A stretch of 64,000 nucleotides of DNA from an uncultured Spirochaetales bacterium (GTDB lineage: Bacteria > Spirochaetota > Spirochaetia > Sphaerochaetales > Sphaerochaetaceae), in the NCBI GenBank assembly GCA_949293595.1, contig CASFDW010000002.1, positions 62,001 to 126,000 on the forward strand, in the 5' to 3' direction. Position numbers and translations under genes: made by a program. Below the pieces are notes generated by a model. It was not told the DNA's origin. It saw only the letters and a list, made by a program, of their open reading frames with translations, and made no database searches. How positions within the stretch are numbered: the stretch's first letter is position 1; every line of letters begins with the position of its first letter. This document shows, piece by piece, positions 1-64,000 of this stretch.

Positions 1-891
1 GATTCCGTTATCTGTGAAGATGTCCGTAAGCTTGAAATCTCAAAGCTGTCACCGATTGATGCACTCGCATTTGGTTTTCCATGTAATGACTTCAGCGTAG
101 TCGGAGAGCAAAAAGGTTTTGATGGCATCTATGGGCCGTTATATACATATGGTGTTAAGGCCCTTCAGATCTTCAACCCGGCATGGTTTCTAGCTGAAAA
201 TGTTGGTGGCCTTCGCTCTGCCAATGAAGGTAAAGCTTTCACAAAGATTCTTTCAGATTTTAAAGCGGCGGGTTACAAAATCACTCCGCACCTATACAAA
301 TTCGAGGAATATGGCGTTCCTCAAGCAAGGCACAGGGTTATAATTATCGGCATCAGAGATGATTTACCGTATGAATTCCGTGTTCCATCCCCTACTCCTT
401 ATCAAAATGATGACAATACTTGCCGCAATGCAATCGAGAATCCGCCAATTCCAGCCGGAGCAATGAACAATGAGAAGACAAAGCAATCAGAGGCTGTTGT
501 CGAGAGGCTGAAATACATCAAACCTGGTCAGAATGCCTTTACAGCTAAAATGCCAGAAGCTCTCAAGTTGAATGTAAAAGGCGCTAGGATGAGCCAGATT
601 TACAAGCGTCTTGATCCAGAGAAACCAGCATATACAGTTACTGGATCAGGCGGTGGTGGTACTCATATCTATCACTGGTCGGAACCGAGAGCTCTAACCA
701 ACAGGGAACGTGCCCGCCTTCAGACGTTTCCTGATGACTACATCTTTGAAGGTTCCAAGGAACAAGTTCGCAAGCAAATTGGCATGGCTGTTCCTTGCAA
801 AGGTGCAAAAATCATTTTTGAAGCAATCCTGAAAACATTTGCTGACATCAATTATGAATCTGTACCGACAAACCTGGAGGATGATGCATGA
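1..891 (+). CDS. DNA (cytosine-5-)-methyltransferase, 5' end missing
   Basis: The reading frame is open from base 1, so the start lies left of the window; 296 residues are visible. Seen in the sequence: the motif IV loop GFPCNDFS with catalytic Cys at visible residue 28, AENVGG (motif VI ENV) near residue 65, QARHR (motif VIII) near 107, the RALTNRERARLQTFPDDY block (motif IX) and a motif X variant GMAVPC in place of the usual GNAVPP. These define C5-cytosine methyltransferases, which transfer a methyl group from S-adenosylmethionine to C5 of cytosine inside a target site. The last 4 bases overlap the next gene, an AlwI-like endonuclease, so this is probably the protective methylase of a type II restriction-modification pair. 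AlwI-type sites are asymmetric and normally need both strands methylated separately, so a second methylase may lie further left. Confidence 0.93.
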   Translation, partial: DSVICEDVRKLEISKLSPIDALAFGFPCNDFSVVGEQKGFDGIYGPLYTYGVKALQIFNPAWFLAENVGGLRSANEGKAFTKILSDFKAAGYKITPHLYKFEEYGVPQARHRVIIIGIRDDLPYEFRVPSPTPYQNDDNTCRNAIENPPIPAGAMNNEKTKQSEAVVERLKYIKPGQNAFTAKMPEALKLNVKGARMSQIYKRLDPEKPAYTVTGSGGGGTHIYHWSEPRALTNRERARLQTFPDDYIFEGSKEQVRKQIGMAVPCKGAKIIFEAILKTFADINYESVPTNLEDDA

Positions 892-2465
892 TAAATGTGT
901 GGTGGTTCACAAGGCCAAAGCGTCGAGTTACTGGCATTCCTAATATCATTGCTTCAGTAGTTTCTGAAGTTATTGGTCAAAAATGGTCTGGTGAAAGAAA
1001 CACACATCTATCTGTAGAGTCGGCACTAGAAAAAGAAGGCTTAAAACGCATTGGGGATCGCAGAGACCAGAGTGGTAGTGGTGCAAGGACATATCTTGCT
1101 TGGCTTCGCTCCTATGGGTTCATCTTTGAATATAACAAGCAACTGGAATTCACTCTTGCAGCAGAAGACATTCTCAATGGTGCATCCCCAGTAGAAGTAA
1201 TGCGAGCCCAAGTTCTGAAATATCAATTCCCCTCAAATTTCAGCACACGCCAGAAATCTGAAGTTGCACCTCGTTTCAAGATTCGTCCATATAGATTTGT
1301 ACTGAAGCTCCTAAAGGACCCAGTACTAAAAGGGTATCTTACTGAAGACGAGATTGCTTTCATTCTTATTGAAGAAGCAGAAAATGAATCCGATAGCTGT
1401 TACAGAAAGGTAGTCAACCATATCCTCGATTACAGAGACAGGGGTAGCGTTGCAATTCCATCCATAGAAGAACTGAATCGCTTATACAGAGATGACAATG
1501 ACGGAAAGATCGGATACTTCACTGATATTGCCAATACTATGGTGAATGTATTCGAGTACACACAGCTCGTTTACAGAACTATCACAGATGAAGGGAAAAA
1601 CTGCATCAAAATAGCCACAGAAGCTTCTGAATATGTTGATTCAATACTCTCAACAAATCCAGCGTTCATTGATCGTCCAGAAGATGAGGTTTATTTCCAA
1701 CGGAAATACGGTGTGGGACCTTTCCATAAGAAGGATACAAGAAACCTGGCCGAAACAAGGACAATAACACCAAAAATCTTGATGGAAACAAACATCAAAA
1801 AGAGTTTCATCAAGTTGTCTTTGCAAGAACCTATATATCGAATTGATTCTCATGTTATAGACATGCTCGTTGCAGATAATGCTTACACATATACGTACAA
1901 CCAGGTTGAAGATGTTGTCAGGGAAGTATACCCAGGCGGCGCTATCAATGGCTTTCTCAGCAACTATTACCAGATGGCGTTCTCAGGAACCCAGCTTGCA
2001 ACAGAGTTTGAGAAAGCTACTGCGGCAATCTTTCATGATGTATTTAATTTTGAAACAGAATGGATAGGATCAAGAGGAAATGTTCCCGATGTGGTCATAA
2101 GTACTGATGATGAAGGATATCAAGCCATCATAGACACAAAAGCATATAATTCATACTCGATAACAAATGATCATTTTAACCGAATGACATACAACTATAT
2201 ACCGAAGATCTATCAATATAGTTTCTCAAGAAATAAGCTTGTTGCGTTTGCTTATATTGCTGGAGGATTTAATAATTCCGTTGAAAAGAATTTACGATGT
2301 ATCGAGCAACTCACCCATGTAAAGGGAAGTGCTTTTACTGTAAATGCTATAATTCAGCTGGTCGAAAAAGCTCTCGAAAACCCAATTCCCCACAAGTCTT
2401 GGAGGCAACTACTATCTTCAGGTAAAGTAATCTCCTCAAGCAAAGGATTGATACTTCCAAGCTAA
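888..2465 (+). CDS. AlwI-family type II restriction endonuclease
   Basis: A 525-residue protein starting with the MINVWWFTRPKRRVTGIP block that I recognise from AlwI-like endonucleases, followed by the family's SGARTYLAWLRSYGF and VLKYQFPSNFS segments. A PD-(D/E)XK-type nuclease core is visible near the C terminus: acidic E373/E375 in ATEFEKA, then PD401, then D416-T-K418 in AIIDTKAY. The family is known for cutting outside short asymmetric sites (AlwI: GGATC); the site of this protein cannot be read from the sequence. ATG overlaps the methylase stop by 4 bases (ATGA), so the two are translationally coupled. The 3' end overlaps by 4 bases the convergent XRE gene. Length is normal for the family and no frame break is seen. 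Confidence 0.88.
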   Translation: MINVWWFTRPKRRVTGIPNIIASVVSEVIGQKWSGERNTHLSVESALEKEGLKRIGDRRDQSGSGARTYLAWLRSYGFIFEYNKQLEFTLAAEDILNGASPVEVMRAQVLKYQFPSNFSTRQKSEVAPRFKIRPYRFVLKLLKDPVLKGYLTEDEIAFILIEEAENESDSCYRKVVNHILDYRDRGSVAIPSIEELNRLYRDDNDGKIGYFTDIANTMVNVFEYTQLVYRTITDEGKNCIKIATEASEYVDSILSTNPAFIDRPEDEVYFQRKYGVGPFHKKDTRNLAETRTITPKILMETNIKKSFIKLSLQEPIYRIDSHVIDMLVADNAYTYTYNQVEDVVREVYPGGAINGFLSNYYQMAFSGTQLATEFEKATAAIFHDVFNFETEWIGSRGNVPDVVISTDDEGYQAIIDTKAYNSYSITNDHFNRMTYNYIPKIYQYSFSRNKLVAFAYIAGGFNNSVEKNLRCIEQLTHVKGSAFTVNAIIQLVEKALENPIPHKSWRQLLSSGKVISSSKGLILPS

Positions 2466-2716
2466 ACCGGGAGATCATTAAATAGCTCAGCAACCTCAAT
2501 TTGAAGATAGGTAGCAATCAAATAACAGGAATCGATTGTTACAGAATGTTCGCCACGCTCAATTCTTCCATAATGAGCTCTGCTTATCTGACAACCTTCT
2601 GCCATACTTGTCTGTGACAAACCTCTCATCTTCCTGATCCGACACAAATTTTGTCCAAAGAGCCTGCGAAAGGTAGCCATTTTCTCCGTTATGGTTTTAT
2701 CACGCTCCTGTGTCAT
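2462..2716 (-). CDS. XRE-family HTH regulator, probable restriction-modification controller (C-protein-like)
   Basis: An 84-residue protein with one Cro/C1-type helix-turn-helix over about residues 19-75 (LCRIRKMRGLSQTSMAEG, then ISRAHYGRIERGEHSV). Small XRE proteins inside type II systems often act as controller proteins that delay endonuclease expression; that role is inferred from position. It faces the endonuclease gene tail-to-tail and is divergent from the AIPR operon. Upstream on its strand are a -35-like TTGATT and a -10-like TATAAG only a few bases before the ATG, so a leaderless transcript is possible. An internal ATG (codon 13, position 2680) has a GGAG just upstream and is the alternative start, giving 72 residues. 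Confidence 0.8.
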   Translation of the reverse strand: MTQERDKTITEKMATFRRLFGQNLCRIRKMRGLSQTSMAEGCQISRAHYGRIERGEHSVTIDSCYLIATYLQIEVAELFNDLPV

Positions 2717-2724
2717 ACTCTTAT

Positions 2725-2755
2725 AATCTTGACTTTATCTACAAAAATCAAGATT
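2725..2755. promoter_or_regulatory. Inverted repeat upstream of the XRE gene, candidate operator
   Basis: AATCTTGA at 2725-2732 and TCAAGATT at 2748-2755 form an exact 8-bp inverted repeat with 15 bases between. It spans the likely promoter of the XRE gene, whose -35-like TTGATT lies inside the right arm. Symmetric sites of this kind are typical targets of XRE/C proteins, so autoregulation is the simple reading; binding itself is inference. Confidence 0.5.
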
Positions 2756-2766
2756 AAAAGCATATG

Positions 2767-2814
2767 TTTGATACATTTATAGCGTTTTAATACTTTTGAT
2801 ACATTTATAGCGTT
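2767..2814 (+). repeat. Two exact 20-bp direct repeats, candidate operator of the AIPR operon
   Basis: TTTGATACATTTATAGCGTT occurs at 2767-2786 and again at 2795-2814, identical over 20 bases, with a 28-bp period. The second copy contains the -35 hexamer of the AIPR promoter. The two copies are the only conserved feature of the gap between the divergent XRE and AIPR genes and are best explained as paired regulator sites. A period of 28 bp is not a whole number of helical turns, so two bound dimers would lie on different faces. Confidence 0.7.
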
Positions 2815-2824
2815 GATCCATAAT
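2796..2824 (+). promoter_or_regulatory. Predicted sigma-70-type promoter of the AIPR-GHKL operon
   Basis: TTGATA (2796-2801), 17 bases, then CATAAT (2819-2824); each hexamer matches 5 of 6 consensus positions. The transcript would start about 30 bases before the AIPR ATG, which is preceded by AGAGG at a proper distance. The -35 lies inside the second 20-bp repeat, so a protein on the repeats would compete with RNA polymerase. Confidence 0.6.
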
Positions 2825-2861
2825 AAACCTACTTTTACACTCCTAATCAAGAGGTACAAAC

Positions 2862-4094
2862 ATGGATAATTCAATTACAACAAAATTCAAAGTCGCTTCT
2901 TGCAAGGAAATTCTAAATCCGTACGCAACATCCAAGGACAAGCTACTTGCAACCCCAAGAATGTTCGTTGCTATCTGCGATGTCATGAATCTTCCAGAAA
3001 ACTTTCCTATGGAAACAAACCCCAGAGATCAAAATCTGAATACAAAGGTCTCGAAAAAGATAAAAGAGTCTCTTATCGGGACAGACAATGATTTCTATCT
3101 TCTGAACAGAGGAATATTGCTGTCCGCAAAGGATGTTTCGTTTAATGCTTATTCCCGTGAGCTTGAAATTGACTTTGGAACACAATATGAGAATGAAACT
3201 CCTGTTTATGGAAACGTTGATGGAGGACATACATACAGGATCATCCTCGAGAATAGGGATTCAATTTCCTCTTCAAACCCTCAATATGTAAAGCTTGAAA
3301 TTCTGACTGGGATTGATGATATCTTTCAGGATCTGGCCGAAGCAAGAAACACATCTACCCAAGTAAAGGACAGCTCAATCAGCAACCTCCAGGGTTATTT
3401 TGACAAACTAAAAAAAACAGTTGCAGGACAGCCATATGCCGACAATATCAGTTACAAAGAGAATGAGGAAGGAGCAATCTCAATCAATGAGATTTTGGCT
3501 ATTCTCAACATGTTCAACATTGATCGTTATCCTGTGAACGATGAAAAGAACTATCCTACAGTTTCTTATAATGGCAATGCACAGTGTCTGAATTACTATA
3601 TTGAGGCACATGAGAAATATAGTGGCACCTCAGAAGAAGCAGAGAATCCATATGAAAAGATGCTTCCAATAGTCAATGACATTTTCCATTTGTATGACCA
3701 GCTGGAACTGCATGTCCAGTCTTACTACAAACAGGCCTTCTCTAATGGTAAATATGGCTCAATTAAAGGTGTTGTCGTAGCCAAAGAAGGTAAACCTGTA
3801 TACAAATCCAAATTCCTTGAACGTCCAATGGGCTACTCTACAGCCAAAGCTTTCATCTATCCTATGCTCGCTACGATGAGAGCCTTTGTAACAGAAAAGA
3901 ATGGAAAGTATTGCTGGGAACTGGATCCTTTCAAAATGCTGGACGAACTCGGCCCCACTCTGATTGAAACAGTTGTAAGAGGAAGCAGAGATGCTGGCAA
4001 TAATCCCAATGCCGTTGGAAAGAATATTCAGATCTGGAAAACACTTTATCAGTCGGCATTCATTCAGAAACTCAAAGCAATGATGAACAAGTAA
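2862..4094 (+). CDS. AIPR family protein (abortive-infection phage-resistance type)
   Basis: A 410-residue protein with the AIPR signature: an early FYLLNRGILLSAKDV segment, GNVDGGHTYRIIL in the place of the family's NGxQT motif, and LAEARNTSTQVKDSSISNL further on. AIPR proteins are known from phage-resistance loci and from operons linked to restriction-modification; their biochemical activity is not settled. This copy is shorter than many family members, which run to 500 or more residues. It is the first gene of a three-gene operon: 22 bases separate it from the GHKL ATPase gene, which in turn overlaps the third gene. The neighbouring restriction-modification genes support a defence role. 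Confidence in the family is good; the role is inferred. Confidence 0.82.
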   Translation: MDNSITTKFKVASCKEILNPYATSKDKLLATPRMFVAICDVMNLPENFPMETNPRDQNLNTKVSKKIKESLIGTDNDFYLLNRGILLSAKDVSFNAYSRELEIDFGTQYENETPVYGNVDGGHTYRIILENRDSISSSNPQYVKLEILTGIDDIFQDLAEARNTSTQVKDSSISNLQGYFDKLKKTVAGQPYADNISYKENEEGAISINEILAILNMFNIDRYPVNDEKNYPTVSYNGNAQCLNYYIEAHEKYSGTSEEAENPYEKMLPIVNDIFHLYDQLELHVQSYYKQAFSNGKYGSIKGVVVAKEGKPVYKSKFLERPMGYSTAKAFIYPMLATMRAFVTEKNGKYCWELDPFKMLDELGPTLIETVVRGSRDAGNNPNAVGKNIQIWKTLYQSAFIQKLKAMMNK

Positions 4095-4116
4095 AAAAAC
4101 ACAGAGGGGAAGAAGC

Positions 4117-6417
4117 ATGAATAAAGTACAGCTACCGACGAATTTTAAGAAGAACGTAAAATTTGTTGTCGACCTATATACAGGCCAAGGCATCGAGTTC
4201 AGTGACGGATTTCAAAAAGACGTCATTCAGAACGCTATGGGAGCTCGTCTAGGAAACAAATTTAACAACTGGAAATGTCGAATAGACCTAATTAATAACG
4301 CAAAAGGAAAATTACTGATTGTCGAAGACGGAGGTACTGTTGGGCTGACAGGTCCAAACTTCACTATGGATGAGATAAGGAGAATGTCTGAGTCAGAGAC
4401 TCCTATCCAATCGTGTTGCCGTCTTGCACGCTTCTCTTCTTTATTTAACTCTGGCGATAACGAAACAGGTGGCGGTCTTTATGGAGTCGGAAAGCTGATG
4501 TACTCAGCAGCATCAGATTCTCTGACATACTGTTTTGACTCTCTCACCAAAGATGGCAAATATGTTGCCAACAAAGTTGAAGGTGGCGAAATTTTGCCAA
4601 TAGCTCTTGAAGATCAAGAAGCTAAAGATTTTATTATCAGCGAAACCTGTCTTTCCGAAAAAACAACAGTTGGAACAAGAGTAATTATATTTAATCCCAA
4701 TGAAGATATCGTCCACGACATACTTAATGGGAGAATAAAGGATTATATTCGCGAATCCTGGTGGTTACTCATGCAGAGGATGAAAGAAGATTCTGGAATC
4801 TATGTTAACGGGGAAAGAATTACCAACTTTGTAGCTCCTGACTACGAAAACAGTTTTAATCTTGCCTCTCCTTGCGAATACAGGCCTGGATATCGCGTCA
4901 AACACCTGGGGTTCTATATTGCGAAAGATACCTCATGTCCTTTCAAGGGATTTTCATACTACAGGAAAGGCATGAAAATCGGAGAGGTTGATATCAGCGA
5001 AGCAAAGATTCCGGACAAAATCGCAGATAGATTCTGGGGCTACATCGAGGTAGAAGATAGCTGGGAAACCGAGTTGGCCGAAATAGAGGATAGTATCCAT
5101 TACGGCATAAAAAAGGGAAAAAAGAGAAGCACATGCTACCAGAATCTCCGCAACTACTCTTCTTCCATCATTCATGACAACCTTGTCAGATGGGGGTACA
5201 TAAAAGAAACAAAGAATGAAGATGCAAAACTGAATGAGGATCTCCAAGAAATTGCCAAAGATATCCAATCCCTGTTCTCGAGGCTTTCAATGCCAAAGCT
5301 AGGACAGGGTGACTCAAAACCTGATTTTGACATTCGTTTGAATAGCATTACATTCCCTGACAGCTCAACTACTCGTGTAACAAGCGGTGATAACATTTCC
5401 TTCTCTGTAATTGTAAAAAACCGAAAGGTTCAGGATGTTATCTTCAGTTATGAAATCCAAGTTTCTCCAGCAAAAGACAGAACTTCGGCTCATGTTATCA
5501 AAAAGGGAACTGTCCAAATCGCAGGAACCAACGAGGCTAGGTTTGACTGTATTTATACGGTTGATACCTCTACAGCTCTGAACGAAGCAGAAAACATTAT
5601 TCAAATTTTAGTTAAAAATCAGGGAGCAAGAAAGAAACTTGAAAGAGCAATACCCTTCTGTTTCAACTGCGACAAAGAAAGGAATGTCCATGAAACAGTA
5701 ATCCTGAATCTCCATTCTTGTTCTTTCCCGAAGCCAGACTCGAGACGTGTTGATCCCAATAACTATCTGACGAACATTTCGTATAGAATTGAGAACCGAA
5801 GAAACGAAGTATTCCCTTATACACTCAGCGTCAGCCTGCATAACGGGAGTGGTGAAAAAGACAAAATCAAGGATATTGCTAGATTAGAAGGCTCAATAGA
5901 TCAGTTCGAAGAGACTATAATTAATATTGATGACATATATTTTGCTCCTCAGGAAATTGAACAATACATTGACAAAGGTCCTCTTGAGTTGCGCGCACGT
6001 GTTATTGCAAATGGTAATAGCGGAGACTACATGAAAGGAGACAGGATTACCAGTCACAAGATGGTCTTCTATTATGCCACCGATGCAAAAACGGGCTTTG
6101 AAAACTCATTTGAAATCATCAGCAGGAAAGAACCAGGCAATCATCGCAGATCTTGGAATGAGATTACAGGCAACTCTAGGAATATTGTTCTCAACATTGG
6201 TCATATTGCATATGAAGGAGTCAAAGGAGATGAGGAAGTTCAACGTGAATACTGCAAGGAGCAGATGCTGAAGCAGTTCGTTCTCCTCTATCTCAGAGAG
6301 GGAAAATATGAAATCTTTGGCATTACTGCAGAGGATCTTGAAAACATAGATCCTGTTGACCTAGTTGATAAGGTTTCAAACGAAATTGAACATGTATACA
6401 GGGAGAGTCTTAACTGA
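4117..6417 (+). CDS. Large GHKL-type ATPase of a putative defence operon
   Basis: A 766-residue protein with an N-terminal GHKL (HSP90/MutL/histidine-kinase fold) ATPase domain. Visible: an N-box-like QKDVIQNAMGA at residues 33-43, a DxGxG-like VEDGGTVGLTG at 69-79, and the glycine-rich lid GGGLYGVGK at 118-126. The segment up to about residue 300 looks like an S5/transducer region as in MutL or MORC; the remainder is rich in beta-strand-like sequence and I do not recognise it. Prokaryotic MutL/MORC-like ATPases in operons with DNA methylases and nucleases have been described by Iyer, Abhiman and Aravind (2008), and this gene fits that setting. A good Shine-Dalgarno (GAGGGGAAG) precedes the ATG. 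TGATG overlap couples it to the next gene. Confidence 0.8.
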   Translation: MNKVQLPTNFKKNVKFVVDLYTGQGIEFSDGFQKDVIQNAMGARLGNKFNNWKCRIDLINNAKGKLLIVEDGGTVGLTGPNFTMDEIRRMSESETPIQSCCRLARFSSLFNSGDNETGGGLYGVGKLMYSAASDSLTYCFDSLTKDGKYVANKVEGGEILPIALEDQEAKDFIISETCLSEKTTVGTRVIIFNPNEDIVHDILNGRIKDYIRESWWLLMQRMKEDSGIYVNGERITNFVAPDYENSFNLASPCEYRPGYRVKHLGFYIAKDTSCPFKGFSYYRKGMKIGEVDISEAKIPDKIADRFWGYIEVEDSWETELAEIEDSIHYGIKKGKKRSTCYQNLRNYSSSIIHDNLVRWGYIKETKNEDAKLNEDLQEIAKDIQSLFSRLSMPKLGQGDSKPDFDIRLNSITFPDSSTTRVTSGDNISFSVIVKNRKVQDVIFSYEIQVSPAKDRTSAHVIKKGTVQIAGTNEARFDCIYTVDTSTALNEAENIIQILVKNQGARKKLERAIPFCFNCDKERNVHETVILNLHSCSFPKPDSRRVDPNNYLTNISYRIENRRNEVFPYTLSVSLHNGSGEKDKIKDIARLEGSIDQFEETIINIDDIYFAPQEIEQYIDKGPLELRARVIANGNSGDYMKGDRITSHKMVFYYATDAKTGFENSFEIISRKEPGNHRRSWNEITGNSRNIVLNIGHIAYEGVKGDEEVQREYCKEQMLKQFVLLYLREGKYEIFGITAEDLENIDPVDLVDKVSNEIEHVYRESLN

Positions 6418-7184
6418 TGGCACATATAGTAGAATTTGATAATACAGGAAATATAATCTACAGAGGGATATTATCCTCGTCCGAAGTATTGCTTTATGAT
6501 AAGCTCATAGAGACTCTACAACAGGACATTCCTCAGATTGAGCAAGATCTAAAAGAACAGTATGGCGACTCTCTTCAGTACAAATACAATTTAGGGAAAA
6601 TCCTCGGTGATATTCTAGCCAAGAATGAAGTGTCTATTAAAGAGAGACGGAGATTCTGGGATGAGATAAAGAATCTTGCGACCACTGAGAACAGAACCAG
6701 GGCTGAGGGAACGAACTCGAAAAGACGAAGTTTCTTCGAACAGTGCTACAGATTGTCACAAATCGAAGAAAAGACTGTGAAAAAACTCTCTTGGCGTCAA
6801 TGGGAATCTTTATTGGATCGCTCAGACAAGAATACTGAAGATGCAAGACTTTTCTCCTGGATTAAGAGATTCCCCAGAAAACTCAAGGAAGATGAATGGA
6901 GAGAGTTCTTGAAAATAATGAATTTATATCTCGATGAAAAGGATACTTCAGTATTTAGTGAGGAGGAACTATTTGAAATATATGATTCAATGATTGTGAT
7001 GGCTGATACCTGGCTTACAAACTTAAAGGATTTCAAAAAAGGACATCCATCAAGCCGAAAACTAGCTTCGTTAGCAACTTGGTCAAAAAAATACTATCGG
7101 AATTGTTTTTCTTATGCACGCTCAAACAAGGAAAAGATTTCTGAAGCGCTATGTCAGGAGCTGTTCAAGGAAATGATGCTTTAA
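6417..7184 (+). CDS. Uncharacterised 255-aa helical protein, third gene of the AIPR-GHKL operon
   Basis: I do not recognise this family. The protein is highly charged and predicted mostly helical, with a heptad-like stretch about residues 25-60 (LYDKLIETLQQDIPQIEQDL) and many Trp/Arg/Lys-rich helices (RRRFWDEIK, LSWRQWESL, KLKEDEWREF). There is no signal peptide, membrane segment, zinc motif or nuclease motif that I can see. Its start codon overlaps the GHKL ATPase stop (TGATG), so the two are translated together and probably act in one complex. In related operons the third partner is often a PD-(D/E)XK protein; no such motif is visible here. The gene ends 6 bases before the left end of an IS256-type element. 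Confidence 0.72.
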   Translation: MAHIVEFDNTGNIIYRGILSSSEVLLYDKLIETLQQDIPQIEQDLKEQYGDSLQYKYNLGKILGDILAKNEVSIKERRRFWDEIKNLATTENRTRAEGTNSKRRSFFEQCYRLSQIEEKTVKKLSWRQWESLLDRSDKNTEDARLFSWIKRFPRKLKEDEWREFLKIMNLYLDEKDTSVFSEEELFEIYDSMIVMADTWLTNLKDFKKGHPSSRKLASLATWSKKYYRNCFSYARSNKEKISEALCQELFKEMML

Positions 7185-7190
7185 GGACAT

Positions 7191-7208
7191 GAGAGTATAA
7201 TTCGTTTT
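7191..7208 (+). repeat. Left terminal inverted repeat of the IS256-type element
   Basis: GAGAGTATAATTCGTTTT; matches the right end at 16 of 18 positions and begins 6 bases after the stop codon of the upstream defence gene. Confidence 0.75.
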
Positions 7209-7371
7209 TTGGACATTCCCTCTTAGCTAGTTGGAAGAAGGGAAATAATCTGTAGCTGAGGCAGCAGACTGCAACCTTTTGCCAGCCATCAGAAGTATAG
7301 ATGCATGCAGAGGCGCTGTCAACGAATACCGCTGGCAGTGCCTTTACCATCACCCGATCAGTTGATCCAAA

Positions 7372-8600
7372 TCAGGCAAAATCCTCATCGCTTATCCTGC
7401 CTGGGAACGATATCATCAGCTGTGAGATGATCAGGCCCCAGTTGCGGGGCTTGCCGTACCACTTGGCCGTTATGTCCCTCATCGCAAGGAAGAGAAGCTT
7501 GAAGAGCGAATCGTCGGTGGGAAACGCCGTCCTTGTCTTCGTGACCTTCCTCAGCTGTCTGTTGAACCCCTCTATGGCATTGGTCGTATAGATCAGGCTC
7601 CGCATCTCATAGGGATACTGGAAGAAGGATGTCAGCTCATCCCGGTTGTTCCTCCCCAGCTCTTTACTGCGGAAGGATATTTCTTTCCCCATTTCGAATC
7701 GAATGCATCTAGCTGCTCTCATGCCTCCTACTGGGTGTTCACCCTGTAGACCTTCTTGAGGTCAGAGACGAAGACCTTCATGTCCTTCGAGACAACAAAG
7801 CGGGAGGATGAGCGTATCTGGTGTATGATGCATCTCTGGATATCCGTCTGAGGATGGACGGCGGAGATGGCGTCGCAGAAGCCGGAGAGCCCGTCGACGC
7901 AGCATACGAGCATGTCACGTACTCCCCGGACCTTCAGGTCATTCAGCACGCCCAGCCAGTACTTCGCGCTCTCGTTTCCTCCTATGTACATCCCAATCAC
8001 CTCCTTCGTCCCGTCAAGGCGGATGCCTATAGCGATGTAAACAGCCTTCTTCACCACCTGCCCCTCCTCCTTCACATGGTGGTGGATGGCAATTATGAAC
8101 ATGATGATGTATTTGCCGTCAAGGGGCCTCGGGAAGCACCCTGCCGGTTATCTTGCTTATCATCTCCGCAGAGGCCTCTATGCCGTAGATGTCCTCTAGA
8201 TGGGACGAGATGTCCCTTGTGCCCATGCCCTTCGCATACATCGAGATGACCCTGTTCTCCATGTCCGAGACATCCTTCTGGTGCTTCTTCACGATCTGCG
8301 GCTCGAATGTGCTGTTGCGGTCGCGGGGGACACAGAGATCCATGTCCCCGAATGACGTGGTCACGCTCTTGCTGCTGTGGCCGTTGCGGCTGTTGAATCC
8401 GCTTTCCCCGCTATGCTCGTACTTCCCGTAGCCGAGATGCTCGTCGAGCTCCCCCGCGAACATCTCCTGCAGCATCGGTGAGAACATGTCCTTGACATGT
8501 CCTCGATGCCCCTTGCGCTCTTGATTCCGAATTCATCGATGAGCTTCGCGATGAGCTCCTTCCTTTCAGGGCTCAGTTGCTTTGCTGGCTTCTTTGCCAT
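7372..8600 (-). pseudogene. IS256-family (Mutator-type) transposase, multiply broken
   Basis: Pieces of one transposase lie in different minus-strand frames. The N-terminus (MAKKPAKQLSPERKELIAKL, from 8600) runs into a frameshift after GIED near 8490; the next piece (FSPMLQEMFAGELDEHLGYG to KITGRVLPE) ends near 8119, where a short segment expected between RVLPE and RPLDGKY is missing and the frame changes; a third piece covers HHHVKEEGQVVKKAVYIAIG to about 7728; a fourth covers TNAIEGFNRQLRKVTKTRTAF to the stop at 7372. The first catalytic aspartate of the DDE triad, normally in FxDAIH, reads FIIAIH here, so the enzyme would be inactive even if the frame were restored. The second aspartate remains in VDGLSGF. 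Confidence 0.9.
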
Positions 8601-8698
8601 ATTAAAACTCCTATGCCTTCCTCTTTTCTAGCATAGGAGCTTTTTCAAGTGTTCACAATTTTATTTACGGCCTCCTCATTTGAGAAAAACCTATTGAT

Positions 8699-8716
8699 AA
8701 AACGAATTACACTCCC
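8699..8716 (-). repeat. Right terminal inverted repeat of the IS256-type element
   Basis: Read on the minus strand from 8716 this is GGGAGTGTAATTCGTTTT, pairing with the left end at 16 of 18 positions. The transposase start codon lies about 100 bases inside this end, as is usual for the family. Confidence 0.75.
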
Positions 8717-8753
8717 GGATTTTCTTAGATTTTTCTTAGATTACAACTAGTTC

Positions 8754-9722
8754 TTATTTCAATCTATAAAATGTCGCAGGGCCCTTTCCTATTTTGATAA
8801 GAAGATTATCTTCAAGCATTTTTTTCAGAATATAGCTTGCATGCGTATCACTACAATGCATGATAGAACATATATCTTTTCTGGATATAGAACTATTCTC
8901 TTCCAAGTATTTTATAATAAGTTTCTTTTCATCTTCAGGCAATAACCCTTTCTGTCTCTTATAGCCATGGACATTACCAGAAATCTCATAAACATCCTTG
9001 CTAAAAATGTATTCTCTATTTCTACCTGTACCTATTGCTTCAGCTATTCCTTTCTCTACTAAAGACTCAACTACTTTCTTAGCATCCAATTCACTTTTCT
9101 GCATTCTTGAAGCAAGCTGCTCAATAGAGACCCTATGCTCATCCCTTAAAGAAGAAAGGACAATTAGAGTGTCGACCTTGAATTCAATATTAAGCCTATT
9201 CTGTTCTTCTACAAGCATCTGTACAAACTTGAAATCCTTTTCTGCACTCATAAGACGAAGAGTAACATTAGAACTTGTAGATAGAGAATAATCAGGAAAA
9301 GGATGGCCATTGCGAAGCATGGCTGAATATATCTTGTCTATTCCCCTACCTGTACGCTCAGAAAGTCCTATACGCTTTGTAGCTTCCACCAAGAGCTTGT
9401 TTCTAGGAGTTGGAGCAACGGTCAGGATATTATTTATGTTGACTCCCTGTACAAAACCACCAGGACTACTTATCTGAAGAACATCCGGCTGAATCTGTAC
9501 TGTAACAGCACCAATCCGATAATAATCTCTGTGAACAAGAGCATTGACGAAGGCCTCTCTGAAAGCGATAGGTTCATAATTTGGAATCGGCACACGGAAC
9601 AGTCCTACCTGTATCTCCTGCTCGGTAACTCTTGCCACAAATAAATTGTTAACTTTTTCAAATACTTCTAATAAAGGCTCATGCATAGCAGGAGGATTCA
9701 TAAGAACATCAGTTCCATCCAT
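8754..9722 (-). CDS. C-terminal half of a split AlbA_2/RecG-like regulator: HATPase_c_4 and winged-helix region
   Basis: This 322-residue frame begins with MDGTDVLMNPPAMHEPLL, which in intact homologues follows directly on the sequence ending the upstream frame. It then carries REAFVNALVHRDYYR, DVLQISSPGGF and ERTGRGIDKIY, the GHKL-like C-terminal ATPase module annotated as RecG-related/HATPase_c_4, and two helix-turn-helix-like segments (VSIEQLASRMQKSE near residue 198 and ISRKDICSIMHCSDTHASY near 283). Its ATG shares one base with the stop of the upstream half (TAATG), so it could be translated separately by re-initiation. The intact family is thought to regulate transcription; none act as true RecG helicases. 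Confidence 0.75.
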   Translation of the reverse strand: MDGTDVLMNPPAMHEPLLEVFEKVNNLFVARVTEQEIQVGLFRVPIPNYEPIAFREAFVNALVHRDYYRIGAVTVQIQPDVLQISSPGGFVQGVNINNILTVAPTPRNKLLVEATKRIGLSERTGRGIDKIYSAMLRNGHPFPDYSLSTSSNVTLRLMSAEKDFKFVQMLVEEQNRLNIEFKVDTLIVLSSLRDEHRVSIEQLASRMQKSELDAKKVVESLVEKGIAEAIGTGRNREYIFSKDVYEISGNVHGYKRQKGLLPEDEKKLIIKYLEENSSISRKDICSIMHCSDTHASYILKKMLEDNLLIKIGKGPATFYRLK

Positions 9723-10408
9723 TACCTGAAAAAGTACTTCATGTCCTGCACATAAGTTTCAATGAATTCCTGCTTACCTACTATCAGAAGCCCTGCAATT
9801 GTCGGATAAAGTTTATCTTCGATTCTTCGAGAAAAACCTAGGGCAAGATCTATTTCCTCATCAGATAATTCCAACAGTGTCCTATCCCCATGATGGAGTC
9901 CAATTAATTTTCTTAATCTTTCATGTTCAATGGAACTGAAAGCTTCTTCACTGGAGATGTCCTTGATAATCTGCGAGGATGGATCAAGAACCTGTATATA
10001 TGCAAGGCGCTGGACAATTTCTTCGGGAGATAAAGGTTTTGTTGCGGGTGTGCCATCCTGCCGCATGGTTCGATATCCATACCTACCATTTCTTGTAGAA
10101 TGAAGCTGCCCTGTCAATTCTACGGAAAAGACCAGTACATCTTTGCCGGTACAATCATCCGTTTCTAAAGATGCTGACACAGCTATAGGAGGAATTGTAT
10201 TCTCCCTAATAATGGCTACAAGAGAGAGTGCATCCCTATGTTGCGCATTGACTCCAGTTACAGTTCCATCATCTTCGATGCCTAGAAATAATTTTCCACC
10301 TTCAGCATTTGCCATACCTATTAGTTCATAGACAAGCTTATCCGTGGAATATGACTTAACGTCACTTTTAAATTCTATTGTCAGCGTCTCGTTTAATGGG
10401 AACTGCAT
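9722..10408 (-). CDS. N-terminal half of a split AlbA_2 (Schlafen-type) domain regulator
   Basis: 228 residues with the AlbA_2/Slfn DNA-binding domain over about residues 1-120: ETLTIEFKSDV near the start, ANAEGGKLFLGIEDDGTVTG, and the HSTRNGRYGYR segment. In intact proteins the domain is joined to a RecG-like ATPase module within one chain. Here the frame stops at ETYVQDMKYFFR; a -1 shift at the run CTTTTTC just before the stop would continue as FQVMDGTDV, the expected family sequence. So the gene is either a recent pseudogene, a homopolymer sequencing error, a true split gene read through TAATG coupling, or, less likely, a programmed frameshift. It sits between the dead IS and the HEPN gene. 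Confidence 0.75.
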   Translation of the reverse strand: MQFPLNETLTIEFKSDVKSYSTDKLVYELIGMANAEGGKLFLGIEDDGTVTGVNAQHRDALSLVAIIRENTIPPIAVSASLETDDCTGKDVLVFSVELTGQLHSTRNGRYGYRTMRQDGTPATKPLSPEEIVQRLAYIQVLDPSSQIIKDISSEEAFSSIEHERLRKLIGLHHGDRTLLELSDEEIDLALGFSRRIEDKLYPTIAGLLIVGKQEFIETYVQDMKYFFR

Positions 10409-10482
10409 TTAAAACTCCTAACATATAATAAAATGATACTTCGATACGAATGAAAAAAAATAGAAAATAATGTGTATTATTA

Positions 10483-11826
10483 TTATTTTTTTTCTATATC
10501 AAGCCGTAACACCTCGCTACGAACATATTTAATATAAACATCTTCAATATAACGACTCAAAACATGATAACAATGAGGCTTTATTCTTAACTCTTTATCA
10601 ACATTTCTACCATGTGCTTTAGAAACTCTAATTTCTTTCAACACTTCAGCAATATCATTAACACTAAACTCTTCTTTACTATCAACAATAAAAGGCTTAT
10701 TGATCTTTTTCATTACATTAATCAATCTTTTTTTTAAAGTATCAGGTCGAGAACCAATATTGATATCCTTTAAATCATACCCTAAAGCAGTTAATTGGGT
10801 GTTATACGTTTCAAAAAATTCATTTTTAAGTTTTTTTATTTCTTCTGGTACCTTAGTTGAGTTTCTTTTATCCGAAAGACTATCAAAAGCAATGACAGCC
10901 TCTGAAATATATTGAAAAGCCGTTATTTTATTTCTATCAATTCTATTGAAGAAAGCTAAAGGATAAGAATTTTTTGAATAATAATCATTCCATCGAGAAA
11001 AAAGAACATCTAATCCATTTGACTCTAATTCCTTTATTGTTACATTATTCTCTCCCCAGGAAGATTCTTCTTCAATACACGGATGGTAATATGATAAATT
11101 TGCATGAAATATGATATCATATGGTATTCTTCCCTCAAATAAATAAAGGTCTGTTACGTTATTAACCTGTATATATCTTCCAGTAATGAAACTAAAAAAA
11201 TCTCTAATGGATGCAAGTAAATCAATTAACTCAGGTAAAATATACTTTGTATTATTTTCAAATTCAAAGTAGAAATGAGGAACTAATTCTTCAACTGCAT
11301 CTTTTAGATATTGTATTTTACCCCCTGACGACCGACCAATTTTAAATGTTATCCCGTCCAATTTAGCTTTATACTTATAACATCCATCATTTCCTAATGT
11401 GTTCCAGTTTGTCATATTATTTATTTTTATTGCACCCTGCTCCAAAATGAATTTATCAAATGATATTTCTTTATTACACTGCTGAAAAGGATAATCAATC
11501 CATGAAATACATCCAATCATAAACATTTCTCCACCAATTGTATAAAATGGAGATGCTTCACCTGTCTCTCGATTAACACTTGATAATACAGGATTTTTTA
11601 CATAGCAATCCCAACAAACAATCTGAAAATCAGGAGAAGTTAAAATAAAAGATGCAGAAGTATCTTTTCGATGTCTCACATAAGAAATAAAATCCTGGTT
11701 ATCCTTATCCGTATTACACTCAAAATATATATTTAATTCATTTCCCTTAAGTATTTCGACTACACCTTCCAGTACTCTGTCTTTATAATCTATATCGTTG
11801 ATTGCAATATTACATTTTTTCAACAT
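10483..11826 (-). CDS. ApeA-like anti-phage HEPN protein
   Basis: A 447-residue protein. The C-terminal region has a HEPN-type RNase motif R400-VSKA-H405 (RxxxxH) followed by a helix-rich tail (HCYHVLSRYIEDVYIKYV). The N-terminal part, with NELNIYFEC, SPDFQIVCWDCY and a beta-rich pattern up to residue 190, resembles the ApeA N-terminal domain. ApeA is an experimentally known single-protein phage-defence HEPN factor; HEPN enzymes of this class cut RNA, often tRNA, on infection. Base composition is very AT-rich compared with both flanks, a sign of recent transfer. The gene stands alone, with 74 bases before the AlbA_2 gene and a long AT-rich stretch upstream. Assignment to ApeA rather than another HEPN family is moderately sure. 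Confidence 0.7.
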   Translation of the reverse strand: MLKKCNIAINDIDYKDRVLEGVVEILKGNELNIYFECNTDKDNQDFISYVRHRKDTSASFILTSPDFQIVCWDCYVKNPVLSSVNRETGEASPFYTIGGEMFMIGCISWIDYPFQQCNKEISFDKFILEQGAIKINNMTNWNTLGNDGCYKYKAKLDGITFKIGRSSGGKIQYLKDAVEELVPHFYFEFENNTKYILPELIDLLASIRDFFSFITGRYIQVNNVTDLYLFEGRIPYDIIFHANLSYYHPCIEEESSWGENNVTIKELESNGLDVLFSRWNDYYSKNSYPLAFFNRIDRNKITAFQYISEAVIAFDSLSDKRNSTKVPEEIKKLKNEFFETYNTQLTALGYDLKDINIGSRPDTLKKRLINVMKKINKPFIVDSKEEFSVNDIAEVLKEIRVSKAHGRNVDKELRIKPHCYHVLSRYIEDVYIKYVRSEVLRLDIEKK

Positions 11827-12284
11827 ATATTTCTCTCTTCAATAAATATATTTTTTACTAACATATCTATTAAAAAGTATTATATGTTTATTTTTTCTCT
11901 ATCAAAAGAAAAATACCTACAAAAAATATAATCTGAAAAAACAAAAACCTTGATCGAGTAAACATCAAACACATATTTGATGATGAATACTAGACTCATT
12001 ATGAATTTTATAAATATTATTATAAAATAACTTTTGATATGATATATATTTATAGCGCATAATCCCAATCAGTTCCCAAATAAGTCCTCATAGAGCAAGG
12101 GTTTTTGTGCTTCAGTACTGCTCTGCCTACCTACTAGATGCGAAGAGGGAACTATAATCCTCACTTTCAACAGATATAGTCAAAAAGCATGGAATACAAT
12201 TCATCATAAGTATTTGTTACAAGAAACGGAAAATGATACAATGCCTTTTTGCTGATAAATCAACCACCAATTGGAGATTACCTG
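11827..12284. other. AT-rich intergenic region
   Basis: Between the divergent HEPN gene and DUF3737 gene. The first 230 bases are extremely AT-rich and should hold the HEPN promoter, but no pair of boxes stands out enough to call. Open frames here are short and have no protein-like composition. No repeat, RNA gene or insertion-sequence end was seen. A GGAG at 12273-12276 serves the DUF3737 start. Confidence 0.6.
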
Positions 12285-13121
12285 ATGACAACCATAGAAA
12301 ACATAACATATGACATGGAGCGTTCATTATACGGGCAAAAGAATCTTATACTGAAAAACTGTGCGTTCGACGGCCCCGCGGACGGAGAAAGCGCATTGAA
12401 GGAATGCAGCAACATTATTGTCGAAAACACATTCTGCAATCTCCGCTACCCTTTCTGGCATGACCATGGCCTAAAAATTTCAGGCTGCACAATGACCGAA
12501 CTGTGCAGGGCGGCGATATGGTACTCCGACAACATAGAAATATCATCATCCCATCTTCATGGCATCAAGGCTCTGAGGGAATGTAGCGACATCCTGATAA
12601 AAGACTGCGACATCATCTCTCCCGAATTCGGCTGGTCGGTAAAGAATCTCGGGATGAAGGATAGTACAGCTGAAAGCGAATACTTTTTGATGCGTGGAGA
12701 AAACCTCCATCTTGAAAACATCAGCTTCAAAGGAAAATATTCCTTCCAGTACACGGAAAATCTCAAGATGGAAAGCTCCACTCTCGATACAAAGGATGCA
12801 TTCTGGCATACCAAGAATGCGGTGCTGAAAGACTGCACCATAAACGGCGAATATCTCGCCTGGTACTCGGAGAACCTTACGCTTATTAACTGCAGGATTA
12901 CAGGAACACAGCCGTTCTGCTACTGTAAAGGCCTCAAGCTGATCGATTGCGAAATGACCGACACGGACCTCTGCTTCGAGAAATCAGAGGTGGAAGCAAC
13001 AATAAAGACCCATGTCATCAGCATCAAAAATCCCGCGTCGGGAACAATAACAGTTCCTTCCGTAGGAGATATCATAATGGATGATGCGAATGCTAAGGGA
13101 AAAATAACCGTACAGGGATGA
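12285..13121 (+). CDS. DUF3737 family protein (right-handed beta-helix-like repeats)
   Basis: 278 residues from the ATG at 12285, chosen because GGAG lies 8 bases upstream; an upstream in-frame TTG at 12249 has no such site. The protein is built of repeating units of about 18-22 residues with the pattern L/I-x-[DN]-C (LILKNCAFDG, NIEISSSHLHG, DILIKDCDI, LHLENISFKG, AVLKDCTINGE, LTLINCRITG, LKLIDCEMTD), which is how DUF3737 proteins look and implies a parallel beta-helix. The function of the family is unknown. Codon use and GC are closer to the housekeeping part than to the HEPN neighbour, so it may be a chromosomal gene caught between mobile units. No signal peptide is seen. Confidence 0.8.
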   Translation: MTTIENITYDMERSLYGQKNLILKNCAFDGPADGESALKECSNIIVENTFCNLRYPFWHDHGLKISGCTMTELCRAAIWYSDNIEISSSHLHGIKALRECSDILIKDCDIISPEFGWSVKNLGMKDSTAESEYFLMRGENLHLENISFKGKYSFQYTENLKMESSTLDTKDAFWHTKNAVLKDCTINGEYLAWYSENLTLINCRITGTQPFCYCKGLKLIDCEMTDTDLCFEKSEVEATIKTHVISIKNPASGTITVPSVGDIIMDDANAKGKITVQG

Positions 13122-13234
13122 TCAGTCGATAGAATGAAGCATCACCTCTTCTGGATTATCAGGATTTGTGAGGATGGTTCATGATCAATTACGTTTGCAT
13201 ACCACCAAGATAAAATATGCATCAAGCTATGCCG

Positions 13235-13380
13235 ATTCAGTGTAACTGAATGGCATTAGCGGCCACGCTAATGCCATCACAATCCTTAGTCTACAGCTAG
13301 CATGGACAAGGAATGTAATGACCGGCTTTTATACCGTCGGTATATGGCCAGCCGCTCCGGCCTCTACTGCTGATAGCAGT
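13235..13380 (-). ncRNA. Candidate omega/reRNA-like structured 3' flank of the TnpB-like gene
   Basis: The 145 bases downstream of the TnpB-like gene hold four to five hairpins: ACTGCT/AGCAGT with 3-base loop at 13366-13380, overlapping the stop codon; a GGCC/GGCC pairing at 13346-13362; ATACCG/CGGTAT with 1-base loop at 13331-13343; an 11-bp stem TGGCATTAGCG/CGCTAATGCCA with 4-base loop at 13251-13276; and ATTCAGT/ACTGAAT at 13235-13251. TnpB nucleases are guided by an RNA made from the 3' end of their gene and the adjacent element end, so this is the expected place for it. The boundaries and the RNA itself are inference. Part of it may instead be an insertion-element end palindrome or the DUF3737 terminator. 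Confidence 0.35.
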
Positions 13381-14642
13381 TACCTTCCGCTTTTTCCTGG
13401 AATTACAGGAAAATGTATCACCTTGGGATGGGAAAGCATGCTCAGATCCTGATAATCGACAACACCTCCTTTCTGCAAAACATACTTCCGATATATATTC
13501 CACGCCCCTACCGCATCTGCATTGAAGTTCACTCCGGAAGAATCCAGATACAGCCCTCTCTTGATTCGCCTTTCCTTTTCCGCATGCACCTTATCTATCG
13601 CCTTGGAACATGGGGAGCACTGGCTGGTGAAGGATTCATCAATCATCACAAGCTGCACACCCATCATCTTGAGCTTGTATCCGAGCATCTTATAAAAACG
13701 GTCGTATGGAAAAGAATGGAGCATCTGATTCATCCTCTTTCCCTTGTCGTTGTTTATTCTTATACCGTTGAGGTTCCCGACAATCACGGTATTTATCGAA
13801 TTATCAAGGGCATACGAAGCAATGTAACGCGTAACGATATGAAGTATCTCTTTTATCTTGTTGTTCCTCTTTTCATAAAGCCATGCAACCTTTTTGGAAT
13901 TGAACCGTCTACCGTCATCCTTGTTTTTATCCAGAATCTGATATCTTGCTATCTGCTTTGCAAAATACTGCGAGCACTCAAGCCACTCCCGCCCAAGGAT
14001 CAGGACCTCCTTGGTGGAAGGACAGCACAGTGTGACAGGATTTTTGATTCCAAGGTCTATGGAAAGATACCTGCCGTTGTCATCAAGACCATTCTCTTCT
14101 GCAACCCTATAGAGCAGATTCACCCTCATGATTCCATCACATGGAGGAAATATCTCCAGATGCGCTATTTCATCAAATTCAGAGAAAATGTTGTTCTGCA
14201 AAACAAGGCTGAATATCCCGATGCCGAATTTTGTTTTCAGATATCCGGTCAAGGTGGAGCTTAAAGGTATTATCACCTTATCATTTCTCTTATAAAAGGA
14301 ATTCTTCGGAAAGACACAGATGAATTTATCACCCTGATAATTCGGCATCTGCACATTCTCCACATTGCTTTTCTTTCGGGCCCAATAGCTTTTCCAAGCC
14401 CAGTCAACCTTCTTCAGCACCTCCCCTGCAACGGAAGGCCCCAGCTGTTTGAAGAAAACATTATCCTCCAAACCGCTTTTTTGAGAATGAAGATTGGGAA
14501 CAGCCTTTCCCTCTCCAAACCGGAACTCACGCCTTTCGAACAAGGCGGCATTCCATACCTTTGCCGCGGAATAGCAGAGATGGCCGACCACGACCTCCAT
14601 TTCAGGAGTAAGATGAATTTTTGTCTGTTTAATCAACCACAT
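13380..14642 (-). CDS. TnpB-like RNA-guided nuclease (IS605 OrfB family) with relocated RuvC-II glutamate
   Basis: 420 residues of TnpB architecture: an N-terminal helical part (CYSAAKVWNAALFERR), then RuvC-I with D196 in LSIDLGIKN, the RuvC-II position reading VIVGNLNGI where canonical TnpB has Glu, and RuvC-III with D376 in NADAVGAWNI. A glutamate E336 in MIDESFTSQCSPC, 47 residues after the usual site, is the likely replacement, as described for the rearranged-site TnpB/Fanzor branch. Only the first zinc-finger CxxC (C342, C345) is kept; the second pair is absent. No TnpA lies nearby, so the element is either non-autonomous or domesticated. The ATG lacks an obvious Shine-Dalgarno. Alternative: an inactive remnant, but the frame is intact. 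Confidence 0.82.
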   Translation of the reverse strand: MWLIKQTKIHLTPEMEVVVGHLCYSAAKVWNAALFERREFRFGEGKAVPNLHSQKSGLEDNVFFKQLGPSVAGEVLKKVDWAWKSYWARKKSNVENVQMPNYQGDKFICVFPKNSFYKRNDKVIIPLSSTLTGYLKTKFGIGIFSLVLQNNIFSEFDEIAHLEIFPPCDGIMRVNLLYRVAEENGLDDNGRYLSIDLGIKNPVTLCCPSTKEVLILGREWLECSQYFAKQIARYQILDKNKDDGRRFNSKKVAWLYEKRNNKIKEILHIVTRYIASYALDNSINTVIVGNLNGIRINNDKGKRMNQMLHSFPYDRFYKMLGYKLKMMGVQLVMIDESFTSQCSPCSKAIDKVHAEKERRIKRGLYLDSSGVNFNADAVGAWNIYRKYVLQKGGVVDYQDLSMLSHPKVIHFPVIPGKSGR

Positions 14643-14790
14643 ATACCATATTAGTCTGATAAACTAATGGTTTGGTTAATCATAATTCACATAAATCTAA
14701 ATATATCAATTCCTGTTAGCCGTCAGTTACAGATTCGCAACACCAACATAATGAACATTTTCTTTCGATCCATCCTTCATATAACAAAAA

Positions 14791-15795
14791 TTAAGAAAAA
14801 GATTTTGCGATGATCCCATCAATCAATTCTTCCGTAGATCCATAAATCCCGGATTCGAAACGGTAAATATACTGATTATGGTACTCAAGGTACTTTGCAA
14901 CTTCATCATCCATATGACGTAGATATTTTGAATCATCAATATTCATTTTACTTAGATTCTTCCACATCTTCTGGCTTTGCGTCTCAGGCAAGATAATACG
15001 TCCGGTATCAGGAGAAAATGAAATAACACCTTTATCAAACAACTTGTCATAATTTGGCGTGAGTAACAACGAATTATGGGGATCCACCCGTTCCGCATTG
15101 GTTGATTCCCTCCAAGGCTTTATATGACTTGCTATCAGCCAGTCGACATTGTCCACTCCAGTGACCGCACAGCGACCATCCCAATATGCAATGGCCTTCT
15201 GCCGATAAAAAGTCTGGGCATTTCTAACAGATGTGAAAATCTCGCTTTCCGTCCGTAACGGCACAGTGACAGTTTCTTCATCATACGAGACCGGATGCTC
15301 AAGAAAATAATTGGGAGACAGAGTATGAACATCTTCAACACCACGACTTCTGCATAAAGAGGCATACTCAACAAGATCAAAGACGATACGTGATGGATTG
15401 CCCAATTCCCAGTTGATCTGCATTCTTATTGGTACGGCACGACCATAATAAAAATAGGGTTGCTTCCTTCTTTGCTGTATAAAAACAAACGTATCCTTGG
15501 CCCCATCGATCAATGCCTTCTCCGTAGTCTTTATACTGTTTTGTCCAGACCAGAACAAAGTCGTTCCATAAAGATGATCCGTATAAGTCTCTGTCGAATA
15601 TCTATCCTTTTCCAAATGCATTAAAAGTATTTGGGCATCCTGATTCTTAGGCGCCAGAACACCCTTTCCTTTCGCAGCTTGCGGTTGCCATCCGATCAAT
15701 GTTGCCAAATAATCAAGTTTATATGTATTTCCTATGATGAGGCAATCAACCAGTTTTCTGGACAAACCATCATGCCGTTCGGCAAAACCTTCCAT
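14791..15795 (-). CDS. DUF3427-like / HNH endonuclease
   Basis: 334 residues in two parts. Residues 15-125 resemble DUF3427, a module seen attached to helicases and nucleases in defence loci (NTYKLDYLATLIGW, then LYGTTLFWSGQNS and TFVFIQQRR). Residues 205-265 form an HNH_2-type nuclease: CAVTGV, ASHIKPW with H224, PHN239-241, and PNYDKLFDKGVISF. Proteins with a C-terminal HNH of this kind include modification-dependent restriction enzymes, but the target of this one cannot be told. It lies as a single gene, upstream of the TnpB unit and downstream of a DUF2075 helicase on the same strand, with 150 bases in front. Start taken as the first ATG; no strong ribosome site decides it. Confidence 0.75.
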   Translation of the reverse strand: MEGFAERHDGLSRKLVDCLIIGNTYKLDYLATLIGWQPQAAKGKGVLAPKNQDAQILLMHLEKDRYSTETYTDHLYGTTLFWSGQNSIKTTEKALIDGAKDTFVFIQQRRKQPYFYYGRAVPIRMQINWELGNPSRIVFDLVEYASLCRSRGVEDVHTLSPNYFLEHPVSYDEETVTVPLRTESEIFTSVRNAQTFYRQKAIAYWDGRCAVTGVDNVDWLIASHIKPWRESTNAERVDPHNSLLLTPNYDKLFDKGVISFSPDTGRIILPETQSQKMWKNLSKMNIDDSKYLRHMDDEVAKYLEYHNQYIYRFESGIYGSTEELIDGIIAKSFS

Positions 15796-15948
15796 ATGTT
15801 CCAGGGTAATACATAAACCTTATATTATCCAGATCAAAAACAGAAAACAAACAAATCCAAATCATTACATTAAAAAATACTTATTGCTTTCAGTTCGGTA
15901 GATATTCAAGAAAAAATAGACATTTCCAATGTTCCAGCCAACAATCTA

Positions 15949-17871
15949 TTAATTCCCTGGATCAGCAACTCTCCTTGCCCTATAAAATACTTCATAGTCT
16001 TTGCGGTTCTTTTCTATACGGGATTTCAGATAATTGCTTAATGCGTTATCCGTACAATAGATGAAACAACCTTTCATCGCTCTTGAGAGTAATGTCTTAT
16101 AAGTATCCCGTATGATCTTATCAACTTCAGACAATGCTTGGATATTTCCCTGATTGCATGGGCCTGTAAGCCCTTTTAAAGATTGGTCGGTTTGCGCGCG
16201 TTTCGTATAATCCGTTATCACCTTACCGTTTTCATACCTCAAATCGTTGCCGATAATGACACCAACATAGCTGAACTCAAGCCCTTGGGAAGTATGGATG
16301 CAACCAATCTGATCGATGGTATCATCGTCGATAGCCCAAGTTGATGTGTTGTTATAATTCCATTGCGCTTCAAACGCAAAGCCAGGAAGGACAATATCAT
16401 AAGCATCACTATTGCTCTTTGATACCCAATTCCAACAATACCCTGCAAGCATGCGGGCTTTGTTATCAATCATATTAAGCCGCCGGATCTCCGCCATCAT
16501 CACACTGGGATCATCGACAACCTTTATCTCATAATCGTTAGGATCAAAAGTGTAGTACGTCTGTTTTATCTGCAATACATCATCGAGGAAATCCATATAT
16601 CCATCGGAACCATTGCATCTGAACTGCGAAATCAATTTCGTGAAAAAGACTTTAGCGTCAAATATTCTCGCATATTTTTTGATTTCCTTAATGCTTCCAA
16701 TATCCTTTGCAGTCACCTTCTGATCCTCATCGATAAAGAATACAGATATTCTGCTCGCATTGATTATTTCCTTAATCTGATTCTCACCTTTGTTTGCAAA
16801 CAAACCGGACTTGGCATTAAGCCTATGAGCCTCGTCAACAATAAGGACATCATAATCATTGGATTTCGATTCGACAAAATTTCCAGAACTGAGGAAAAGT
16901 GAATTGACATACCCTTTTCTGAAATCCTCTTTTTCAAGTTTATATTTATAAACATACCTAGGAGCAGCATTCTTAGTCACATAGGCAGCGGACTTACCAT
17001 CATGAATGATTCTTGCCAAAAGATTTATGGCTATAACGCTCTTACCGGTACCAGGGCCACCTTCAACGATAAAAACTGTTTTCTTATCAGACGAACCATC
17101 CATACGGTAAATATGATGCATGATATCCTCGTAAACGGTTTTCTGTTCGTCGATCAGAACAAACTCCTGATTACCTTTCAGCATTCTTCCAAGTACATCC
17201 TGAAGTGACTTCGAAGGCTTGATTTTTCCATAATCAATCCGTGTCATGATATCCCCTGTATCAGGACCAGAAACATGCGATATTATGAATTCCCTCAATT
17301 TTAAAGCATCCTGATTGGTAAATACGGGGGATTCTTCTATTTCCTTGAATCGTGTCTCATCCAAAATGGCATCATTTCTCAAAGGAGCATAATTATGCAG
17401 ATAGGCACATGGAAAAAGAAGGATGTTGTCTTTCTGCACAACCTCATTATATTCCTTGAGTGTCAGCGCATAAGACCACGCCTGATAAGATGGATGAACA
17501 ACCTCACGACAGCTTCCATTTATAAAAGTGGAGACAAGGTCCTTCCCTTCGACAGGATTTGCGTCATTCCATTGCTTAAGTTCAACAATAACTACGTTTT
17601 CCTTACCATTCCTATCCCTACCTGCAATAATGAAATCGATGCGGCTGGACCTGTTGGGAAGCTTATATTCCACGCATATGGTGGTGTCAGATTGAATTTC
17701 ATCGGTATCGATTATGGAACCGATACACCTCAGGGAATTCTGCCAAGCATGATATTCGGCCACATTTACCTTTCCAATACGCTTTTCATATTCAGTTTTT
17801 ACAGCATCGGCAATAACCTTTGCATTAACCTTTGACAGAAATTCAGCTTTACTGGATTTATATATAATCAT
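15949..17871 (-). CDS. Nuclease-DUF2075 (Schlafen group 3-like) helicase fusion
   Basis: 640 residues from an ATG at 17871 (MIIYKSSKAEFL, the usual family start); an upstream in-frame ATG at 17925 would add a 18-residue Trp-rich tail unlike the family. An N-terminal PD-(D/E)XK-like domain has D79 in RIDFIIAG and E97-L-K99 in VVIVELKQW. A superfamily 1-like ATPase follows: Walker A GGPGTGKS at 271-278, Walker B VLIVDEAH at 342-349, then FIDEDQK, ISQFRCNG and a late GCIHTSQGLEFSYVGV motif. Such proteins are frequent in phage-defence islands and are presumed to process nucleic acid with ATP. It is transcribed alone. Confidence 0.85.
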   Translation of the reverse strand: MIIYKSSKAEFLSKVNAKVIADAVKTEYEKRIGKVNVAEYHAWQNSLRCIGSIIDTDEIQSDTTICVEYKLPNRSSRIDFIIAGRDRNGKENVVIVELKQWNDANPVEGKDLVSTFINGSCREVVHPSYQAWSYALTLKEYNEVVQKDNILLFPCAYLHNYAPLRNDAILDETRFKEIEESPVFTNQDALKLREFIISHVSGPDTGDIMTRIDYGKIKPSKSLQDVLGRMLKGNQEFVLIDEQKTVYEDIMHHIYRMDGSSDKKTVFIVEGGPGTGKSVIAINLLARIIHDGKSAAYVTKNAAPRYVYKYKLEKEDFRKGYVNSLFLSSGNFVESKSNDYDVLIVDEAHRLNAKSGLFANKGENQIKEIINASRISVFFIDEDQKVTAKDIGSIKEIKKYARIFDAKVFFTKLISQFRCNGSDGYMDFLDDVLQIKQTYYTFDPNDYEIKVVDDPSVMMAEIRRLNMIDNKARMLAGYCWNWVSKSNSDAYDIVLPGFAFEAQWNYNNTSTWAIDDDTIDQIGCIHTSQGLEFSYVGVIIGNDLRYENGKVITDYTKRAQTDQSLKGLTGPCNQGNIQALSEVDKIIRDTYKTLLSRAMKGCFIYCTDNALSNYLKSRIEKNRKDYEVFYRARRVADPGN

Positions 17872-17998
17872 ATGCCACCACCAAAAGATTATAAGGGTTC
17901 CACCATCATATCTGCAAGCATGCAAGCGTTATCACGTTTTATAACTCATTTTTCCCAAAAGAACCAAAATATGCAAAAATACTATGCAAAACACCATG

Positions 17999-18027
17999 TT
18001 GAACCTTATTCCTTTTAAGTATAAAAT
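17999..18027 (+). promoter_or_regulatory. Predicted promoter of the ferritin-like/VIT1 gene
   Basis: TTGAAC (17999-18004), 17 bases, TAAAAT (18022-18027). The -35 is embedded in CATGTTGAAC (17995-18004), exactly the 10-mer found at the -35 of the purine operon (19795-19804). Upstream, ATGCAAAA occurs twice (17971 and 17984). GAGGG five bases before the ATG is the ribosome site. Confidence 0.55.
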
Positions 18028-18045
18028 CGCCAAACGAGGGTATAT

Positions 18046-18930
18046 ATGGAAAACAGCACTATTTCTGAAAAGACAATAAAAATACTTACAGCTTTACAAA
18101 AAAACGAAGTGACGGAAGCGGAGATTTATAGACGCATAGCCCGTTTCGTCAAAGACGAGCACAATAAGAAAGTTCTTGAAAACATCGCCGCCGAAGAGGA
18201 AAAGCATGCGGTCATCTGGTCAAGATATACAGGAAAAACCGTCAAGCCAAACATGAGGAAAGTAAGAAGATGGACATTCCTTGCACGACTTTTAGGATTC
18301 ACATTCGCCCTCAAGAAGATGGAAAGCGGAGAGGACAAGGCCACAAAGAACTATGATTTCCTCTCATCCGAAGTACCTGAGGCCAAGGCCATCAGCGAGG
18401 ATGAGGAAAGGCATGAAAACCAGCTTCTCTCAATGCTCGACGAGGAAAGGCTCCAGTACGTAGGATCCATGGTGCTTGGCCTGTCGGATGCCCTGGTCGA
18501 GCTTTCCGGTACCCTTGCTGGTCTCACATTCGCACTCCAGAACACAAGGCTCATCGCACTATCCGGCCTTATTACGGGAATATCGGCAACACTCTCGATG
18601 GCTTCATCCGAATACCTTTCTGCAAAAAGCGACGGGGATGAGAATGCCAAAAAGAGTGCAACCTATACAGGGATAGCATACCTGTTCACAGTTGCGGCCA
18701 TGGTACTACCATACCTGCTTCTCCCATCCCATTCCTTCCTTCTTGCCCTGATAATAATGCTGTCCGTAGTAGTTATCATCATCGCAGGCTTCAGCTACTA
18801 TATTTCGGTTGCAAAGGAACTGTCGTTCAAGAAAAGATTCTTTGAGATGGCGGGCATATCCCTATCGGTTGCGGCAATCTCGTTCGTTATCGGAATACTC
18901 GTAAAACAATTTCTTGGGATAGACATCTGA
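18046..18930 (+). CDS. Ferritin-like (rubrerythrin-type) domain fused to VIT1/CCC1 metal transporter
   Basis: 294 residues. The first 130 form a ferritin-like four-helix domain with acidic metal ligands (TEAEIYRR, IAAEEEKHA, SEDEERHE). The rest is a VIT1/CCC1 membrane transporter with five likely membrane helices: GSMVLGLSDALVELSGTLAG, LIALSGLITGISATLSMASSEY, ATYTGIAYLFTVAAMVLPYL, LALIIMLSVVVIIIAGF and a last helix near FEMAGISLSVAAISFVIGI. The family exports or sequesters Fe2+ or Mn2+ across the inner membrane; the ferritin-like part probably senses or delivers the metal. It is a single-gene unit with its own promoter and terminator and marks the end of the defence island. Confidence 0.88.
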   Translation: MENSTISEKTIKILTALQKNEVTEAEIYRRIARFVKDEHNKKVLENIAAEEEKHAVIWSRYTGKTVKPNMRKVRRWTFLARLLGFTFALKKMESGEDKATKNYDFLSSEVPEAKAISEDEERHENQLLSMLDEERLQYVGSMVLGLSDALVELSGTLAGLTFALQNTRLIALSGLITGISATLSMASSEYLSAKSDGDENAKKSATYTGIAYLFTVAAMVLPYLLLPSHSFLLALIIMLSVVVIIIAGFSYYISVAKELSFKKRFFEMAGISLSVAAISFVIGILVKQFLGIDI

Positions 18931-18936
18931 ACAAAG

Positions 18937-18964
18937 GAGGAAGGCAGTGTCCTTCCTCTTTTTT
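18937..18964 (+). terminator. Rho-independent terminator of the VIT1 gene
   Basis: GAGGAAGG (18937-18944), loop CAGTGT, CCTTCCTC (18951-18958), then six T (18959-18964). It lies 6 bases after the stop codon. Confidence 0.85.
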
Positions 18965-18981
18965 AATCAACAGACAGTGTA

Positions 18982-19614
18982 TTAAAAAGAATAGGATACC
19001 CCGGTCCTTATGGTATGCATGAATGACAATCCTTCGCCATTGTTGAAAATGATACTGTCATCCGTATAGGAAAAGGCATTCCATCCCACAACAAGATCCA
19101 AGTACCAGCCGAGATGCTCTGCAACATCCAGCTGGTATCTCATGCCTCCGAGAAGAGAAAGTTCGCCCAAAAGCCCGTCCGGCTTGAAAATGCCCATGCT
19201 TCCGATTCCCCCGCCCAAAAGGAAATCCCCATTCTCTCCCCCGTTGAGCCGCCCATAGAACATGACATCCATAAACGGAGCAGGAGCGACTGTATCCTCG
19301 GTAAAAGCAATAGCGCAACCTGCGGTGGAGCTCAGAGAAAAACAGTTGTTTATCTCAAAATAGGCATCGACACCGATCGGGATCGTGTTCTCGTTCATGA
19401 CGTCCACATCAGGAACGGCATGCCCAAAAGAAAACGCCGCCCCGAATGCGGCCGCAAGGGCTTTTCCTACTGCGGAGAATATCGATTCATGAATACCGCT
19501 GTAGCCTGCCGTAATCCCAATATACGTCTTACTGTCCCCGGTCTTATGAGTGGCGGCTGATAATTGGAAAAGGAAAGCAACAGCAACCAACAAAAACACA
19601 ACAACCTTTCTCAT
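18982..19614 (-). CDS. Secreted outer-membrane beta-barrel-like protein
   Basis: 210 residues with a clear signal peptide (MRKVVVFLLVAVAFLFQLSA, cleavage expected near SAAT) and a C-terminal SYSF ending in Phe, typical of outer-membrane barrel strands. Alternating strands such as YIGITAGYSGI, IPIGVDAYFEI, LSLLGGMRYQL and WYLDLVVGWNAF suggest an eight-strand-like barrel. I cannot name a family or ligand. AGGG five bases before the ATG supports the start. It stands alone, convergent with the VIT1 gene and divergent from the purine operon. The presence of such a protein supports a two-membrane envelope. Confidence 0.75.
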   Translation of the reverse strand: MRKVVVFLLVAVAFLFQLSAATHKTGDSKTYIGITAGYSGIHESIFSAVGKALAAAFGAAFSFGHAVPDVDVMNENTIPIGVDAYFEINNCFSLSSTAGCAIAFTEDTVAPAPFMDVMFYGRLNGGENGDFLLGGGIGSMGIFKPDGLLGELSLLGGMRYQLDVAEHLGWYLDLVVGWNAFSYTDDSIIFNNGEGLSFMHTIRTGVSYSF

Positions 19615-19741
19615 ATAAACCCTGCCTATTTCATTTTATCATGTAAAAGCATACATATAATGAAATTCCGGAAAAAATATTTTCCCATGCATCCTGATTT
19701 GTCAAAATATCTTACCGTATAAGTGATTATCCATCCAAAAG

Positions 19742-19828
19742 CAACATAATTGCAACATAATCGATAAAAAAAACTACAAATTGCAACATAAAATCATGTT
19801 GAACAACATTCTTCTTTCCGATATGTTG
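19742..19828 (+). promoter_or_regulatory. Purine operon promoter with a cluster of CAACAT/ATGTTG motifs
   Basis: CAACAT occurs at 19742, 19753, 19784 and 19804 and its complement ATGTTG at 19796 and 19823, the first three inside a longer TTGCAACATAA-like unit. Starts of the forward copies are 11, 31 and 20 bases apart, close to whole helical turns. ATGTTG-AA-CAACAT (19796-19809) is a near-perfect 14-bp palindrome covering a -35 (TTGAAC, 19799-19804); with 17 bases' spacing the -10 is TATGTT (19822-19827), overlapping the last ATGTTG. The layout is that of an operator array over a promoter. I see no purine riboswitch aptamer in this 250-base gap. Confidence 0.6.
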
Positions 19829-19866
19829 TATTTATTATTTTTCTTGCAACACATCAAGGAGTATCA

Positions 19867-20357
19867 ATGAAAAAGGTTGCCGTCATCATGGGAAGCGCCT
19901 CGGACCTTCCCATAGCAGAGAAAGCCATCGAGCAGCTCGAATCCTTGGACGTACCCTACGAAGTACATGTATACAGTGCCCACAGAACACCTGCAGAGGC
20001 AGCGGGCTTTGCAAAAGAAGCGGAAGACAACGGCATTGCGGTCATCATAGCCATTGCAGGAAAAGCCGCACATCTTGCAGGGGTGCTTGCCGCGCACGCC
20101 ACGATTCCCATCATCGGGATTCCTATCCAGGGAAGCGACCTGGGTGGCATGGACGCACTGTTGTCCACAGTCCAGATGCCACCGGGAATACCGGTTGCTG
20201 CCATGGCGATAAACGGAGGAAAGAACGCGGCCATCTTTGCCGCCCAGATCCTTTCATTATCCGAGCCAAAGCTGAAACAAAAACTTGAAGCATTGAGGTC
20301 CGACATGACAAAGAGCGTGTTGGAATCGAACAGGAAAATCGAGGAGAAATACAACAA

Positions 20358-20361
<4 letters not shown>
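19867..20361 (+). CDS. purE: 5-(carboxyamino)imidazole ribonucleotide mutase / AIR carboxylase
   Basis: 164 residues, the usual PurE length. It carries MGSASDLP for phosphate binding, YSAHRTP, and the loop IAGKAAHLAG. It makes CAIR in the sixth step of purine synthesis. Class I PurE needs PurK; no purK is in this operon, and the loop differs from the class I AGGAAHLPG, so a PurK-independent class II enzyme, as reported for Treponema denticola, is possible but not proven here. AAGGAG five bases before the ATG sets the start. It is the first gene of the operon and its stop overlaps the purC start (ATGA). Confidence 0.93.
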
Positions 20362-21027
<666 letters not shown>

Positions 21028-21031
<4 letters not shown>

Positions 21032-22461
21032 CAGGGAACCTGCACGAGGAGTGCGGCGTCTTCGGCGTCGCGCTCAACAGAAAAAGCGACGTGGCCCATC
21101 TTGCATATTACGGGCTCTATGCCCTGCAGCACAGGGGACAGGAGGGGGCAGGGATCGCAGTCTGTGATGACGGTGTGATCTCCTGCCACAAGGACGTCGG
21201 GCTTGTTAACGATGTCTTTTCAAAGCACGCCCTATCCTCCCTGCCAAATGGCAGGATGGCGATAGGCCACGTCAGGTACAGCACGACGGGAAAGGATCCG
21301 CGCATCAACGTGCAGCCCCTGGTGATCAACCACCTCAAGGGAAGGATGGCGATCGCCCACAACGGGAACCTCACGAACGACGCGGTGCTCAGAAGAAGCC
21401 TGGAGCTGAACGGCTCGATCTTCCACACCACGAGCGACACGGAGGTGATTGCTTACACGGTCACGAAACACCGGTTGAAGGAAAGCTCCCTGGAGTCCGC
21501 AGTCTCAAGGACGATGGACGAGATCAAGGGAGCTTTTTCATTGCTGATAATGTCGCCGCAGAAGCTGATTGCAGCCCGCGATCCGTGGGGTTTCCGCCCT
21601 CTTTCGCTTGCATCGTTCGAGGACGGGTATGTGGTCAGCAGCGAAACCTGCGCATTCGATTCGATCGGAGCGAAATTCATCCGAGACATCGAGCCGGGAG
21701 AGATAATAACAATCAAGGACGGACAGATATCTAGCGACAGAAGCCACTGCGGCAAAGAAAAAAGAAGCCTTTGCGTATTCGAGTTCATCTATTTCGCCCG
21801 TCCCGACTCGATCCTCGAGGGCGAGAGCGTGCAGGTCGCACGCCAGAGGGCCGGGGCGTTCCTGGCACTCGAGCATCCGGCACAGGCGGATGTCGTCATC
21901 GGAGTTCCGGACTCGGGAATCGATGCGGCCCTCGGATATGCCAGACAGTCTGGAATACCATACGGCATCGGACTGATCAAGAACAAATATATCGGGCGCA
22001 CCTTCATACAGCCGGAGCAGACGATGAGGGAAAACGGAGTGAGGATAAAGCTCAACCCCGTCTCCTCCGCCGTCAAAGGGAAAAGAGTGATCCTCATAGA
22101 CGATTCTATAGTACGAGGCACCACAAGCATGAGGATAGTAAGGCTTTTGAGGGATGCGGGGGCCAAGGAGGTTCATTTCCGCTCGGCGGCACCGAAATTC
22201 CTCTATCCCTGCTACTTCGGAACCGACATCGACTCATCGGAAAACCTCTTTGCATACAAGCACACGGACGAGGAGATGAGGAGGATACTCGATGTTGATT
22301 CACTGGGTTTCCTCTCCGTTGAGAATGTGGTCAAGCTCACGCAGAACCCGTCGCTGGGATTCTGCACCGCCTGTTTTTCGTCCATTTATCCATGCAGACC
22401 TGAAAACGGGCATGAGAAGGATAAATACCAGAGTCCTTTGAAGGAGAATGAAAATGGCTGA
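21028..22461 (+). CDS. purF: Amidophosphoribosyltransferase (PRPP to phosphoribosylamine)
   Basis: 477 residues. An eight-residue propeptide-like MTGNLHEE precedes Cys9, the N-terminal nucleophile of the class II glutamine amidotransferase half, with HRGQEGAG following. The PRPP site is VILIDDSIVRGTTS. Four cysteines at the places used by the Bacillus enzyme for its [4Fe-4S] cluster are kept: one in RSLCVFEF, one in FLYPCYFG, and the pair in FCTACF. So this is the iron-sulphur, oxygen-sensitive type with a cleaved leader. It catalyses the committed step and is usually inhibited by AMP and GMP. ATG overlaps the purC stop by 4 bases. Confidence 0.95.
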
Positions 22462-23485
22462 TAGTTTCTCGGAAAGCTACAAGAAAAGCGGTGTCGACAT
22501 CACCGCGGGATACAAGGCGGTGGAGCTCATGAAGGAGCATGTCGCACGCACCCGGACAAAGAACTCCTGCGACGACCTCGGAGGCTTCGGCGGCTGCACC
22601 GACATCTCGGATGAAAGCGGGAACGTGCTTGTAAGCGGTACCGACGGTGTCGGAACAAAACTCAAGCTGGCCTTCCTCCTGGACAAGCACGACACGGTCG
22701 GGATCGACTGCGTGGCAATGTGCGTGAACGACATAATCTGCACCGGGGCAAAGCCCCTGCTCTTCCTTGACTACATAGCCTGCGGGAAGAACAGACCGGA
22801 AAAGATCGCATCGATAGTCAAGGGAGTCGCCGACGGCTGCGTCGAGGCCGGATGCGCGCTTGTAGGCGGAGAGACCGCCGAAATGCCGGGCTTCTACAAA
22901 GAGGACGAATACGACCTTGCCGGATTCTCCACGGGAATCGTGGAAAAGGAAAAGATGCTTGACAGGAAAAGGGTCGAGGCAGGCGATGTTCTCATAGCCC
23001 TTCCTTCAAGCGGCGTGCACTCGAACGGTTTTTCCCTGATAAGGAAGATATTCGACATCGACAACAATCCCGATGTGCTCTCATCCCCTGTCCCCGGGGA
23101 AGAAAAGACACTCGGGGAGGTCCTCCTCACACCTACCAGAATCTATGTGCGCCCCGTCCTTGAGGCATTGAAAAACGTGGATATAAAGAGCATCGCACAT
23201 ATAACCGGTGGAGGATTTTATGAAAACATACCGCGCGCGCTGCCAAAAGGCCTCAGTGCGAAAATAGGAAAGAGCGAGGTGAGGATCCTGCCGATCTTCA
23301 AGCATATCATGAAGGAAGGAGGAATCCCCGAACGCGACATGTTCAACACCTTCAACATGGGAGTCGGAATGGTGCTTGCAGTAAGGAAGGAGGATGAGGA
23401 TGAAACGCTCGCGTTGCTTGAAAAAGAAGGTGCGTACAGGCTTGGGACCGTCGTCGGATCAAACGAGGGTGTGATACTATGGTGA
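22454..23485 (+). CDS. purM: Phosphoribosylformylglycinamidine cyclo-ligase (AIR synthetase)
   Basis: 343 residues from ATG 22454, which has AAGGAG seven bases upstream; the ATG at 22448 is too close to it. Family marks: VSGTDGVGTKLKLAF for ATP binding, GGETAEMPGFY, ALPSSGVHSNGFSL and HITGGGFYENIPRALP. It closes FGAM to AIR with ATP, step five of the pathway. It overlaps the end of purF by 8 bases and its own end overlaps purN by 7, as expected in a tightly coupled operon. Confidence 0.95.
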   Translation: MADSFSESYKKSGVDITAGYKAVELMKEHVARTRTKNSCDDLGGFGGCTDISDESGNVLVSGTDGVGTKLKLAFLLDKHDTVGIDCVAMCVNDIICTGAKPLLFLDYIACGKNRPEKIASIVKGVADGCVEAGCALVGGETAEMPGFYKEDEYDLAGFSTGIVEKEKMLDRKRVEAGDVLIALPSSGVHSNGFSLIRKIFDIDNNPDVLSSPVPGEEKTLGEVLLTPTRIYVRPVLEALKNVDIKSIAHITGGGFYENIPRALPKGLSAKIGKSEVRILPIFKHIMKEGGIPERDMFNTFNMGVGMVLAVRKEDEDETLALLEKEGAYRLGTVVGSNEGVILW

Positions 23486-24093
23486 ATGTCGCGGTCCTCG
23501 TATCCGGGGGTGGAACCAACCTTGAAGCCATTTTAAAGGCAGAAGAGGAAGGGAGGATCAAAAATGCGGCCATCAGTCTGGCGGTTTCGGACCGGGAAGG
23601 TGCATACGCACTGACACGTGCCCGGAACCATGGCAAGAAGGCCGTGCTGATAAACCGCAGGAAGATCGGAGGAAAAGCCTTCGAGAAAGAGCTTCTGAAG
23701 GTCCTGCGGGAAGAAAGTATCGACCTCGTGGTCTTGGCAGGCTTTCTTTCAATCCTTTCGGAGGATGTGATAAACGCCTATCCTGACAGGATCATCAATG
23801 TCCATCCATCCCTCATCCCGTCGTTCTGCGGGAAGGGATGCTACGGACTCAAGGTCCACGAGGCCGCTCTTGAACGGGGGGTCAAGGTCACCGGGGCCAC
23901 GGTGCATCTTGTCAACAGCATCCCCGACGGAGGACGCATACTGCTGCAGAAGGCGGTGTGCGTCAAAGATGGAGACAACGCCGAAAGCCTGCAGAAGAGA
24001 GTCATGGAGGAAGCCGAGTGGATACTGCTTCCACAGGCTCTGGAGATGATGGCTGAAACAATCGACAAGGAGAAAAAACAATGCTTGAACTGA
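23479..24093 (+). CDS. purN: Phosphoribosylglycinamide formyltransferase
   Basis: 204 residues of the formyl_transf fold: VLVSGGGTNLEAIL at the N terminus binds the GAR phosphate, and NVHPSLIPSF followed by GATVHLVN holds the catalytic Asn-His region (IINVHPS). It transfers a formyl group from 10-formyl-tetrahydrofolate to GAR, step three. Starts inside purM and ends 13 bases inside the next gene. Length and motifs are normal. Confidence 0.94.
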   Translation: MVNVAVLVSGGGTNLEAILKAEEEGRIKNAAISLAVSDREGAYALTRARNHGKKAVLINRRKIGGKAFEKELLKVLREESIDLVVLAGFLSILSEDVINAYPDRIINVHPSLIPSFCGKGCYGLKVHEAALERGVKVTGATVHLVNSIPDGGRILLQKAVCVKDGDNAESLQKRVMEEAEWILLPQALEMMAETIDKEKKQCLN

Positions 24094-24758
24094 AGAATTA
24101 TCTTGAAAACAACACCTACCCCGGCAGGTTCATCCTCGCCGGATGCACAAGAGACAACAAGGCGGTGCTTGCATATGCGATAATGGGCAGGAGCGGCAAC
24201 AGCCGCAACCGCGTGTTCATGCTCTCAGACGGGGTTCTTGAAACCAGGGCCGCGGATGAAAGCAGGCTGGAAGACCCATCGCTCATAATCTACAAGGCAA
24301 AACTCGAAGCGGGACGTTTCACAATACTTACAAACGGGGACCATACCGAAACGATTGAAAAAGCGATAAGCAATGGAAAAGGTCTTGAAGAGGCTCTTGT
24401 CGAAAGAGAGGCGGAACCGGACATCCCGAACTTCACACCCCGCATCGGCGTCCTCTATGACAATGGCGGCATGAAATACACCCTCTTCATACTGAAAAAG
24501 GAGGAAGGAAAGGATATCCGCCTCGCATATACCTACCCTGCAATCCCGGGCTGCGCACATGCGATCCATACCTACAGGGAGAACGCATCCCCCCTTCCCC
24601 CGTTCGAGGGAAACCCTCCGATGTTCGAAATTCCAAGCGAGGCCGAAAGTCTCAGGGATCTTCTATGGTCGTCCCTCGACGAAGACAACAAGATATCACT
24701 TTATGTGAAGGTCGGAGATGACGAGATCATCGTCAACAAATACAGTAAGGAGGCATGA
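24081..24758 (+). CDS. PurO-like IMP cyclohydrolase (archaeal-type)
   Basis: 225 residues matching the IMP_cyclohyd (PurO-like) family rather than the MGS-fold cyclohydrolase of bacterial PurH: N-terminal NNTYPGRFILAG, YAIMGRSGNSRNRVF, then FTPRIGVLY and YPAIPGCAHAIHTY. PurO closes FAICAR to IMP, the last step, and is typical of archaea and of some Clostridia. It sits directly before a stand-alone AICAR transformylase, so together the two replace bifunctional PurH. GGAG lies nine bases before the ATG; the start overlaps purN. The gene symbol is left empty because the bacterial members are only PurO-like. Confidence 0.83.
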   Translation: MLELKNYLENNTYPGRFILAGCTRDNKAVLAYAIMGRSGNSRNRVFMLSDGVLETRAADESRLEDPSLIIYKAKLEAGRFTILTNGDHTETIEKAISNGKGLEEALVEREAEPDIPNFTPRIGVLYDNGGMKYTLFILKKEEGKDIRLAYTYPAIPGCAHAIHTYRENASPLPPFEGNPPMFEIPSEAESLRDLLWSSLDEDNKISLYVKVGDDEIIVNKYSKEA

Positions 24759-24760
24759 CA

Positions 24761-25930
24761 ATGGACATCCTGGACCTGAAATACGGGTGCAATCCCAACC
24801 AGAAAGAGGCTTCAATCTCGAGACCCGACAAGCTTCCCGTGAGCATACTCAACGGAAAAGCAGGCTACATCAATTTCCTCGACGCATTGAACGGATACCA
24901 GCTCGTCATGGAGCTCAAGAAGGCCACCGGCATGGCCGCAGCCACGTCGTTCAAGCATGTCTCACCTGCTGGAGCCGCAATCGCCGTACCGCTTGATGAG
25001 AAAGAAAAGAAGATGTATTTCGTCACGGACAAGACCGAACTATCGGATCTGGCCACCGCCTACATAAGGGCAAGAGGCGCGGACAGGATGTCATCCTTCG
25101 GGGATTTCATCGCCCTCTCCGATCCCTGCGACAGGGCAACCGCCAAGATAATCTCGAAGGAGGTTTCCGACGGCGTGATTGCTCCCGGATACGATGATGA
25201 GGCGCTTGAGATCCTGAAGAAGAAAAGGAACGGCTCCTACTGCGTCATACAAATCGATCCTAAGTACAGACCTGAAAAAGAGGAGATGAAAACCGTGTAC
25301 GGAATCTCCTTCCGGCAGGACCACAACGATTTCATCCCTTCTGACAAAACCTTCGGGAACATAGTGACGAAAAACAGGAACCTGACGGAGGATGCAAGAA
25401 GGGATCTTGTCGTCGCGCTTGTCGCCTTGAAATACACCCAGTCCAATTCGGTGTGCTACGCATACCGCGGACAGACCATCGGGGTCGGAGCCGGACAGCA
25501 GTCCAGAATCCACTGCACGCGGCTTGCGGGGGGAAAGGCCGATTTATGGAACCTCCGCCAGAGCGACAAGGTTCTGAGCCTCCCGTTCAAGGAAAAGCTT
25601 TCCAGGAACGACAAGGACAACTGCATAGAGCAGTATCTTTCGGAGGATCCGGAGATCGATGTGATTGAGAACTGGCAGGATTATTTCACCTCCCGCCCCG
25701 AGCCTTTCACAAAGGAAGAGAAGAAGAGATATCTGGAGAACGTCAAAGGCATCTCACTGGCATCGGATGCGTTCTTCCCGTTCAGCGACAACATTGAAAG
25801 GGCCTTCAGGTCCGGAGTCTCGTACATAAGCGAACCGGGAGGATCTGTAAGGGACGATCTCGTCATCGAGGCTGCGGACAAGCACGGAATCGTGATGAGC
25901 TTCTCGGGCGTGCGCCTGTTCCACCACTGA
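24761..25930 (+). CDS. purH: Stand-alone AICAR formyltransferase (PurH C-terminal-type)
   Basis: 389 residues from ATG 24761, seven bases after AGGAGG (the ATG at 24755 is too close). The protein has only the AICARFT half of PurH: LKYGCNPNQKEA, TSFKHVSPAGAA with the catalytic Lys-His pair, KYTQSNSVCYA, GQTIGVGAGQQSRIHCTRLA and FFPFSDNIERAF. It formylates AICAR to FAICAR with 10-formyl-tetrahydrofolate. The N-terminal cyclohydrolase half of usual PurH is absent and its job is taken by the PurO-like gene just upstream. This short form is known from Clostridia. Confidence 0.9.
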   Translation: MDILDLKYGCNPNQKEASISRPDKLPVSILNGKAGYINFLDALNGYQLVMELKKATGMAAATSFKHVSPAGAAIAVPLDEKEKKMYFVTDKTELSDLATAYIRARGADRMSSFGDFIALSDPCDRATAKIISKEVSDGVIAPGYDDEALEILKKKRNGSYCVIQIDPKYRPEKEEMKTVYGISFRQDHNDFIPSDKTFGNIVTKNRNLTEDARRDLVVALVALKYTQSNSVCYAYRGQTIGVGAGQQSRIHCTRLAGGKADLWNLRQSDKVLSLPFKEKLSRNDKDNCIEQYLSEDPEIDVIENWQDYFTSRPEPFTKEEKKRYLENVKGISLASDAFFPFSDNIERAFRSGVSYISEPGGSVRDDLVIEAADKHGIVMSFSGVRLFHH

Positions 25931-25939
25931 GGAGGATAT

Positions 25940-27190
25940 ATGAACGTTCTCATACTCGGCTCGGGCGGAAGGGAATGCGCAATTTCAAGCCGCCTTGCAA
26001 GGAGTCCTGAAATCGACAGACTGTACGCCCTTCCAGGAAACGGTGGAATCAAAGAGTATGCCACATGCCTTCCTGGATCCGTCACAGATATCGCATGCGT
26101 TAGAAAAGCGGTTGAAGACCATTCGATCGACTACTGTGTGGTCACCCCGGACGATCCGCTTGCAATCGGCATGGTCGATGCGCTTCCCATACCCTGCTTC
26201 GGTCCCACCCGGGCTGCGGCCAGGATCGAATCGAGCAAGGCCTTTGCAAAGGATCTGATGAAAAAATATTCGATCCCGACGGCCCGCTACAAGGTCTTCA
26301 CATCCTATAAGGAAGCTCTTGAACATGTTGGAAAGGGAACACTCCCAACCGTCATCAAGGCCGACGGGCTAGCCCTCGGGAAAGGGGTCGTGATCGCAAA
26401 CACGATCGCAGAAGCGGAGCAGGCCCTCAAGGAGATGATGCTCGACAAAAAATTCGGACAAAGCGGATGCAGGGTCGTCATCGAGGAGTTCCTCGAAGGA
26501 CCGGAGGTGTCCGTACTGGCGTTCACCGACGGAAAAACCATAAAGCCCATGATCTCCAGCATGGACCACAAGAGGGCCTATGACGGGGACAAAGGTCCGA
26601 ACACCGGCGGCATGGGCTGCATAGCGCCCAACCCATGCTACACCAAGGAAATTGAAAAAGAGACGATGGACAATATCATCATTCCGACAATCCGTGCGCT
26701 CGAGGAGGAAGGCTGCCCGTTCTCAGGATGCCTTTATTTCGGACTCATGATCACAAAAAGCGGGGTCAAGGTCATCGAATACAACTCACGCTTCGGGGAT
26801 CCCGAAACCCAGACGGTGCTCCCGCTTCTGGAAAGCGATCTGTTTGGAATCATGAAGGCCTGTACGTCAGGTAATCTCGACAAGACCGAAATACGGTGGA
26901 AGGAAGGCTCCTCCTGCTCGGTGGTTCTCGCATCCTCGGGCTACCCCGGAAGCTACGAAAAAGGAAAGGAGATAACCATACCAAAAGATCTCGATGCTGA
27001 GGTCTTCATCGCAGGGGCTGAGAAAAAGGATGGACGGCTAATCACATCCTCCGGACGGGTCATAAACGTATCCGCCACGGGAAGCACTTTGGAGCAGGCG
27101 GTCGAAAAGGCCTACAAGGCTGCGGACAGGATCATTTTCGAAGGAAAGACGATGCGTACGGACATCGGTAAAAAGGCTTTGGAGGCATAG
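25940..27190 (+). CDS. purD: Phosphoribosylamine-glycine ligase (GAR synthetase)
   Basis: 416 residues of the ATP-grasp family: MNVLILGSGGRECAI at the start, VIKADGLALGKGVVIA for ATP, GPEVSVLAFTDG, DHKRAYDGDKGPNTGGMGC and EYNSRFGDPETQ. It joins phosphoribosylamine to glycine, step two. AGGAGG lies just before the ATG. The stop is followed at once by the purL ATG, with the purD 3' end supplying GGAGG for purL. Confidence 0.95.
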   Translation: MNVLILGSGGRECAISSRLARSPEIDRLYALPGNGGIKEYATCLPGSVTDIACVRKAVEDHSIDYCVVTPDDPLAIGMVDALPIPCFGPTRAAARIESSKAFAKDLMKKYSIPTARYKVFTSYKEALEHVGKGTLPTVIKADGLALGKGVVIANTIAEAEQALKEMMLDKKFGQSGCRVVIEEFLEGPEVSVLAFTDGKTIKPMISSMDHKRAYDGDKGPNTGGMGCIAPNPCYTKEIEKETMDNIIIPTIRALEEEGCPFSGCLYFGLMITKSGVKVIEYNSRFGDPETQTVLPLLESDLFGIMKACTSGNLDKTEIRWKEGSSCSVVLASSGYPGSYEKGKEITIPKDLDAEVFIAGAEKKDGRLITSSGRVINVSATGSTLEQAVEKAYKAADRIIFEGKTMRTDIGKKALEA

Positions 27191-30100
27191 ATGGTCCACA
27201 GGATTTACGTTGAGAGGAAAAAAGGCTTCAGGAACGAGGCGGAGGCGCTTGAGAAGGATATATCGGAGTCCCTCGGAATCAGGCTCGAGGGGCTCAGGAT
27301 AATAAACAGATACGATGTGGAGGGCATAGACGGAGAGCTTCTGGACAAGGCCGTGGACGAGGTATTCTCGGAGCCGCAGGTGGACGATGTCCTTGCTTTT
27401 CTTCCGGATGCGGACCACGTGTTCTGCATCTCGTATCTTCCCGGACAGTTCGACCAGAGGGCGGAAAGCGCAAGGCAATGCATAAGCTTCATCAGCCCCG
27501 AAACCTCCTGCCGCGTCAGAAGCGGAAAGGTATATCTGATCTCCGGGGCGGAAAGCGATGACATCGCCAGAATCAAGAGATACCTGATAAATCCGGTGGA
27601 AGCCGAGGAGACCGGTCTTGAGGAACTTGGAACACTGGAAACCCCATACCGGACACCGGATATGGTCGACACCCTCGCAGGCTTCACAGCCCTTGACGGA
27701 GAGGGGCTCGGAGCTGTTCTTGAAAAATACTCCCTGGCCATGGACAAGGAGGACCTCAAGGTATTCCAGGACCATTTCAAAAGCATCGGAAGGAATCCGA
27801 CAATCACGGAGCTCAGGGTATGCGACACCTACTGGTCCGATCATTGCAGACATACCACATTCCTTACGGAACTCGAGTACGTCAGATCGGACGACGAGGA
27901 TGCAAAGCGGATGTTCGACATATATCTCGGGCTTAGGGAAAAGCTCGGAATCAAGAAGCCGGTGAGCCTCATGGACGTCGCCACAATCGGGGCAAAGTAT
28001 CTCAAGAGCCTGGGATTGGCAGAGAGAACCGACCAGTCGGAAGAAATAAACGCATGCTCGATTAACATCGACGCAAGAATCGACGGTAAAGACGTTCCAT
28101 ATCTTCTGATGTTCAAGAACGAAACGCACAACCACCCTACCGAAATAGAGCCGTTCGGAGGGGCCGCCACATGCATAGGAGGTGCGATCCGCGATCCTCT
28201 TTCGGGCAGGGCATATGTCTACCAGGCAATGAGGATCACAGGCTCGGGAGATGTGACGATGCCGTTCGAGGAGACGCTTGCAGGAAAGCTTCCCCAGAGG
28301 AAGATCGGAATCACATCGGCCCAGGGAAACTCGAGCTATGGCAACCAGATAGGACTTGCGACAGGACTGGTGGACGAAATATACCACCCCGGATACGTCG
28401 CAAAGCACATGGAGCTCGGAGCGGTCGTTGCTGCGGCCAGAAAGGAGAACGTCGTACGTCAGGCCCCATGTCCTGGAGATATCGTTATCCTGCTCGGAGG
28501 AAGGACCGGAAGGGACGGCATCGGAGGGGCCACGGGCTCGTCCAAAAGTCATAAAAGGAGTTCGATAGAGACCTGCTCCGCGGAGGTCCAGAAAGGAAAC
28601 GCCACGGAGGAAAGGAAACTCCAGAGGCTGTTCAGGAACCCTGAGGCCTCGCGCATGATCAAACGGTGCAACGACTTCGGGGCCGGCGGAGTCGCCGTCG
28701 CAATCGGCGAGCTTGCGGACGGACTTGAGATAAACCTCGATCTCGTGCCAAAGAAATACCAGGGACTCGACGGAACCGAAATCGCGATATCCGAAAGCCA
28801 GGAACGGATGGCCATAGTCATCGATAAGAGGAACGAGAAAAGATTCATGCAGCTCGCAGAGCAAGAGAACCTTGAAGCTACCACAGTTGCCACGGTCACA
28901 AAGGCTCCCGTGCTCAAAATGCTATGGAACGGCAGGACAATAGTATCCCTTACCAGAAAGTTCCTGGATACAAACGGTGCTTCGAAAAAAGCCAAGGCCC
29001 TCATCGTAAAGGGAAAGGAAACAAAGGAAGAACCGAAAAGTCTCAAGGAAAGGCTTTCCAGCCTCGCCTTCACCTCCCGTCAGGGGCTTGCCGAGCGCTT
29101 CGACTCCACAATCGGTGCGGGCACGGTGCTCATGCCTTTCGGAGGGATATACCAGAAGACACCGGCAGGTGCGATGTGTGCGCTGATCCCGACCGAGGAA
29201 GGCAATTGTTCCACAGCATCCATCTTCTCCTACGGTTATGAGCCGTACAAGACGGACGCCGATCCGTTCCCAGGTGCGTACGAGGCGGTGGTGAGCTCCA
29301 TATGCAAGATAATAGCAGCAGGCGGGAAGAGGAAAGGCTGCTACCTCAGCCTGCAGGAATTCTTTGCGAAAACCGGCAATGACGAAAGACGCTGGGGCGC
29401 TCCTCTTGCGGCCCTGCTCGGGGCGCTCAAGGCACAGCTTGATACGGAATGTCCCGCAATAGGGGGCAAGGACAGCATGTCCGGAAGCTTCGAGGACCTC
29501 AGCGTCCCGAACACCCTCGTCTCATTTGCGATAAACACAGCCGATATCAGCCGGATAAAATCCCCGGAATTCAAAAGCACCTCCTCATACATATACCTGA
29601 TCGACAAAGAAGACGGCGAGGATATGAAGGACTACCTCGACCGTGCCGCAAAAATCATCGGGAAGGACTGCGTGCTCTCCTCGTCCACCGTCGAGAAGAA
29701 GGATGTCGACGTCACGCTCTCAAAACTCTCGTTCGGAAACATGATCGGGCTCGATACGGAGGAAGAGGATCTGAAGGCAAGCGCATGGTCGTTCATAATC
29801 GAAAGCAGCAGGCCGATTCCGGGACTGAGGCTCGTCGCAAGGACAAAGGAAGAGAGGATGTTCAACTCCAGGAATCTGGAAGAGCTTCTTTCATCCTATG
29901 AGAGCGGGCTGGCAAAGGTTTATCCGCTTAAAAAGGATGGGACGGGTAATGTCTGTACCATAACATACGACAAACCGTTCACACGGCCCCGTCCCTCCGC
30001 CAGGACGGCAAGGCCCAAGGTTCTCATTCCAGTCTTTCCTGGCACCAACTGCGAATACGATTCAAGGCGTGCATGGCTGGAAGCGGGTGCAAATCCCGTG

Positions 30101-30808
30101 GTGCAGGTCATCAACAACCTGACATCCAAGAATCTGGAGGAAAGCATCGAAGTTTTCAGGAAGGAGCTTGGAAGCTCGAACATGCTGTTCATCCCGGGAG
30201 GGTTCTCCGGAGCGGACGAACCGGATGGATCGGGCAAGTTCATCACGGCCTTTCTCAGAAATCCCGGAATAATGGAGGGCATCGCAGACCTGCTGGAAAA
30301 CCGTGACGGACTGATAGGAGGAATATGCAACGGCTTCCAATCCCTAATAAAGCTCGGTCTCGTCCCATACGGGGAATTCAGAAATGCAGGAGCAGACAGC
30401 CCCACCCTCACGTTCAACACCATCGCCCGCCATGTGTCGCGGCTTGTTCCGACACGCATATCGTCCACCATCTCGCCATGGCTAAGCTTGTACGAGCCGG
30501 GAGAGGTACAGATGGTTCCGGTCAGTCATGGGGAGGGAAGATTCATAGCAGATCCCGCACTTGTCAAAGAGCTGATAAAAAACGGCCAGATTGCGACGCA
30601 GTACGTCGATCCCGACGGCAACGCCACCATGGACGGGCTATACAACGTCAACGGCTCCGTAATGGCGGTGGAAGGAATCACAAGCCCGGACGGGAGGGTA
30701 TTCGGCCGCATGGGTCATATCGAGCGGTGCAGGGACAACCTGTACAAGAACGTGTCACCCACCTCGGGCCTAAGGTTCTTCAAGGGAGCCGTCGGATATT
30801 TCTCCTGA
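27191..30808 (+). CDS. purL: Phosphoribosylformylglycinamidine synthase, single-chain clade II type
   Basis: 1,205 residues combining the PurL synthetase and PurQ glutaminase in one chain, as in Clostridia. The N-terminal PurS-like part is followed by YWSDHCRHTTF, FKNETHNHPTEIEPFGGAATCIGG and GGRTGRDGIGGATGSS of the synthetase; the C-terminal amidotransferase begins near VLIPVFPGTNCEYDS and has the nucleophile Cys in GGICNGFQS and the His in GRMGHIE. It makes FGAM from FGAR, glutamine and ATP, step four. It is the last gene of the operon and ends one base from the convergent MlrC gene, with no strong terminator between. Confidence 0.95.
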   Translation: MVHRIYVERKKGFRNEAEALEKDISESLGIRLEGLRIINRYDVEGIDGELLDKAVDEVFSEPQVDDVLAFLPDADHVFCISYLPGQFDQRAESARQCISFISPETSCRVRSGKVYLISGAESDDIARIKRYLINPVEAEETGLEELGTLETPYRTPDMVDTLAGFTALDGEGLGAVLEKYSLAMDKEDLKVFQDHFKSIGRNPTITELRVCDTYWSDHCRHTTFLTELEYVRSDDEDAKRMFDIYLGLREKLGIKKPVSLMDVATIGAKYLKSLGLAERTDQSEEINACSINIDARIDGKDVPYLLMFKNETHNHPTEIEPFGGAATCIGGAIRDPLSGRAYVYQAMRITGSGDVTMPFEETLAGKLPQRKIGITSAQGNSSYGNQIGLATGLVDEIYHPGYVAKHMELGAVVAAARKENVVRQAPCPGDIVILLGGRTGRDGIGGATGSSKSHKRSSIETCSAEVQKGNATEERKLQRLFRNPEASRMIKRCNDFGAGGVAVAIGELADGLEINLDLVPKKYQGLDGTEIAISESQERMAIVIDKRNEKRFMQLAEQENLEATTVATVTKAPVLKMLWNGRTIVSLTRKFLDTNGASKKAKALIVKGKETKEEPKSLKERLSSLAFTSRQGLAERFDSTIGAGTVLMPFGGIYQKTPAGAMCALIPTEEGNCSTASIFSYGYEPYKTDADPFPGAYEAVVSSICKIIAAGGKRKGCYLSLQEFFAKTGNDERRWGAPLAALLGALKAQLDTECPAIGGKDSMSGSFEDLSVPNTLVSFAINTADISRIKSPEFKSTSSYIYLIDKEDGEDMKDYLDRAAKIIGKDCVLSSSTVEKKDVDVTLSKLSFGNMIGLDTEEEDLKASAWSFIIESSRPIPGLRLVARTKEERMFNSRNLEELLSSYESGLAKVYPLKKDGTGNVCTITYDKPFTRPRPSARTARPKVLIPVFPGTNCEYDSRRAWLEAGANPVVQVINNLTSKNLEESIEVFRKELGSSNMLFIPGGFSGADEPDGSGKFITAFLRNPGIMEGIADLLENRDGLIGGICNGFQSLIKLGLVPYGEFRNAGADSPTLTFNTIARHVSRLVPTRISSTISPWLSLYEPGEVQMVPVSHGEGRFIADPALVKELIKNGQIATQYVDPDGNATMDGLYNVNGSVMAVEGITSPDGRVFGRMGHIERCRDNLYKNVSPTSGLRFFKGAVGYFS

Positions 30809-30809
30809 A

Positions 30810-32291
30810 TCATCTTGAGAAGAATACGGACGGTTCGAAAGCAACATCGTCATCCAAGGGGAATATCGGACGAGGGAGGTTCCTGTAGGTCAGGCGGGAG
30901 AACACCTCGTTGCTGCCGCCGTCGCTAAGCGCCATCAGGGATCTTTTCGAGATGGCGCGTATCTCCGGCTCAAGATATCCGAGTTTGACAACGCACGCCT
31001 TGAGGGAAGAGGGCTCCACCCCGAGTGCTCTCATCATGCCCGGATCGTAGCATCCCACATGGCGGTCGGTGACCACCACATGGATCCCACCGATATCGAG
31101 AAGGGCCAACGACACACCCTGGAATCCCGGCCAATCCTTCCTGAGGGCGACAACCCTTGCCTCCGCATCCACGGGGGTGCTGGTCTTCCTGTCGAACCCG
31201 GCACCCAGCGGGATGCCGATTGTCCGCCCCACTCCGGCGTCGAAGGATTTTGCAACGGCAGGAGGATCGTAGAATGCCTGATAGCACAGAGGTGGGTCGA
31301 GGCTGCATAGCTCCTTGTCCTTCAATATCAGCTTCAGAAAATTCGTGACATCCTGGCTGGAACCGGCAGTAGGATTATCCCCGCTGTCCGAGATCACAAC
31401 CGGACACACTCCGGCCCTGATGCTCTCCTTAGCCTTTTCAAGGCATTCCTTTGGTTCATAGGTCTCGCTGTAGAACCTGAAATCATTCCGTTTCGACCAA
31501 AAATCCCCAGCCAGGCGAATGGCAAGCGCCTCCGCACGGGACTTTTCGGAGGCACATGCAAGGGCCGTCACCCCGTTATCATAGGAATCGGCCCATGGAA
31601 AACCAAGCAGATAGGATGCCGATACAACGCTCTCATCCTCACTTTCAAGGCGTCTAAGTTCCCCCATGAGGCTTTTCATCGGCTCCGTGCCCGTCTCGGA
31701 CTGCTCTCCGGCAATGAGCATCGGGATGCGGACAGCAGCCATATGTGTCCTTTCCCCTGCCAGGGCGCGCAGCGTCATCTTTGCAACAAGACATCCTGTC
31801 TCATATTCGTCGGTATGGGGTGCGCATTTATAGCCGATGAAGCCGTCGGCATATGAAAGCATGTCGTAATCCACGGTCGCATGCATGTCAAGTGAAGCAA
31901 AAACAGGGATATCGGGACAAAGGGCCCTTATCATTGCAAGAAGATCGCCTTCACTCTTGCCGATTCCCCTGACCCTCATCGAGCCATGAAGGGCAAGGCA
32001 TACGGCGTCGACGGGAAGACTTTCCTCCAAAATGCCAAGGATCTCGTTCCTCAGGCCGACATAACACCCATGATTCCATTCCCCATTCGGAACGGCCCTG
32101 GCCATCAGGGACGGGACCACATCGACATCCGCCTTGCACAGGGTATCGACGATGCCCGAGATCGAATCGTCCCTCTTCGTATCAAGAAGGTCCCGGCCGC
32201 GCAACACATGGATATCGTCCATACCGGTCACAATCGGATTGAACGTATCCGATTCATGGTGAAGACCTCCGACAAATACTCTTTTGCTCAT
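30810..32291 (-). CDS. M81-family metallopeptidase, MlrC-like
   Basis: 493 residues of the MlrC/DUF1485 type. The N-terminal half carries likely zinc ligands in SLDMHATVD and PHTDEYETG plus the early GGLHHESDTFNP; the C-terminal half has DSGDNPTAGSSQD and the late VVVTDRHVGCYD. The founding member degrades linearised microcystin in Sphingomonas, but most relatives have unknown substrates and often sit with peptide or amino-acid uptake genes; no such partner is adjacent here. A single gene, convergent with purL. Confidence 0.85.
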   Translation of the reverse strand: MSKRVFVGGLHHESDTFNPIVTGMDDIHVLRGRDLLDTKRDDSISGIVDTLCKADVDVVPSLMARAVPNGEWNHGCYVGLRNEILGILEESLPVDAVCLALHGSMRVRGIGKSEGDLLAMIRALCPDIPVFASLDMHATVDYDMLSYADGFIGYKCAPHTDEYETGCLVAKMTLRALAGERTHMAAVRIPMLIAGEQSETGTEPMKSLMGELRRLESEDESVVSASYLLGFPWADSYDNGVTALACASEKSRAEALAIRLAGDFWSKRNDFRFYSETYEPKECLEKAKESIRAGVCPVVISDSGDNPTAGSSQDVTNFLKLILKDKELCSLDPPLCYQAFYDPPAVAKSFDAGVGRTIGIPLGAGFDRKTSTPVDAEARVVALRKDWPGFQGVSLALLDIGGIHVVVTDRHVGCYDPGMMRALGVEPSSLKACVVKLGYLEPEIRAISKRSLMALSDGGSNEVFSRLTYRNLPRPIFPLDDDVAFEPSVFFSR

Positions 32292-32330
32292 GTTGGAATG
32301 ATAACAGTAAGCGGGTGATTGGAAAACAGG

Positions 32331-33617
32331 TCAAAAACTTTCCAAAGAAAAGGAATCGTCATCATCGAAATCAAGTATTTCCTGATTCAGACGTCCAACC
32401 AATGAACTTACGGCATCTGCATATGTCTTTTTATTATATTTGCTGTAAAACGGCACCAATGTCGTTGAATTAAAATTGAGATAATTATTCTCTGTAAACT
32501 CATGAATGTAAGAATCATGTTTCCAATAATTGCAGGAAAACTGATTGATTCCCAACACAAAAATAAATACTTCCGTAGCTCCTTTGGATTTAAGTACATC
32601 CACACATTCCATCAGGGTCGCGCCCGTTGTGATGATGTCATCTATTAAAATGATGTTTTTACCAGAAAGGTCTCCTTCATAAACATAAGCTCCCTTTACA
32701 TTCTTTCTGCGATCTTCTTCTGAATAAAATTTATTATCAGGATAGTCTTTTATACACCTAAAATTCATACTCAAATCGCTTAATCCGAGATTGCTGCAGA
32801 CAGATGGGGTTATATTCTGGAATTTATTTTTTTTACCAGGCTTGTCGGGGACGTTGCAAAATCCATGTATTTCAATTCTGGATTTTCCAATAAAGCCTTT
32901 TATCATCTCTGTAAAAAGATCTGAAAAGAAATGATCGAACTTCCCACGTAACTTGCTACGTTCTTTCTTATTGACGCATATAGAACGCGAATATACATCT
33001 ATTATGTGCATATAGTGGTCGGTTCCATAGTATCTTCCTGCAGCAAATACGAAAACAGACTGTCCTTCATGAAAATACATGCTTTGTATGATCCTGCCCC
33101 TCGGATCATCTTTTGTTTCCATGGACTGTTCTCCAATAGGAAGGACATATCTGCCGGCGAAAAATCTTTTCAATTCAGAAAGAGATCTGCAGAGCATATC
33201 AGAACAGAAACCGGATTCTTTTTTATAGAAAAGACAGCATGCATCTTTTATATGAACAGAAAAGCAAATATAAGGACGGGTGTTTCTCAAAAATTCAAAA
33301 TCATCCGAGACATAGGCTGTCAAATTATATAGGAATCCGGTTTTCTCCAATATGGTCTTATGAAGTTTTACATTTGGATATTGGAACTCCCATGGGATAA
33401 ATTCAACATTGCGGCATCCATCCAATTCCTTGTATATTTCCTTTCTTTCTGTAATGACAAAGCATTTGTATGTCTTGGCAAAATCAGCAACCAGACGCAA
33501 TTCGGAAAGATTCTTTCCTACGGAAAAATATGAGTCAAGATAGAAAACAAAAGCACCTATGCAATCAGGATCCATTACCACTGTAGTCTTCTTCCCTTTC
33601 TGCCACAACGATATCAT
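32331..33617 (-). CDS. Phosphoribosyltransferase-domain protein paired with a DprA-like protein
   Basis: 428 residues. The C-terminal part holds a type I phosphoribosyltransferase PRPP loop, NIILIDDIITTGATL at residues 321-335, in a ComFC-like context (ITPSVCSNLG and YEGDLSGK before it). The first 200 residues, with many aromatic residues and VFVFAAGRYYGTDHYMHIIDVYS, are not recognised. The start lies 53 bases inside the DprA-like gene, so the two must be translated together. Competence genes dprA and comFC also combine these folds, but here both proteins have extra N-terminal parts and the 428-residue length is about twice ComFC. A nucleotide-centred defence or stress role is inference. Confidence 0.65.
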   Translation of the reverse strand: MISLWQKGKKTTVVMDPDCIGAFVFYLDSYFSVGKNLSELRLVADFAKTYKCFVITERKEIYKELDGCRNVEFIPWEFQYPNVKLHKTILEKTGFLYNLTAYVSDDFEFLRNTRPYICFSVHIKDACCLFYKKESGFCSDMLCRSLSELKRFFAGRYVLPIGEQSMETKDDPRGRIIQSMYFHEGQSVFVFAAGRYYGTDHYMHIIDVYSRSICVNKKERSKLRGKFDHFFSDLFTEMIKGFIGKSRIEIHGFCNVPDKPGKKNKFQNITPSVCSNLGLSDLSMNFRCIKDYPDNKFYSEEDRRKNVKGAYVYEGDLSGKNIILIDDIITTGATLMECVDVLKSKGATEVFIFVLGINQFSCNYWKHDSYIHEFTENNYLNFNSTTLVPFYSKYNKKTYADAVSSLVGRLNQEILDFDDDDSFSLESF

Positions 33618-34800
33618 CCATACCGGAATCTTCCAGCAAGCCCGGGAGCTCCGGTTCCACTATCTTTTTATACACATTCTTTTCCGAAAGCCTTTCTATT
33701 ATTTCTTTGGGTGTTCTAACGGCATAGGCTCCCCTCTGGATATACTTTTTGGGCCAGCTCAATGTCGGCTTATCCACAACATTCTGTGGAATCAGTACCA
33801 CCCTGCCCTGCTTCAGGGCGAATGTCGCCTGCTTGAGGGCTCCGGAGGTCTCGCCTGCCTCCATGATGACAGTGGCCAAGGAGATGCCGCTCATGACTCC
33901 GTTCCTCAACGGGAAAAACCATCTCTCGGTTTTCATCGAAGGAGGAAACTGGGAAATGACCAGTCCCTTTCTCTCAATTTCAAGCTGTACGTCCTTGTTT
34001 TCATTCGGATAATACTGGTTAAGATTTGTTCCTATCACCGCAATCGTGTTGAAATTGTTTTGCAATGCCGTCATATGGGCAGTGACATCTATGCCTTTTG
34101 CAAGGCCGGATACGATGATGATTCCGTTCTTTCCCAAAGTGGATGCAACACGTTCCGTATTTCTCTTTGCTTCATCGGACGCCTGCCGGCTTCCGACCAG
34201 CGCAACGGTACGTCCATCATAAAGCAGAGACCTGTCACCACGGAGATACAAGAATCTTGGAGCCTCCTCTGTCGCGGCCAGAAGCTTCGGGTAATTCGGA
34301 TCGTGGATCTTGATTATCCCATCATCCTCGTGCAACTTTTCGAATTGTGCTTTTGCATATGCATATGAAGAGGATAGTTTTTCCGATGGAATATTGAAAA
34401 AAGATGACCACACATCAAGATCGGAGGGTATGGAAACAGATACATCGCGTTCCATTGAAAACCTCTCGAAATCCGGTATAAGCTTTTTTTCTGCAACGCC
34501 AAGAGCATGCATGAGGGTTGCGAAATTCAGGGCTTCCTGCTTGGTTGGAGTGTCAATCGTGAACATTTTCGTATCCTCTCTCGCAGAATCAATCTCCTCA
34601 CCTGTGAAAATTGCCAATTCCTCTTTTCTTCTCTTCAGTTCGTCAATATGGAAGATCGTCCCGGAGGAATTCTTTTTCAAAGGGCTGATTTTGCCATTCT
34701 GTATGAGTTTGTTAAGTCGTTGAACGGTTATACCCAGATACCCGGCAGCTTCTTTTGAGAACAGGAGTCGGGAAGCCAAAACAGATTCATCGCGGTCCAT
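33565..34800 (-). CDS. HTH-DprA/Smf-like (SLOG fold) protein
   Basis: 411 residues. Residues 12-62 are a MerR/excisionase-like helix-turn-helix (FSKEAAGYLGITVQRLNKLI ... IFHIDELKRR). After a linker of about 100 residues, the DprA Rossmann-like domain has LYLRGDR, VALVGSRQAS at 199-208, IIIVSGLAKGIDVTAHM at 227-243, and GETSGALKQATFALKQGR. Ordinary DprA loads RecA on incoming single-stranded DNA; it lacks this N-terminal HTH. DprA-like SLOG proteins also occur as nucleotide sensors or effectors in conflict systems. Here the gene is directly followed by, and overlaps, a PRTase gene. It has no competence genes around it, which favours a specialised two-gene module. Start: ATG 34800. Confidence 0.72.
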   Translation of the reverse strand: MDRDESVLASRLLFSKEAAGYLGITVQRLNKLIQNGKISPLKKNSSGTIFHIDELKRRKEELAIFTGEEIDSAREDTKMFTIDTPTKQEALNFATLMHALGVAEKKLIPDFERFSMERDVSVSIPSDLDVWSSFFNIPSEKLSSSYAYAKAQFEKLHEDDGIIKIHDPNYPKLLAATEEAPRFLYLRGDRSLLYDGRTVALVGSRQASDEAKRNTERVASTLGKNGIIIVSGLAKGIDVTAHMTALQNNFNTIAVIGTNLNQYYPNENKDVQLEIERKGLVISQFPPSMKTERWFFPLRNGVMSGISLATVIMEAGETSGALKQATFALKQGRVVLIPQNVVDKPTLSWPKKYIQRGAYAVRTPKEIIERLSEKNVYKKIVEPELPGLLEDSGMDDIVVAEREEDYSGNGS

Positions 34801-34871
34801 ACCACATATGGTATTATCATGGGTTTAATATTGTCAACTCTTATAATAGCGGAAAGGATAAAAGCTCAAAA

Positions 34872-34935
34872 AAATAAGGGACATCCTTAATATTTATTTC
34901 ATGGGGTAGTATGGTGAACCGGATGTCCCTTATTT
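34872..34935 (-). terminator. Long-stem terminator between the copper ATPase and the DprA-like gene
   Basis: AAATAAGGGACATCC (34872-34886) and GGATGTCCCTTATTT (34921-34935) pair perfectly over 15 bp with a 34-base loop. Read on the minus strand, the stem is followed by a run of seven T, as needed to end copper-ATPase transcription. The big loop and perfect arms are also compatible with a small mobile remnant (MITE-like). Confidence 0.6.
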
Positions 34936-35012
34936 ATGATCATACTTTATCACCTAAAAGGAAAAGCATGGTGAAGATTGCGTGTGTTTTTTCTGAAAAA
35001 AACATATACCTG

Positions 35013-36893
35013 TCATTTTCTGCTTTTCCAGGATAGAAGAAGCGCCGAATCGGCTATCACGAACACGGAGCCTGCATTATGCACCAGAGCCCCCGAAACG
35101 GGATCCAGGATTCCCGTTATTGCCAGTACGATTGCAAGAAAGTTCAGGGCCATGGAGAATGTCAGGTTCATGCGTATGGTCGTCATCATACGTCTGGAGA
35201 GCATCAGCAGATGAGGCAGCCGGCCGATCTTGTCGTCGACAAGCGCGATGTCAGCCGCCTCTATCGCAATATCGCTTCCGATTCCGCCCATGGCAATTCC
35301 TACGTCGGCTTTTTTTAGCGCAGGTGCGTCATTTATCCCGTCCCCTATCATGCAGACCCGCCTCCCTTCCTTCTGGCAGCCGTCGATCCATAGCAGCTTG
35401 TCCTCGGGAAGACATGACGAGCGGACTTCCGTGATGCCGACCTGGGAGGCTACGGATGCCGCCACACGTCCGTTGTCCCCGGTGAGCAGCACCGGCTCCA
35501 CACCGAGCCTGCGGATCGAATCGACCATGCTACCGGCATCACTTCGGAGCGTGTCGGAAAGCACAAGGAACCCGAGGTAAGCCCCATCTGCGGCCACATT
35601 GATGATGGCGGAACCGGAAAGGGCTTCCTTTTCCGCTTCCTCCCCAATCCATTTTGGGACCACGAGGCCGCAGGACTCCATGAGCTTCATGTTGCCGGCG
35701 ACAACGGATCTTCCTTTGACGTCCGCCGTCACCCCCATTCCCAAAAGCATCTTGAAATTGGAGGCATCCCCAAGGGGCCCGGAGCCATGCTGTTTGTATG
35801 ACCTTGTCACGGCCTTTGCCATCGGATGCTCGGAAAGTGATTCGGCCGAAGCGGCAAGAAAGAACAGCAAATCCCCGGCCCCATCCTCAACAGGAACGAC
35901 CTTTTCAACCGTCAGATCCCCCTTCGTTAGGGTTCCGGTCTTGTCAAAGGCAATCCTTTCCACATAGGAAAGACGCTCGAGAGCATCCCCCTGCCGTACG
36001 AGGAAGCCATGTTTCGTCGCATTTCCTATCGCGGCCATTATCGCCGTAGGGGTTGCAAGTACAAGGGCGCAGGGACAGAACACCACAAGGATTGTTACGG
36101 ATCTGATGATCTCATGGGTGATTATCCAGGTCAGGAATGCGGCGGACAGCGCCGCCACGACCACCCATGTCGCCCACCTGTCGGCCAAACCGACAATCTT
36201 GGCCTTCGAGGCATCGGCAGACCGGACCAGGCGTATCATGCGCTGTATCGAGCTGTCCTCACCCACCTTTGAGGCCCTCATGTCGAAAGGGCCGTAATAG
36301 TTCACGCTTCCGCTGGAAACCTCATCTCCGACCATCTTGTCGACAGGCATCGACTCACCTGTCATAACAGCCTCGTTGACCGATGTTCCTCCGTTTATGA
36401 CAATCCCGTCCACGGGGACAGTCTCCCCAGCAAGGACCCTTACGACATCCCCAACCTTCACATCCTTTGCAGGGATCACGGACTCACGGCCGCAGGCTAT
36501 GACACGAGCCGTCTGAGGATCCAAGCGCACAAGCTTCTCGATACCGGCCCGGGCCCTTGCCACCGTAAGTTCCTCAAGCAGGCTCCCCAGTTGCATTATG
36601 AAGGCAACCTCTCCGGCCGCAAACGTCTCACCTATGATCAGGGAGGCGATAAGCGCAATGGACACCAGCACGTCCGCCTTGATGTCGAACCTTGTCGTAA
36701 GGCCTATGACGGCCTCCAGTATTATCGGAACACCGCATAACACCACAGCCACCCAGGCCAAGTCGAATCCTCCGGGAAACACCTTTAAAATACTGAGCAG
36801 CAAAGACAAACCAGAAACGGATAGAAGAACGGCATCCTTCCTTATCCCGCCCTTCTCCAACAAGCATTCAAGCCTTTCCATGAATCCACGCAT
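35013..36893 (-). CDS. Heavy-metal P1B-type ATPase, probable Cu(I) exporter without N-terminal metal-binding domain
   Basis: 626 residues. Membrane metal site CPC at 273-275 (VVFCPCALVLATP), TGES at 178-181, phosphorylated D317 in DKTGTLT, SEHPMAKAV, and GDGINDAPALKKADVG near the end. The usual heavy-metal-associated domain with CxxC is absent at the N terminus, so cargo must come directly or from a separate chaperone. The gene follows a csoR-type repressor gene, and its own promoter carries a CsoR-like operator, pointing to copper(I), although zinc or cadmium cannot be excluded from the CPC motif alone. It would pump metal out across the inner membrane. Confidence 0.87.
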   Translation of the reverse strand: MRGFMERLECLLEKGGIRKDAVLLSVSGLSLLLSILKVFPGGFDLAWVAVVLCGVPIILEAVIGLTTRFDIKADVLVSIALIASLIIGETFAAGEVAFIMQLGSLLEELTVARARAGIEKLVRLDPQTARVIACGRESVIPAKDVKVGDVVRVLAGETVPVDGIVINGGTSVNEAVMTGESMPVDKMVGDEVSSGSVNYYGPFDMRASKVGEDSSIQRMIRLVRSADASKAKIVGLADRWATWVVVAALSAAFLTWIITHEIIRSVTILVVFCPCALVLATPTAIMAAIGNATKHGFLVRQGDALERLSYVERIAFDKTGTLTKGDLTVEKVVPVEDGAGDLLFFLAASAESLSEHPMAKAVTRSYKQHGSGPLGDASNFKMLLGMGVTADVKGRSVVAGNMKLMESCGLVVPKWIGEEAEKEALSGSAIINVAADGAYLGFLVLSDTLRSDAGSMVDSIRRLGVEPVLLTGDNGRVAASVASQVGITEVRSSCLPEDKLLWIDGCQKEGRRVCMIGDGINDAPALKKADVGIAMGGIGSDIAIEAADIALVDDKIGRLPHLLMLSRRMMTTIRMNLTFSMALNFLAIVLAITGILDPVSGALVHNAGSVFVIADSALLLSWKSRK

Positions 36894-36921
36894 GTGATGA
36901 AATCCCCTTGATGTTGTCTAT

Positions 36922-36950
36922 ATTATACCTATAGGGGGTATGGGTTTCAA
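36922..36950 (-). promoter_or_regulatory. Copper ATPase promoter with CsoR-type operator in its spacer
   Basis: On the minus strand: TTGAAA (36950-36945), exactly 17 bases, TATAAT (36927-36922). The spacer and the first bases of the -10 hold ATACC-N4-(G)GGGGTAT at 36925-36941 (plus-strand view), a G-tract pseudopalindrome like known CsoR sites. ATGGGTT/AACCCAT (36940-36955) forms a second 7-bp inverted repeat over the -35. Repressor binding would block polymerase directly. Confidence 0.7.
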
Positions 36951-36962
36951 CCCATGAAGCAA

Positions 36963-37238
36963 TCATTTCAGATTTGCAAAACGCTCGACAGCCTTTGTGA
37001 AGCTTTCTATCGTCTTTTCCGCATCACCATGCTCTATGCCGTCACGCACACAATGCTGGATGTGTCCCTCGAGAACAATCTGACCGCATTTATGGAGGGC
37101 CGACTTGGCTGCGTTTATCTGAAGAAGCACGTCTTCGCATGGGACGTCCTCGTCCACCATCCTGTCGATGGCCTGAACCTGTCCGATGATCTTCTTAAGC
37201 CTTCTGTGAAGGTTTTCCGCGTCCATGCACTGTCTCAT
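36963..37238 (-). CDS. csoR: CsoR-family copper-sensing repressor
   Basis: 91 residues, all-helical, with the Cu(I) ligand set of CsoR in exact spacing: C34 (DVPCEDV), H59 and C63 (EGHIQHC), compared with C36-H61-C65 in the Mycobacterium protein. The family releases DNA on binding Cu(I). The copper ATPase gene lies 69 bases downstream behind a promoter with a matching operator. Upstream, TTGAGC-17-TATTGT is a possible csoR promoter and AGGAGGG the ribosome site. FrmR- or RcnR-type functions are less likely because the C-H-C set is complete. Confidence 0.87.
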   Translation of the reverse strand: MRQCMDAENLHRRLKKIIGQVQAIDRMVDEDVPCEDVLLQINAAKSALHKCGQIVLEGHIQHCVRDGIEHGDAEKTIESFTKAVERFANLK

Positions 37239-37330
37239 GAAGCCCTCCTCGCGATATCACAAAAAAACAATAACATTACTGTCGGACAAGCTCAATACAT
37301 AATTCCGGATATCACAGAGCCTCCATTTGA

Positions 37331-37357
37331 TAAAAAAAATTCCCCGAGACGGGGAAT
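37331..37357 (-). terminator. Terminator of the DUF3798 ABC importer operon
   Basis: On the minus strand: ATTCCCCG (37357-37350), loop TCT, CGGGGAAT, then a run of eight T. It lies 57 bases past the stop of the last operon gene and before csoR. Confidence 0.9.
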
Positions 37358-37366
37358 CAAAAGCCG

Positions 37367-37408
37367 TTGCATCCTTCCAGCCTATCCAAAAGGCAGGCAA
37401 GGATGCAA
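37367..37408 (-). other. Stable hairpin in the 3' untranslated region of the importer operon
   Basis: TTGCATCCTT (37367-37376) pairs perfectly with AAGGATGCAA (37399-37408), with a second nested GCCT/AGGC stem inside. It begins 6 bases after the stop of the small membrane-protein gene and precedes the terminator by 9 bases, so the mRNA ends in two hairpins. It may protect the 3' end or be processed into a small RNA; neither is shown. Confidence 0.6.
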
Positions 37409-37414
37409 GCATGT

Positions 37415-37882
37415 TCAGAAATCTGAAAAGGCCGCAGTCTCATCGGTAACGATCTCTTCGCTTGCACCGGTATCGACGGAGACCGCAAGGCTCTCGAAGT
37501 GTGTAAGCCACTCCTCCTGCGGTGCGTCCTGGTTTGCCACGAGATACGGGACCGATAGAAGCATCATGTTCTCATCAAGTGGCACGTCGAGCTTTTTCTC
37601 GAAGGACACCTCGTTCCAGCTGTCGTCGACATATGTGATCTTCAGCGTATGGCTCTGTCCGGTGACAACGAACTGGTCCCTCATGCGGCTGTAGAGCACC
37701 ATCTCGGGTTGGTTGTCGATCTGGACGTAAACCTCGTCGAGCGCCTTGAGGTCCCCGCTCTTGTTGTTGTCTATTAGGATCGTATGCTGCTTTCCTATGA
37801 AGAACATCCATACTCCGATCAGGATGACGACGACGATTGCCGCTATCCTGATATAAAAGGATCTGTTGATACTGATCTTCAT
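37415..37882 (-). CDS. Small single-pass membrane protein of the importer operon (DUF6672-like)
   Basis: 155 residues from ATG 37882, seven bases after AGGAGG; an upstream in-frame TTG is not needed. One N-terminal membrane helix (FYIRIAAIVVVILIGVWMFF) is followed by the segment HTILIDNN and a soluble, beta-rich extracytoplasmic domain of about 110 residues. I recall such proteins as DUF6672, found next to the same ABC transporter type in spirochaetes and Clostridia; their role is unknown. It overlaps nothing but starts 2 bases after the upstream permease stop, so it is clearly part of the operon. Confidence 0.7.
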   Translation of the reverse strand: MKISINRSFYIRIAAIVVVILIGVWMFFIGKQHTILIDNNKSGDLKALDEVYVQIDNQPEMVLYSRMRDQFVVTGQSHTLKITYVDDSWNEVSFEKKLDVPLDENMMLLSVPYLVANQDAPQEEWLTHFESLAVSVDTGASEEIVTDETAAFSDF

Positions 37883-37884
37883 AC

Positions 37885-38970
37885 TCAAGCCTCCTGTTCC
37901 AGGGCAAGCCTTGCGGCCCTTCTCCTACGTACTTCGTAAAGCACGAGGGACACTGTGATGACTCCGTAGCTGACGAACACCCTGAAGTACTCGCCGAGCT
38001 GGGCCTGACCTATCAGGTTCCTTCCCACCATAGGCGCGATCGCGAACATCAGATGGAAGAGAATGATGCCGAGGAACACGTTGCGGATGTTTGCCTTGTC
38101 GACGGAGGCTCCTCCGACCAGAAGCGCCGCAATTGAGAACATGCCGATCTGGGAGTGGCTGTTGTACGTGTTGAGCGTCCCGATGTTCTGCAGATAGATG
38201 ATCATGCCATAACCTGCGAACACGGTCGAAAGCACGATCGAGATCACCCTTGTGCGTTCAACCTTGACACCGGACTCCCTCGCAACCTCCATATCCTGAC
38301 CTACGGCCCTCATGTCCTGTCCGAGCTTCGACTTCTTGAACCAGAGGATGAACAGGCAGAAGAATGCGACGATGATGAATGTCGCTATCGGTATGGGAAC
38401 CCCGAAGAAAGAGAACGTGAGGAGGTTGTCCAGGCTTTTTCTCATCGAAATGAGGTTGACCGTGTTCCTGACACCATATCCTCTCGGAAGGATGAGGGCG
38501 CTGCTCACGATCGGGATGACGGATCCCATGAGATAAAGCACCACGAGCTGGTAGACACCGTTCATGAAGAATCCGATTATGTACGAGGTGACCATCTCCC
38601 TTCCCTTCGCCTTGTTGAGGATTGTGCCACAGAGATAGCCGAGAATCACCGAAATCGGTGTGGAAATGATCGCGGCAAGCACCATGCCGGGGATTCCCAC
38701 GACATTCCAGTCGGAAACGAATATGAGTCCGATCTGTCCTGCCATGGCTCCGAGGGTCATGCCGAAGTTCAATCCCATCCCCGCCATGATCGGAATCAGG
38801 AGGGACAAAACAAGGAATGCGTTCCTGCTGAGGCGGGTGACCACCTCGTTGAGTATATATGTGCCACTGTATCCTGAGAACGGAATGCTGACGGCACAGA
38901 TAAGGACGAAGAGGATTGTGACAAGGTTGTTCATCACAAGTTCCTTCGGTCTCATGTTCAGACTTTTCAT
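37885..38970 (-). CDS. ABC importer permease, BPD_transp_2 type (second)
   Basis: 361 residues from ATG 38970 with AGGAGG upstream; the longer open frame to 39393 is the shadow of the first permease. It has about nine membrane helices (ILFVLICAVSIPF, FLVLSLLIPIMAGMGLNFG, VLAAIISTPISVILGYLCG and others) and the ALLVGGASVDKANIRNVFLG motif of BPD_transp_2 permeases, which serve ribose, branched amino-acid and nucleoside importers. Overlaps the first permease stop by 4 bases (ATGA). With that permease it should form a heterodimeric channel. Confidence 0.88.
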   Translation of the reverse strand: MKSLNMRPKELVMNNLVTILFVLICAVSIPFSGYSGTYILNEVVTRLSRNAFLVLSLLIPIMAGMGLNFGMTLGAMAGQIGLIFVSDWNVVGIPGMVLAAIISTPISVILGYLCGTILNKAKGREMVTSYIIGFFMNGVYQLVVLYLMGSVIPIVSSALILPRGYGVRNTVNLISMRKSLDNLLTFSFFGVPIPIATFIIVAFFCLFILWFKKSKLGQDMRAVGQDMEVARESGVKVERTRVISIVLSTVFAGYGMIIYLQNIGTLNTYNSHSQIGMFSIAALLVGGASVDKANIRNVFLGIILFHLMFAIAPMVGRNLIGQAQLGEYFRVFVSYGVITVSLVLYEVRRRRAARLALEQEA

Positions 38971-40016
38971 CTTGCCACCTCCTGCTTTCTTGTGAGCGCG
39001 TAGAGGATCATGCCGTTGGAGACTATGATTCTTATAACCTCGGATACGTCGGTCTGGATAAGACCGTTCATGACGCTCGGTGTCATCGTGAGGATTCCTT
39101 GGAAAAGGAAGGTTCCGATGACGACATTGGCGATCGAGGCCTTGTTCACGGTCGCACCTCCGAGCAATATCGCGGAGACGGCCGGCATGGCCATGTTGAA
39201 CGGGCTCATATAAAGCTGGATGAAGCCGAAGGACTGCTCGTAAACAAGGATGCCGACGGCTCCGAGCCATGTTGAAAGGACAACCGAGAGCATCCTCATC
39301 CTGTCTACGTTTACTCCGCTGGCGGTCGCAAACACAGGATTGGATCCGACGGCGGTCATCGCCGTTCCCGTCTTCGTCCTGAGGAAAAGCCACACAAGGA
39401 AGGCGAGGAAGGCGAAGAAAAGGAACATGCCCACCGGTATCTCAAGACGTCCGAGCCTTATCGCAAGGAAATCCTGAAGCACGTGGTAGTAGTACCCGTC
39501 GAGGGAGATCGTGGTCCTGAGCCCCTGCCCCGCATATCCCCAGACCATCGCAGGGTTGTCATAGGGCAAAAGGAGCCACATGATGCACATGAAGGCTACA
39601 GAGGAGAACCCGACATAGGTTGCGATCATCATCTCTCCTCCCTTGACCTTGTTCAGAAGAACTCCGTATCCCCAGCCGAGAACGATCGCAAACGGGGTGC
39701 AGAGCAGGATGGCCATGAAGAACGAGGCAGGACCGGCTATGTTGAGCTCAAGGCTCAGCGTGGCTCCAAGAAGCCCTGAAATGATCCCAAGCGGAAGGCC
39801 GAAATTCAGGCCGCATCCGGAATGGATCATCGGGACCATGGCCAATACGAGCACCGCATTCATTCCGAACCTGTTGAACGTATCGGTGAGGCCGGTCAGG
39901 ATATTGATACCCGCAAACGGAGATATTATGAACAAAAAGACCAAAAAGAGACCTATGATGATCCTAGGTAATCCGAAGGCCTTCACAAACGAATCCAATC
40001 TTTCCTTCAAATTCAT
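38967..40016 (-). CDS. ABC importer permease, BPD_transp_2 type (first)
   Basis: 349 residues with about nine membrane helices (IIIGLFLVFLFIISPFAG, VLVLAMVPMIHSGCGLNFG, FFMAILLCTPFAIVLGWGYG) and AILLGGATVNKASIANVVIG. It is clearly a paralogue of the next permease, sharing the same GLNFG and LLGGA-VxKA motifs. The ATG overlaps the ATPase stop (ATGA). The substrate cannot be read from the permeases. Confidence 0.88.
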   Translation of the reverse strand: MNLKERLDSFVKAFGLPRIIIGLFLVFLFIISPFAGINILTGLTDTFNRFGMNAVLVLAMVPMIHSGCGLNFGLPLGIISGLLGATLSLELNIAGPASFFMAILLCTPFAIVLGWGYGVLLNKVKGGEMMIATYVGFSSVAFMCIMWLLLPYDNPAMVWGYAGQGLRTTISLDGYYYHVLQDFLAIRLGRLEIPVGMFLFFAFLAFLVWLFLRTKTGTAMTAVGSNPVFATASGVNVDRMRMLSVVLSTWLGAVGILVYEQSFGFIQLYMSPFNMAMPAVSAILLGGATVNKASIANVVIGTFLFQGILTMTPSVMNGLIQTDVSEVIRIIVSNGMILYALTRKQEVAR

Positions 40017-41635
40017 TTTCCGCCTCCTTTCTTTACATCGCCGACCATCAGCAGACCGAATTCCTCGCTCGGGGTGGATGCGTCGAGGATGCCGTTTATC
40101 ATGCCGTCCTGGACGATTGCGATGCGGTCGCAGATGCTTCTGAGCTCCTCGAGCTCCGAGGACACCATGACGATGGTGGTTCCGAATTGCTCGTTGTAGT
40201 TTCTGAGAGCCTTCAGGACAAGGGCTTTTGCACCGATGTCGATGCCGCGCGTGGGCTCGCTCACGAAAAGGAGTTTCGGCTCAAGGGCGAACGCCTTGGC
40301 CAGACATACCTTCTGCTGGTTTCCGCCGGAAAGCTCCTTGGCCTTCTGCCGTGAGGACGTGCACCTTATCTCGAGCTGTGCGATATAATCCTCGGTGACC
40401 TTCTTGATCGCCTCGTTGTCGCGGAACTTAACAAATCCGATCTTCTTCAGGAACTTGTTCTGAATCTGCATTGCGGAGAACGCAATGTTCCATTCCAAGG
40501 ACTCATCGAGAAGAAGTCCGACACCTCTCCTGTCCTCGCTGACAAAAGCCATGGAAGCATCAAGAGGAACACGCGGGGCATTGAGCTTGACGGCCGCACC
40601 GTCGAATTCAACCTCGCCCTTCGCCCCATAAAGCCCCATTATGCCATTGGGTATTCCTATCTTGCCCTGTCCGGCAAGGCCTCCGATTCCGAAGATCTCC
40701 CCTTTCTTTACAGTGAAGCTGACATCCTTGACCATCTCTCCAGGCATGTTGACCTTGAGATGGGACACCTTGAGGATGTCCTTGTCCTCACGCACATCCT
40801 TGCCTCTTTCGATCCTCTCGGTCGAAACGGTACGTCCGACCATCCACGAGGCGATTTTGGCGACATCGGCATCCTTTGCGTCCACCTGCTTGATTATGAG
40901 TCCGTCCCTCATGACCATGATCGAGTCGCAGACATCGATTATCTCATGCAGGCGGTGGGAGATGAATATGATTGCTATACCCGCTTTGCTGAGCATCTTC
41001 ATGGCCTTCAACAGGGCTTCGGCTTCATGCTCGGACAACACAGCCGTCGGCTCGTCGAGCACAAGAAGCCGTATTCCGCTCTCACCGGCCTTGCCGTCAT
41101 CCTCCTTGCTCAGCTCGCGTGCTATTTCCGTGAACTGCTTATGTCCGACGGGAAGATCCTTTATGTATTTGTTCTCGTCAAGTGAGACACCGAGCTTCTC
41201 TATGGCCTTGAGAGCCCTTCTCTGAAGCTCCTTCCTGTCGATTGTATTGAGTCTCTTTCCAAAAAGCTCGCTGACAACACTGTATTTCTCAGGCTCGCGA
41301 TTGAAAAGGATGTTTTCTGCTACTGTGAATTCCGGCAGGAGCGAAAATTCCTGATGGACCATTCCTATGCCGGCCTTGAGCGCATCTTCGGAGGATTTGA
41401 ACACGACCTTCTCACCGTCGATAAGGATATCGCCTCCGTAGCCGCCCGTGGCATGGATCTCCTCCATACCGAACAATATCTTCATCAGCGTGGATTTTCC
41501 CGCACCGTTTTCACCTACAAGCCCGAGTATCTCGCCGGGATAAAGCGTGAAATTGATGTCTGAAAGGACCTGGTTCCCGAAAAAGTCCTTGCTGATGCCC
41601 TTCATTTCCAGAAGTGGCAATCCTTTGTTTTCCAT
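40013..41635 (-). CDS. ABC importer ATPase with two nucleotide-binding domains
   Basis: 540 residues from ATG 41635, preceded by AGGA; the upstream in-frame ATG at 41683 lies beyond it and has no ribosome site. The first domain has a normal Walker A (GENGAGKST), the Q-loop region GMVHQEFSLLPEF and LLVLDEPTAVLS; the second has the degenerate P-loop GLAGQGKIG typical of RbsA/MglA-type proteins and a good signature LSGGNQQKV with FVSEPTRGID. Such fused ATPases drive carbohydrate or nucleoside uptake with BPD_transp_2 permeases, present just downstream. Confidence 0.9.
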   Translation of the reverse strand: MENKGLPLLEMKGISKDFFGNQVLSDINFTLYPGEILGLVGENGAGKSTLMKILFGMEEIHATGGYGGDILIDGEKVVFKSSEDALKAGIGMVHQEFSLLPEFTVAENILFNREPEKYSVVSELFGKRLNTIDRKELQRRALKAIEKLGVSLDENKYIKDLPVGHKQFTEIARELSKEDDGKAGESGIRLLVLDEPTAVLSEHEAEALLKAMKMLSKAGIAIIFISHRLHEIIDVCDSIMVMRDGLIIKQVDAKDADVAKIASWMVGRTVSTERIERGKDVREDKDILKVSHLKVNMPGEMVKDVSFTVKKGEIFGIGGLAGQGKIGIPNGIMGLYGAKGEVEFDGAAVKLNAPRVPLDASMAFVSEDRRGVGLLLDESLEWNIAFSAMQIQNKFLKKIGFVKFRDNEAIKKVTEDYIAQLEIRCTSSRQKAKELSGGNQQKVCLAKAFALEPKLLFVSEPTRGIDIGAKALVLKALRNYNEQFGTTIVMVSSELEELRSICDRIAIVQDGMINGILDASTPSEEFGLLMVGDVKKGGGK

Positions 41636-41672
41636 TATTTTTCCTACGTTAATAAAGTTTAAAGGCAAACAC

Positions 41673-41694
41673 AGGGGAGGCATCCACCTCCCCT
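41673..41694. other. Intercistronic hairpin between binding-protein and ATPase genes
   Basis: AGGGGAGG (41673-41680), six-base loop, CCTCCCCT (41687-41694). On the minus strand it is not followed by a T run, so it should not stop transcription fully. Hairpins at this place usually stabilise the binding-protein mRNA, which is needed in excess over the ATPase. Confidence 0.65.
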
Positions 41695-41720
41695 AGAAAA
41701 AATTCCGGTTCCGGGAAGAA

Positions 41721-42962
41721 CTACTTGAGCGTGTAGTATTCCTCGGGAATCTCGACCTCGGTAACTCCCATGTAGCCCTTGCCCATGATGTATGTATCCT
41801 GGTACACGAGGAACATGTTCCTGAGAGCAACACCCGTGTCGACGTTCGTATAGTTGGCAGCACCCCACTTGGCGCCCGGAGTATACTTGTTGTAAGCCTT
41901 CATGACATCCGCCCTGTTGAGGAGCTCGCTCTCGCCGTTGATGACGTTGATGGCATGGGTTCCAAGACCTGCGGAAACAGTGTAGCCGTAGCTGTAGGCC
42001 CAGGTTCCGAATCTGCCTGCACCACCCTTCTCGACGACGGAATCCTCAACCTTCTTCAGGATTGCGGGGAAATCTCCGGCTTCGGCGCTGAGGTCGATTC
42101 CGAGAGCTCCAGGATATCCCATGAGCGGTGACGGGAGGTCGGCTTCGATGAAGTAGCCGCCGTACTGCATGAGCTGGCGGAGAAGAGGCTCGGTGTGGGC
42201 GTCGTTCGTGCAGAAGAACGCAGTGTTCTGGCCATACTTCTCAATCCAGGACGGTGTCTGCTCGAGGATGTACTGCTGCGCACCTGCGATTCCTACGTCG
42301 CTGGTCGGGTCCGGAGCGGTCTCCATGACGAAGGACATTCCAAAGGAATCACAGGCAGCCTTCATGATCGCAGCCCTCCTGCTCATCGTCTCCATCGAGA
42401 GATGGCGCGGGAACGAGATGTGCACGAATGTGTCGCATCCGAGGTCATGAGCGGTTTTGATGATGAGGTAGCCACGGCTTACGAAGTCGTTGTTGCAGAC
42501 AAGGTCGGCGACGCTTGCGATCACGCCCGGATCCTCATGGGCCTCACCTGCGATACAGATGATGTCCGGCCTCATCTCCTTGATTCTTCTGAAAGCCTCC
42601 GTGGTTCCAGGAACTGCCTGGTTGACGATAACGGCCTTCATGAGCGGGTCGTCGGCAAGGCCGGCGATGACGGAGATCGTGGTTTCCTGCTCTTCCATGA
42701 AGTTGTCAGGATATGTGAGATGCTGGATCATACCTCCGTCCGCGACTGCCCCGTATTCGGCGATAAGGGCCTCGGCACCACGGAGATCGTCCTCGCTCTG
42801 GCTGACTGTACCGGTCACGATTCCGATATGGAAATTGTTCTTTTCGGGAGCAGCTGTCGTAGCGGCGGCCGATGTTGAAGTCGATGTGGTCTCAGAACTT
42901 CCGCCGGCAAAAGCAAAAGACGCGGCAAGAAGAACACAGAACAAAACCAATGCTTTCTTCAT
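41721..42962 (-). CDS. Periplasmic substrate-binding protein, DUF3798 type
   Basis: 413 residues with a signal peptide (MKKALVLFCVLLAASFAFA), a mature start GGSSETTST followed by a Ser/Thr/Ala-rich linker, and then a periplasmic-binding-protein fold (FHIGIVTGTVSQSEDDL ... GAEALIAEYG). It is the DUF3798 family, whose ligand is not known to me. First gene of a five-gene importer operon: binding protein, ATPase, two permeases, small membrane protein. No lipobox Cys is visible at the cleavage site, so the protein may be soluble in the periplasm. Confidence 0.85.
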   Translation of the reverse strand: MKKALVLFCVLLAASFAFAGGSSETTSTSTSAAATTAAPEKNNFHIGIVTGTVSQSEDDLRGAEALIAEYGAVADGGMIQHLTYPDNFMEEQETTISVIAGLADDPLMKAVIVNQAVPGTTEAFRRIKEMRPDIICIAGEAHEDPGVIASVADLVCNNDFVSRGYLIIKTAHDLGCDTFVHISFPRHLSMETMSRRAAIMKAACDSFGMSFVMETAPDPTSDVGIAGAQQYILEQTPSWIEKYGQNTAFFCTNDAHTEPLLRQLMQYGGYFIEADLPSPLMGYPGALGIDLSAEAGDFPAILKKVEDSVVEKGGAGRFGTWAYSYGYTVSAGLGTHAINVINGESELLNRADVMKAYNKYTPGAKWGAANYTNVDTGVALRNMFLVYQDTYIMGKGYMGVTEVEIPEEYYTLK

Positions 42963-43130
42963 TTAGATTCCTCCTGTTTTTTGAATCTTAAGAGGTATTT
43001 TACTCCAACTTCACAAGTTGTTCTACACATTGATGCAAAATATTGAATTAATATGCATTAAGGATTCGGAAATCATGCAACCGGAACACATTGCAACAAA
43101 GGAGGAAGAATGAACCTTTTTATCCGGTTT

Positions 43131-43508
43131 TCAGGATTTGGCCGGAGGCAGTATCTCGATCCAGTACCCGTCCGGATCGGTTATGAAATAAATGCCCATC
43201 CTTTCATTCTCCATGGCCACACACCCCATGGCACGATGCTTTGCAAGGGAGGCCTCATAATCATCCGTTCGCAATGCAAGATGGAATTCCTCGTCGCCAA
43301 GGTCATACCTGTCCTTGTCGAAATCCCTGAGCCAGGTCAGCTCCAGCCTGTGGGATCCAATCCCGTCCGAAAGGAAACATATGATATACGAGCCGTCTGC
43401 GGCACATTTTCTGGAAACCTCCTGAAGTCCGAGGGCCTCCCTGTAGAACTCCAGACTGCGTTCCAGATCCACGACATTGAAATTGTTATGGTCAAAACTG
43501 AATCTCAT
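43131..43508 (-). CDS. VOC-family glyoxalase I-like protein
   Basis: 125 residues with two beta-alpha-beta-beta-beta units. Candidate metal ligands fit glyoxalase I: H7 (FDHNNFNV), E in HRLELTW, H in EFHLAL and E in YWIEILPP, together with SLEFYREALGL and FITDPDGYWIE. Glyoxalase I isomerises the hemithioacetal of methylglyoxal. The gene overlaps the 3' end of a metallo-hydrolase gene by 17 bases, so the two may work together in detoxification, though the second is not a clear glyoxalase II. Other VOC dioxygenase or resistance roles are possible. Confidence 0.8.
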   Translation of the reverse strand: MRFSFDHNNFNVVDLERSLEFYREALGLQEVSRKCAADGSYIICFLSDGIGSHRLELTWLRDFDKDRYDLGDEEFHLALRTDDYEASLAKHRAMGCVAMENERMGIYFITDPDGYWIEILPPAKS

Positions 43509-44076
43509 CCTTGAACACCACCCTTTCCCCGAATCTCCTCTTCAAAAGCGGAACCACCTCCGCCTGCCTTCCCCACATGTGCATCGGAACGGCGAGGGAT
43601 GGATTCATGATATCGAATATTTCGGAAAAAGTCCTCACCGGATCAGGAAGACGGGGATCGGCAGGGGCGATCGCCACATCGGCATGCCCTATCGATCTCA
43701 GCGTACGCACATGCATCTCATCCCTCCATTTCTCATCCTCGTCCCAATACCAGTCGCCGTTGTCGCCGGCAAAGTATACCAGACGGCCTTCGAAACGGAT
43801 CAGGAAGCACACCCCCTCGTCCGTCGAAGGATAGGTCGAGAACGAAAAGAACGGCCGGACAACACCGGCACCGGCGTCGAGGTCGATGAACACCTCCTCG
43901 GCCCCTAGGCTGAAGACCCTTTCGGAAAAATGATCCGCATGGCGGTGGGAAACGAAAACATAAAGCGGCTTGGCGTCCACGCAATCCGGCAGACGGCCGC
44001 GCACATGGTCGAACAGGAGATTGCAGGAATCCCCCTCGATGAGAAACCCGCTGTGGTCGATATGATGTATTATCAT
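43492..44076 (-). CDS. MBL-fold metallo-hydrolase
   Basis: 194 residues from ATG 44076, five bases after GGAGG. The protein begins MIIHHIDHSGFLIEGDSC and carries the HxHxDH metal motif in VSHRHADHF, followed by FAGDNGDWYW and a late VPMHMWG. It belongs to the UlaG-like/YcbL-like group of beta-lactamase-fold hydrolases, with two metal ions expected. The substrate is unknown. It is the first of a two-gene unit with the glyoxalase-like gene. Confidence 0.8.
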   Translation of the reverse strand: MIIHHIDHSGFLIEGDSCNLLFDHVRGRLPDCVDAKPLYVFVSHRHADHFSERVFSLGAEEVFIDLDAGAGVVRPFFSFSTYPSTDEGVCFLIRFEGRLVYFAGDNGDWYWDEDEKWRDEMHVRTLRSIGHADVAIAPADPRLPDPVRTFSEIFDIMNPSLAVPMHMWGRQAEVVPLLKRRFGERVVFKDEIQF

Positions 44077-44262
44077 CGAAGCCTCCATGGACCATTGTAG
44101 CAGGCATGCTGCCGTTTTGGCATGGGGACAAAGGGGCAAAATGGTTTCTAAGTCCCATTTTTAAAGTGGAAATACTGTTTTTCTTGGTTTATGATATAAG
44201 AGGGGAAAAGGCCAATTCCATCCTTTGCAAGAGAGGCATACAACAAAACGGGGGGAAATTTT

Positions 44263-45720
44263 ATGAAGAGAATACTGTATGTTGCCAGCGAATGCGTTCC
44301 ATTTGTCAAGACCGGCGGACTTGCGGACGTATGCGGGAGCCTGCCCAAGGCTTTCGACAAGAACGAATACGACATCCGAGTCATAATCCCGAACTACCAT
44401 GCGATAAAGGAAGAATGGCGTAACAAGATGGAAACCGTCTATTATTTCCAGATGGACAACAGGATCTATGTGGGAATCAAGACACTGGAGCTCGACGGCA
44501 TAAGATATTATTTCGTGGACAACGAGCAGTATTTCGGAGGCCTGGTACCCTACTACGACATGTTCCAGGATCTCGAGAGGTTCGCATATTTTTCCAAGGC
44601 GGTGCTCTCCGCGCTTCCTCTGATCGGCTTCAGACCGGACATCATCCATTGCCACGACTGGCAGAGCGCGCTTGTCCCCGTCTATCTCAATACCGTATTC
44701 CAGGGGGATTGTTTCTTCCGCGGCATCAGGACAGTCTTCACCATCCACAACATCCGGTTCCAGGGCACGTGGGACGTCGGACATATCCAGTGGGTCTCCG
44801 GTCTTCCATGGGAATGCTTCGAGCCGGGGCTCCTCGTATCGCCCTACCAGGACAGGAGCGTTCCCAAAAACAGCTGGAACTGTTCGATGATGAGGGGCGC
44901 CCTTGTATATTCGGACTACATAACCACCGTCAGCAACAGCTATGCGAACGAAATCCAGACACCGAACTTCGGAGACGGACTGGACGACATACTCCGCTGG
45001 AGGCATGAAAGGCTCTGGGGGATCGTAAACGGGCTCGACTACACGCAGTGGGACCCCCACACGGACAAGAAGATATACAAGACCTACACGGAGAAATCAC
45101 TGAAGAACGGCAAGAAGGAGAACAAGACTAGCCTCCAGAAGGAGCTCGGACTCCCGATAAACCCGGATGTGCTCACGCTCGGCATCATCTCGAGGCTGAC
45201 GGACCAGAAGGGGCTCGACCTGGTGAACATCATCATGGACGAGCTGTGTTCCAGGGACATCAACCTCATCGTGCTCGGAACGGGGGATCCCAATTACGAG
45301 AACATGTTCCGCTTCTACCAGAGCAAGTACCCGCAGAAGGTGGCGGCAAGGATAATGTATTCGGACGACCTGTCCCACAAGATCTATGCGGGTGTGGACG
45401 CGTTCCTCGTGCCATCGGCCTTCGAGCCATGCGGCCTTACGCAGCTCATCGCACTCAAATACGGGACAATACCGATCGTGCATGCTGTCGGAGGGCTGAA
45501 GGACACCGTCGAGCCATACAACGAATTCGAGGAGACCGGGACCGGATTCGCCTTCGACGAGTACTCTGCATGGGCGCTCATGGACAGGATAAACCATGCC
45601 TCATGGCTTTATTACAACAGGCCGGAATCATGGCAGAAGATGCAGAAGCGTGGAATGGAGAGGGATTTCTCCTGGAACAATTCCAAGAGGATATACGAGG
45701 ATCTGTATTCCAGGATGTGA
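44263..45720 (+). CDS. glgA: Glycogen synthase (ADP-glucose type)
   Basis: 485 residues, the usual GlgA length. The N-terminal KTGGLADVCGSLPKAF binds ADP-glucose; IIHCHDWQSALVP, FTIHNIRFQG and the C-terminal SAFEPCGLTQLIALKYG are standard GT5 marks. It lengthens alpha-1,4-glucan in the cytoplasm. No other glg gene is adjacent. The ATG follows a G-rich stretch about nine bases upstream. A hairpin terminator follows the stop. Confidence 0.93.
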   Translation: MKRILYVASECVPFVKTGGLADVCGSLPKAFDKNEYDIRVIIPNYHAIKEEWRNKMETVYYFQMDNRIYVGIKTLELDGIRYYFVDNEQYFGGLVPYYDMFQDLERFAYFSKAVLSALPLIGFRPDIIHCHDWQSALVPVYLNTVFQGDCFFRGIRTVFTIHNIRFQGTWDVGHIQWVSGLPWECFEPGLLVSPYQDRSVPKNSWNCSMMRGALVYSDYITTVSNSYANEIQTPNFGDGLDDILRWRHERLWGIVNGLDYTQWDPHTDKKIYKTYTEKSLKNGKKENKTSLQKELGLPINPDVLTLGIISRLTDQKGLDLVNIIMDELCSRDINLIVLGTGDPNYENMFRFYQSKYPQKVAARIMYSDDLSHKIYAGVDAFLVPSAFEPCGLTQLIALKYGTIPIVHAVGGLKDTVEPYNEFEETGTGFAFDEYSAWALMDRINHASWLYYNRPESWQKMQKRGMERDFSWNNSKRIYEDLYSRM

Positions 45721-45726
45721 AACGTG

Positions 45727-45748
45727 AAGGGACCGGAAACGGTCCCTT
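45727..45748. terminator. Bidirectional terminator between glgA and the MATE gene
   Basis: AAGGGACCG (45727-45735), loop GAAA, CGGTCCCTT (45740-45748): nine perfect pairs in the 30 bases between two convergent genes. T runs on either side are short, so strength is moderate. Confidence 0.75.
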
Positions 45749-45750
45749 TC

Positions 45751-47124
45751 TCATGCATCATGCTCCATGCTCCGGAGCTCCGGCATCACTATGTGGCGCA
45801 TCGTCAGGTATGCCGCAAGCCCACCCACAACATTGCTTATCGGCTCGGCGAGCATGACCCCGTCTATTCCGAAAACATACGGAAGAAGTATTGTGAGCGG
45901 GACGACTATCACAACCTTCCTGAACAGCGAGAAGAATATGGCCTGACGCGCCTTTCCCAAGGATACGAACGTCTGCTGTCCCGAAGTCTGGAAAGCCATG
46001 AACACAAAGCCGAAGAAGTAGATCCTCAGCGCACCGGATGCTGCTTCTATCATGGTCCCGTCACGTGTGAAAAGCATGGCCATGCCATGGGGGAAGACAA
46101 ATACCAAAAGCCAGGCGGCAGCTGAATAAAGAAGGACGAAGAGGAGCATCACATCACCTGCCTTCCTCACCCTCCGGCCATCACCGCGACCGTAATTGAA
46201 GCTGAGGACGGGACTGGCGCCGCTTCCGATCCCGTTTATCGGGGTGCTGAATATCTCGCGCACGGAATTGAGGATCGTCATCACCCCGACATAAAGGTCG
46301 CCTCCCCATATGAATGCCGCCTTGTTGCAGACAAGCTGGACTATGGAGTTGGTGGCCCCCATCGTGAAACCGCTCGTGCCGAGTGCGACGATCTTGAGAC
46401 ATCGCGATTTCTTCAGCCTCATATGACGGAACGAAAGCTTCAGCTCTGCGTTTTTCCCTGTCAGGAACCACAACACGAACAGCGCCGAACAGGCCTGGCT
46501 GACAACGGTCGCGACCGCGGCTCCGCGCACCCCCATGCCGAGCACGAAAATCAGGAGCGGGTCAAGGACTATGTTAAGCACCGCACCTATCAGGACCGTC
46601 GTCATTCCGACCGAGGCGAACCCCTGGCTGTTTATGAACGCGTTCATGCCCAGAGTGACCAGGACGAACACCGATCCTGCCGAATATATCGAAAGGTAAT
46701 CGCGGGCATACGGATAGGTCTGATCACTGGCGCCGAATGCATACAGCAACGGCTTGTTGAACACAAGCGTCGCAACAGTAAGCACGATTCCTGTCAGCAG
46801 GCACAGGAGGAAGGAGTTGCCCATTACGTATCCGGCCTCCTCCTCGTCCCCCCTTCCACGGGCCATGGCGCAGAGGGGCGCACCACCGTTGAAGCCATAA
46901 AGCCGCGCGAACGCGCTTATCAGGCTTATTATTGGAAAGCACAGGCCGAGCCCGGTAAGCGCAAGGCTCCCCTCGCCTGGGATATGTCCTATGTAGATCC
47001 TGTCGACCATGCTGTAGAGAAGATTCACGATCTCGGCCACGATCAAAGGCAGGGACACCCTCAGAATACATGAGCCCACACTACCTTTGGAGAAATCCGT
47101 CTGATGAATCTTCATATCCCGCAT
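45751..47124 (-). CDS. MATE-family multidrug/cation efflux transporter
   Basis: 457 residues from ATG 47124, seven bases after AGGA; the open frame extends further to 47184 without a ribosome site. About twelve membrane helices; family marks VSLPLIVAEIVNLLYSMVDR near the start, NAFINSQGFASVGM, and the matching second-half GIGSGASPVLSFNYG. MATE transporters export drugs, metabolites or flavin-type compounds using Na+ or H+ gradients. Single gene, convergent with glgA and divergent from the dehydrogenase gene 74 bases away. The substrate is unknown. Confidence 0.9.
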   Translation of the reverse strand: MRDMKIHQTDFSKGSVGSCILRVSLPLIVAEIVNLLYSMVDRIYIGHIPGEGSLALTGLGLCFPIISLISAFARLYGFNGGAPLCAMARGRGDEEEAGYVMGNSFLLCLLTGIVLTVATLVFNKPLLYAFGASDQTYPYARDYLSIYSAGSVFVLVTLGMNAFINSQGFASVGMTTVLIGAVLNIVLDPLLIFVLGMGVRGAAVATVVSQACSALFVLWFLTGKNAELKLSFRHMRLKKSRCLKIVALGTSGFTMGATNSIVQLVCNKAAFIWGGDLYVGVMTILNSVREIFSTPINGIGSGASPVLSFNYGRGDGRRVRKAGDVMLLFVLLYSAAAWLLVFVFPHGMAMLFTRDGTMIEAASGALRIYFFGFVFMAFQTSGQQTFVSLGKARQAIFFSLFRKVVIVVPLTILLPYVFGIDGVMLAEPISNVVGGLAAYLTMRHIVMPELRSMEHDA

Positions 47125-47198
47125 TATGTGTCCTGTGATGTTTTTTTTCAACCTTCCTTTATTGCCTGAAAGAGCCGCGGGCACATATAATCAGCACT

Positions 47199-48545
47199 AT
47201 GAAAAGGATCTCGTTCGTGATAATCGGTCTGGGTTCGAGGGGATTGGACAGCTATGCTTCCTACGCCCTCTCTCACCCCGGGGAAATGGAGATCAGGGCT
47301 GCTGCCGATCTCAGGAAGGAAAAAAGAGACAAGGCCGGGATGTTGTTCGGACTTGATGATTCGATGCTCTTCGAGACCGCAGACGAGCTGCTCGACAGGG
47401 ACAAGCTTGCAGATGCGGCCATCATAGCCACTCAGGACAGGGATCATGTCGTACAGGCCGTCAAGGCTCTTGAGAAGGGATACGACATACTTTTGGAAAA
47501 GCCGATATCCCCCGTCAGGGACGAGGTCGGACTGCTTGAGAGAAAGGCTGCGGAAACAGGACGGCTCGTGATTGTCTGCCATGTCCTCAGGTATACCCCG
47601 TTCTACAAAACCATCAAGGACCTGATCGCAAAAGGCGCGATAGGACGCCTTATGAGCCTTGATGCGGTCGAGCATGTAGGCTACTGGCACCAGGCACATT
47701 CATTCATAAGGGGCAACTGGAGGAAGGAAAGCCTGTCCTCCCCCATGCTGATGCAGAAATCCTGCCACGACATGGACATCATCAGATATCTCGTATCAAG
47801 CCCGTGCACGAGGATCTCAAGCTTCGGAAGACTTTCGTATTTCACGGCTGCAAACGCACCGGAAGGCGCGGCAAGACGCTGTCTGGACGGATGTCTTGCG
47901 AAGGACGGATGCCCGTTCGATGCGGAAAAGATATACATAACGGACAAAAGGACCGGAATCAGATGCAACCCGGGGGACAACTGGCCGTGCAACATCCTGG
48001 CCGACAATCCGGACGAGGACAAGCTGTACCAGGCCATCAGGACCGGTGATTACGGAAGATGCGTGTTTTATTCGGACAACGACGTCGTCGACCACCAGGT
48101 GGTGCTCATGGAGTTCCAATCCGGAGTCACCGCGACATTCACCATGACGGCCTTCACCGCCGACAACCACCGTACGATAAAGCTTTTCGGAACCCAGGGG
48201 GAGATCGAGGGTGACATGGAGAAGAACCAAATCGTGCTCAGGAGATTCGGACAGGAGGAAAAGATGATTCATCCGGACGGCGCCACAGGCGGGCACGGAG
48301 GAGGAGATGAGGAGATAGTCAGGTCGTTCATACAGGAAATGAACGGGATACACAACGCCACCAGCACCCTTGACGCATCCATCGACAGCCATATGATGGT
48401 CTTTGCCGCAGAGGAATCCAGGATGACCGGGAAAGAGGTGTCCCTTGGCAGGAGGGATGATATGAAATCCCAGGCCTACGACCCGGAGGACGGCATAGTG
48501 TTCGAGTGGGCGGGAAGAGCCGAGGGGATAAGCGACGAGCAGTGA
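47199..48545 (+). CDS. Gfo/Idh/MocA-family oxidoreductase
   Basis: 448 residues. The N-terminal Rossmann fold has VIIGLGSRGLDSY for NAD(P) and LEKPISP, the family's EKP motif with the catalytic lysine; the C-terminal part holds SCHDMDIIRYL and a Cys-rich insert (CLDGCLAKDGCPFD) that may bind a metal. Enzymes of this family oxidise or reduce sugars and inositols. It lies directly before the YesM/YesN-type sensor pair and near a sugar importer, so it probably acts on the imported sugar or its derivative. Confidence 0.88.
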   Translation: MKRISFVIIGLGSRGLDSYASYALSHPGEMEIRAAADLRKEKRDKAGMLFGLDDSMLFETADELLDRDKLADAAIIATQDRDHVVQAVKALEKGYDILLEKPISPVRDEVGLLERKAAETGRLVIVCHVLRYTPFYKTIKDLIAKGAIGRLMSLDAVEHVGYWHQAHSFIRGNWRKESLSSPMLMQKSCHDMDIIRYLVSSPCTRISSFGRLSYFTAANAPEGAARRCLDGCLAKDGCPFDAEKIYITDKRTGIRCNPGDNWPCNILADNPDEDKLYQAIRTGDYGRCVFYSDNDVVDHQVVLMEFQSGVTATFTMTAFTADNHRTIKLFGTQGEIEGDMEKNQIVLRRFGQEEKMIHPDGATGGHGGGDEEIVRSFIQEMNGIHNATSTLDASIDSHMMVFAAEESRMTGKEVSLGRRDDMKSQAYDPEDGIVFEWAGRAEGISDEQ

Positions 48546-48603
48546 CACATACATTTCAAAATTATGTCTCATAAGGGCCCATAACAGGTTATAATTGATA
48601 CTC

Positions 48604-50310
48604 ATGAAAAGGTTGAGCTCCTCGCTGTTCGCACGTCTGCTGTTTTATTTCATCATCGTGATGATAGTTCCGTTCTTCCTTTTCATGGTCTACTACCTTT
48701 CATCCAGCGGGGCCAATCTCAAGAACGCCCTCCGGATCCAGGCGGAGAGCAGCCTGCAGAAGGATGCGAACCAGATAGGCACCATTTTGGAGGAATACCG
48801 TCACAAATGCTACCAGATATCCATAGATCCCGCCGTTGTGGAGGCGGTGACAAAGGATGCGGGCATAGCCGACGACGAGGAAATCAAGAACATATACAAC
48901 GTGATGTTCTCCACGATGAGGTCGGACACATACAGGGCGAGTGCCAACATAGTCTCACTCTCCGGGAAGGTCAGGATAAGCACGCACAACTTTCCGGAGA
49001 TCTATGACCTCAGGACACACAGCAACCAATGGGACAGCACCAACATAATCTCGATCGCCAATCAGAAGGCCAAGGGAGAGAGGGCGTCGATCATATCGAT
49101 CGAGGACCACAGGACGGAGGAAGGCAAGCAGATATTCGCATCAATCCTGCGCAGGATATTCTCTCCGGATGGAGATCCGGTCGGATACGTCATAGTGGAC
49201 ATATACAGCTCCGCGCTCGGGCAGCTCAACACCGACAACCTCTTTTCCGAGCTTGTCATCGCCGACAAGGAAACCTACTCCGCCTACTCCCTGATCCATC
49301 AGAACCTGTTCGGATCGTTCGCAAATATCCCGGGACTCGGGAACAAGGACTCCACAAGGTTCAGCACCGACATAGAGGGGACCGACTTCTCCCTGATAGC
49401 CATAAGCGCCAAGGACGCATACATGGAGAACATGGAACAGTGGACGACGATACTGACCATCTCCTTGATCGTCGGGCTGATCATCTCCGTTTTCCTGTCG
49501 CTCGTGTTCTCCCATTCCATAAGCCGCAGGCTGAGGAACCTGTCATCATCCATGAAGAAGATCGAGGAAGGCAACCTGGACGCGCATCTGGAGACGACGG
49601 GGATCTCCGATTTCGATTCCCTTTCAAAATCGTTCAACGTCATGGTCAGCCAGATAAAGGAGCTTCTTGAGATAACCAGGGAGGAGGAGGCCAAGCTGTC
49701 GGAGGCGGAGAGAAAGGCGCTTGAAAGCCAGATGAACCCGCACTTCCTGTTCAATACGCTGAACACCATCAAGGCGCTTGCGAAGCTGAACGGGGAGAAG
49801 GAGATATATACCATAAGCGTAAGGCTCGGAAAACTACTAAGGTCGTCGATAGACACCCATGAGAGCACCTGCACGCTGTTCGAGACGATAGACCTGGTGG
49901 AAAGCTATCTGATGATACAGAAGATACGTTTCGGGGAAAAGCTGAATTATGAAATCTCATGCCCGGAGGATCTGAAGGACATAATCACTCCGCGCCTGAT
50001 GCTGCAGCCGCTGGTCGAGAACAGCGTCATACACGGTCTCGAGCCCAAGAGCGGCTCATGGCACCTGAGGATAGGGATAACGAAAAAGGACGGATATGTC
50101 TATTTCAACGTATGGGACGACGGCATAGGATTCGAGGACAAGGACATAGACCTCGAGAAGATGTTCAAGGAGGGGCATGTGGGAATATACAACGTCTACC
50201 GGAGGCTCTTCCTGAAATACGGGGATGCCCTCATCTTCAAGATATCGTCAAAACTGAACGAATACACAGAGATAACGATAGGTATTCCATACGAGGAGGA
50301 CAAGGCATGA
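48604..50310 (+). CDS. Sensor histidine kinase, YesM/LytS type
   Basis: 568 residues from ATG 48604. Two membrane helices (residues about 10-30, LLFYFIIVMIVPFFLFMVYY, and about 285-307, TILTISLIVGLIISVFLSLV) enclose a Cache-like sensing domain; a HAMP segment (RRLRNLSSSMKKIEEGNLD) follows, then the His_kinase domain ESQMNPHFLFNTLNTIK with the phospho-accepting His and an ATPase domain with LVENSVIHGLEPK and VWDDGIGFED. Kinases of this type usually sense sugars through binding proteins. The stop overlaps the response-regulator start (ATGA). Confidence 0.9.
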   Translation: MKRLSSSLFARLLFYFIIVMIVPFFLFMVYYLSSSGANLKNALRIQAESSLQKDANQIGTILEEYRHKCYQISIDPAVVEAVTKDAGIADDEEIKNIYNVMFSTMRSDTYRASANIVSLSGKVRISTHNFPEIYDLRTHSNQWDSTNIISIANQKAKGERASIISIEDHRTEEGKQIFASILRRIFSPDGDPVGYVIVDIYSSALGQLNTDNLFSELVIADKETYSAYSLIHQNLFGSFANIPGLGNKDSTRFSTDIEGTDFSLIAISAKDAYMENMEQWTTILTISLIVGLIISVFLSLVFSHSISRRLRNLSSSMKKIEEGNLDAHLETTGISDFDSLSKSFNVMVSQIKELLEITREEEAKLSEAERKALESQMNPHFLFNTLNTIKALAKLNGEKEIYTISVRLGKLLRSSIDTHESTCTLFETIDLVESYLMIQKIRFGEKLNYEISCPEDLKDIITPRLMLQPLVENSVIHGLEPKSGSWHLRIGITKKDGYVYFNVWDDGIGFEDKDIDLEKMFKEGHVGIYNVYRRLFLKYGDALIFKISSKLNEYTEITIGIPYEEDKA

Positions 50311-51065
50311 ACGCAGCCCCGCTGACGGCGGTGATAGTGGAGGACGAACAGATTTTCCTGAAGGAGCTTGTGCTGTCGATAGACTGGGACAAGCTGGGGA
50401 TAAGCCTTATAGGAACCGCCGACGACGGCGTCAAGGGAGAGGAACTCATAAAGGCCACAGAACCGGACATAGTCATCACCGACATAAGGCTTCCGGGAAA
50501 GAACGGGCTCGAGATGCTATCGGACTGTCCCGTGCTCAATGCGGTTATACTCTCCGGACACACCGATTTCGAGTATACGAAGATGGCCATCAGGCTCGGG
50601 GTGTTCGACTATCTGAAGAAACCGGTGGACGACGACGAGCTGGAGGAGACGCTCGGCAGGCTTGCCGACCGCATAAGGGAGGAGAACAAGGATCTCGAGA
50701 TGCACAAGAACCCGGACAAGATGGAGATAGAGCTTCCCACGACGGTCCAGAACCACACGGTCCAGCTGGCGATAAACACGATGATGGAGAACTGCACAAG
50801 GCAGATAGGGCTCGCCGACGTAGCGGAAACCGTCAGGCTTTCGGAAAGCAGGCTCTCGACCCTTTTCAAAGAGGTGACGGGATTGAACTTTCTCCAGTAC
50901 ATGAACGCGCTCAGGATGAACCGTGCCGTGTATCTCCTGAAGCATTCGAACCTGAACATCAGCGAGATCGCCACCAACAGCGGATTCCCCACTCCGGGGT
51001 ATTTCACAAAGCTGTTCAAGAGATATTTCAACACCACCCCCACCCAGTTCAGGGACGGATCCTAA
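50307..51065 (+). CDS. Response regulator, YesN/AraC type
   Basis: 252 residues from ATG 50307 (MNAAPLTAVIVEDEQ), overlapping the kinase stop; the open frame further upstream is a shadow. Receiver domain with D12-13 acidic pair, phospho-acceptor D59 in DIVITDIRLPG and K in FDYLKKPV, then an AraC-type double helix-turn-helix (IGLADVAETVRLSESRLS and LNISEIATNSGFPTPGYFTK). It should activate the sugar importer genes encoded tail-to-tail with it: its last 4 bases overlap the end of the membrane-anchored binding-protein gene. Confidence 0.92.
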   Translation: MNAAPLTAVIVEDEQIFLKELVLSIDWDKLGISLIGTADDGVKGEELIKATEPDIVITDIRLPGKNGLEMLSDCPVLNAVILSGHTDFEYTKMAIRLGVFDYLKKPVDDDELEETLGRLADRIREENKDLEMHKNPDKMEIELPTTVQNHTVQLAINTMMENCTRQIGLADVAETVRLSESRLSTLFKEVTGLNFLQYMNALRMNRAVYLLKHSNLNISEIATNSGFPTPGYFTKLFKRYFNTTPTQFRDGS

Positions 51066-52384
51066 TTCTCATAAAACAATTCCTGAACGGAGGCTCTGAG
51101 CGAGATGACCGCCTTCTTCGGCGATTCACCCGAAAGCATCACGGACTCCACCGCCTCCCCTATCAGGTTCTGTATCTCGGCCGCGTGCCGGCCGGAATAC
51201 ACGGGATTGCTGTATGCCATCTGTTCCAGGAAAACATCGCTATAAGGGATGTTGCTGAACAAAGGGCTGTCGATGAGGTCCTTGCGCGGAACAATCAGAT
51301 TGATCTCCCTGAGATAATCCTCGCCATGTGATGCGAAATATCCTATCAGCTTCCAGCATGCCTGCTTGACTCGGTCGGAAGATGATGAGTTGACAAGGAA
51401 GAAATGCGGATACGGAGCCGTGCCGACATCATGGATCGAGTCCTCGAATGTCGGGAACGGGACCACCATCCAGCCGTCGCTTTCATAGAACGACGGGTTG
51501 TCGGTCTCCATGCGGCTTTCCTGATAAAGCCCGGAAAGACACATGGCGATCTTTTCCTGATTAAAGATGGCACGGGCATTTATATATGTGGGTGAACCGA
51601 GGTTCTGGTCAAGCGGCCCCCACGAGGCCATGAAAGAAAGCGCCTTCTCCCAGGCCTCGTCGTTGCAGATGTAGCTTTTGCCATCGGGGCTGATGACGGA
51701 GCCACCGAGCTGTTCGACCATCGGGACGAAGAACACGAGGTAATAAGGATAACGGAAATCAAACCCCCTGCGCTCGAGTACCGCCCCGTCGCGTCTGACA
51801 AGCTTCTGGCAGATATCGACCATCTGCTCCCAGGTGCGGGGATAATCCTCATCCGGATCCAATCCCGCCTCCTCGAACAGATTGCGGTTCACATAAAGGC
51901 ACCAGTTCGTAAGCTCCAAAGGTATGCCGTATATCTTCCCGTCCATCGTTACGGCAGAAAACACGCCATCAAGATATGCATCAAGAAGCCCCTCCTTCCC
52001 GTCAAATCCGGCCGCCTGGTAGTCCACGGGCTCAAGCTTGCCGGAATAAAGCAGTTCGGCGATGCCTTCTGCAGGAAAATTGAAGAAATCGGGGGCCTGC
52101 GAGGCATCGAACGCGGTATTGACCACATTCAGCATCTCCACGGCTGTATATTCGCTTCTATGGACCACGATGCCGGGATTATCGCGCATGAACTCCCCGA
52201 TCAATCTTTCTTCGAGCTTGCTCCTCTGCGCATCGACATGTGTCCAATATTCTATCACGACAGGCTCCGCCCCGCCCGCACCGCCATCCTCAGGCAGGAA
52301 CATGATGTAAACAACGACGGCGGCGAGCAGAAGCAGGACTGCAACAAAAACAGTTGTCAGGAAATTCCGGACTCCCCTTCTCAT
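51062..52384 (-). CDS. Membrane-anchored paralogous sugar-binding protein
   Basis: 440 residues. The N terminus is an uncleaved-looking membrane helix (FLTTVFVAVLLLLAAVVVYI) instead of a lipobox, then VVIEYWTHVDAQRSKLEERL and a family 1 extracellular-binding fold. It is a close paralogue of the binding protein at the head of the operon: both contain YPRTWEQMV/YPKTWEDMV, the shared RRGFDFRYPYYL and PMVEQLGG, and both end in the same RTAVEAVML-like region. It closes the operon after the two permeases. An accessory role, such as presenting ligand to the sensor kinase or serving a different sugar, is inference. Confidence 0.85.
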   Translation of the reverse strand: MRRGVRNFLTTVFVAVLLLLAAVVVYIMFLPEDGGAGGAEPVVIEYWTHVDAQRSKLEERLIGEFMRDNPGIVVHRSEYTAVEMLNVVNTAFDASQAPDFFNFPAEGIAELLYSGKLEPVDYQAAGFDGKEGLLDAYLDGVFSAVTMDGKIYGIPLELTNWCLYVNRNLFEEAGLDPDEDYPRTWEQMVDICQKLVRRDGAVLERRGFDFRYPYYLVFFVPMVEQLGGSVISPDGKSYICNDEAWEKALSFMASWGPLDQNLGSPTYINARAIFNQEKIAMCLSGLYQESRMETDNPSFYESDGWMVVPFPTFEDSIHDVGTAPYPHFFLVNSSSSDRVKQACWKLIGYFASHGEDYLREINLIVPRKDLIDSPLFSNIPYSDVFLEQMAYSNPVYSGRHAAEIQNLIGEAVESVMLSGESPKKAVISLRASVQELFYEN

Positions 52385-52387
52385 CGA

Positions 52388-53263
52388 TCAGCCTTTTCTG
52401 GAATCATATACGGCGGCACCACCCAGGAAGTACCGGCTCAGGGTGAAGAAGAGGATGAACATCGGGATGGAGGCCAGCAAGGCACAGGCCATCATGGCTC
52501 CCTCGTCTGTCATCTTCTCCTCGCTGAACTTCGTGATGTACAGCGGGATGGTCTTCATCTTCTCGCTCTGCGCCACCAGAAGCGGCCAGAGGAGGTTGTC
52601 CCACTGGTTGCGGAACGAAAGGATGCCGAGGGTTGCGATGACAGGCTTGCAGTTAGGCAGCACTATGCGGGCATAGATGCCCGGTTCCGGCAGGCCGTCG
52701 ACGCGCGCCGCATCGATATATTCGGACGGGAACGTAAGAAGATACTGCCTCATCTGGAACACACCGAATGCAGACACCATGAATGGTATTATGAGCCCAC
52801 GGTATGTGTTGATCATCTTGAACGAGGAGGCAACCATGTAAAGCGGGATCATGATCGCCTCGAACGGGATCATCATCGTCGCCATGATCGAGATGAACAC
52901 GAAGTTCCTGCCCCGGAATCTGAACTTTGCGAGCCCGTATCCGCACAGGGATGCGAGCAACACCGTGGTCACGCTGTCCGTTATCGCCACGACGAGCGAA
53001 TTAACAAGGTTCCTGAAGAACACCGGGTCGGCGTTGTTTCCCATGATCGCACGATGGAAGTTCGTGAAGAATGTCCTGTCCGAGGATGTGAAATAATCCT
53101 TGGACGGAATCCAGTGGAACGGCATCGCCAATATCTGCTTGCTGTCCATGAAAGAAGAGACGAACATGAAGAGGGTCGGAACGATCGTGAAAAGCAGGAC
53201 CAGGATCAGGAATATCCAGATGAGGATTTCGGCTATTGTTATTTTTCCAACGAATTTCGTCAT
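52388..53263 (-). CDS. Sugar ABC importer permease, MalG type
   Basis: 291 residues with about six membrane helices (ILIWIFLILVLLFTIVPTLFMF at the start) and the EAA-loop YIDAARVDGLPEPGIYARIVLP typical of CUT1 permeases of the MalG/ThuG side. It separates from the preceding permease by 9 bases and from the following binding-protein gene by 3. Together with MalF-type partner and an ATPase encoded elsewhere (an MsmK/UgpC-like shared one, none is in the operon) it imports an oligosaccharide. Confidence 0.9.
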   Translation of the reverse strand: MTKFVGKITIAEILIWIFLILVLLFTIVPTLFMFVSSFMDSKQILAMPFHWIPSKDYFTSSDRTFFTNFHRAIMGNNADPVFFRNLVNSLVVAITDSVTTVLLASLCGYGLAKFRFRGRNFVFISIMATMMIPFEAIMIPLYMVASSFKMINTYRGLIIPFMVSAFGVFQMRQYLLTFPSEYIDAARVDGLPEPGIYARIVLPNCKPVIATLGILSFRNQWDNLLWPLLVAQSEKMKTIPLYITKFSEEKMTDEGAMMACALLASIPMFILFFTLSRYFLGGAAVYDSRKG

Positions 53264-53272
53264 ATCCCCCTC

Positions 53273-54202
53273 CTAGTATTCGACATCCTCGCTGGAGCGG
53301 TTTGCCACCAGCTGCAGATAGGTGAAGATCAGCATGATCAAAAACAGCACGATCGACATCGCGCTTGCCCTTCCGAGCCTTCCGTTTCTGATACCGGTGA
53401 AATAGATGTTCATCGTGATGACATCTATCGGGGCCCTCGACGAGCCTCCTTGGAAAAGCATGTACTGGGTGCTGAAGGTCTTGAGGCACTGCAGCATGGC
53501 CATGATGGAGACCATTGCGGTCGTCGGCTTCAGCAGCGGCAGGGTTATGTGCCAGAAGGTATGCCATCGCGACGAGCCGTCGACGGTGGCCGCCTCATAG
53601 ATTCCAGACGGGATCGAGGCAAGGCCGGTTATGAAGAGGATCACGAAGTATCCTATGTATTTCCAGAAATAAATCAGCATCGTGGATATCTGGAGCATGG
53701 TCGAATCGACCAGCCAGTTGTAATCGACACCGGATGTGTGCATCACGAAGTTGGACACCTGGTTCATGAGTCCGCGAGGATCGAAGATGATCATCCAGAT
53801 GGATGCCGCGACCACGGAGGAAAGAACCGCAGGTGTGTAATATGCGAGCTGGAAGAACCCTCTGTACTTGTCCTTCCTGAGCTGCATCAGGAACACGGCC
53901 ACGATCAGCGAGATTATGATCATCGGAATGAACGTGCCGATGGTGAAGATCAAGGTCGCCCTGATGGAATTGGAAAGCGGGAATCCCCCGTTGTCCTTTG
54001 TGAAAATGTAGATGTAGTTTTCCAGACCTACGAACTTGCTGGTTCTTGCAATCGCCTGTCTGTTCGTAAGTGATGTCCAGAATGCATTGATTATAGGGTA
54101 AAAACTGAAGACAGCAAAGAAAATAAGACATGGAATGGTGAAAATGAACCCCCACCGGGCCTGTTTCTTTTCGATGCTGTACACTTTAGCTTTCTTTGCC
54201 AC
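53273..54202 (-). CDS. Sugar ABC importer permease, MalF type
   Basis: 309 residues, six membrane helices, beginning with a basic cytoplasmic tail (KKAKVYSIEKKQARWGF). The EAA loop reads GIYEAATVDGSSRWHTFWHITLPLL, here split to show EAATVDGSSRWHTF as the key part. CUT1-family upstream permease. It follows the leading binding-protein gene by 76 bases. Stop and next start are 9 bases apart. Confidence 0.9.
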   Translation of the reverse strand: MAKKAKVYSIEKKQARWGFIFTIPCLIFFAVFSFYPIINAFWTSLTNRQAIARTSKFVGLENYIYIFTKDNGGFPLSNSIRATLIFTIGTFIPMIIISLIVAVFLMQLRKDKYRGFFQLAYYTPAVLSSVVAASIWMIIFDPRGLMNQVSNFVMHTSGVDYNWLVDSTMLQISTMLIYFWKYIGYFVILFITGLASIPSGIYEAATVDGSSRWHTFWHITLPLLKPTTAMVSIMAMLQCLKTFSTQYMLFQGGSSRAPIDVITMNIYFTGIRNGRLGRASAMSIVLFLIMLIFTYLQLVANRSSEDVEY

Positions 54203-54278
54203 TTTGCATACTCCTTTTACGCTAAAGAGGCTTGACCGGCATCACCGGCCAAGCCTTTTCTTACTGAAGAACCGCAGT

Positions 54279-55568
54279 TCAGCCCTCGTCGATGATTTCC
54301 TGTACGTTCTTCTTCAGATCCTGGTATGCCTTGTATGGATCCACGTTCTGAAGCATGACGGCCTCGACGGCGGTCCTGAGCTGGGACTGGATTTCGGTGC
54401 TGGCTGCTCCGTAGTATACGATGTGGCCTCTCTCGAAGTCCTTGGTGAACACGTCGGAGTACGGCATGTTCTTGTAGGTGTCGCTTTCCATAAGAGCCTT
54501 GGTCGGCTGGATGATGTTGACTTCCGTCAGGTATTCCTCTCCATGGCTGAGCATGTAGGAGATGAATTCCCAAGCGGCCTTCTGCGTATCCTTGTCGCTG
54601 TCCGCGTTGACCATGTAGTAATGTCCGTAGTAGCACGCCGCCACATCATTCACGGCATCCTCGAACACCGGGAACGGAACGACCATCCACTCTCCGCTGT
54701 CATAGAAGTCGGGGTTGTCGGCCTTGATCCTGGCTTCCTGGTAGAGACCGGTGTTGGCCATTGCGATGTCGTTGTTGTCCTTGTTGAAGAGCGAGCGGGC
54801 GTTGGTGTATGTCGGAGAACCGAGGTTGAGTCCGTTCGGGCCCCACTGCTGCATGAACGTGAGCCAGGTCACCCATGCATCCTCTCCCACGATGGCCTCC
54901 GTGCCATCCTCGCTGAAGAGGGCTCCGCCGAGCTGCTCGACCATCGGAACCATGGCCTCGAGATAATACGGATAGCGGAAATCGAATCCTCTGCGGACCA
55001 GGATGTCCCCATCCCTGATGACGATCTTCTGGGAAATCTCGACCATGTCCTCCCATGTCTTCGGATAGTCGGTCTCGGGATCAAGTCCCGCATCCCTGAA
55101 CACCTTCTTGTTGATGAAGATGCACCAGTTGGTCAGCTCGAGAGGAAGGCCGTAGACCTCTCCTTCGTATGTGACAGGATCGATCATTCCATCAAGATAC
55201 GCATCCTTAACGGCCTGCGCATCGGCGAATCCGGCTGCCTCGTAATCCATCGGGGCGACTCTTCCTGCAACGATGTACGGATATTCGTCATTTATGGAAA
55301 GATTGAACACGTCCGGGCCCTCTCCTGCTGCAAACGCAGTCTGGATGAGCTCGATGAGCTTTGTGGAAGCCTGGCGTGTCACATTGATCTTCACATTCGG
55401 ATGGGATGCTTCGAACTCTGCGATATATCTGTCCTCGAGCGCCTGGCGGTTGACATCCTCATGTGTCCAGAACTCGATTGTGATCTGCTTGTTTTCCTTG
55501 CTTCCCTGGGCAAAGACAAAAGATACGGAAAGAAGGAGCACGAGCAATGCGACCAAAACTTTTTTCAT
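54279..55568 (-). CDS. Periplasmic sugar-binding protein of the CUT1 importer
   Basis: 429 residues with a cleaved signal peptide (MKKVLVALLVLLLSVSFVFA) and mature start QGSKENKQITIEFWTH, the style seen in spirochaete binding proteins. Fold marks of SBP family 1 follow: KLIELIQTAFAAGEGPDVF, and WEDMVEISQKI. First gene of the importer operon (binding protein, MalF-type, MalG-type, second binding protein). AGGAGG is placed before the ATG. The promoter is probably TTGACT (55628-55623 on the minus strand) with a weak -10. Confidence 0.9.
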   Translation of the reverse strand: MKKVLVALLVLLLSVSFVFAQGSKENKQITIEFWTHEDVNRQALEDRYIAEFEASHPNVKINVTRQASTKLIELIQTAFAAGEGPDVFNLSINDEYPYIVAGRVAPMDYEAAGFADAQAVKDAYLDGMIDPVTYEGEVYGLPLELTNWCIFINKKVFRDAGLDPETDYPKTWEDMVEISQKIVIRDGDILVRRGFDFRYPYYLEAMVPMVEQLGGALFSEDGTEAIVGEDAWVTWLTFMQQWGPNGLNLGSPTYTNARSLFNKDNNDIAMANTGLYQEARIKADNPDFYDSGEWMVVPFPVFEDAVNDVAACYYGHYYMVNADSDKDTQKAAWEFISYMLSHGEEYLTEVNIIQPTKALMESDTYKNMPYSDVFTKDFERGHIVYYGAASTEIQSQLRTAVEAVMLQNVDPYKAYQDLKKNVQEIIDEG

Positions 55569-55677
55569 TTGAAACCTCCTGAGTTTTTCCTTTTGTAATT
55601 TCAGTCTAACCCTTGGAGCAAAAAGTCAACAATGGTCCTTTTTTTCGATTATTGGAAAAATTTTTCCCTTTCCTCCG

Positions 55678-56385
55678 TCACTGTATCGTGCTCACCTCGA
55701 TGGTTTCGACGAATCCGGCATCCTCAAGCAGGGCGAACACATCCCTTAGCTCTGATTTCTTCGGGAACGTCACATAGGCGGAAAAGACCACCCTTTTGTT
55801 CTCGTCCTTCGACAGTTGGGCGTTCTTTATCGATATGTTGTTCTTCTTGAAAAAATCCCTGACGGCATCGAAATCCATCCCGTTCTGTCCGATCGTGATT
55901 CTCACTGAGGCGGAGATCTGGATCGAAAGCTTGAAGAAATGGCTGTGGAGGATGAACTGTATCAGAAGTATGAGCAACGTGCTGGCTATGCCGAGTATGT
56001 ACATGCCGGCACCAAGAGCGATGCCGATTCCGACCGTGGCCCAGAGCCCGGCGGCGGTGGTGAGTCCTATGGTGTTCTCCTTTCGGACATAGATCACACC
56101 CGCGCCGAGGAATCCTATGGCGGTGACGACACCGGCCGCGATACGCGATGCATCCACGCTTATGCTGTCGAACTCGAGCACGTCGAAAAAGCCGTATTTC
56201 GACACCACCATCATCAGTGCGGAGGAGATCGCGACTATGATGTGCGTCCTGATGCCGGCGTTTTTCAGCCTTTTTTCCCTCTCAAGCCCTATCAGGGCAC
56301 CGCACACCGATGCGGCGACCAGCCGCAGAAAAAACTCCATCTCCTGAATTATGAAAGACCCTACTTCTTCCCAAAACATTTGCAA
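55678..56385 (-). CDS. MgtC/SapB-family membrane protein
   Basis: 235 residues. About five membrane helices with the family core RLVAASVCGALIGLEREKR, GIRTHIIVAISSALMMV, and TAIGFLGAGVIYV, then a soluble C-terminal ACT-like domain (SASVRITIGQNGMDFDAV ...). MgtC proteins help growth in low magnesium and inside host cells, in part by acting on the F-type ATPase; other members are plain membrane proteins of unknown role. A perfect palindrome GGAAAAATTTTTCC (55654-55667) lies 10 bases after the stop, between this gene and the importer promoter. Confidence 0.88.
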   Translation of the reverse strand: MQMFWEEVGSFIIQEMEFFLRLVAASVCGALIGLEREKRLKNAGIRTHIIVAISSALMMVVSKYGFFDVLEFDSISVDASRIAAGVVTAIGFLGAGVIYVRKENTIGLTTAAGLWATVGIGIALGAGMYILGIASTLLILLIQFILHSHFFKLSIQISASVRITIGQNGMDFDAVRDFFKKNNISIKNAQLSKDENKRVVFSAYVTFPKKSELRDVFALLEDAGFVETIEVSTIQ

Positions 56386-56500
56386 ACTCCGTTTTAGGTA
56401 ACTATAAAGGCATCCCGCATAAATTCAAGAATTATTTTCCAATTCGGAAAAAACGGCCAAAAAAATAAAAAATCCGACAATCCTTCCTGACATCCATTGA

Positions 56501-58195
56501 TTGACCAGCAGGCTCGGCGCTTGGTATTTTCTATTTGTGGACGGTCTCAAGAACTTCATATCGAACACGTTGCTGACGCTTCTCGCAGCTCTTCTGGCAC
56601 CGCTTGCATTCCCGAATCCTCTGTCGGAGAACGGATGGGGGGCGCTGATATTCATAGCCTTCATACCGGCGTATGCCGCGATCAACAGGTCCGGCTGGAA
56701 ATATGTGTGGTTCGAAGGAATTCTGTTCGGTTTCGTATTCTACCTTGTGTACAATTTCTGGCTGAAGACCTTCCACCCGCTTGCAATCCTGATAGCCCCG
56801 ATCCTTGAAAGCGTGCAATACATGATGCTTTTCCCGGTGCTCAAGAGCGCGACGTCCATATTCAGGAAACGCGGATACCTCGCCCAGGCACTCTTCCATC
56901 TGGCATACCTGTATCTGACCCAGCAGGGCTTTCTGGCCTACCCGTACGGAAATCCGGCGGCGGCGCTCTGGAACATGCCCGTGCTCATCCAAAGCGCTTC
57001 GTTGTTCGGGATCTGGGCACCATGCCTGCTGATACTGGTGCCACAGACATTTCTGGCGGAAACACTGACAAAAAAGACAAGGCTACGTGAGCGCAGGCGC
57101 GACATGGCGGTCTATGCGGCCGTATTCCTGCTCAATCTCCTGGCAGGGACGGTCGTCCACCTGCATTACCTTGAAAAGGACGCCGGCATGACCGTGAGGA
57201 TAGCATCGGTCCAACATTCGGCAGACAGCTGGGAAGGAGGCTATCCGACATATAAAAAGAATTTCGAGACACTCACAGCCCTTACAATGGAGGCCATGGA
57301 GCACGATCCGGACATGGTGGTTTGGAGCGAGACGGCATTCGTTCCATCGGTTTCATGGCATACCGCATATCCCTCGCATGCCCCTACCAGCGCCCTGGTG
57401 GAGGATTTCGTGGACTTCGGGCTGACGCTGGGAATCCCGCTTGTAACCGGAAATCCGGAAGGAGTGATGGCGGACGACACAAAACCCGCCATTCTTGAGA
57501 ACGGTGAATGGAACCGCACGGATTACAACACCGTGATATATTTCGCCGACGGAGTGATAAAGGAGACGTACCGCAAGCAGCACCTGGTCCCATTCACCGA
57601 ACATTTCCCATATCAGAGGCAGTTCCCGCGACTGACGGCACTGCTTATCGCAAACGACTACAACTGGTGGGAGACAGGCAACGAAGCGACAGTTTTCGAC
57701 GCGGACGGTTTCCGGTTCAGCACCCCGATATGCTTCGAGGACACGTTCGGCTACCTTTCCGCAGAATTCGTCGCAAACGGGGCGGATGCGCTCATCAACC
57801 TGTCCAACGATTCCTGGTCCGGCTCCGTTGCCGCAGAAATGCAGCATATGCAGCTCTCCGTGTTCAGGGCAATCGAGAACAGGCGGCCACTTCTCAGGAG
57901 CACGAACAGCGGGATGACATGCCTCGTCGATCCGAGCGGGAAGGTGGTCGACATGATCCAGCCGTTCACACAGGCCTGGCACATCTTCGACCTTCCGCTT
58001 TTCAAGAAGACCGGCACCACGTTCTACACCAGGCATCCGGACATCCTTGCAAAGATGGCCGTCGCCGCTTCGCCGCTCGTCCTCGTCATTGGTGCCGCGA
58101 AGAAGCGGGGACGCAGAAGGAAAAAGGACAAAAGCGGTCCCTCATGCATGTACGATGAAATATTCCTGCAGGTGGACGACAGATACGAGTGCTGA
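56501..58195 (+). CDS. lnt: Apolipoprotein N-acyltransferase
   Basis: 564 residues if a TTG at 56501 is used; a GTG at 56537 is an alternative and neither has a good ribosome site, so the start is uncertain. An N-terminal set of six to seven membrane helices is followed by a nitrilase-type catalytic domain with the triad Glu (VVWSETAFVP), Lys (YRKQHLVPFTEHFP) and Cys (TPICFEDTFGY). It adds the third acyl chain to lipoproteins in the inner membrane, a function of diderm bacteria. The C-terminal tail is unusually basic (AAKKRGRRRKKDKSG) and ends with an acidic Cys-containing stretch. Confidence 0.9.
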   Translation: MTSRLGAWYFLFVDGLKNFISNTLLTLLAALLAPLAFPNPLSENGWGALIFIAFIPAYAAINRSGWKYVWFEGILFGFVFYLVYNFWLKTFHPLAILIAPILESVQYMMLFPVLKSATSIFRKRGYLAQALFHLAYLYLTQQGFLAYPYGNPAAALWNMPVLIQSASLFGIWAPCLLILVPQTFLAETLTKKTRLRERRRDMAVYAAVFLLNLLAGTVVHLHYLEKDAGMTVRIASVQHSADSWEGGYPTYKKNFETLTALTMEAMEHDPDMVVWSETAFVPSVSWHTAYPSHAPTSALVEDFVDFGLTLGIPLVTGNPEGVMADDTKPAILENGEWNRTDYNTVIYFADGVIKETYRKQHLVPFTEHFPYQRQFPRLTALLIANDYNWWETGNEATVFDADGFRFSTPICFEDTFGYLSAEFVANGADALINLSNDSWSGSVAAEMQHMQLSVFRAIENRRPLLRSTNSGMTCLVDPSGKVVDMIQPFTQAWHIFDLPLFKKTGTTFYTRHPDILAKMAVAASPLVLVIGAAKKRGRRRKKDKSGPSCMYDEIFLQVDDRYEC

Positions 58196-58224
58196 AAAAA
58201 GCCCCTTCCCGGATGGGAAAGGGC
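58195..58224 (-). terminator. Terminator of ftsH, possibly bidirectional
   Basis: GCCCCTTCCC (58201-58210), loop GGAT, GGGAAAGGGC (58215-58224), one mismatch. On the minus strand the stem is followed by six T (58200-58195), giving a good ftsH terminator; the T run overlaps the lnt stop codon. Confidence 0.8.
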
Positions 58225-58236
58225 CGTCGGCGCACA

Positions 58237-60096
58237 TCAGGCATTCAGGATGCCCATGAACTCCTCTCCTGTTATCGTCTCCTTCTTCAGAAGATACGCT
58301 GCAAGCTCGTCAAGCTTGCCACGGTTCGCACTGAGTATGCCCAGCGCCTTGTCGTAGGCGTTCTTGACTATGGCAAACACCTTCTCGTCAACCTTGCCGG
58401 CGGTTTCGGCCGAGCACATCAGGCTGGTATCGCCACCGAGATACTGGTTCGTAACGGTTTCCAGGGCGACCATGCCGAAATCGTCGCTCATACCATAACG
58501 GGTAATGAGGGCCCGGGCAAGCTTTGTCGCCTGTTCGATGTCGTTGCTGGCGCCGGTCGTGACGTTTTCCTTCCCAAGAAGAAGCTCCTCGGCAGCCCTT
58601 CCTCCGGTCAGGGTCGCAATCTTGTCGAGTATCTCCGCCTTGCTCATGAGAAGCTTTTCCTCCTCGTCGACCTGCATGGTGTACCCGAGCGCCCCGCTCG
58701 TCCTTGGAATGATCGTTATCTTGGCCACAGGAGCGCTGTTGTTCTGCTTCGCCGCGACAAGGGCGTGGCCTATCTCATGGTACGAGACTATCTCCTTGTC
58801 CTTCTCCGAGACCGCGGCATTCTTTCTCTGCGCTCCGGCGATGACGGTTTCCACGCTCTCCTCAAGATCCTTCTGGCTCACTGTCGCTCTTCCGCTTCTG
58901 ACGGCAAGCAGGGCCGCCTCGTTTATTATGTTCGCAAGCTCGGCACCTGATGCCCCGGCGGTGGCGCGGGCAATCCTTTCCCAATCGACGGAACTTTCTA
59001 TCTTTACATCCTTTGCATGGACCTCGAGTATGGCCTTCCTTCCATTGAGGTCGGGCAGCTCGACAGGCACCCTCCTGTCGAACCTTCCCGGACGGAGAAG
59101 GGCCGGATCGAGGGATTCGGGACGGTTCGTCGCAGCAAGGATCACAACTCCCTTCCGGCCGTCGAATCCATCCATCTCGGCAAGCAGCTGGTTGAGAGTC
59201 TGCTCACGCTCGTCGTTGCCGCCTATACCTCCGGCATCCCTCTTCTTTCCGATTGCATCGATTTCATCTATGAACACTATGCACGGGGCTTTCTCGTTCG
59301 CCTGCTTGAAAAGATCCCTTACCTTTGCCGCACCCATTCCAACGAACATCTCTACGAATTCCGAGCCGGAAATGGAGAAGAAAGGAACCTTAGCCTCGCC
59401 GGCCACAGCCTTCGCCAGAAGCGTCTTTCCCGTTCCGGGAGGTCCCACGAGGAGCACGCCCTTGGGAAGCCTGGCTCCTATCGCGGCATACTTTGCCGGA
59501 TCATGCAGGAACGACACCACCTCCTGCAACGACTCCTTGGCCTCCTCCTGTCCAGCGACATTTTCAAACGTCACCCCTGTCTGAGCGTCCTCGACATAGA
59601 CCTTCGCCCCGGATTTTCCGAACTGCATCGCATTGCCGAAGCCACCGCCCATGCGTTTCATCATCATTCTGGAAAGGAGGTTGCCCACGACTATGAAGAA
59701 AAGCACGGGGACTATCCAGTTGAAGAGGAAAGTGAGCAGCGGGCTCGCCTGGGTCGGTATGGAGGCGCTGAATACAATGTCGGGGTTCTCCCGCAACTGG
59801 GAAAGGAGACGCTCCCCGTCCCCCGGCCAGACACCGGTCTTGAACACGGCCGCATTGCCGTTCTGCTCCGCTATGAAGACATACTGGCTCTCCGCCTCGT
59901 TGTATGCAACCTGTCTCACAAGCCCCTGGTCGATCATGTCCAGAAAAGCATTGTAGCCGACTTCGGTGACGCTTCTGCCAGTCATCGCCGGGAAGAACAG
60001 CGCATTGAGAAGCATGAGCACGCACAAGCACGCCAGATAATAGAATATGAGAGGTTTTCTCTGTGGACTTTTGTTGGGTTCCTTTATTTCCTGCAT
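58237..60096 (-). CDS. ftsH: ATP-dependent zinc metalloprotease FtsH
   Basis: 619 residues from ATG 60096, eight bases after AGGAG; the open frame to 60216 upstream is not FtsH-like. Two membrane helices ([19 protein letters not shown] and [20 protein letters not shown]) flank a periplasmic part; the AAA+ module has Walker A GPPGTGKT, Walker [13 protein letters not shown] and the [22 protein letters not shown]; the protease has the zinc motif HEIGH. It degrades unassembled membrane proteins and regulators. Single gene with its own terminator. Confidence 0.96.
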
Positions 60097-60364
60097 CTGA
60101 TAAACTCCTAATAAGAAAGATACAAAATACAGCCAAAACGGCAAGTTTATATCCTGAATGGACATAAAACACGACACAACCGGCACGGGATGGTGGAGAA
60201 AAGACAATGAAAACAACTTTCCGCCCCACCCCTCGGAGCCGGGAAGACGGGCATGTGCGGACGGTCATGCATTACCGATGATGAAAAAAAGTCTTGCATC
60301 GCAGGTCCCTTATCTGTAGAAAATAATTGTCATCAAAAAATCAGAACCGGAAAAGGAAGGGATT

Positions 60365-61141
60365 ATGAACGATACCATCAACACCATCGAAAAAAGACGC
60401 AGCATAAGGCTGTTCGAGGACCGCATTGTCCCCAAGGAAGTGCTCGACGAGCTCAAACGGCTGACATTGCGCGCCCCAAGCGCCGGGAACCAGGAATTCT
60501 ATTCGGTGATAGAGGTAACCGACAGGCAGAAGAAGGAAACGCTCGCCGTATGCTGCGACAACCAGCAGATGATCGCGAAGGCACCCGTGGTATGGGTATT
60601 TCTTGCGGACGTGGAGAAATGGTACACATTCTTCAAGCAGAGCGGCAGCGACGGCAAATCCGGCAAGCCGCTGAGAAAACCTTCAATAGGTGATTTCCAT
60701 CTTGCGATGCAGGATGCCGTCATAGCCGCACAGAACGCCGTGATCGCCGCGGAGGCCCTTGGTCTAGGGAGCTGCTACATAGGCGATGTCATCGAGAATT
60801 ACGAGACAGTCAGGGACCTGCTGGATCTTCCAAGATGGGCCGCTCCCGCATGCATGCTCATAATGGGATACCCGAAGGGAGTGATCAAGGCCCCGCTTTC
60901 AAAGAGACCGGAAGCGGACGGTATTTTCATGGAGAACGGATACAGGAAAATGGATCTTGACGAGCTGGAAAGGGTCTACCACGACCAGGAAGAGGCCCTG
61001 AGGAAGAACAACGCCCTTCCCTACGACAATACCGGTACGATAGCCGACAGGTACTACAAGAAATACGCCTCGGACTTCATGGCGGAGATGAACAGGTCCG
61101 CAGCCGTGTTTCTGAAACGCTGGTGCGGGGAGGCGGACTGA
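60365..61141 (+). CDS. NADPH-dependent nitroreductase-family protein
   Basis: 258 residues starting MNDTINTIEKRRSIRLFED, with RAPSAGNQEFYSVIEV as the FMN-binding part and AQNAVIAAEALGLGSCYIG. This is the NfsA-like/FRP group of flavin reductases. Substrates may be quinones, nitro compounds or flavin. AAGGAAGGG before the ATG sets the start. Nothing around it suggests a pathway. The 268 bases between ftsH and this gene hold no visible gene or strong hairpin. Confidence 0.88.
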   Translation: MNDTINTIEKRRSIRLFEDRIVPKEVLDELKRLTLRAPSAGNQEFYSVIEVTDRQKKETLAVCCDNQQMIAKAPVVWVFLADVEKWYTFFKQSGSDGKSGKPLRKPSIGDFHLAMQDAVIAAQNAVIAAEALGLGSCYIGDVIENYETVRDLLDLPRWAAPACMLIMGYPKGVIKAPLSKRPEADGIFMENGYRKMDLDELERVYHDQEEALRKNNALPYDNTGTIADRYYKKYASDFMAEMNRSAAVFLKRWCGEAD

Positions 61142-61160
61142 ATGGCGGCGGTGCCGCCGT

Positions 61161-61880
61161 TCATTCAGAAATGACGCGCCCCACCCTGTCCGGGAAATTC
61201 GATATGATGCCGTCGACACCGAGGTCGGCCATCCTCCTGATGTCCTCCTCCTCGTTGACGGTCCATACGTTGATCCCCACGCCGTTCCCATGCATGTCGC
61301 CTACGACCTTGTCATCCACAAGCGTGAACGACGGGTGGTAGTATGCATGGCCGCAGCGTCCCACGGCCGCCCCGATATTATGCAGCCTGTACCCCTCCAC
61401 CAGCAGTCCGGTAGGCATCCTGGGAGCCAGCTCCCTGATTATCCTGCAGCTGAGCCAGTTGAAGGAGGAAAAGAGCACACGGTCCTCGAGGCCGAACCTG
61501 CGGACAAGCTCCAAGGTCTTCTCCTCCAGCCCCGGGTAGTAAACGGGAATGCTCTTGATCTCTATGTTCGTCACCAGGTCCTTGTCCTTCGCGAAGGAAA
61601 GATACTCCTCGAGGGACGGAACCGGGCAGAACCCGTAACCGGGATGAGTGACGGAGGCGTCGATGCCCTCCAGCTCGCTTCTCCTGTACTCGTAGACGCA
61701 CCCTCTTCTGCCGGTCGTCCTTTCGAGACTCTCGTCATGTATCACCATCACCTCGCCATCCAGGCTCAGATGGACGTCCAGCTCGATGCCGTCGGCACCC
61801 GCCTCATAGGCTTTTTCAAACGAAAGCATGGTGTTTTCCGGATAAAGCCCCGAAAACCCCCTGTGACCGAAATTTCTCAT
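61161..61880 (-). CDS. Glycerophosphodiester phosphodiesterase
   Basis: 239 residues from ATG 61880, five bases after GGAGG; the open frame to 62078 is longer but its first 66 residues are unlike the family. Catalytic marks of GDPD enzymes: [13 protein letters not shown] with the first His, GIELDVHLS and [12 protein letters not shown], then [11 protein letters not shown] and DGIISNFPD. It hydrolyses glycerophosphodiesters to glycerol-3-phosphate and alcohol, in the cytoplasm as no signal peptide is present. Confidence 0.92.
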
Positions 61881-61956
61881 ATTTCCTCCGGTAAAAAAAC
61901 TATACTCCCGCAGGCGTGAATTGACAATCTCGCATTTTATTCGGATATTTTCATAT

Positions 61957-62298
61957 ATGGACAACAAACGAAACGGGATGGATTCCCTGGCGTTCCTATT
62001 TCTCATCCTCGCGGTGGTGCTTGCGGTTCTCTCGAGCGTGATCCAGAACGGCACATACCGCCTGATTCCGGCCGCCATGGCCGCCGCATGCCTTTTCTAC
62101 TCCGTCTTCCGGATGGCCAGCACCAACATAGGAAAAAGAAGATACGAGGCGGAAAGGTTTTCGGGATTATTCAGGAAGGACCCTTACAAACGGTTCAGAT
62201 GCCCCGGTTGCAAGACCCTCTGCCGCGTTCCCAGGAACAAGGGGAAGATAAGGATAACCTGTCCCAACTGCAAGAAACAATTCGTAAGGAAGACCTGA
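61957..62298 (+). CDS. Small membrane protein with C-terminal zinc ribbon
   Basis: 113 residues from ATG 61957. Two likely membrane helices ([19 protein letters not shown] and [19 protein letters not shown]) are followed by a zinc ribbon with paired cysteines CPGC and CPNC ([21 protein letters not shown]). No ribosome site is clear, so the exact start may differ. The stop overlaps the next start (TGATG). I do not know a function; together with the next two genes it forms a translationally coupled trio ending in a DnaJ-domain protein. Confidence 0.7.
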
Positions 62299-63098
62299 TG
62301 TTCGGATACATTACCCCAACAAAAAGCAATCTCGGCAAGGAAGACATCGAGAAATACAGATCCTACTACTGCGGACTGTGCCATGAGCTGAAGCTGAAAT
62401 ACGGAAAGTCCGGGACCATGAACCTCAGCTACGACATGGTGTTCCTATCCCTCCTGCTCACGGATTTGTACAACGAGAAGGAGGAGGAGGGAAAGGAGAA
62501 GTGCGCCGTGCGTCCGATCAAGGAGCACAGATTCATCTCCGGTACATACATACGGTATGCAGCGGACATGCAGATCCTCCTTTCGTACCACTCCGCCCTG
62601 GACCAGGTGAAGGACGAGGAGAAGGGCAGGAAAACGGCCGAGCGGCTCGGAACGTTCATGCCAGGGATAAGGGAAAGATATCCCAGACAGTGCGGATGCC
62701 TTGAAAAGGGACTGGCCATATTGTCCGGAAAGGAAGAACAGGGATTCGACAGCGCACCGGAGATGGCGCTGATATTCGGAGATTCCATCAAGGAGATATT
62801 CACCCCGTTCGAGGACGATTTCTTTTCCCCGCTCCTCAGATCCCTCGGCTCCAACCTCGGCCGTTTCATATATCTCATGGATGCATGGGAGGATAGGAAG
62901 CAGGATACGAAAAAGGGACTGTACAACCCGCTGAAGGACATTGCCGACAAATCCACAGTCGAGAACATGCTTCTGAACGCCGCAAGCGATGCGGGCGCGG
63001 TCTTCGAGAAGCTTCCGCTCGACGACAACCTCGCGATACTGAGGAACATCATCTACTCCGGAATCTGGAGACGCTACCACAAGGATGGGAAAAACTGA
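62298..63098 (+). CDS. DUF5685-family protein
   Basis: 266 residues matching what I recall as DUF5685: [20 protein letters not shown] at the start, [14 protein letters not shown] with a CxxC pair, [28 protein letters not shown] and [20 protein letters not shown]. The protein looks all-helical; conserved Cys, His and Asp/Glu positions hint at a metal site reminiscent of polyprenyl-synthetase-like folds. Its function is unknown. Overlapping starts and stops on both sides (TGATG twice) tie it to the zinc-ribbon gene and the DnaJ-domain gene. Confidence 0.8.
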
Positions 63099-63766
63099 TG
63101 GACGACCCGTACAGGATACTCGGCCTTGAGAAAGGTGCGAGCGACGACGAGATTAAGAAAGCATACAAGAAGATGGCCAAGAAATACCATCCGGACCTGA
63201 ACAACAACAGTCCGGAGGCGGCCGAGATGATGAAGAAGGTCAACGAGGCCTACGACATTCTCATAAACCACAAGGGTTATTCCACTTCCGGACCGTCGGG
63301 CACATACCAGTCAGGCGGCTATGGCGGACAATACCAGCAGACGCAGGGCAACCCGTTCGACTGGTTCTCCTCCTTCGGCTATTCATCCTTCGACCAAAGG
63401 GATTTCGACGCCAGATACGGTTCCGGTCCATCGCTGGAAAGGGCGAAGGCCTTCTACAACATGAGACAGTTCCAAAGGGCAATGAACGAGCTCAGGCAGA
63501 TGCCTGCGGCCAGCCGGAATGCAGAATGGTATTTCGTATCATTCCTGGTCAACAGCGCACTCGGCAACATAAGTGCCGCCGAGGCGGATATCGGACGGGC
63601 CGAGGCGATGGATCCCGGCAACAGGAAATACAGCCAGTATGCGGAGCAGTTCAGGCAGAGGCGCAACGCCTATCAGAACCAGAGAAGCTATTACGGTGTT
63701 TCATCCGGATTCCTCGAATGCTGCCTGTCGCTGTTGTTCTTCCGTTTCTGCTGCTGCATCATCTGA
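63098..63766 (+). CDS. J-domain protein with C-terminal hydrophobic Cys-rich tail
   Basis: 222 residues. The N-terminal J domain (residues 2-66) has the HPD motif in [10 protein letters not shown], so it should stimulate an Hsp70 partner. A Gly/Gln/Tyr-rich linker ([13 protein letters not shown]) and a TPR-like helical stretch ([20 protein letters not shown]) follow. The end [15 protein letters not shown] is short, hydrophobic and rich in Cys, possibly a membrane tail. It lacks the zinc-finger and substrate domains of true DnaJ. The start overlaps the DUF5685 stop. Confidence 0.88.
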
Positions 63767-63768
63767 GG

Positions 63769-64000
63769 TCAGACGACAGCCACCCCGTCGCAAAGACGTA
63801 TGGCATATGCAAGAACAAGGAAAACAGGTAGCAAAGCCGTCCTTTCCTCATCCATGCTCAGGACGGACCGGATGGAATACAGGTTCTTGATGGAACCTAT
63901 AACGGTATCCTCCAGAAGGAAAACACCACCATCCTTATCTGCTTTTACCTCGATCAAGCCATCATTCGTATGTATTCCCACATAAAGCGGGCGACCAGTG
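63769..64000 (-). CDS. Uncharacterised protein, C-terminal part only (5' end off window)
   Basis: The minus-strand frame is open to the right edge; 76 residues are visible, including TGRPLYVGIHTNDGLIEV and the end AYAIRLCDGVAVV. I do not recognise the family. The visible part is a mixed beta (YVGIHTNDGLIEVK) and helical (RTALLPVFLVLAYAIRL) sequence. A GTG at 63981 is a possible but unneeded start. It is convergent with the J-domain gene, 2 bases apart. Confidence 0.5.
   Translation of the reverse strand, partial: TGRPLYVGIHTNDGLIEVKADKDGGVFLLEDTVIGSIKNLYSIRSVLSMDEERTALLPVFLVLAYAIRLCDGVAVV

What the first reader, a model, noticed from the sequence alone, without database searches (positions are those of the whole stretch)
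13235..14642. Lone TnpB with relocated RuvC-II glutamate and a hairpin-rich 3' flank
The canonical Glu position is Gly (VIVGNLNGI) and a Glu 47 residues later (DESFTSQ) is in place to replace it; one half of the zinc finger is gone. There is no TnpA. Five hairpins follow, one overlapping the stop codon, in the position of the guide RNA. Position between defence genes raises the chance of a domesticated RNA-guided nuclease.
Basis: partly seen in the sequence, partly recalled or inferred. Interest (0 to 1): 0.65.

Follow-up and report, generated by a model that had tools for sequence, protein, structure and literature searches.

The report
Lone TnpB nuclease, alternative-glutamate clade
This is a stand-alone TnpB gene, a small RNA-guided DNA cutter carried by a mobile element, with its probable guide-RNA sequence right behind it; its odd-looking catalytic site is the normal one for a large, already described branch of TnpB proteins, so it is essentially ordinary.

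Summary
The ORF 14642..13380 (-) is a 420-aa TnpB (NCBIfam guided_TnpB 140 bits, cut-off 100). Gly289 sits where most TnpBs have Glu, and Glu336 takes its place. This is not a private relocation: all 42 sequences on its side of the tree carry the alternative Glu, canonical-Glu TnpBs form the other side of one branch, and the Ealt/D-Phi-G clade is published (PMC10711439). Nearly all of that side also lacks the zinc finger, so CSPC is not a finger remnant. The 3' flank (13382-13235) is a real structured right end: folding z -4.4, hairpin density reached by no shuffle, and compensatory changes against a 75% relative. It shares a core with the right ends of two further relatives, so it is very probably the omega/reRNA. 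Neither TnpA family is found in the genome. Relatives are multicopy with shared ends in one genome and broken by stops in another: mobile-element behaviour rather than domestication. Restriction/AIPR-type genes are nearby, but nothing links TnpB to them, and the putative guide has no exact 20-base match among viral contigs. Verdict: a new member of a known kind.

The parts
13380..14642 (-). tnpB, 420 aa, D196-E336-D376 RuvC triad with Glu at the alternative position (Gly289 at the canonical one), no zinc finger
   Evidence: ORF; NCBIfam guided_TnpB 140.1 bits over cut-off 100; Pfam; invariant columns; tree
13235..13382 (-). right end / predicted scaffold of the omega (re)RNA: six hairpins, the first touching the stop codon
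   Evidence: fold z -4.39; hairpin density 0/1000 shuffles; compensatory pairs and shared core with relatives
13275..13320 (-). long hairpin of the predicted omega RNA with compensatory changes (CATTACA/TTGTGATG against CATTGCCA/TGGCAATG in L032)
13251..13276 (-). subterminal palindrome TGGCATTAGC..GCTAATGCCA, counterpart of the subterminal hairpin before the right tip in the G066 and L068 relatives
13215..13239 (-). stretch that would hold the guide just beyond the right tip (starting at TGAAT, 13239, or at CGGCATAG, 13234, depending on the exact tip); inferred
   Evidence: position only; identity with L031 runs 10 bases past the terminal hairpin, then stops; no target found
14643..14701 (-). 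possible left end with an imperfect palindrome CCATTAGT..ACTAATATGG just before the start codon; weak
   Evidence: DNA fold z only -0.31; sequence resembles the right-end palindrome; inference

Best explanation
It is a non-autonomous (lone-tnpB, IS1341-like) insertion element. tnpB makes an RNA-guided DNA endonuclease of the Ealt / D-Phi-G clade. The transcript running through the 3' end of tnpB and the right end supplies the omega (re)RNA scaffold, and the ~16-20 bases of host DNA beyond the right tip supply the guide. By analogy with ISDra2 TnpB, the complex would cut a donor site from which the element has been lost, next to a transposon-associated motif, so that repair from the sister copy restores the element. 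Shown here: gene, clade, catalytic residues, predicted fold, conserved structured right end, no TnpA found. Inferred: transcription, processing, cleavage, guide, target motif and maintenance role.
For: guided_TnpB 140 bits over cut-off. The D-E(alt)-D triad is invariant in 24 aligned sequences where present, with Gly at the canonical site in all. One Ealt/Ecan change on a 53-row tree with those two columns left out, branch support 97. AF2 model, mean pLDDT 83.8; Z 20-25 to Cas12f and TnpB, 18.9 to Fanzor2. Right end z -4.39. Against L032, five helix pairs differ and all five still pair, three of them changed on both sides. AGCAGTA..GGNN/NNCC core shared with L034, L040, L068. In G066 two left ends and two right ends each share sequence up to a sharp edge and have different flanks. 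Published Ealt clade (PMC10711439) and reRNA/maintenance mechanism (PMC8612924).
Against: No transcript data. The left end and the exact right tip are not fixed. No empty site was found. Only four distinct right-end sequence types were available for covariation, and the helices were partly chosen by eye.
Confidence: 0.88

Rival explanations
1. A domesticated RNA-guided nuclease kept by the host for defence, using a fixed guide against invaders and working beside the neighbouring restriction genes.
For: No TnpA found in the genome. The copy persists next to the DUF3737 gene in two species with few non-synonymous changes (6 N and 6 S, dN/dS 0.26). FokI-type nuclease, AIPR, HNH and Schlafen-type helicase genes lie nearby.
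Against: Relatives are multicopy in G066 and broken by stops in L032. No flanking DNA is shared with L032. Neither putative guide 20-mer occurs in 2.9 million viral contigs.
Confidence: 0.05
2. A TldR-like, nuclease-dead RNA-guided repressor.
For: Such exaptations of TnpB exist (PMC13418256, abstract).
Against: The full D-E-D triad is kept here and in relatives. No own-genome target apart from two 2-mismatch 16-mers.
Confidence: 0.02
3. An inactive remnant: a TnpB element that can no longer move and is on its way to becoming a pseudogene.
For: The 75% relative has a TAG at codon 30 and a TGA at codon 419. No TnpA found for mobility.
Against: The window copy is intact, its triad and right end are intact, and its differences to the 98% relative lean to synonymous.
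Confidence: 0.1

Closest known systems
Ealt / D-Phi-G clade of TnpB (PMC10711439)
   Same: Glu at the alternative RuvC-II position, D-Phi-G (here DLG) in RuvC-I, prokaryotic mobile-element setting
   Different: The subclade holding the window lacks the zinc finger altogether; its nearest relatives found are 98% and 75% (spirochaete MAGs) and 38-40% identical
IS607 TnpB of Helicobacter pylori plasmid pAL226 (WP_012881334.1)
   Same: Alternative Glu, no zinc finger, same layout of the last RuvC motif
   Different: Accompanied by an IS607 TnpA; about 27% identical
ISDra2 TnpB and its reRNA (PMC8612924)
   Same: Fold (8h1j Z 20.8, 8exa Z 20.3); structured RNA spanning the 3' end of tnpB and the right end
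   Different: ISDra2 comes with a TnpA; its catalytic Glu was not compared here residue by residue
Cas12f
   Same: Best fold matches (AsCas12f Z 24.8)
   Different: Cas12f2 model 48.9 bits, far below its cut-off of 450; a transposon-type right end follows the gene

Membership tests
TnpB (RNA-guided endonuclease) | Scores over the curated guided_TnpB cut-off | tested here: met
   140.1 bits, cut-off 100
TnpB (RNA-guided endonuclease) | RuvC D-E-D triad | tested here: met
   D196, E336 (alternative), D376; invariant in the alignment
TnpB (RNA-guided endonuclease) | Structured right end adjoining the 3' end of the gene (omega/reRNA scaffold) | tested here: met
   by sequence only
TnpB (RNA-guided endonuclease) | Bound guide RNA and guided, motif-dependent DNA cleavage | not testable with these tools
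   Needs RNA sequencing and biochemistry
Ealt / D-Phi-G TnpB clade | No Glu at the canonical RuvC-II position, Glu at the alternative one, D-Phi-G in RuvC-I | tested here: met
   G289, E336, D196-L-G; single change on the tree
Fanzor / pro-Fanzor | DPG motif in RuvC-I together with Ealt | tested here: not met
   Motif is DLG
Autonomous IS200/IS605 or IS607 element | Linked TnpA | tested here: not met
   No Y1 or IS607 TnpA found in the genome
IS1341-like lone-tnpB element | Both ends defined by other copies or an empty site | tested here: inconclusive
   Right end bounded by L031 and L032; left end not; ends defined only in the G066 relatives
TldR | Loss of RuvC catalytic residues | tested here: not met
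   Triad complete

The most novel reading that the evidence does not exclude
A vertically kept, immobile Ealt TnpB without zinc finger, with an enlarged omega RNA, used by these spirochaetes as a resident RNA-guided nuclease inside a defence-rich region.
Probability: 0.04. Interest if true: 0.55.

Novelty: new member of a known kind. Interest (0 to 1): 0.2.

Why it matters
It adds a small spirochaete subfamily, with its probable guide-RNA scaffold, to the zinc-finger-less Ealt TnpBs. The mosaic 75% relative suggests that the N-terminal half and the nuclease half of TnpB can be exchanged between elements. Otherwise the finding is explained by known biology.

Tried and rejected
Rfam scan of 12900-15000: no match up to E = 1. 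Close relatives in viral contigs: none for the window protein or L068 alone; 36 with the profile. Empty-site search with both flanks: the left flank has only partial matches inside the HNH gene, and the right flank finds only the DUF3737 gene elsewhere, so no empty site could be shown. Guide targets: no 20-mer match in viral contigs; only self and two 2-mismatch 16-mers in the genome. Left-end hairpin: not more stable than shuffles. CRISPR arrays near the gene were not searched for. The half-finger idea was dropped because the finger is absent from the clade.

Full report
What is there. The minus-strand ORF 14642..13380 codes for 420 aa. NCBIfam guided_TnpB scores it 140.1 bits against a cut-off of 100. 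Pfam finds OrfB_IS605 and Cas12f1-like_TNB over their cut-offs. An AlphaFold2 model from an alignment of 24 sequences (mean pLDDT 83.8, pTM 0.72) matches AsCas12f at Z 24.8, ISDra2 TnpB at Z 20.8, IS607 ISFba1 TnpB at Z 20.6 and mimivirus Fanzor2 at Z 18.9, each over about 340-360 residues.

The relocated glutamate. But G289 and E336 are both invariant columns of the 24-sequence alignment. In a 53-row tree built without the two columns in question, the 42 rows with the alternative Glu (window included) and the 11 with the canonical Glu are separated by one branch (support 97, one change, shuffled mean 10.2). The alternative-Glu rows include plasmid, phage and archaeal proteins and the IS607 TnpB of H. 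pylori pAL226. The literature names exactly this state: Ealt with D-Phi-G (PMC10711439). The relocation is therefore an old, shared trait and not an event in this gene.

The zinc finger. In the alternative-Glu rows sampled here only the outermost one, L096, keeps two CxxC pairs. The nearest relatives read CSPY, CSPL and CSPH where the window has CSPC. The lone CxxC is thus most simply a chance pair, not half a finger.

The right end. The region 13400-13235 folds at -63.5 kcal/mol, z -4.39, with no shuffle as stable. In 13385-13235, 60 of 151 bases lie in perfect hairpin stems of 5 bp or more, against a mean of 9.6; none of 1000 shuffles reaches that. Identity to L032 (Spirochaetaceae MAG, 75% protein identity) ends at 13235 exactly, and identity to L031 (98%) ends at 13225. 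Five helix pairs differ between the window and L032. All five stay standard pairs, and three changed on both sides: C-G to G-U in the second hairpin, A-U to G-C and A-U to C-G in the long one. A mismatch in the window is also a pair in L032. Two more distant relatives, the G066 genome and a human faecal phage record (L068), with 38-40% protein identity, share the core AGCAGTA-GG..CC after the gene. There the stem is GGUG/CACC in place of GGCC/GGCC. This is good though limited evidence for a conserved guide-RNA scaffold: the helices were in part chosen by eye and only four sequence types exist.

Mobility. Neither a Y1 transposase (PF01797) nor an IS607 transposase (NF033518) is found in this genome, which is 94% complete. 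One other TnpB gene, with the canonical Glu, is present. In the related genome G066 there are four fragments of the same subfamily: three run into contig ends and one is truncated. Two left ends and two right ends are alike up to a sharp edge and then differ, with a palindrome GGTAATTCAATTACC inside the left tip and GGCAATTTAATTGCC inside the right tip. That is the anatomy of a mobile element of the IS200/IS605 type. L032 carries TAG at codon 30, TGA at codon 419 and Tyr for C345, but keeps D-E-D. In L031 the element lies before the same DUF3737 gene, with 1.4 kb of other DNA between where the window has about 80 bases, so this copy has probably been inherited in place. Differences to L031 are 6 synonymous and 6 non-synonymous, dN/dS 0.26.

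Surroundings. Towards the start of the window lie a FokI-type nuclease gene, an AIPR gene, an uncharacterised 766-aa/255-aa pair, a Mutator-family transposase remnant, and AlbA_2 and HATPase_c_4 genes. An HNH gene and a Schlafen-type helicase gene lie on the other side. Two readings of the putative guide give no exact 20-base match in 2.9 million viral contigs, and in the genome a 16-mer finds only itself and two 2-mismatch places.

How it most likely works. As in ISDra2 (PMC8612924), TnpB would bind an RNA made of the right end plus the flanking host bases and cut DNA that matches the flank next to a short motif, favouring retention of the element. Transcription, processing, cleavage and motif are inferred, not shown.

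Verdict. It is a new member of a known kind and of low interest.

Noticed in passing
window 14642-13380 against L032 3001-4260: Mosaic gene: codons 1-205 differ at 72% of synonymous sites (near saturation), codons 206-420 at 29%; identical codons among conserved residues 59/109 against 156/192 (p about 1e-6). Suggests recombination between elements near codon 220, joining a different N-terminal half to the same nuclease half.
   Followed up: partly
L031 1344-2781: In the 98% relative about 1.4 kb of other DNA with open frames lies between the right end and the DUF3737 gene, where the window has about 80 unrelated bases.
   Followed up: no
window 888-7184: Run of four plus-strand genes: FokI-type nuclease, AIPR protein, then a 766-aa and a 255-aa protein without significant family matches; looks like a defence operon not named by the libraries used.
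   Followed up: partly
window 7372-8487: Mutator-family (PF00872) transposase broken into several minus-strand pieces.
   Followed up: no
L096: Viral-contig TnpB with the alternative Glu and both CxxC pairs, outermost on the alternative-Glu side: fits loss of the zinc finger after the Glu moved.
   Followed up: no
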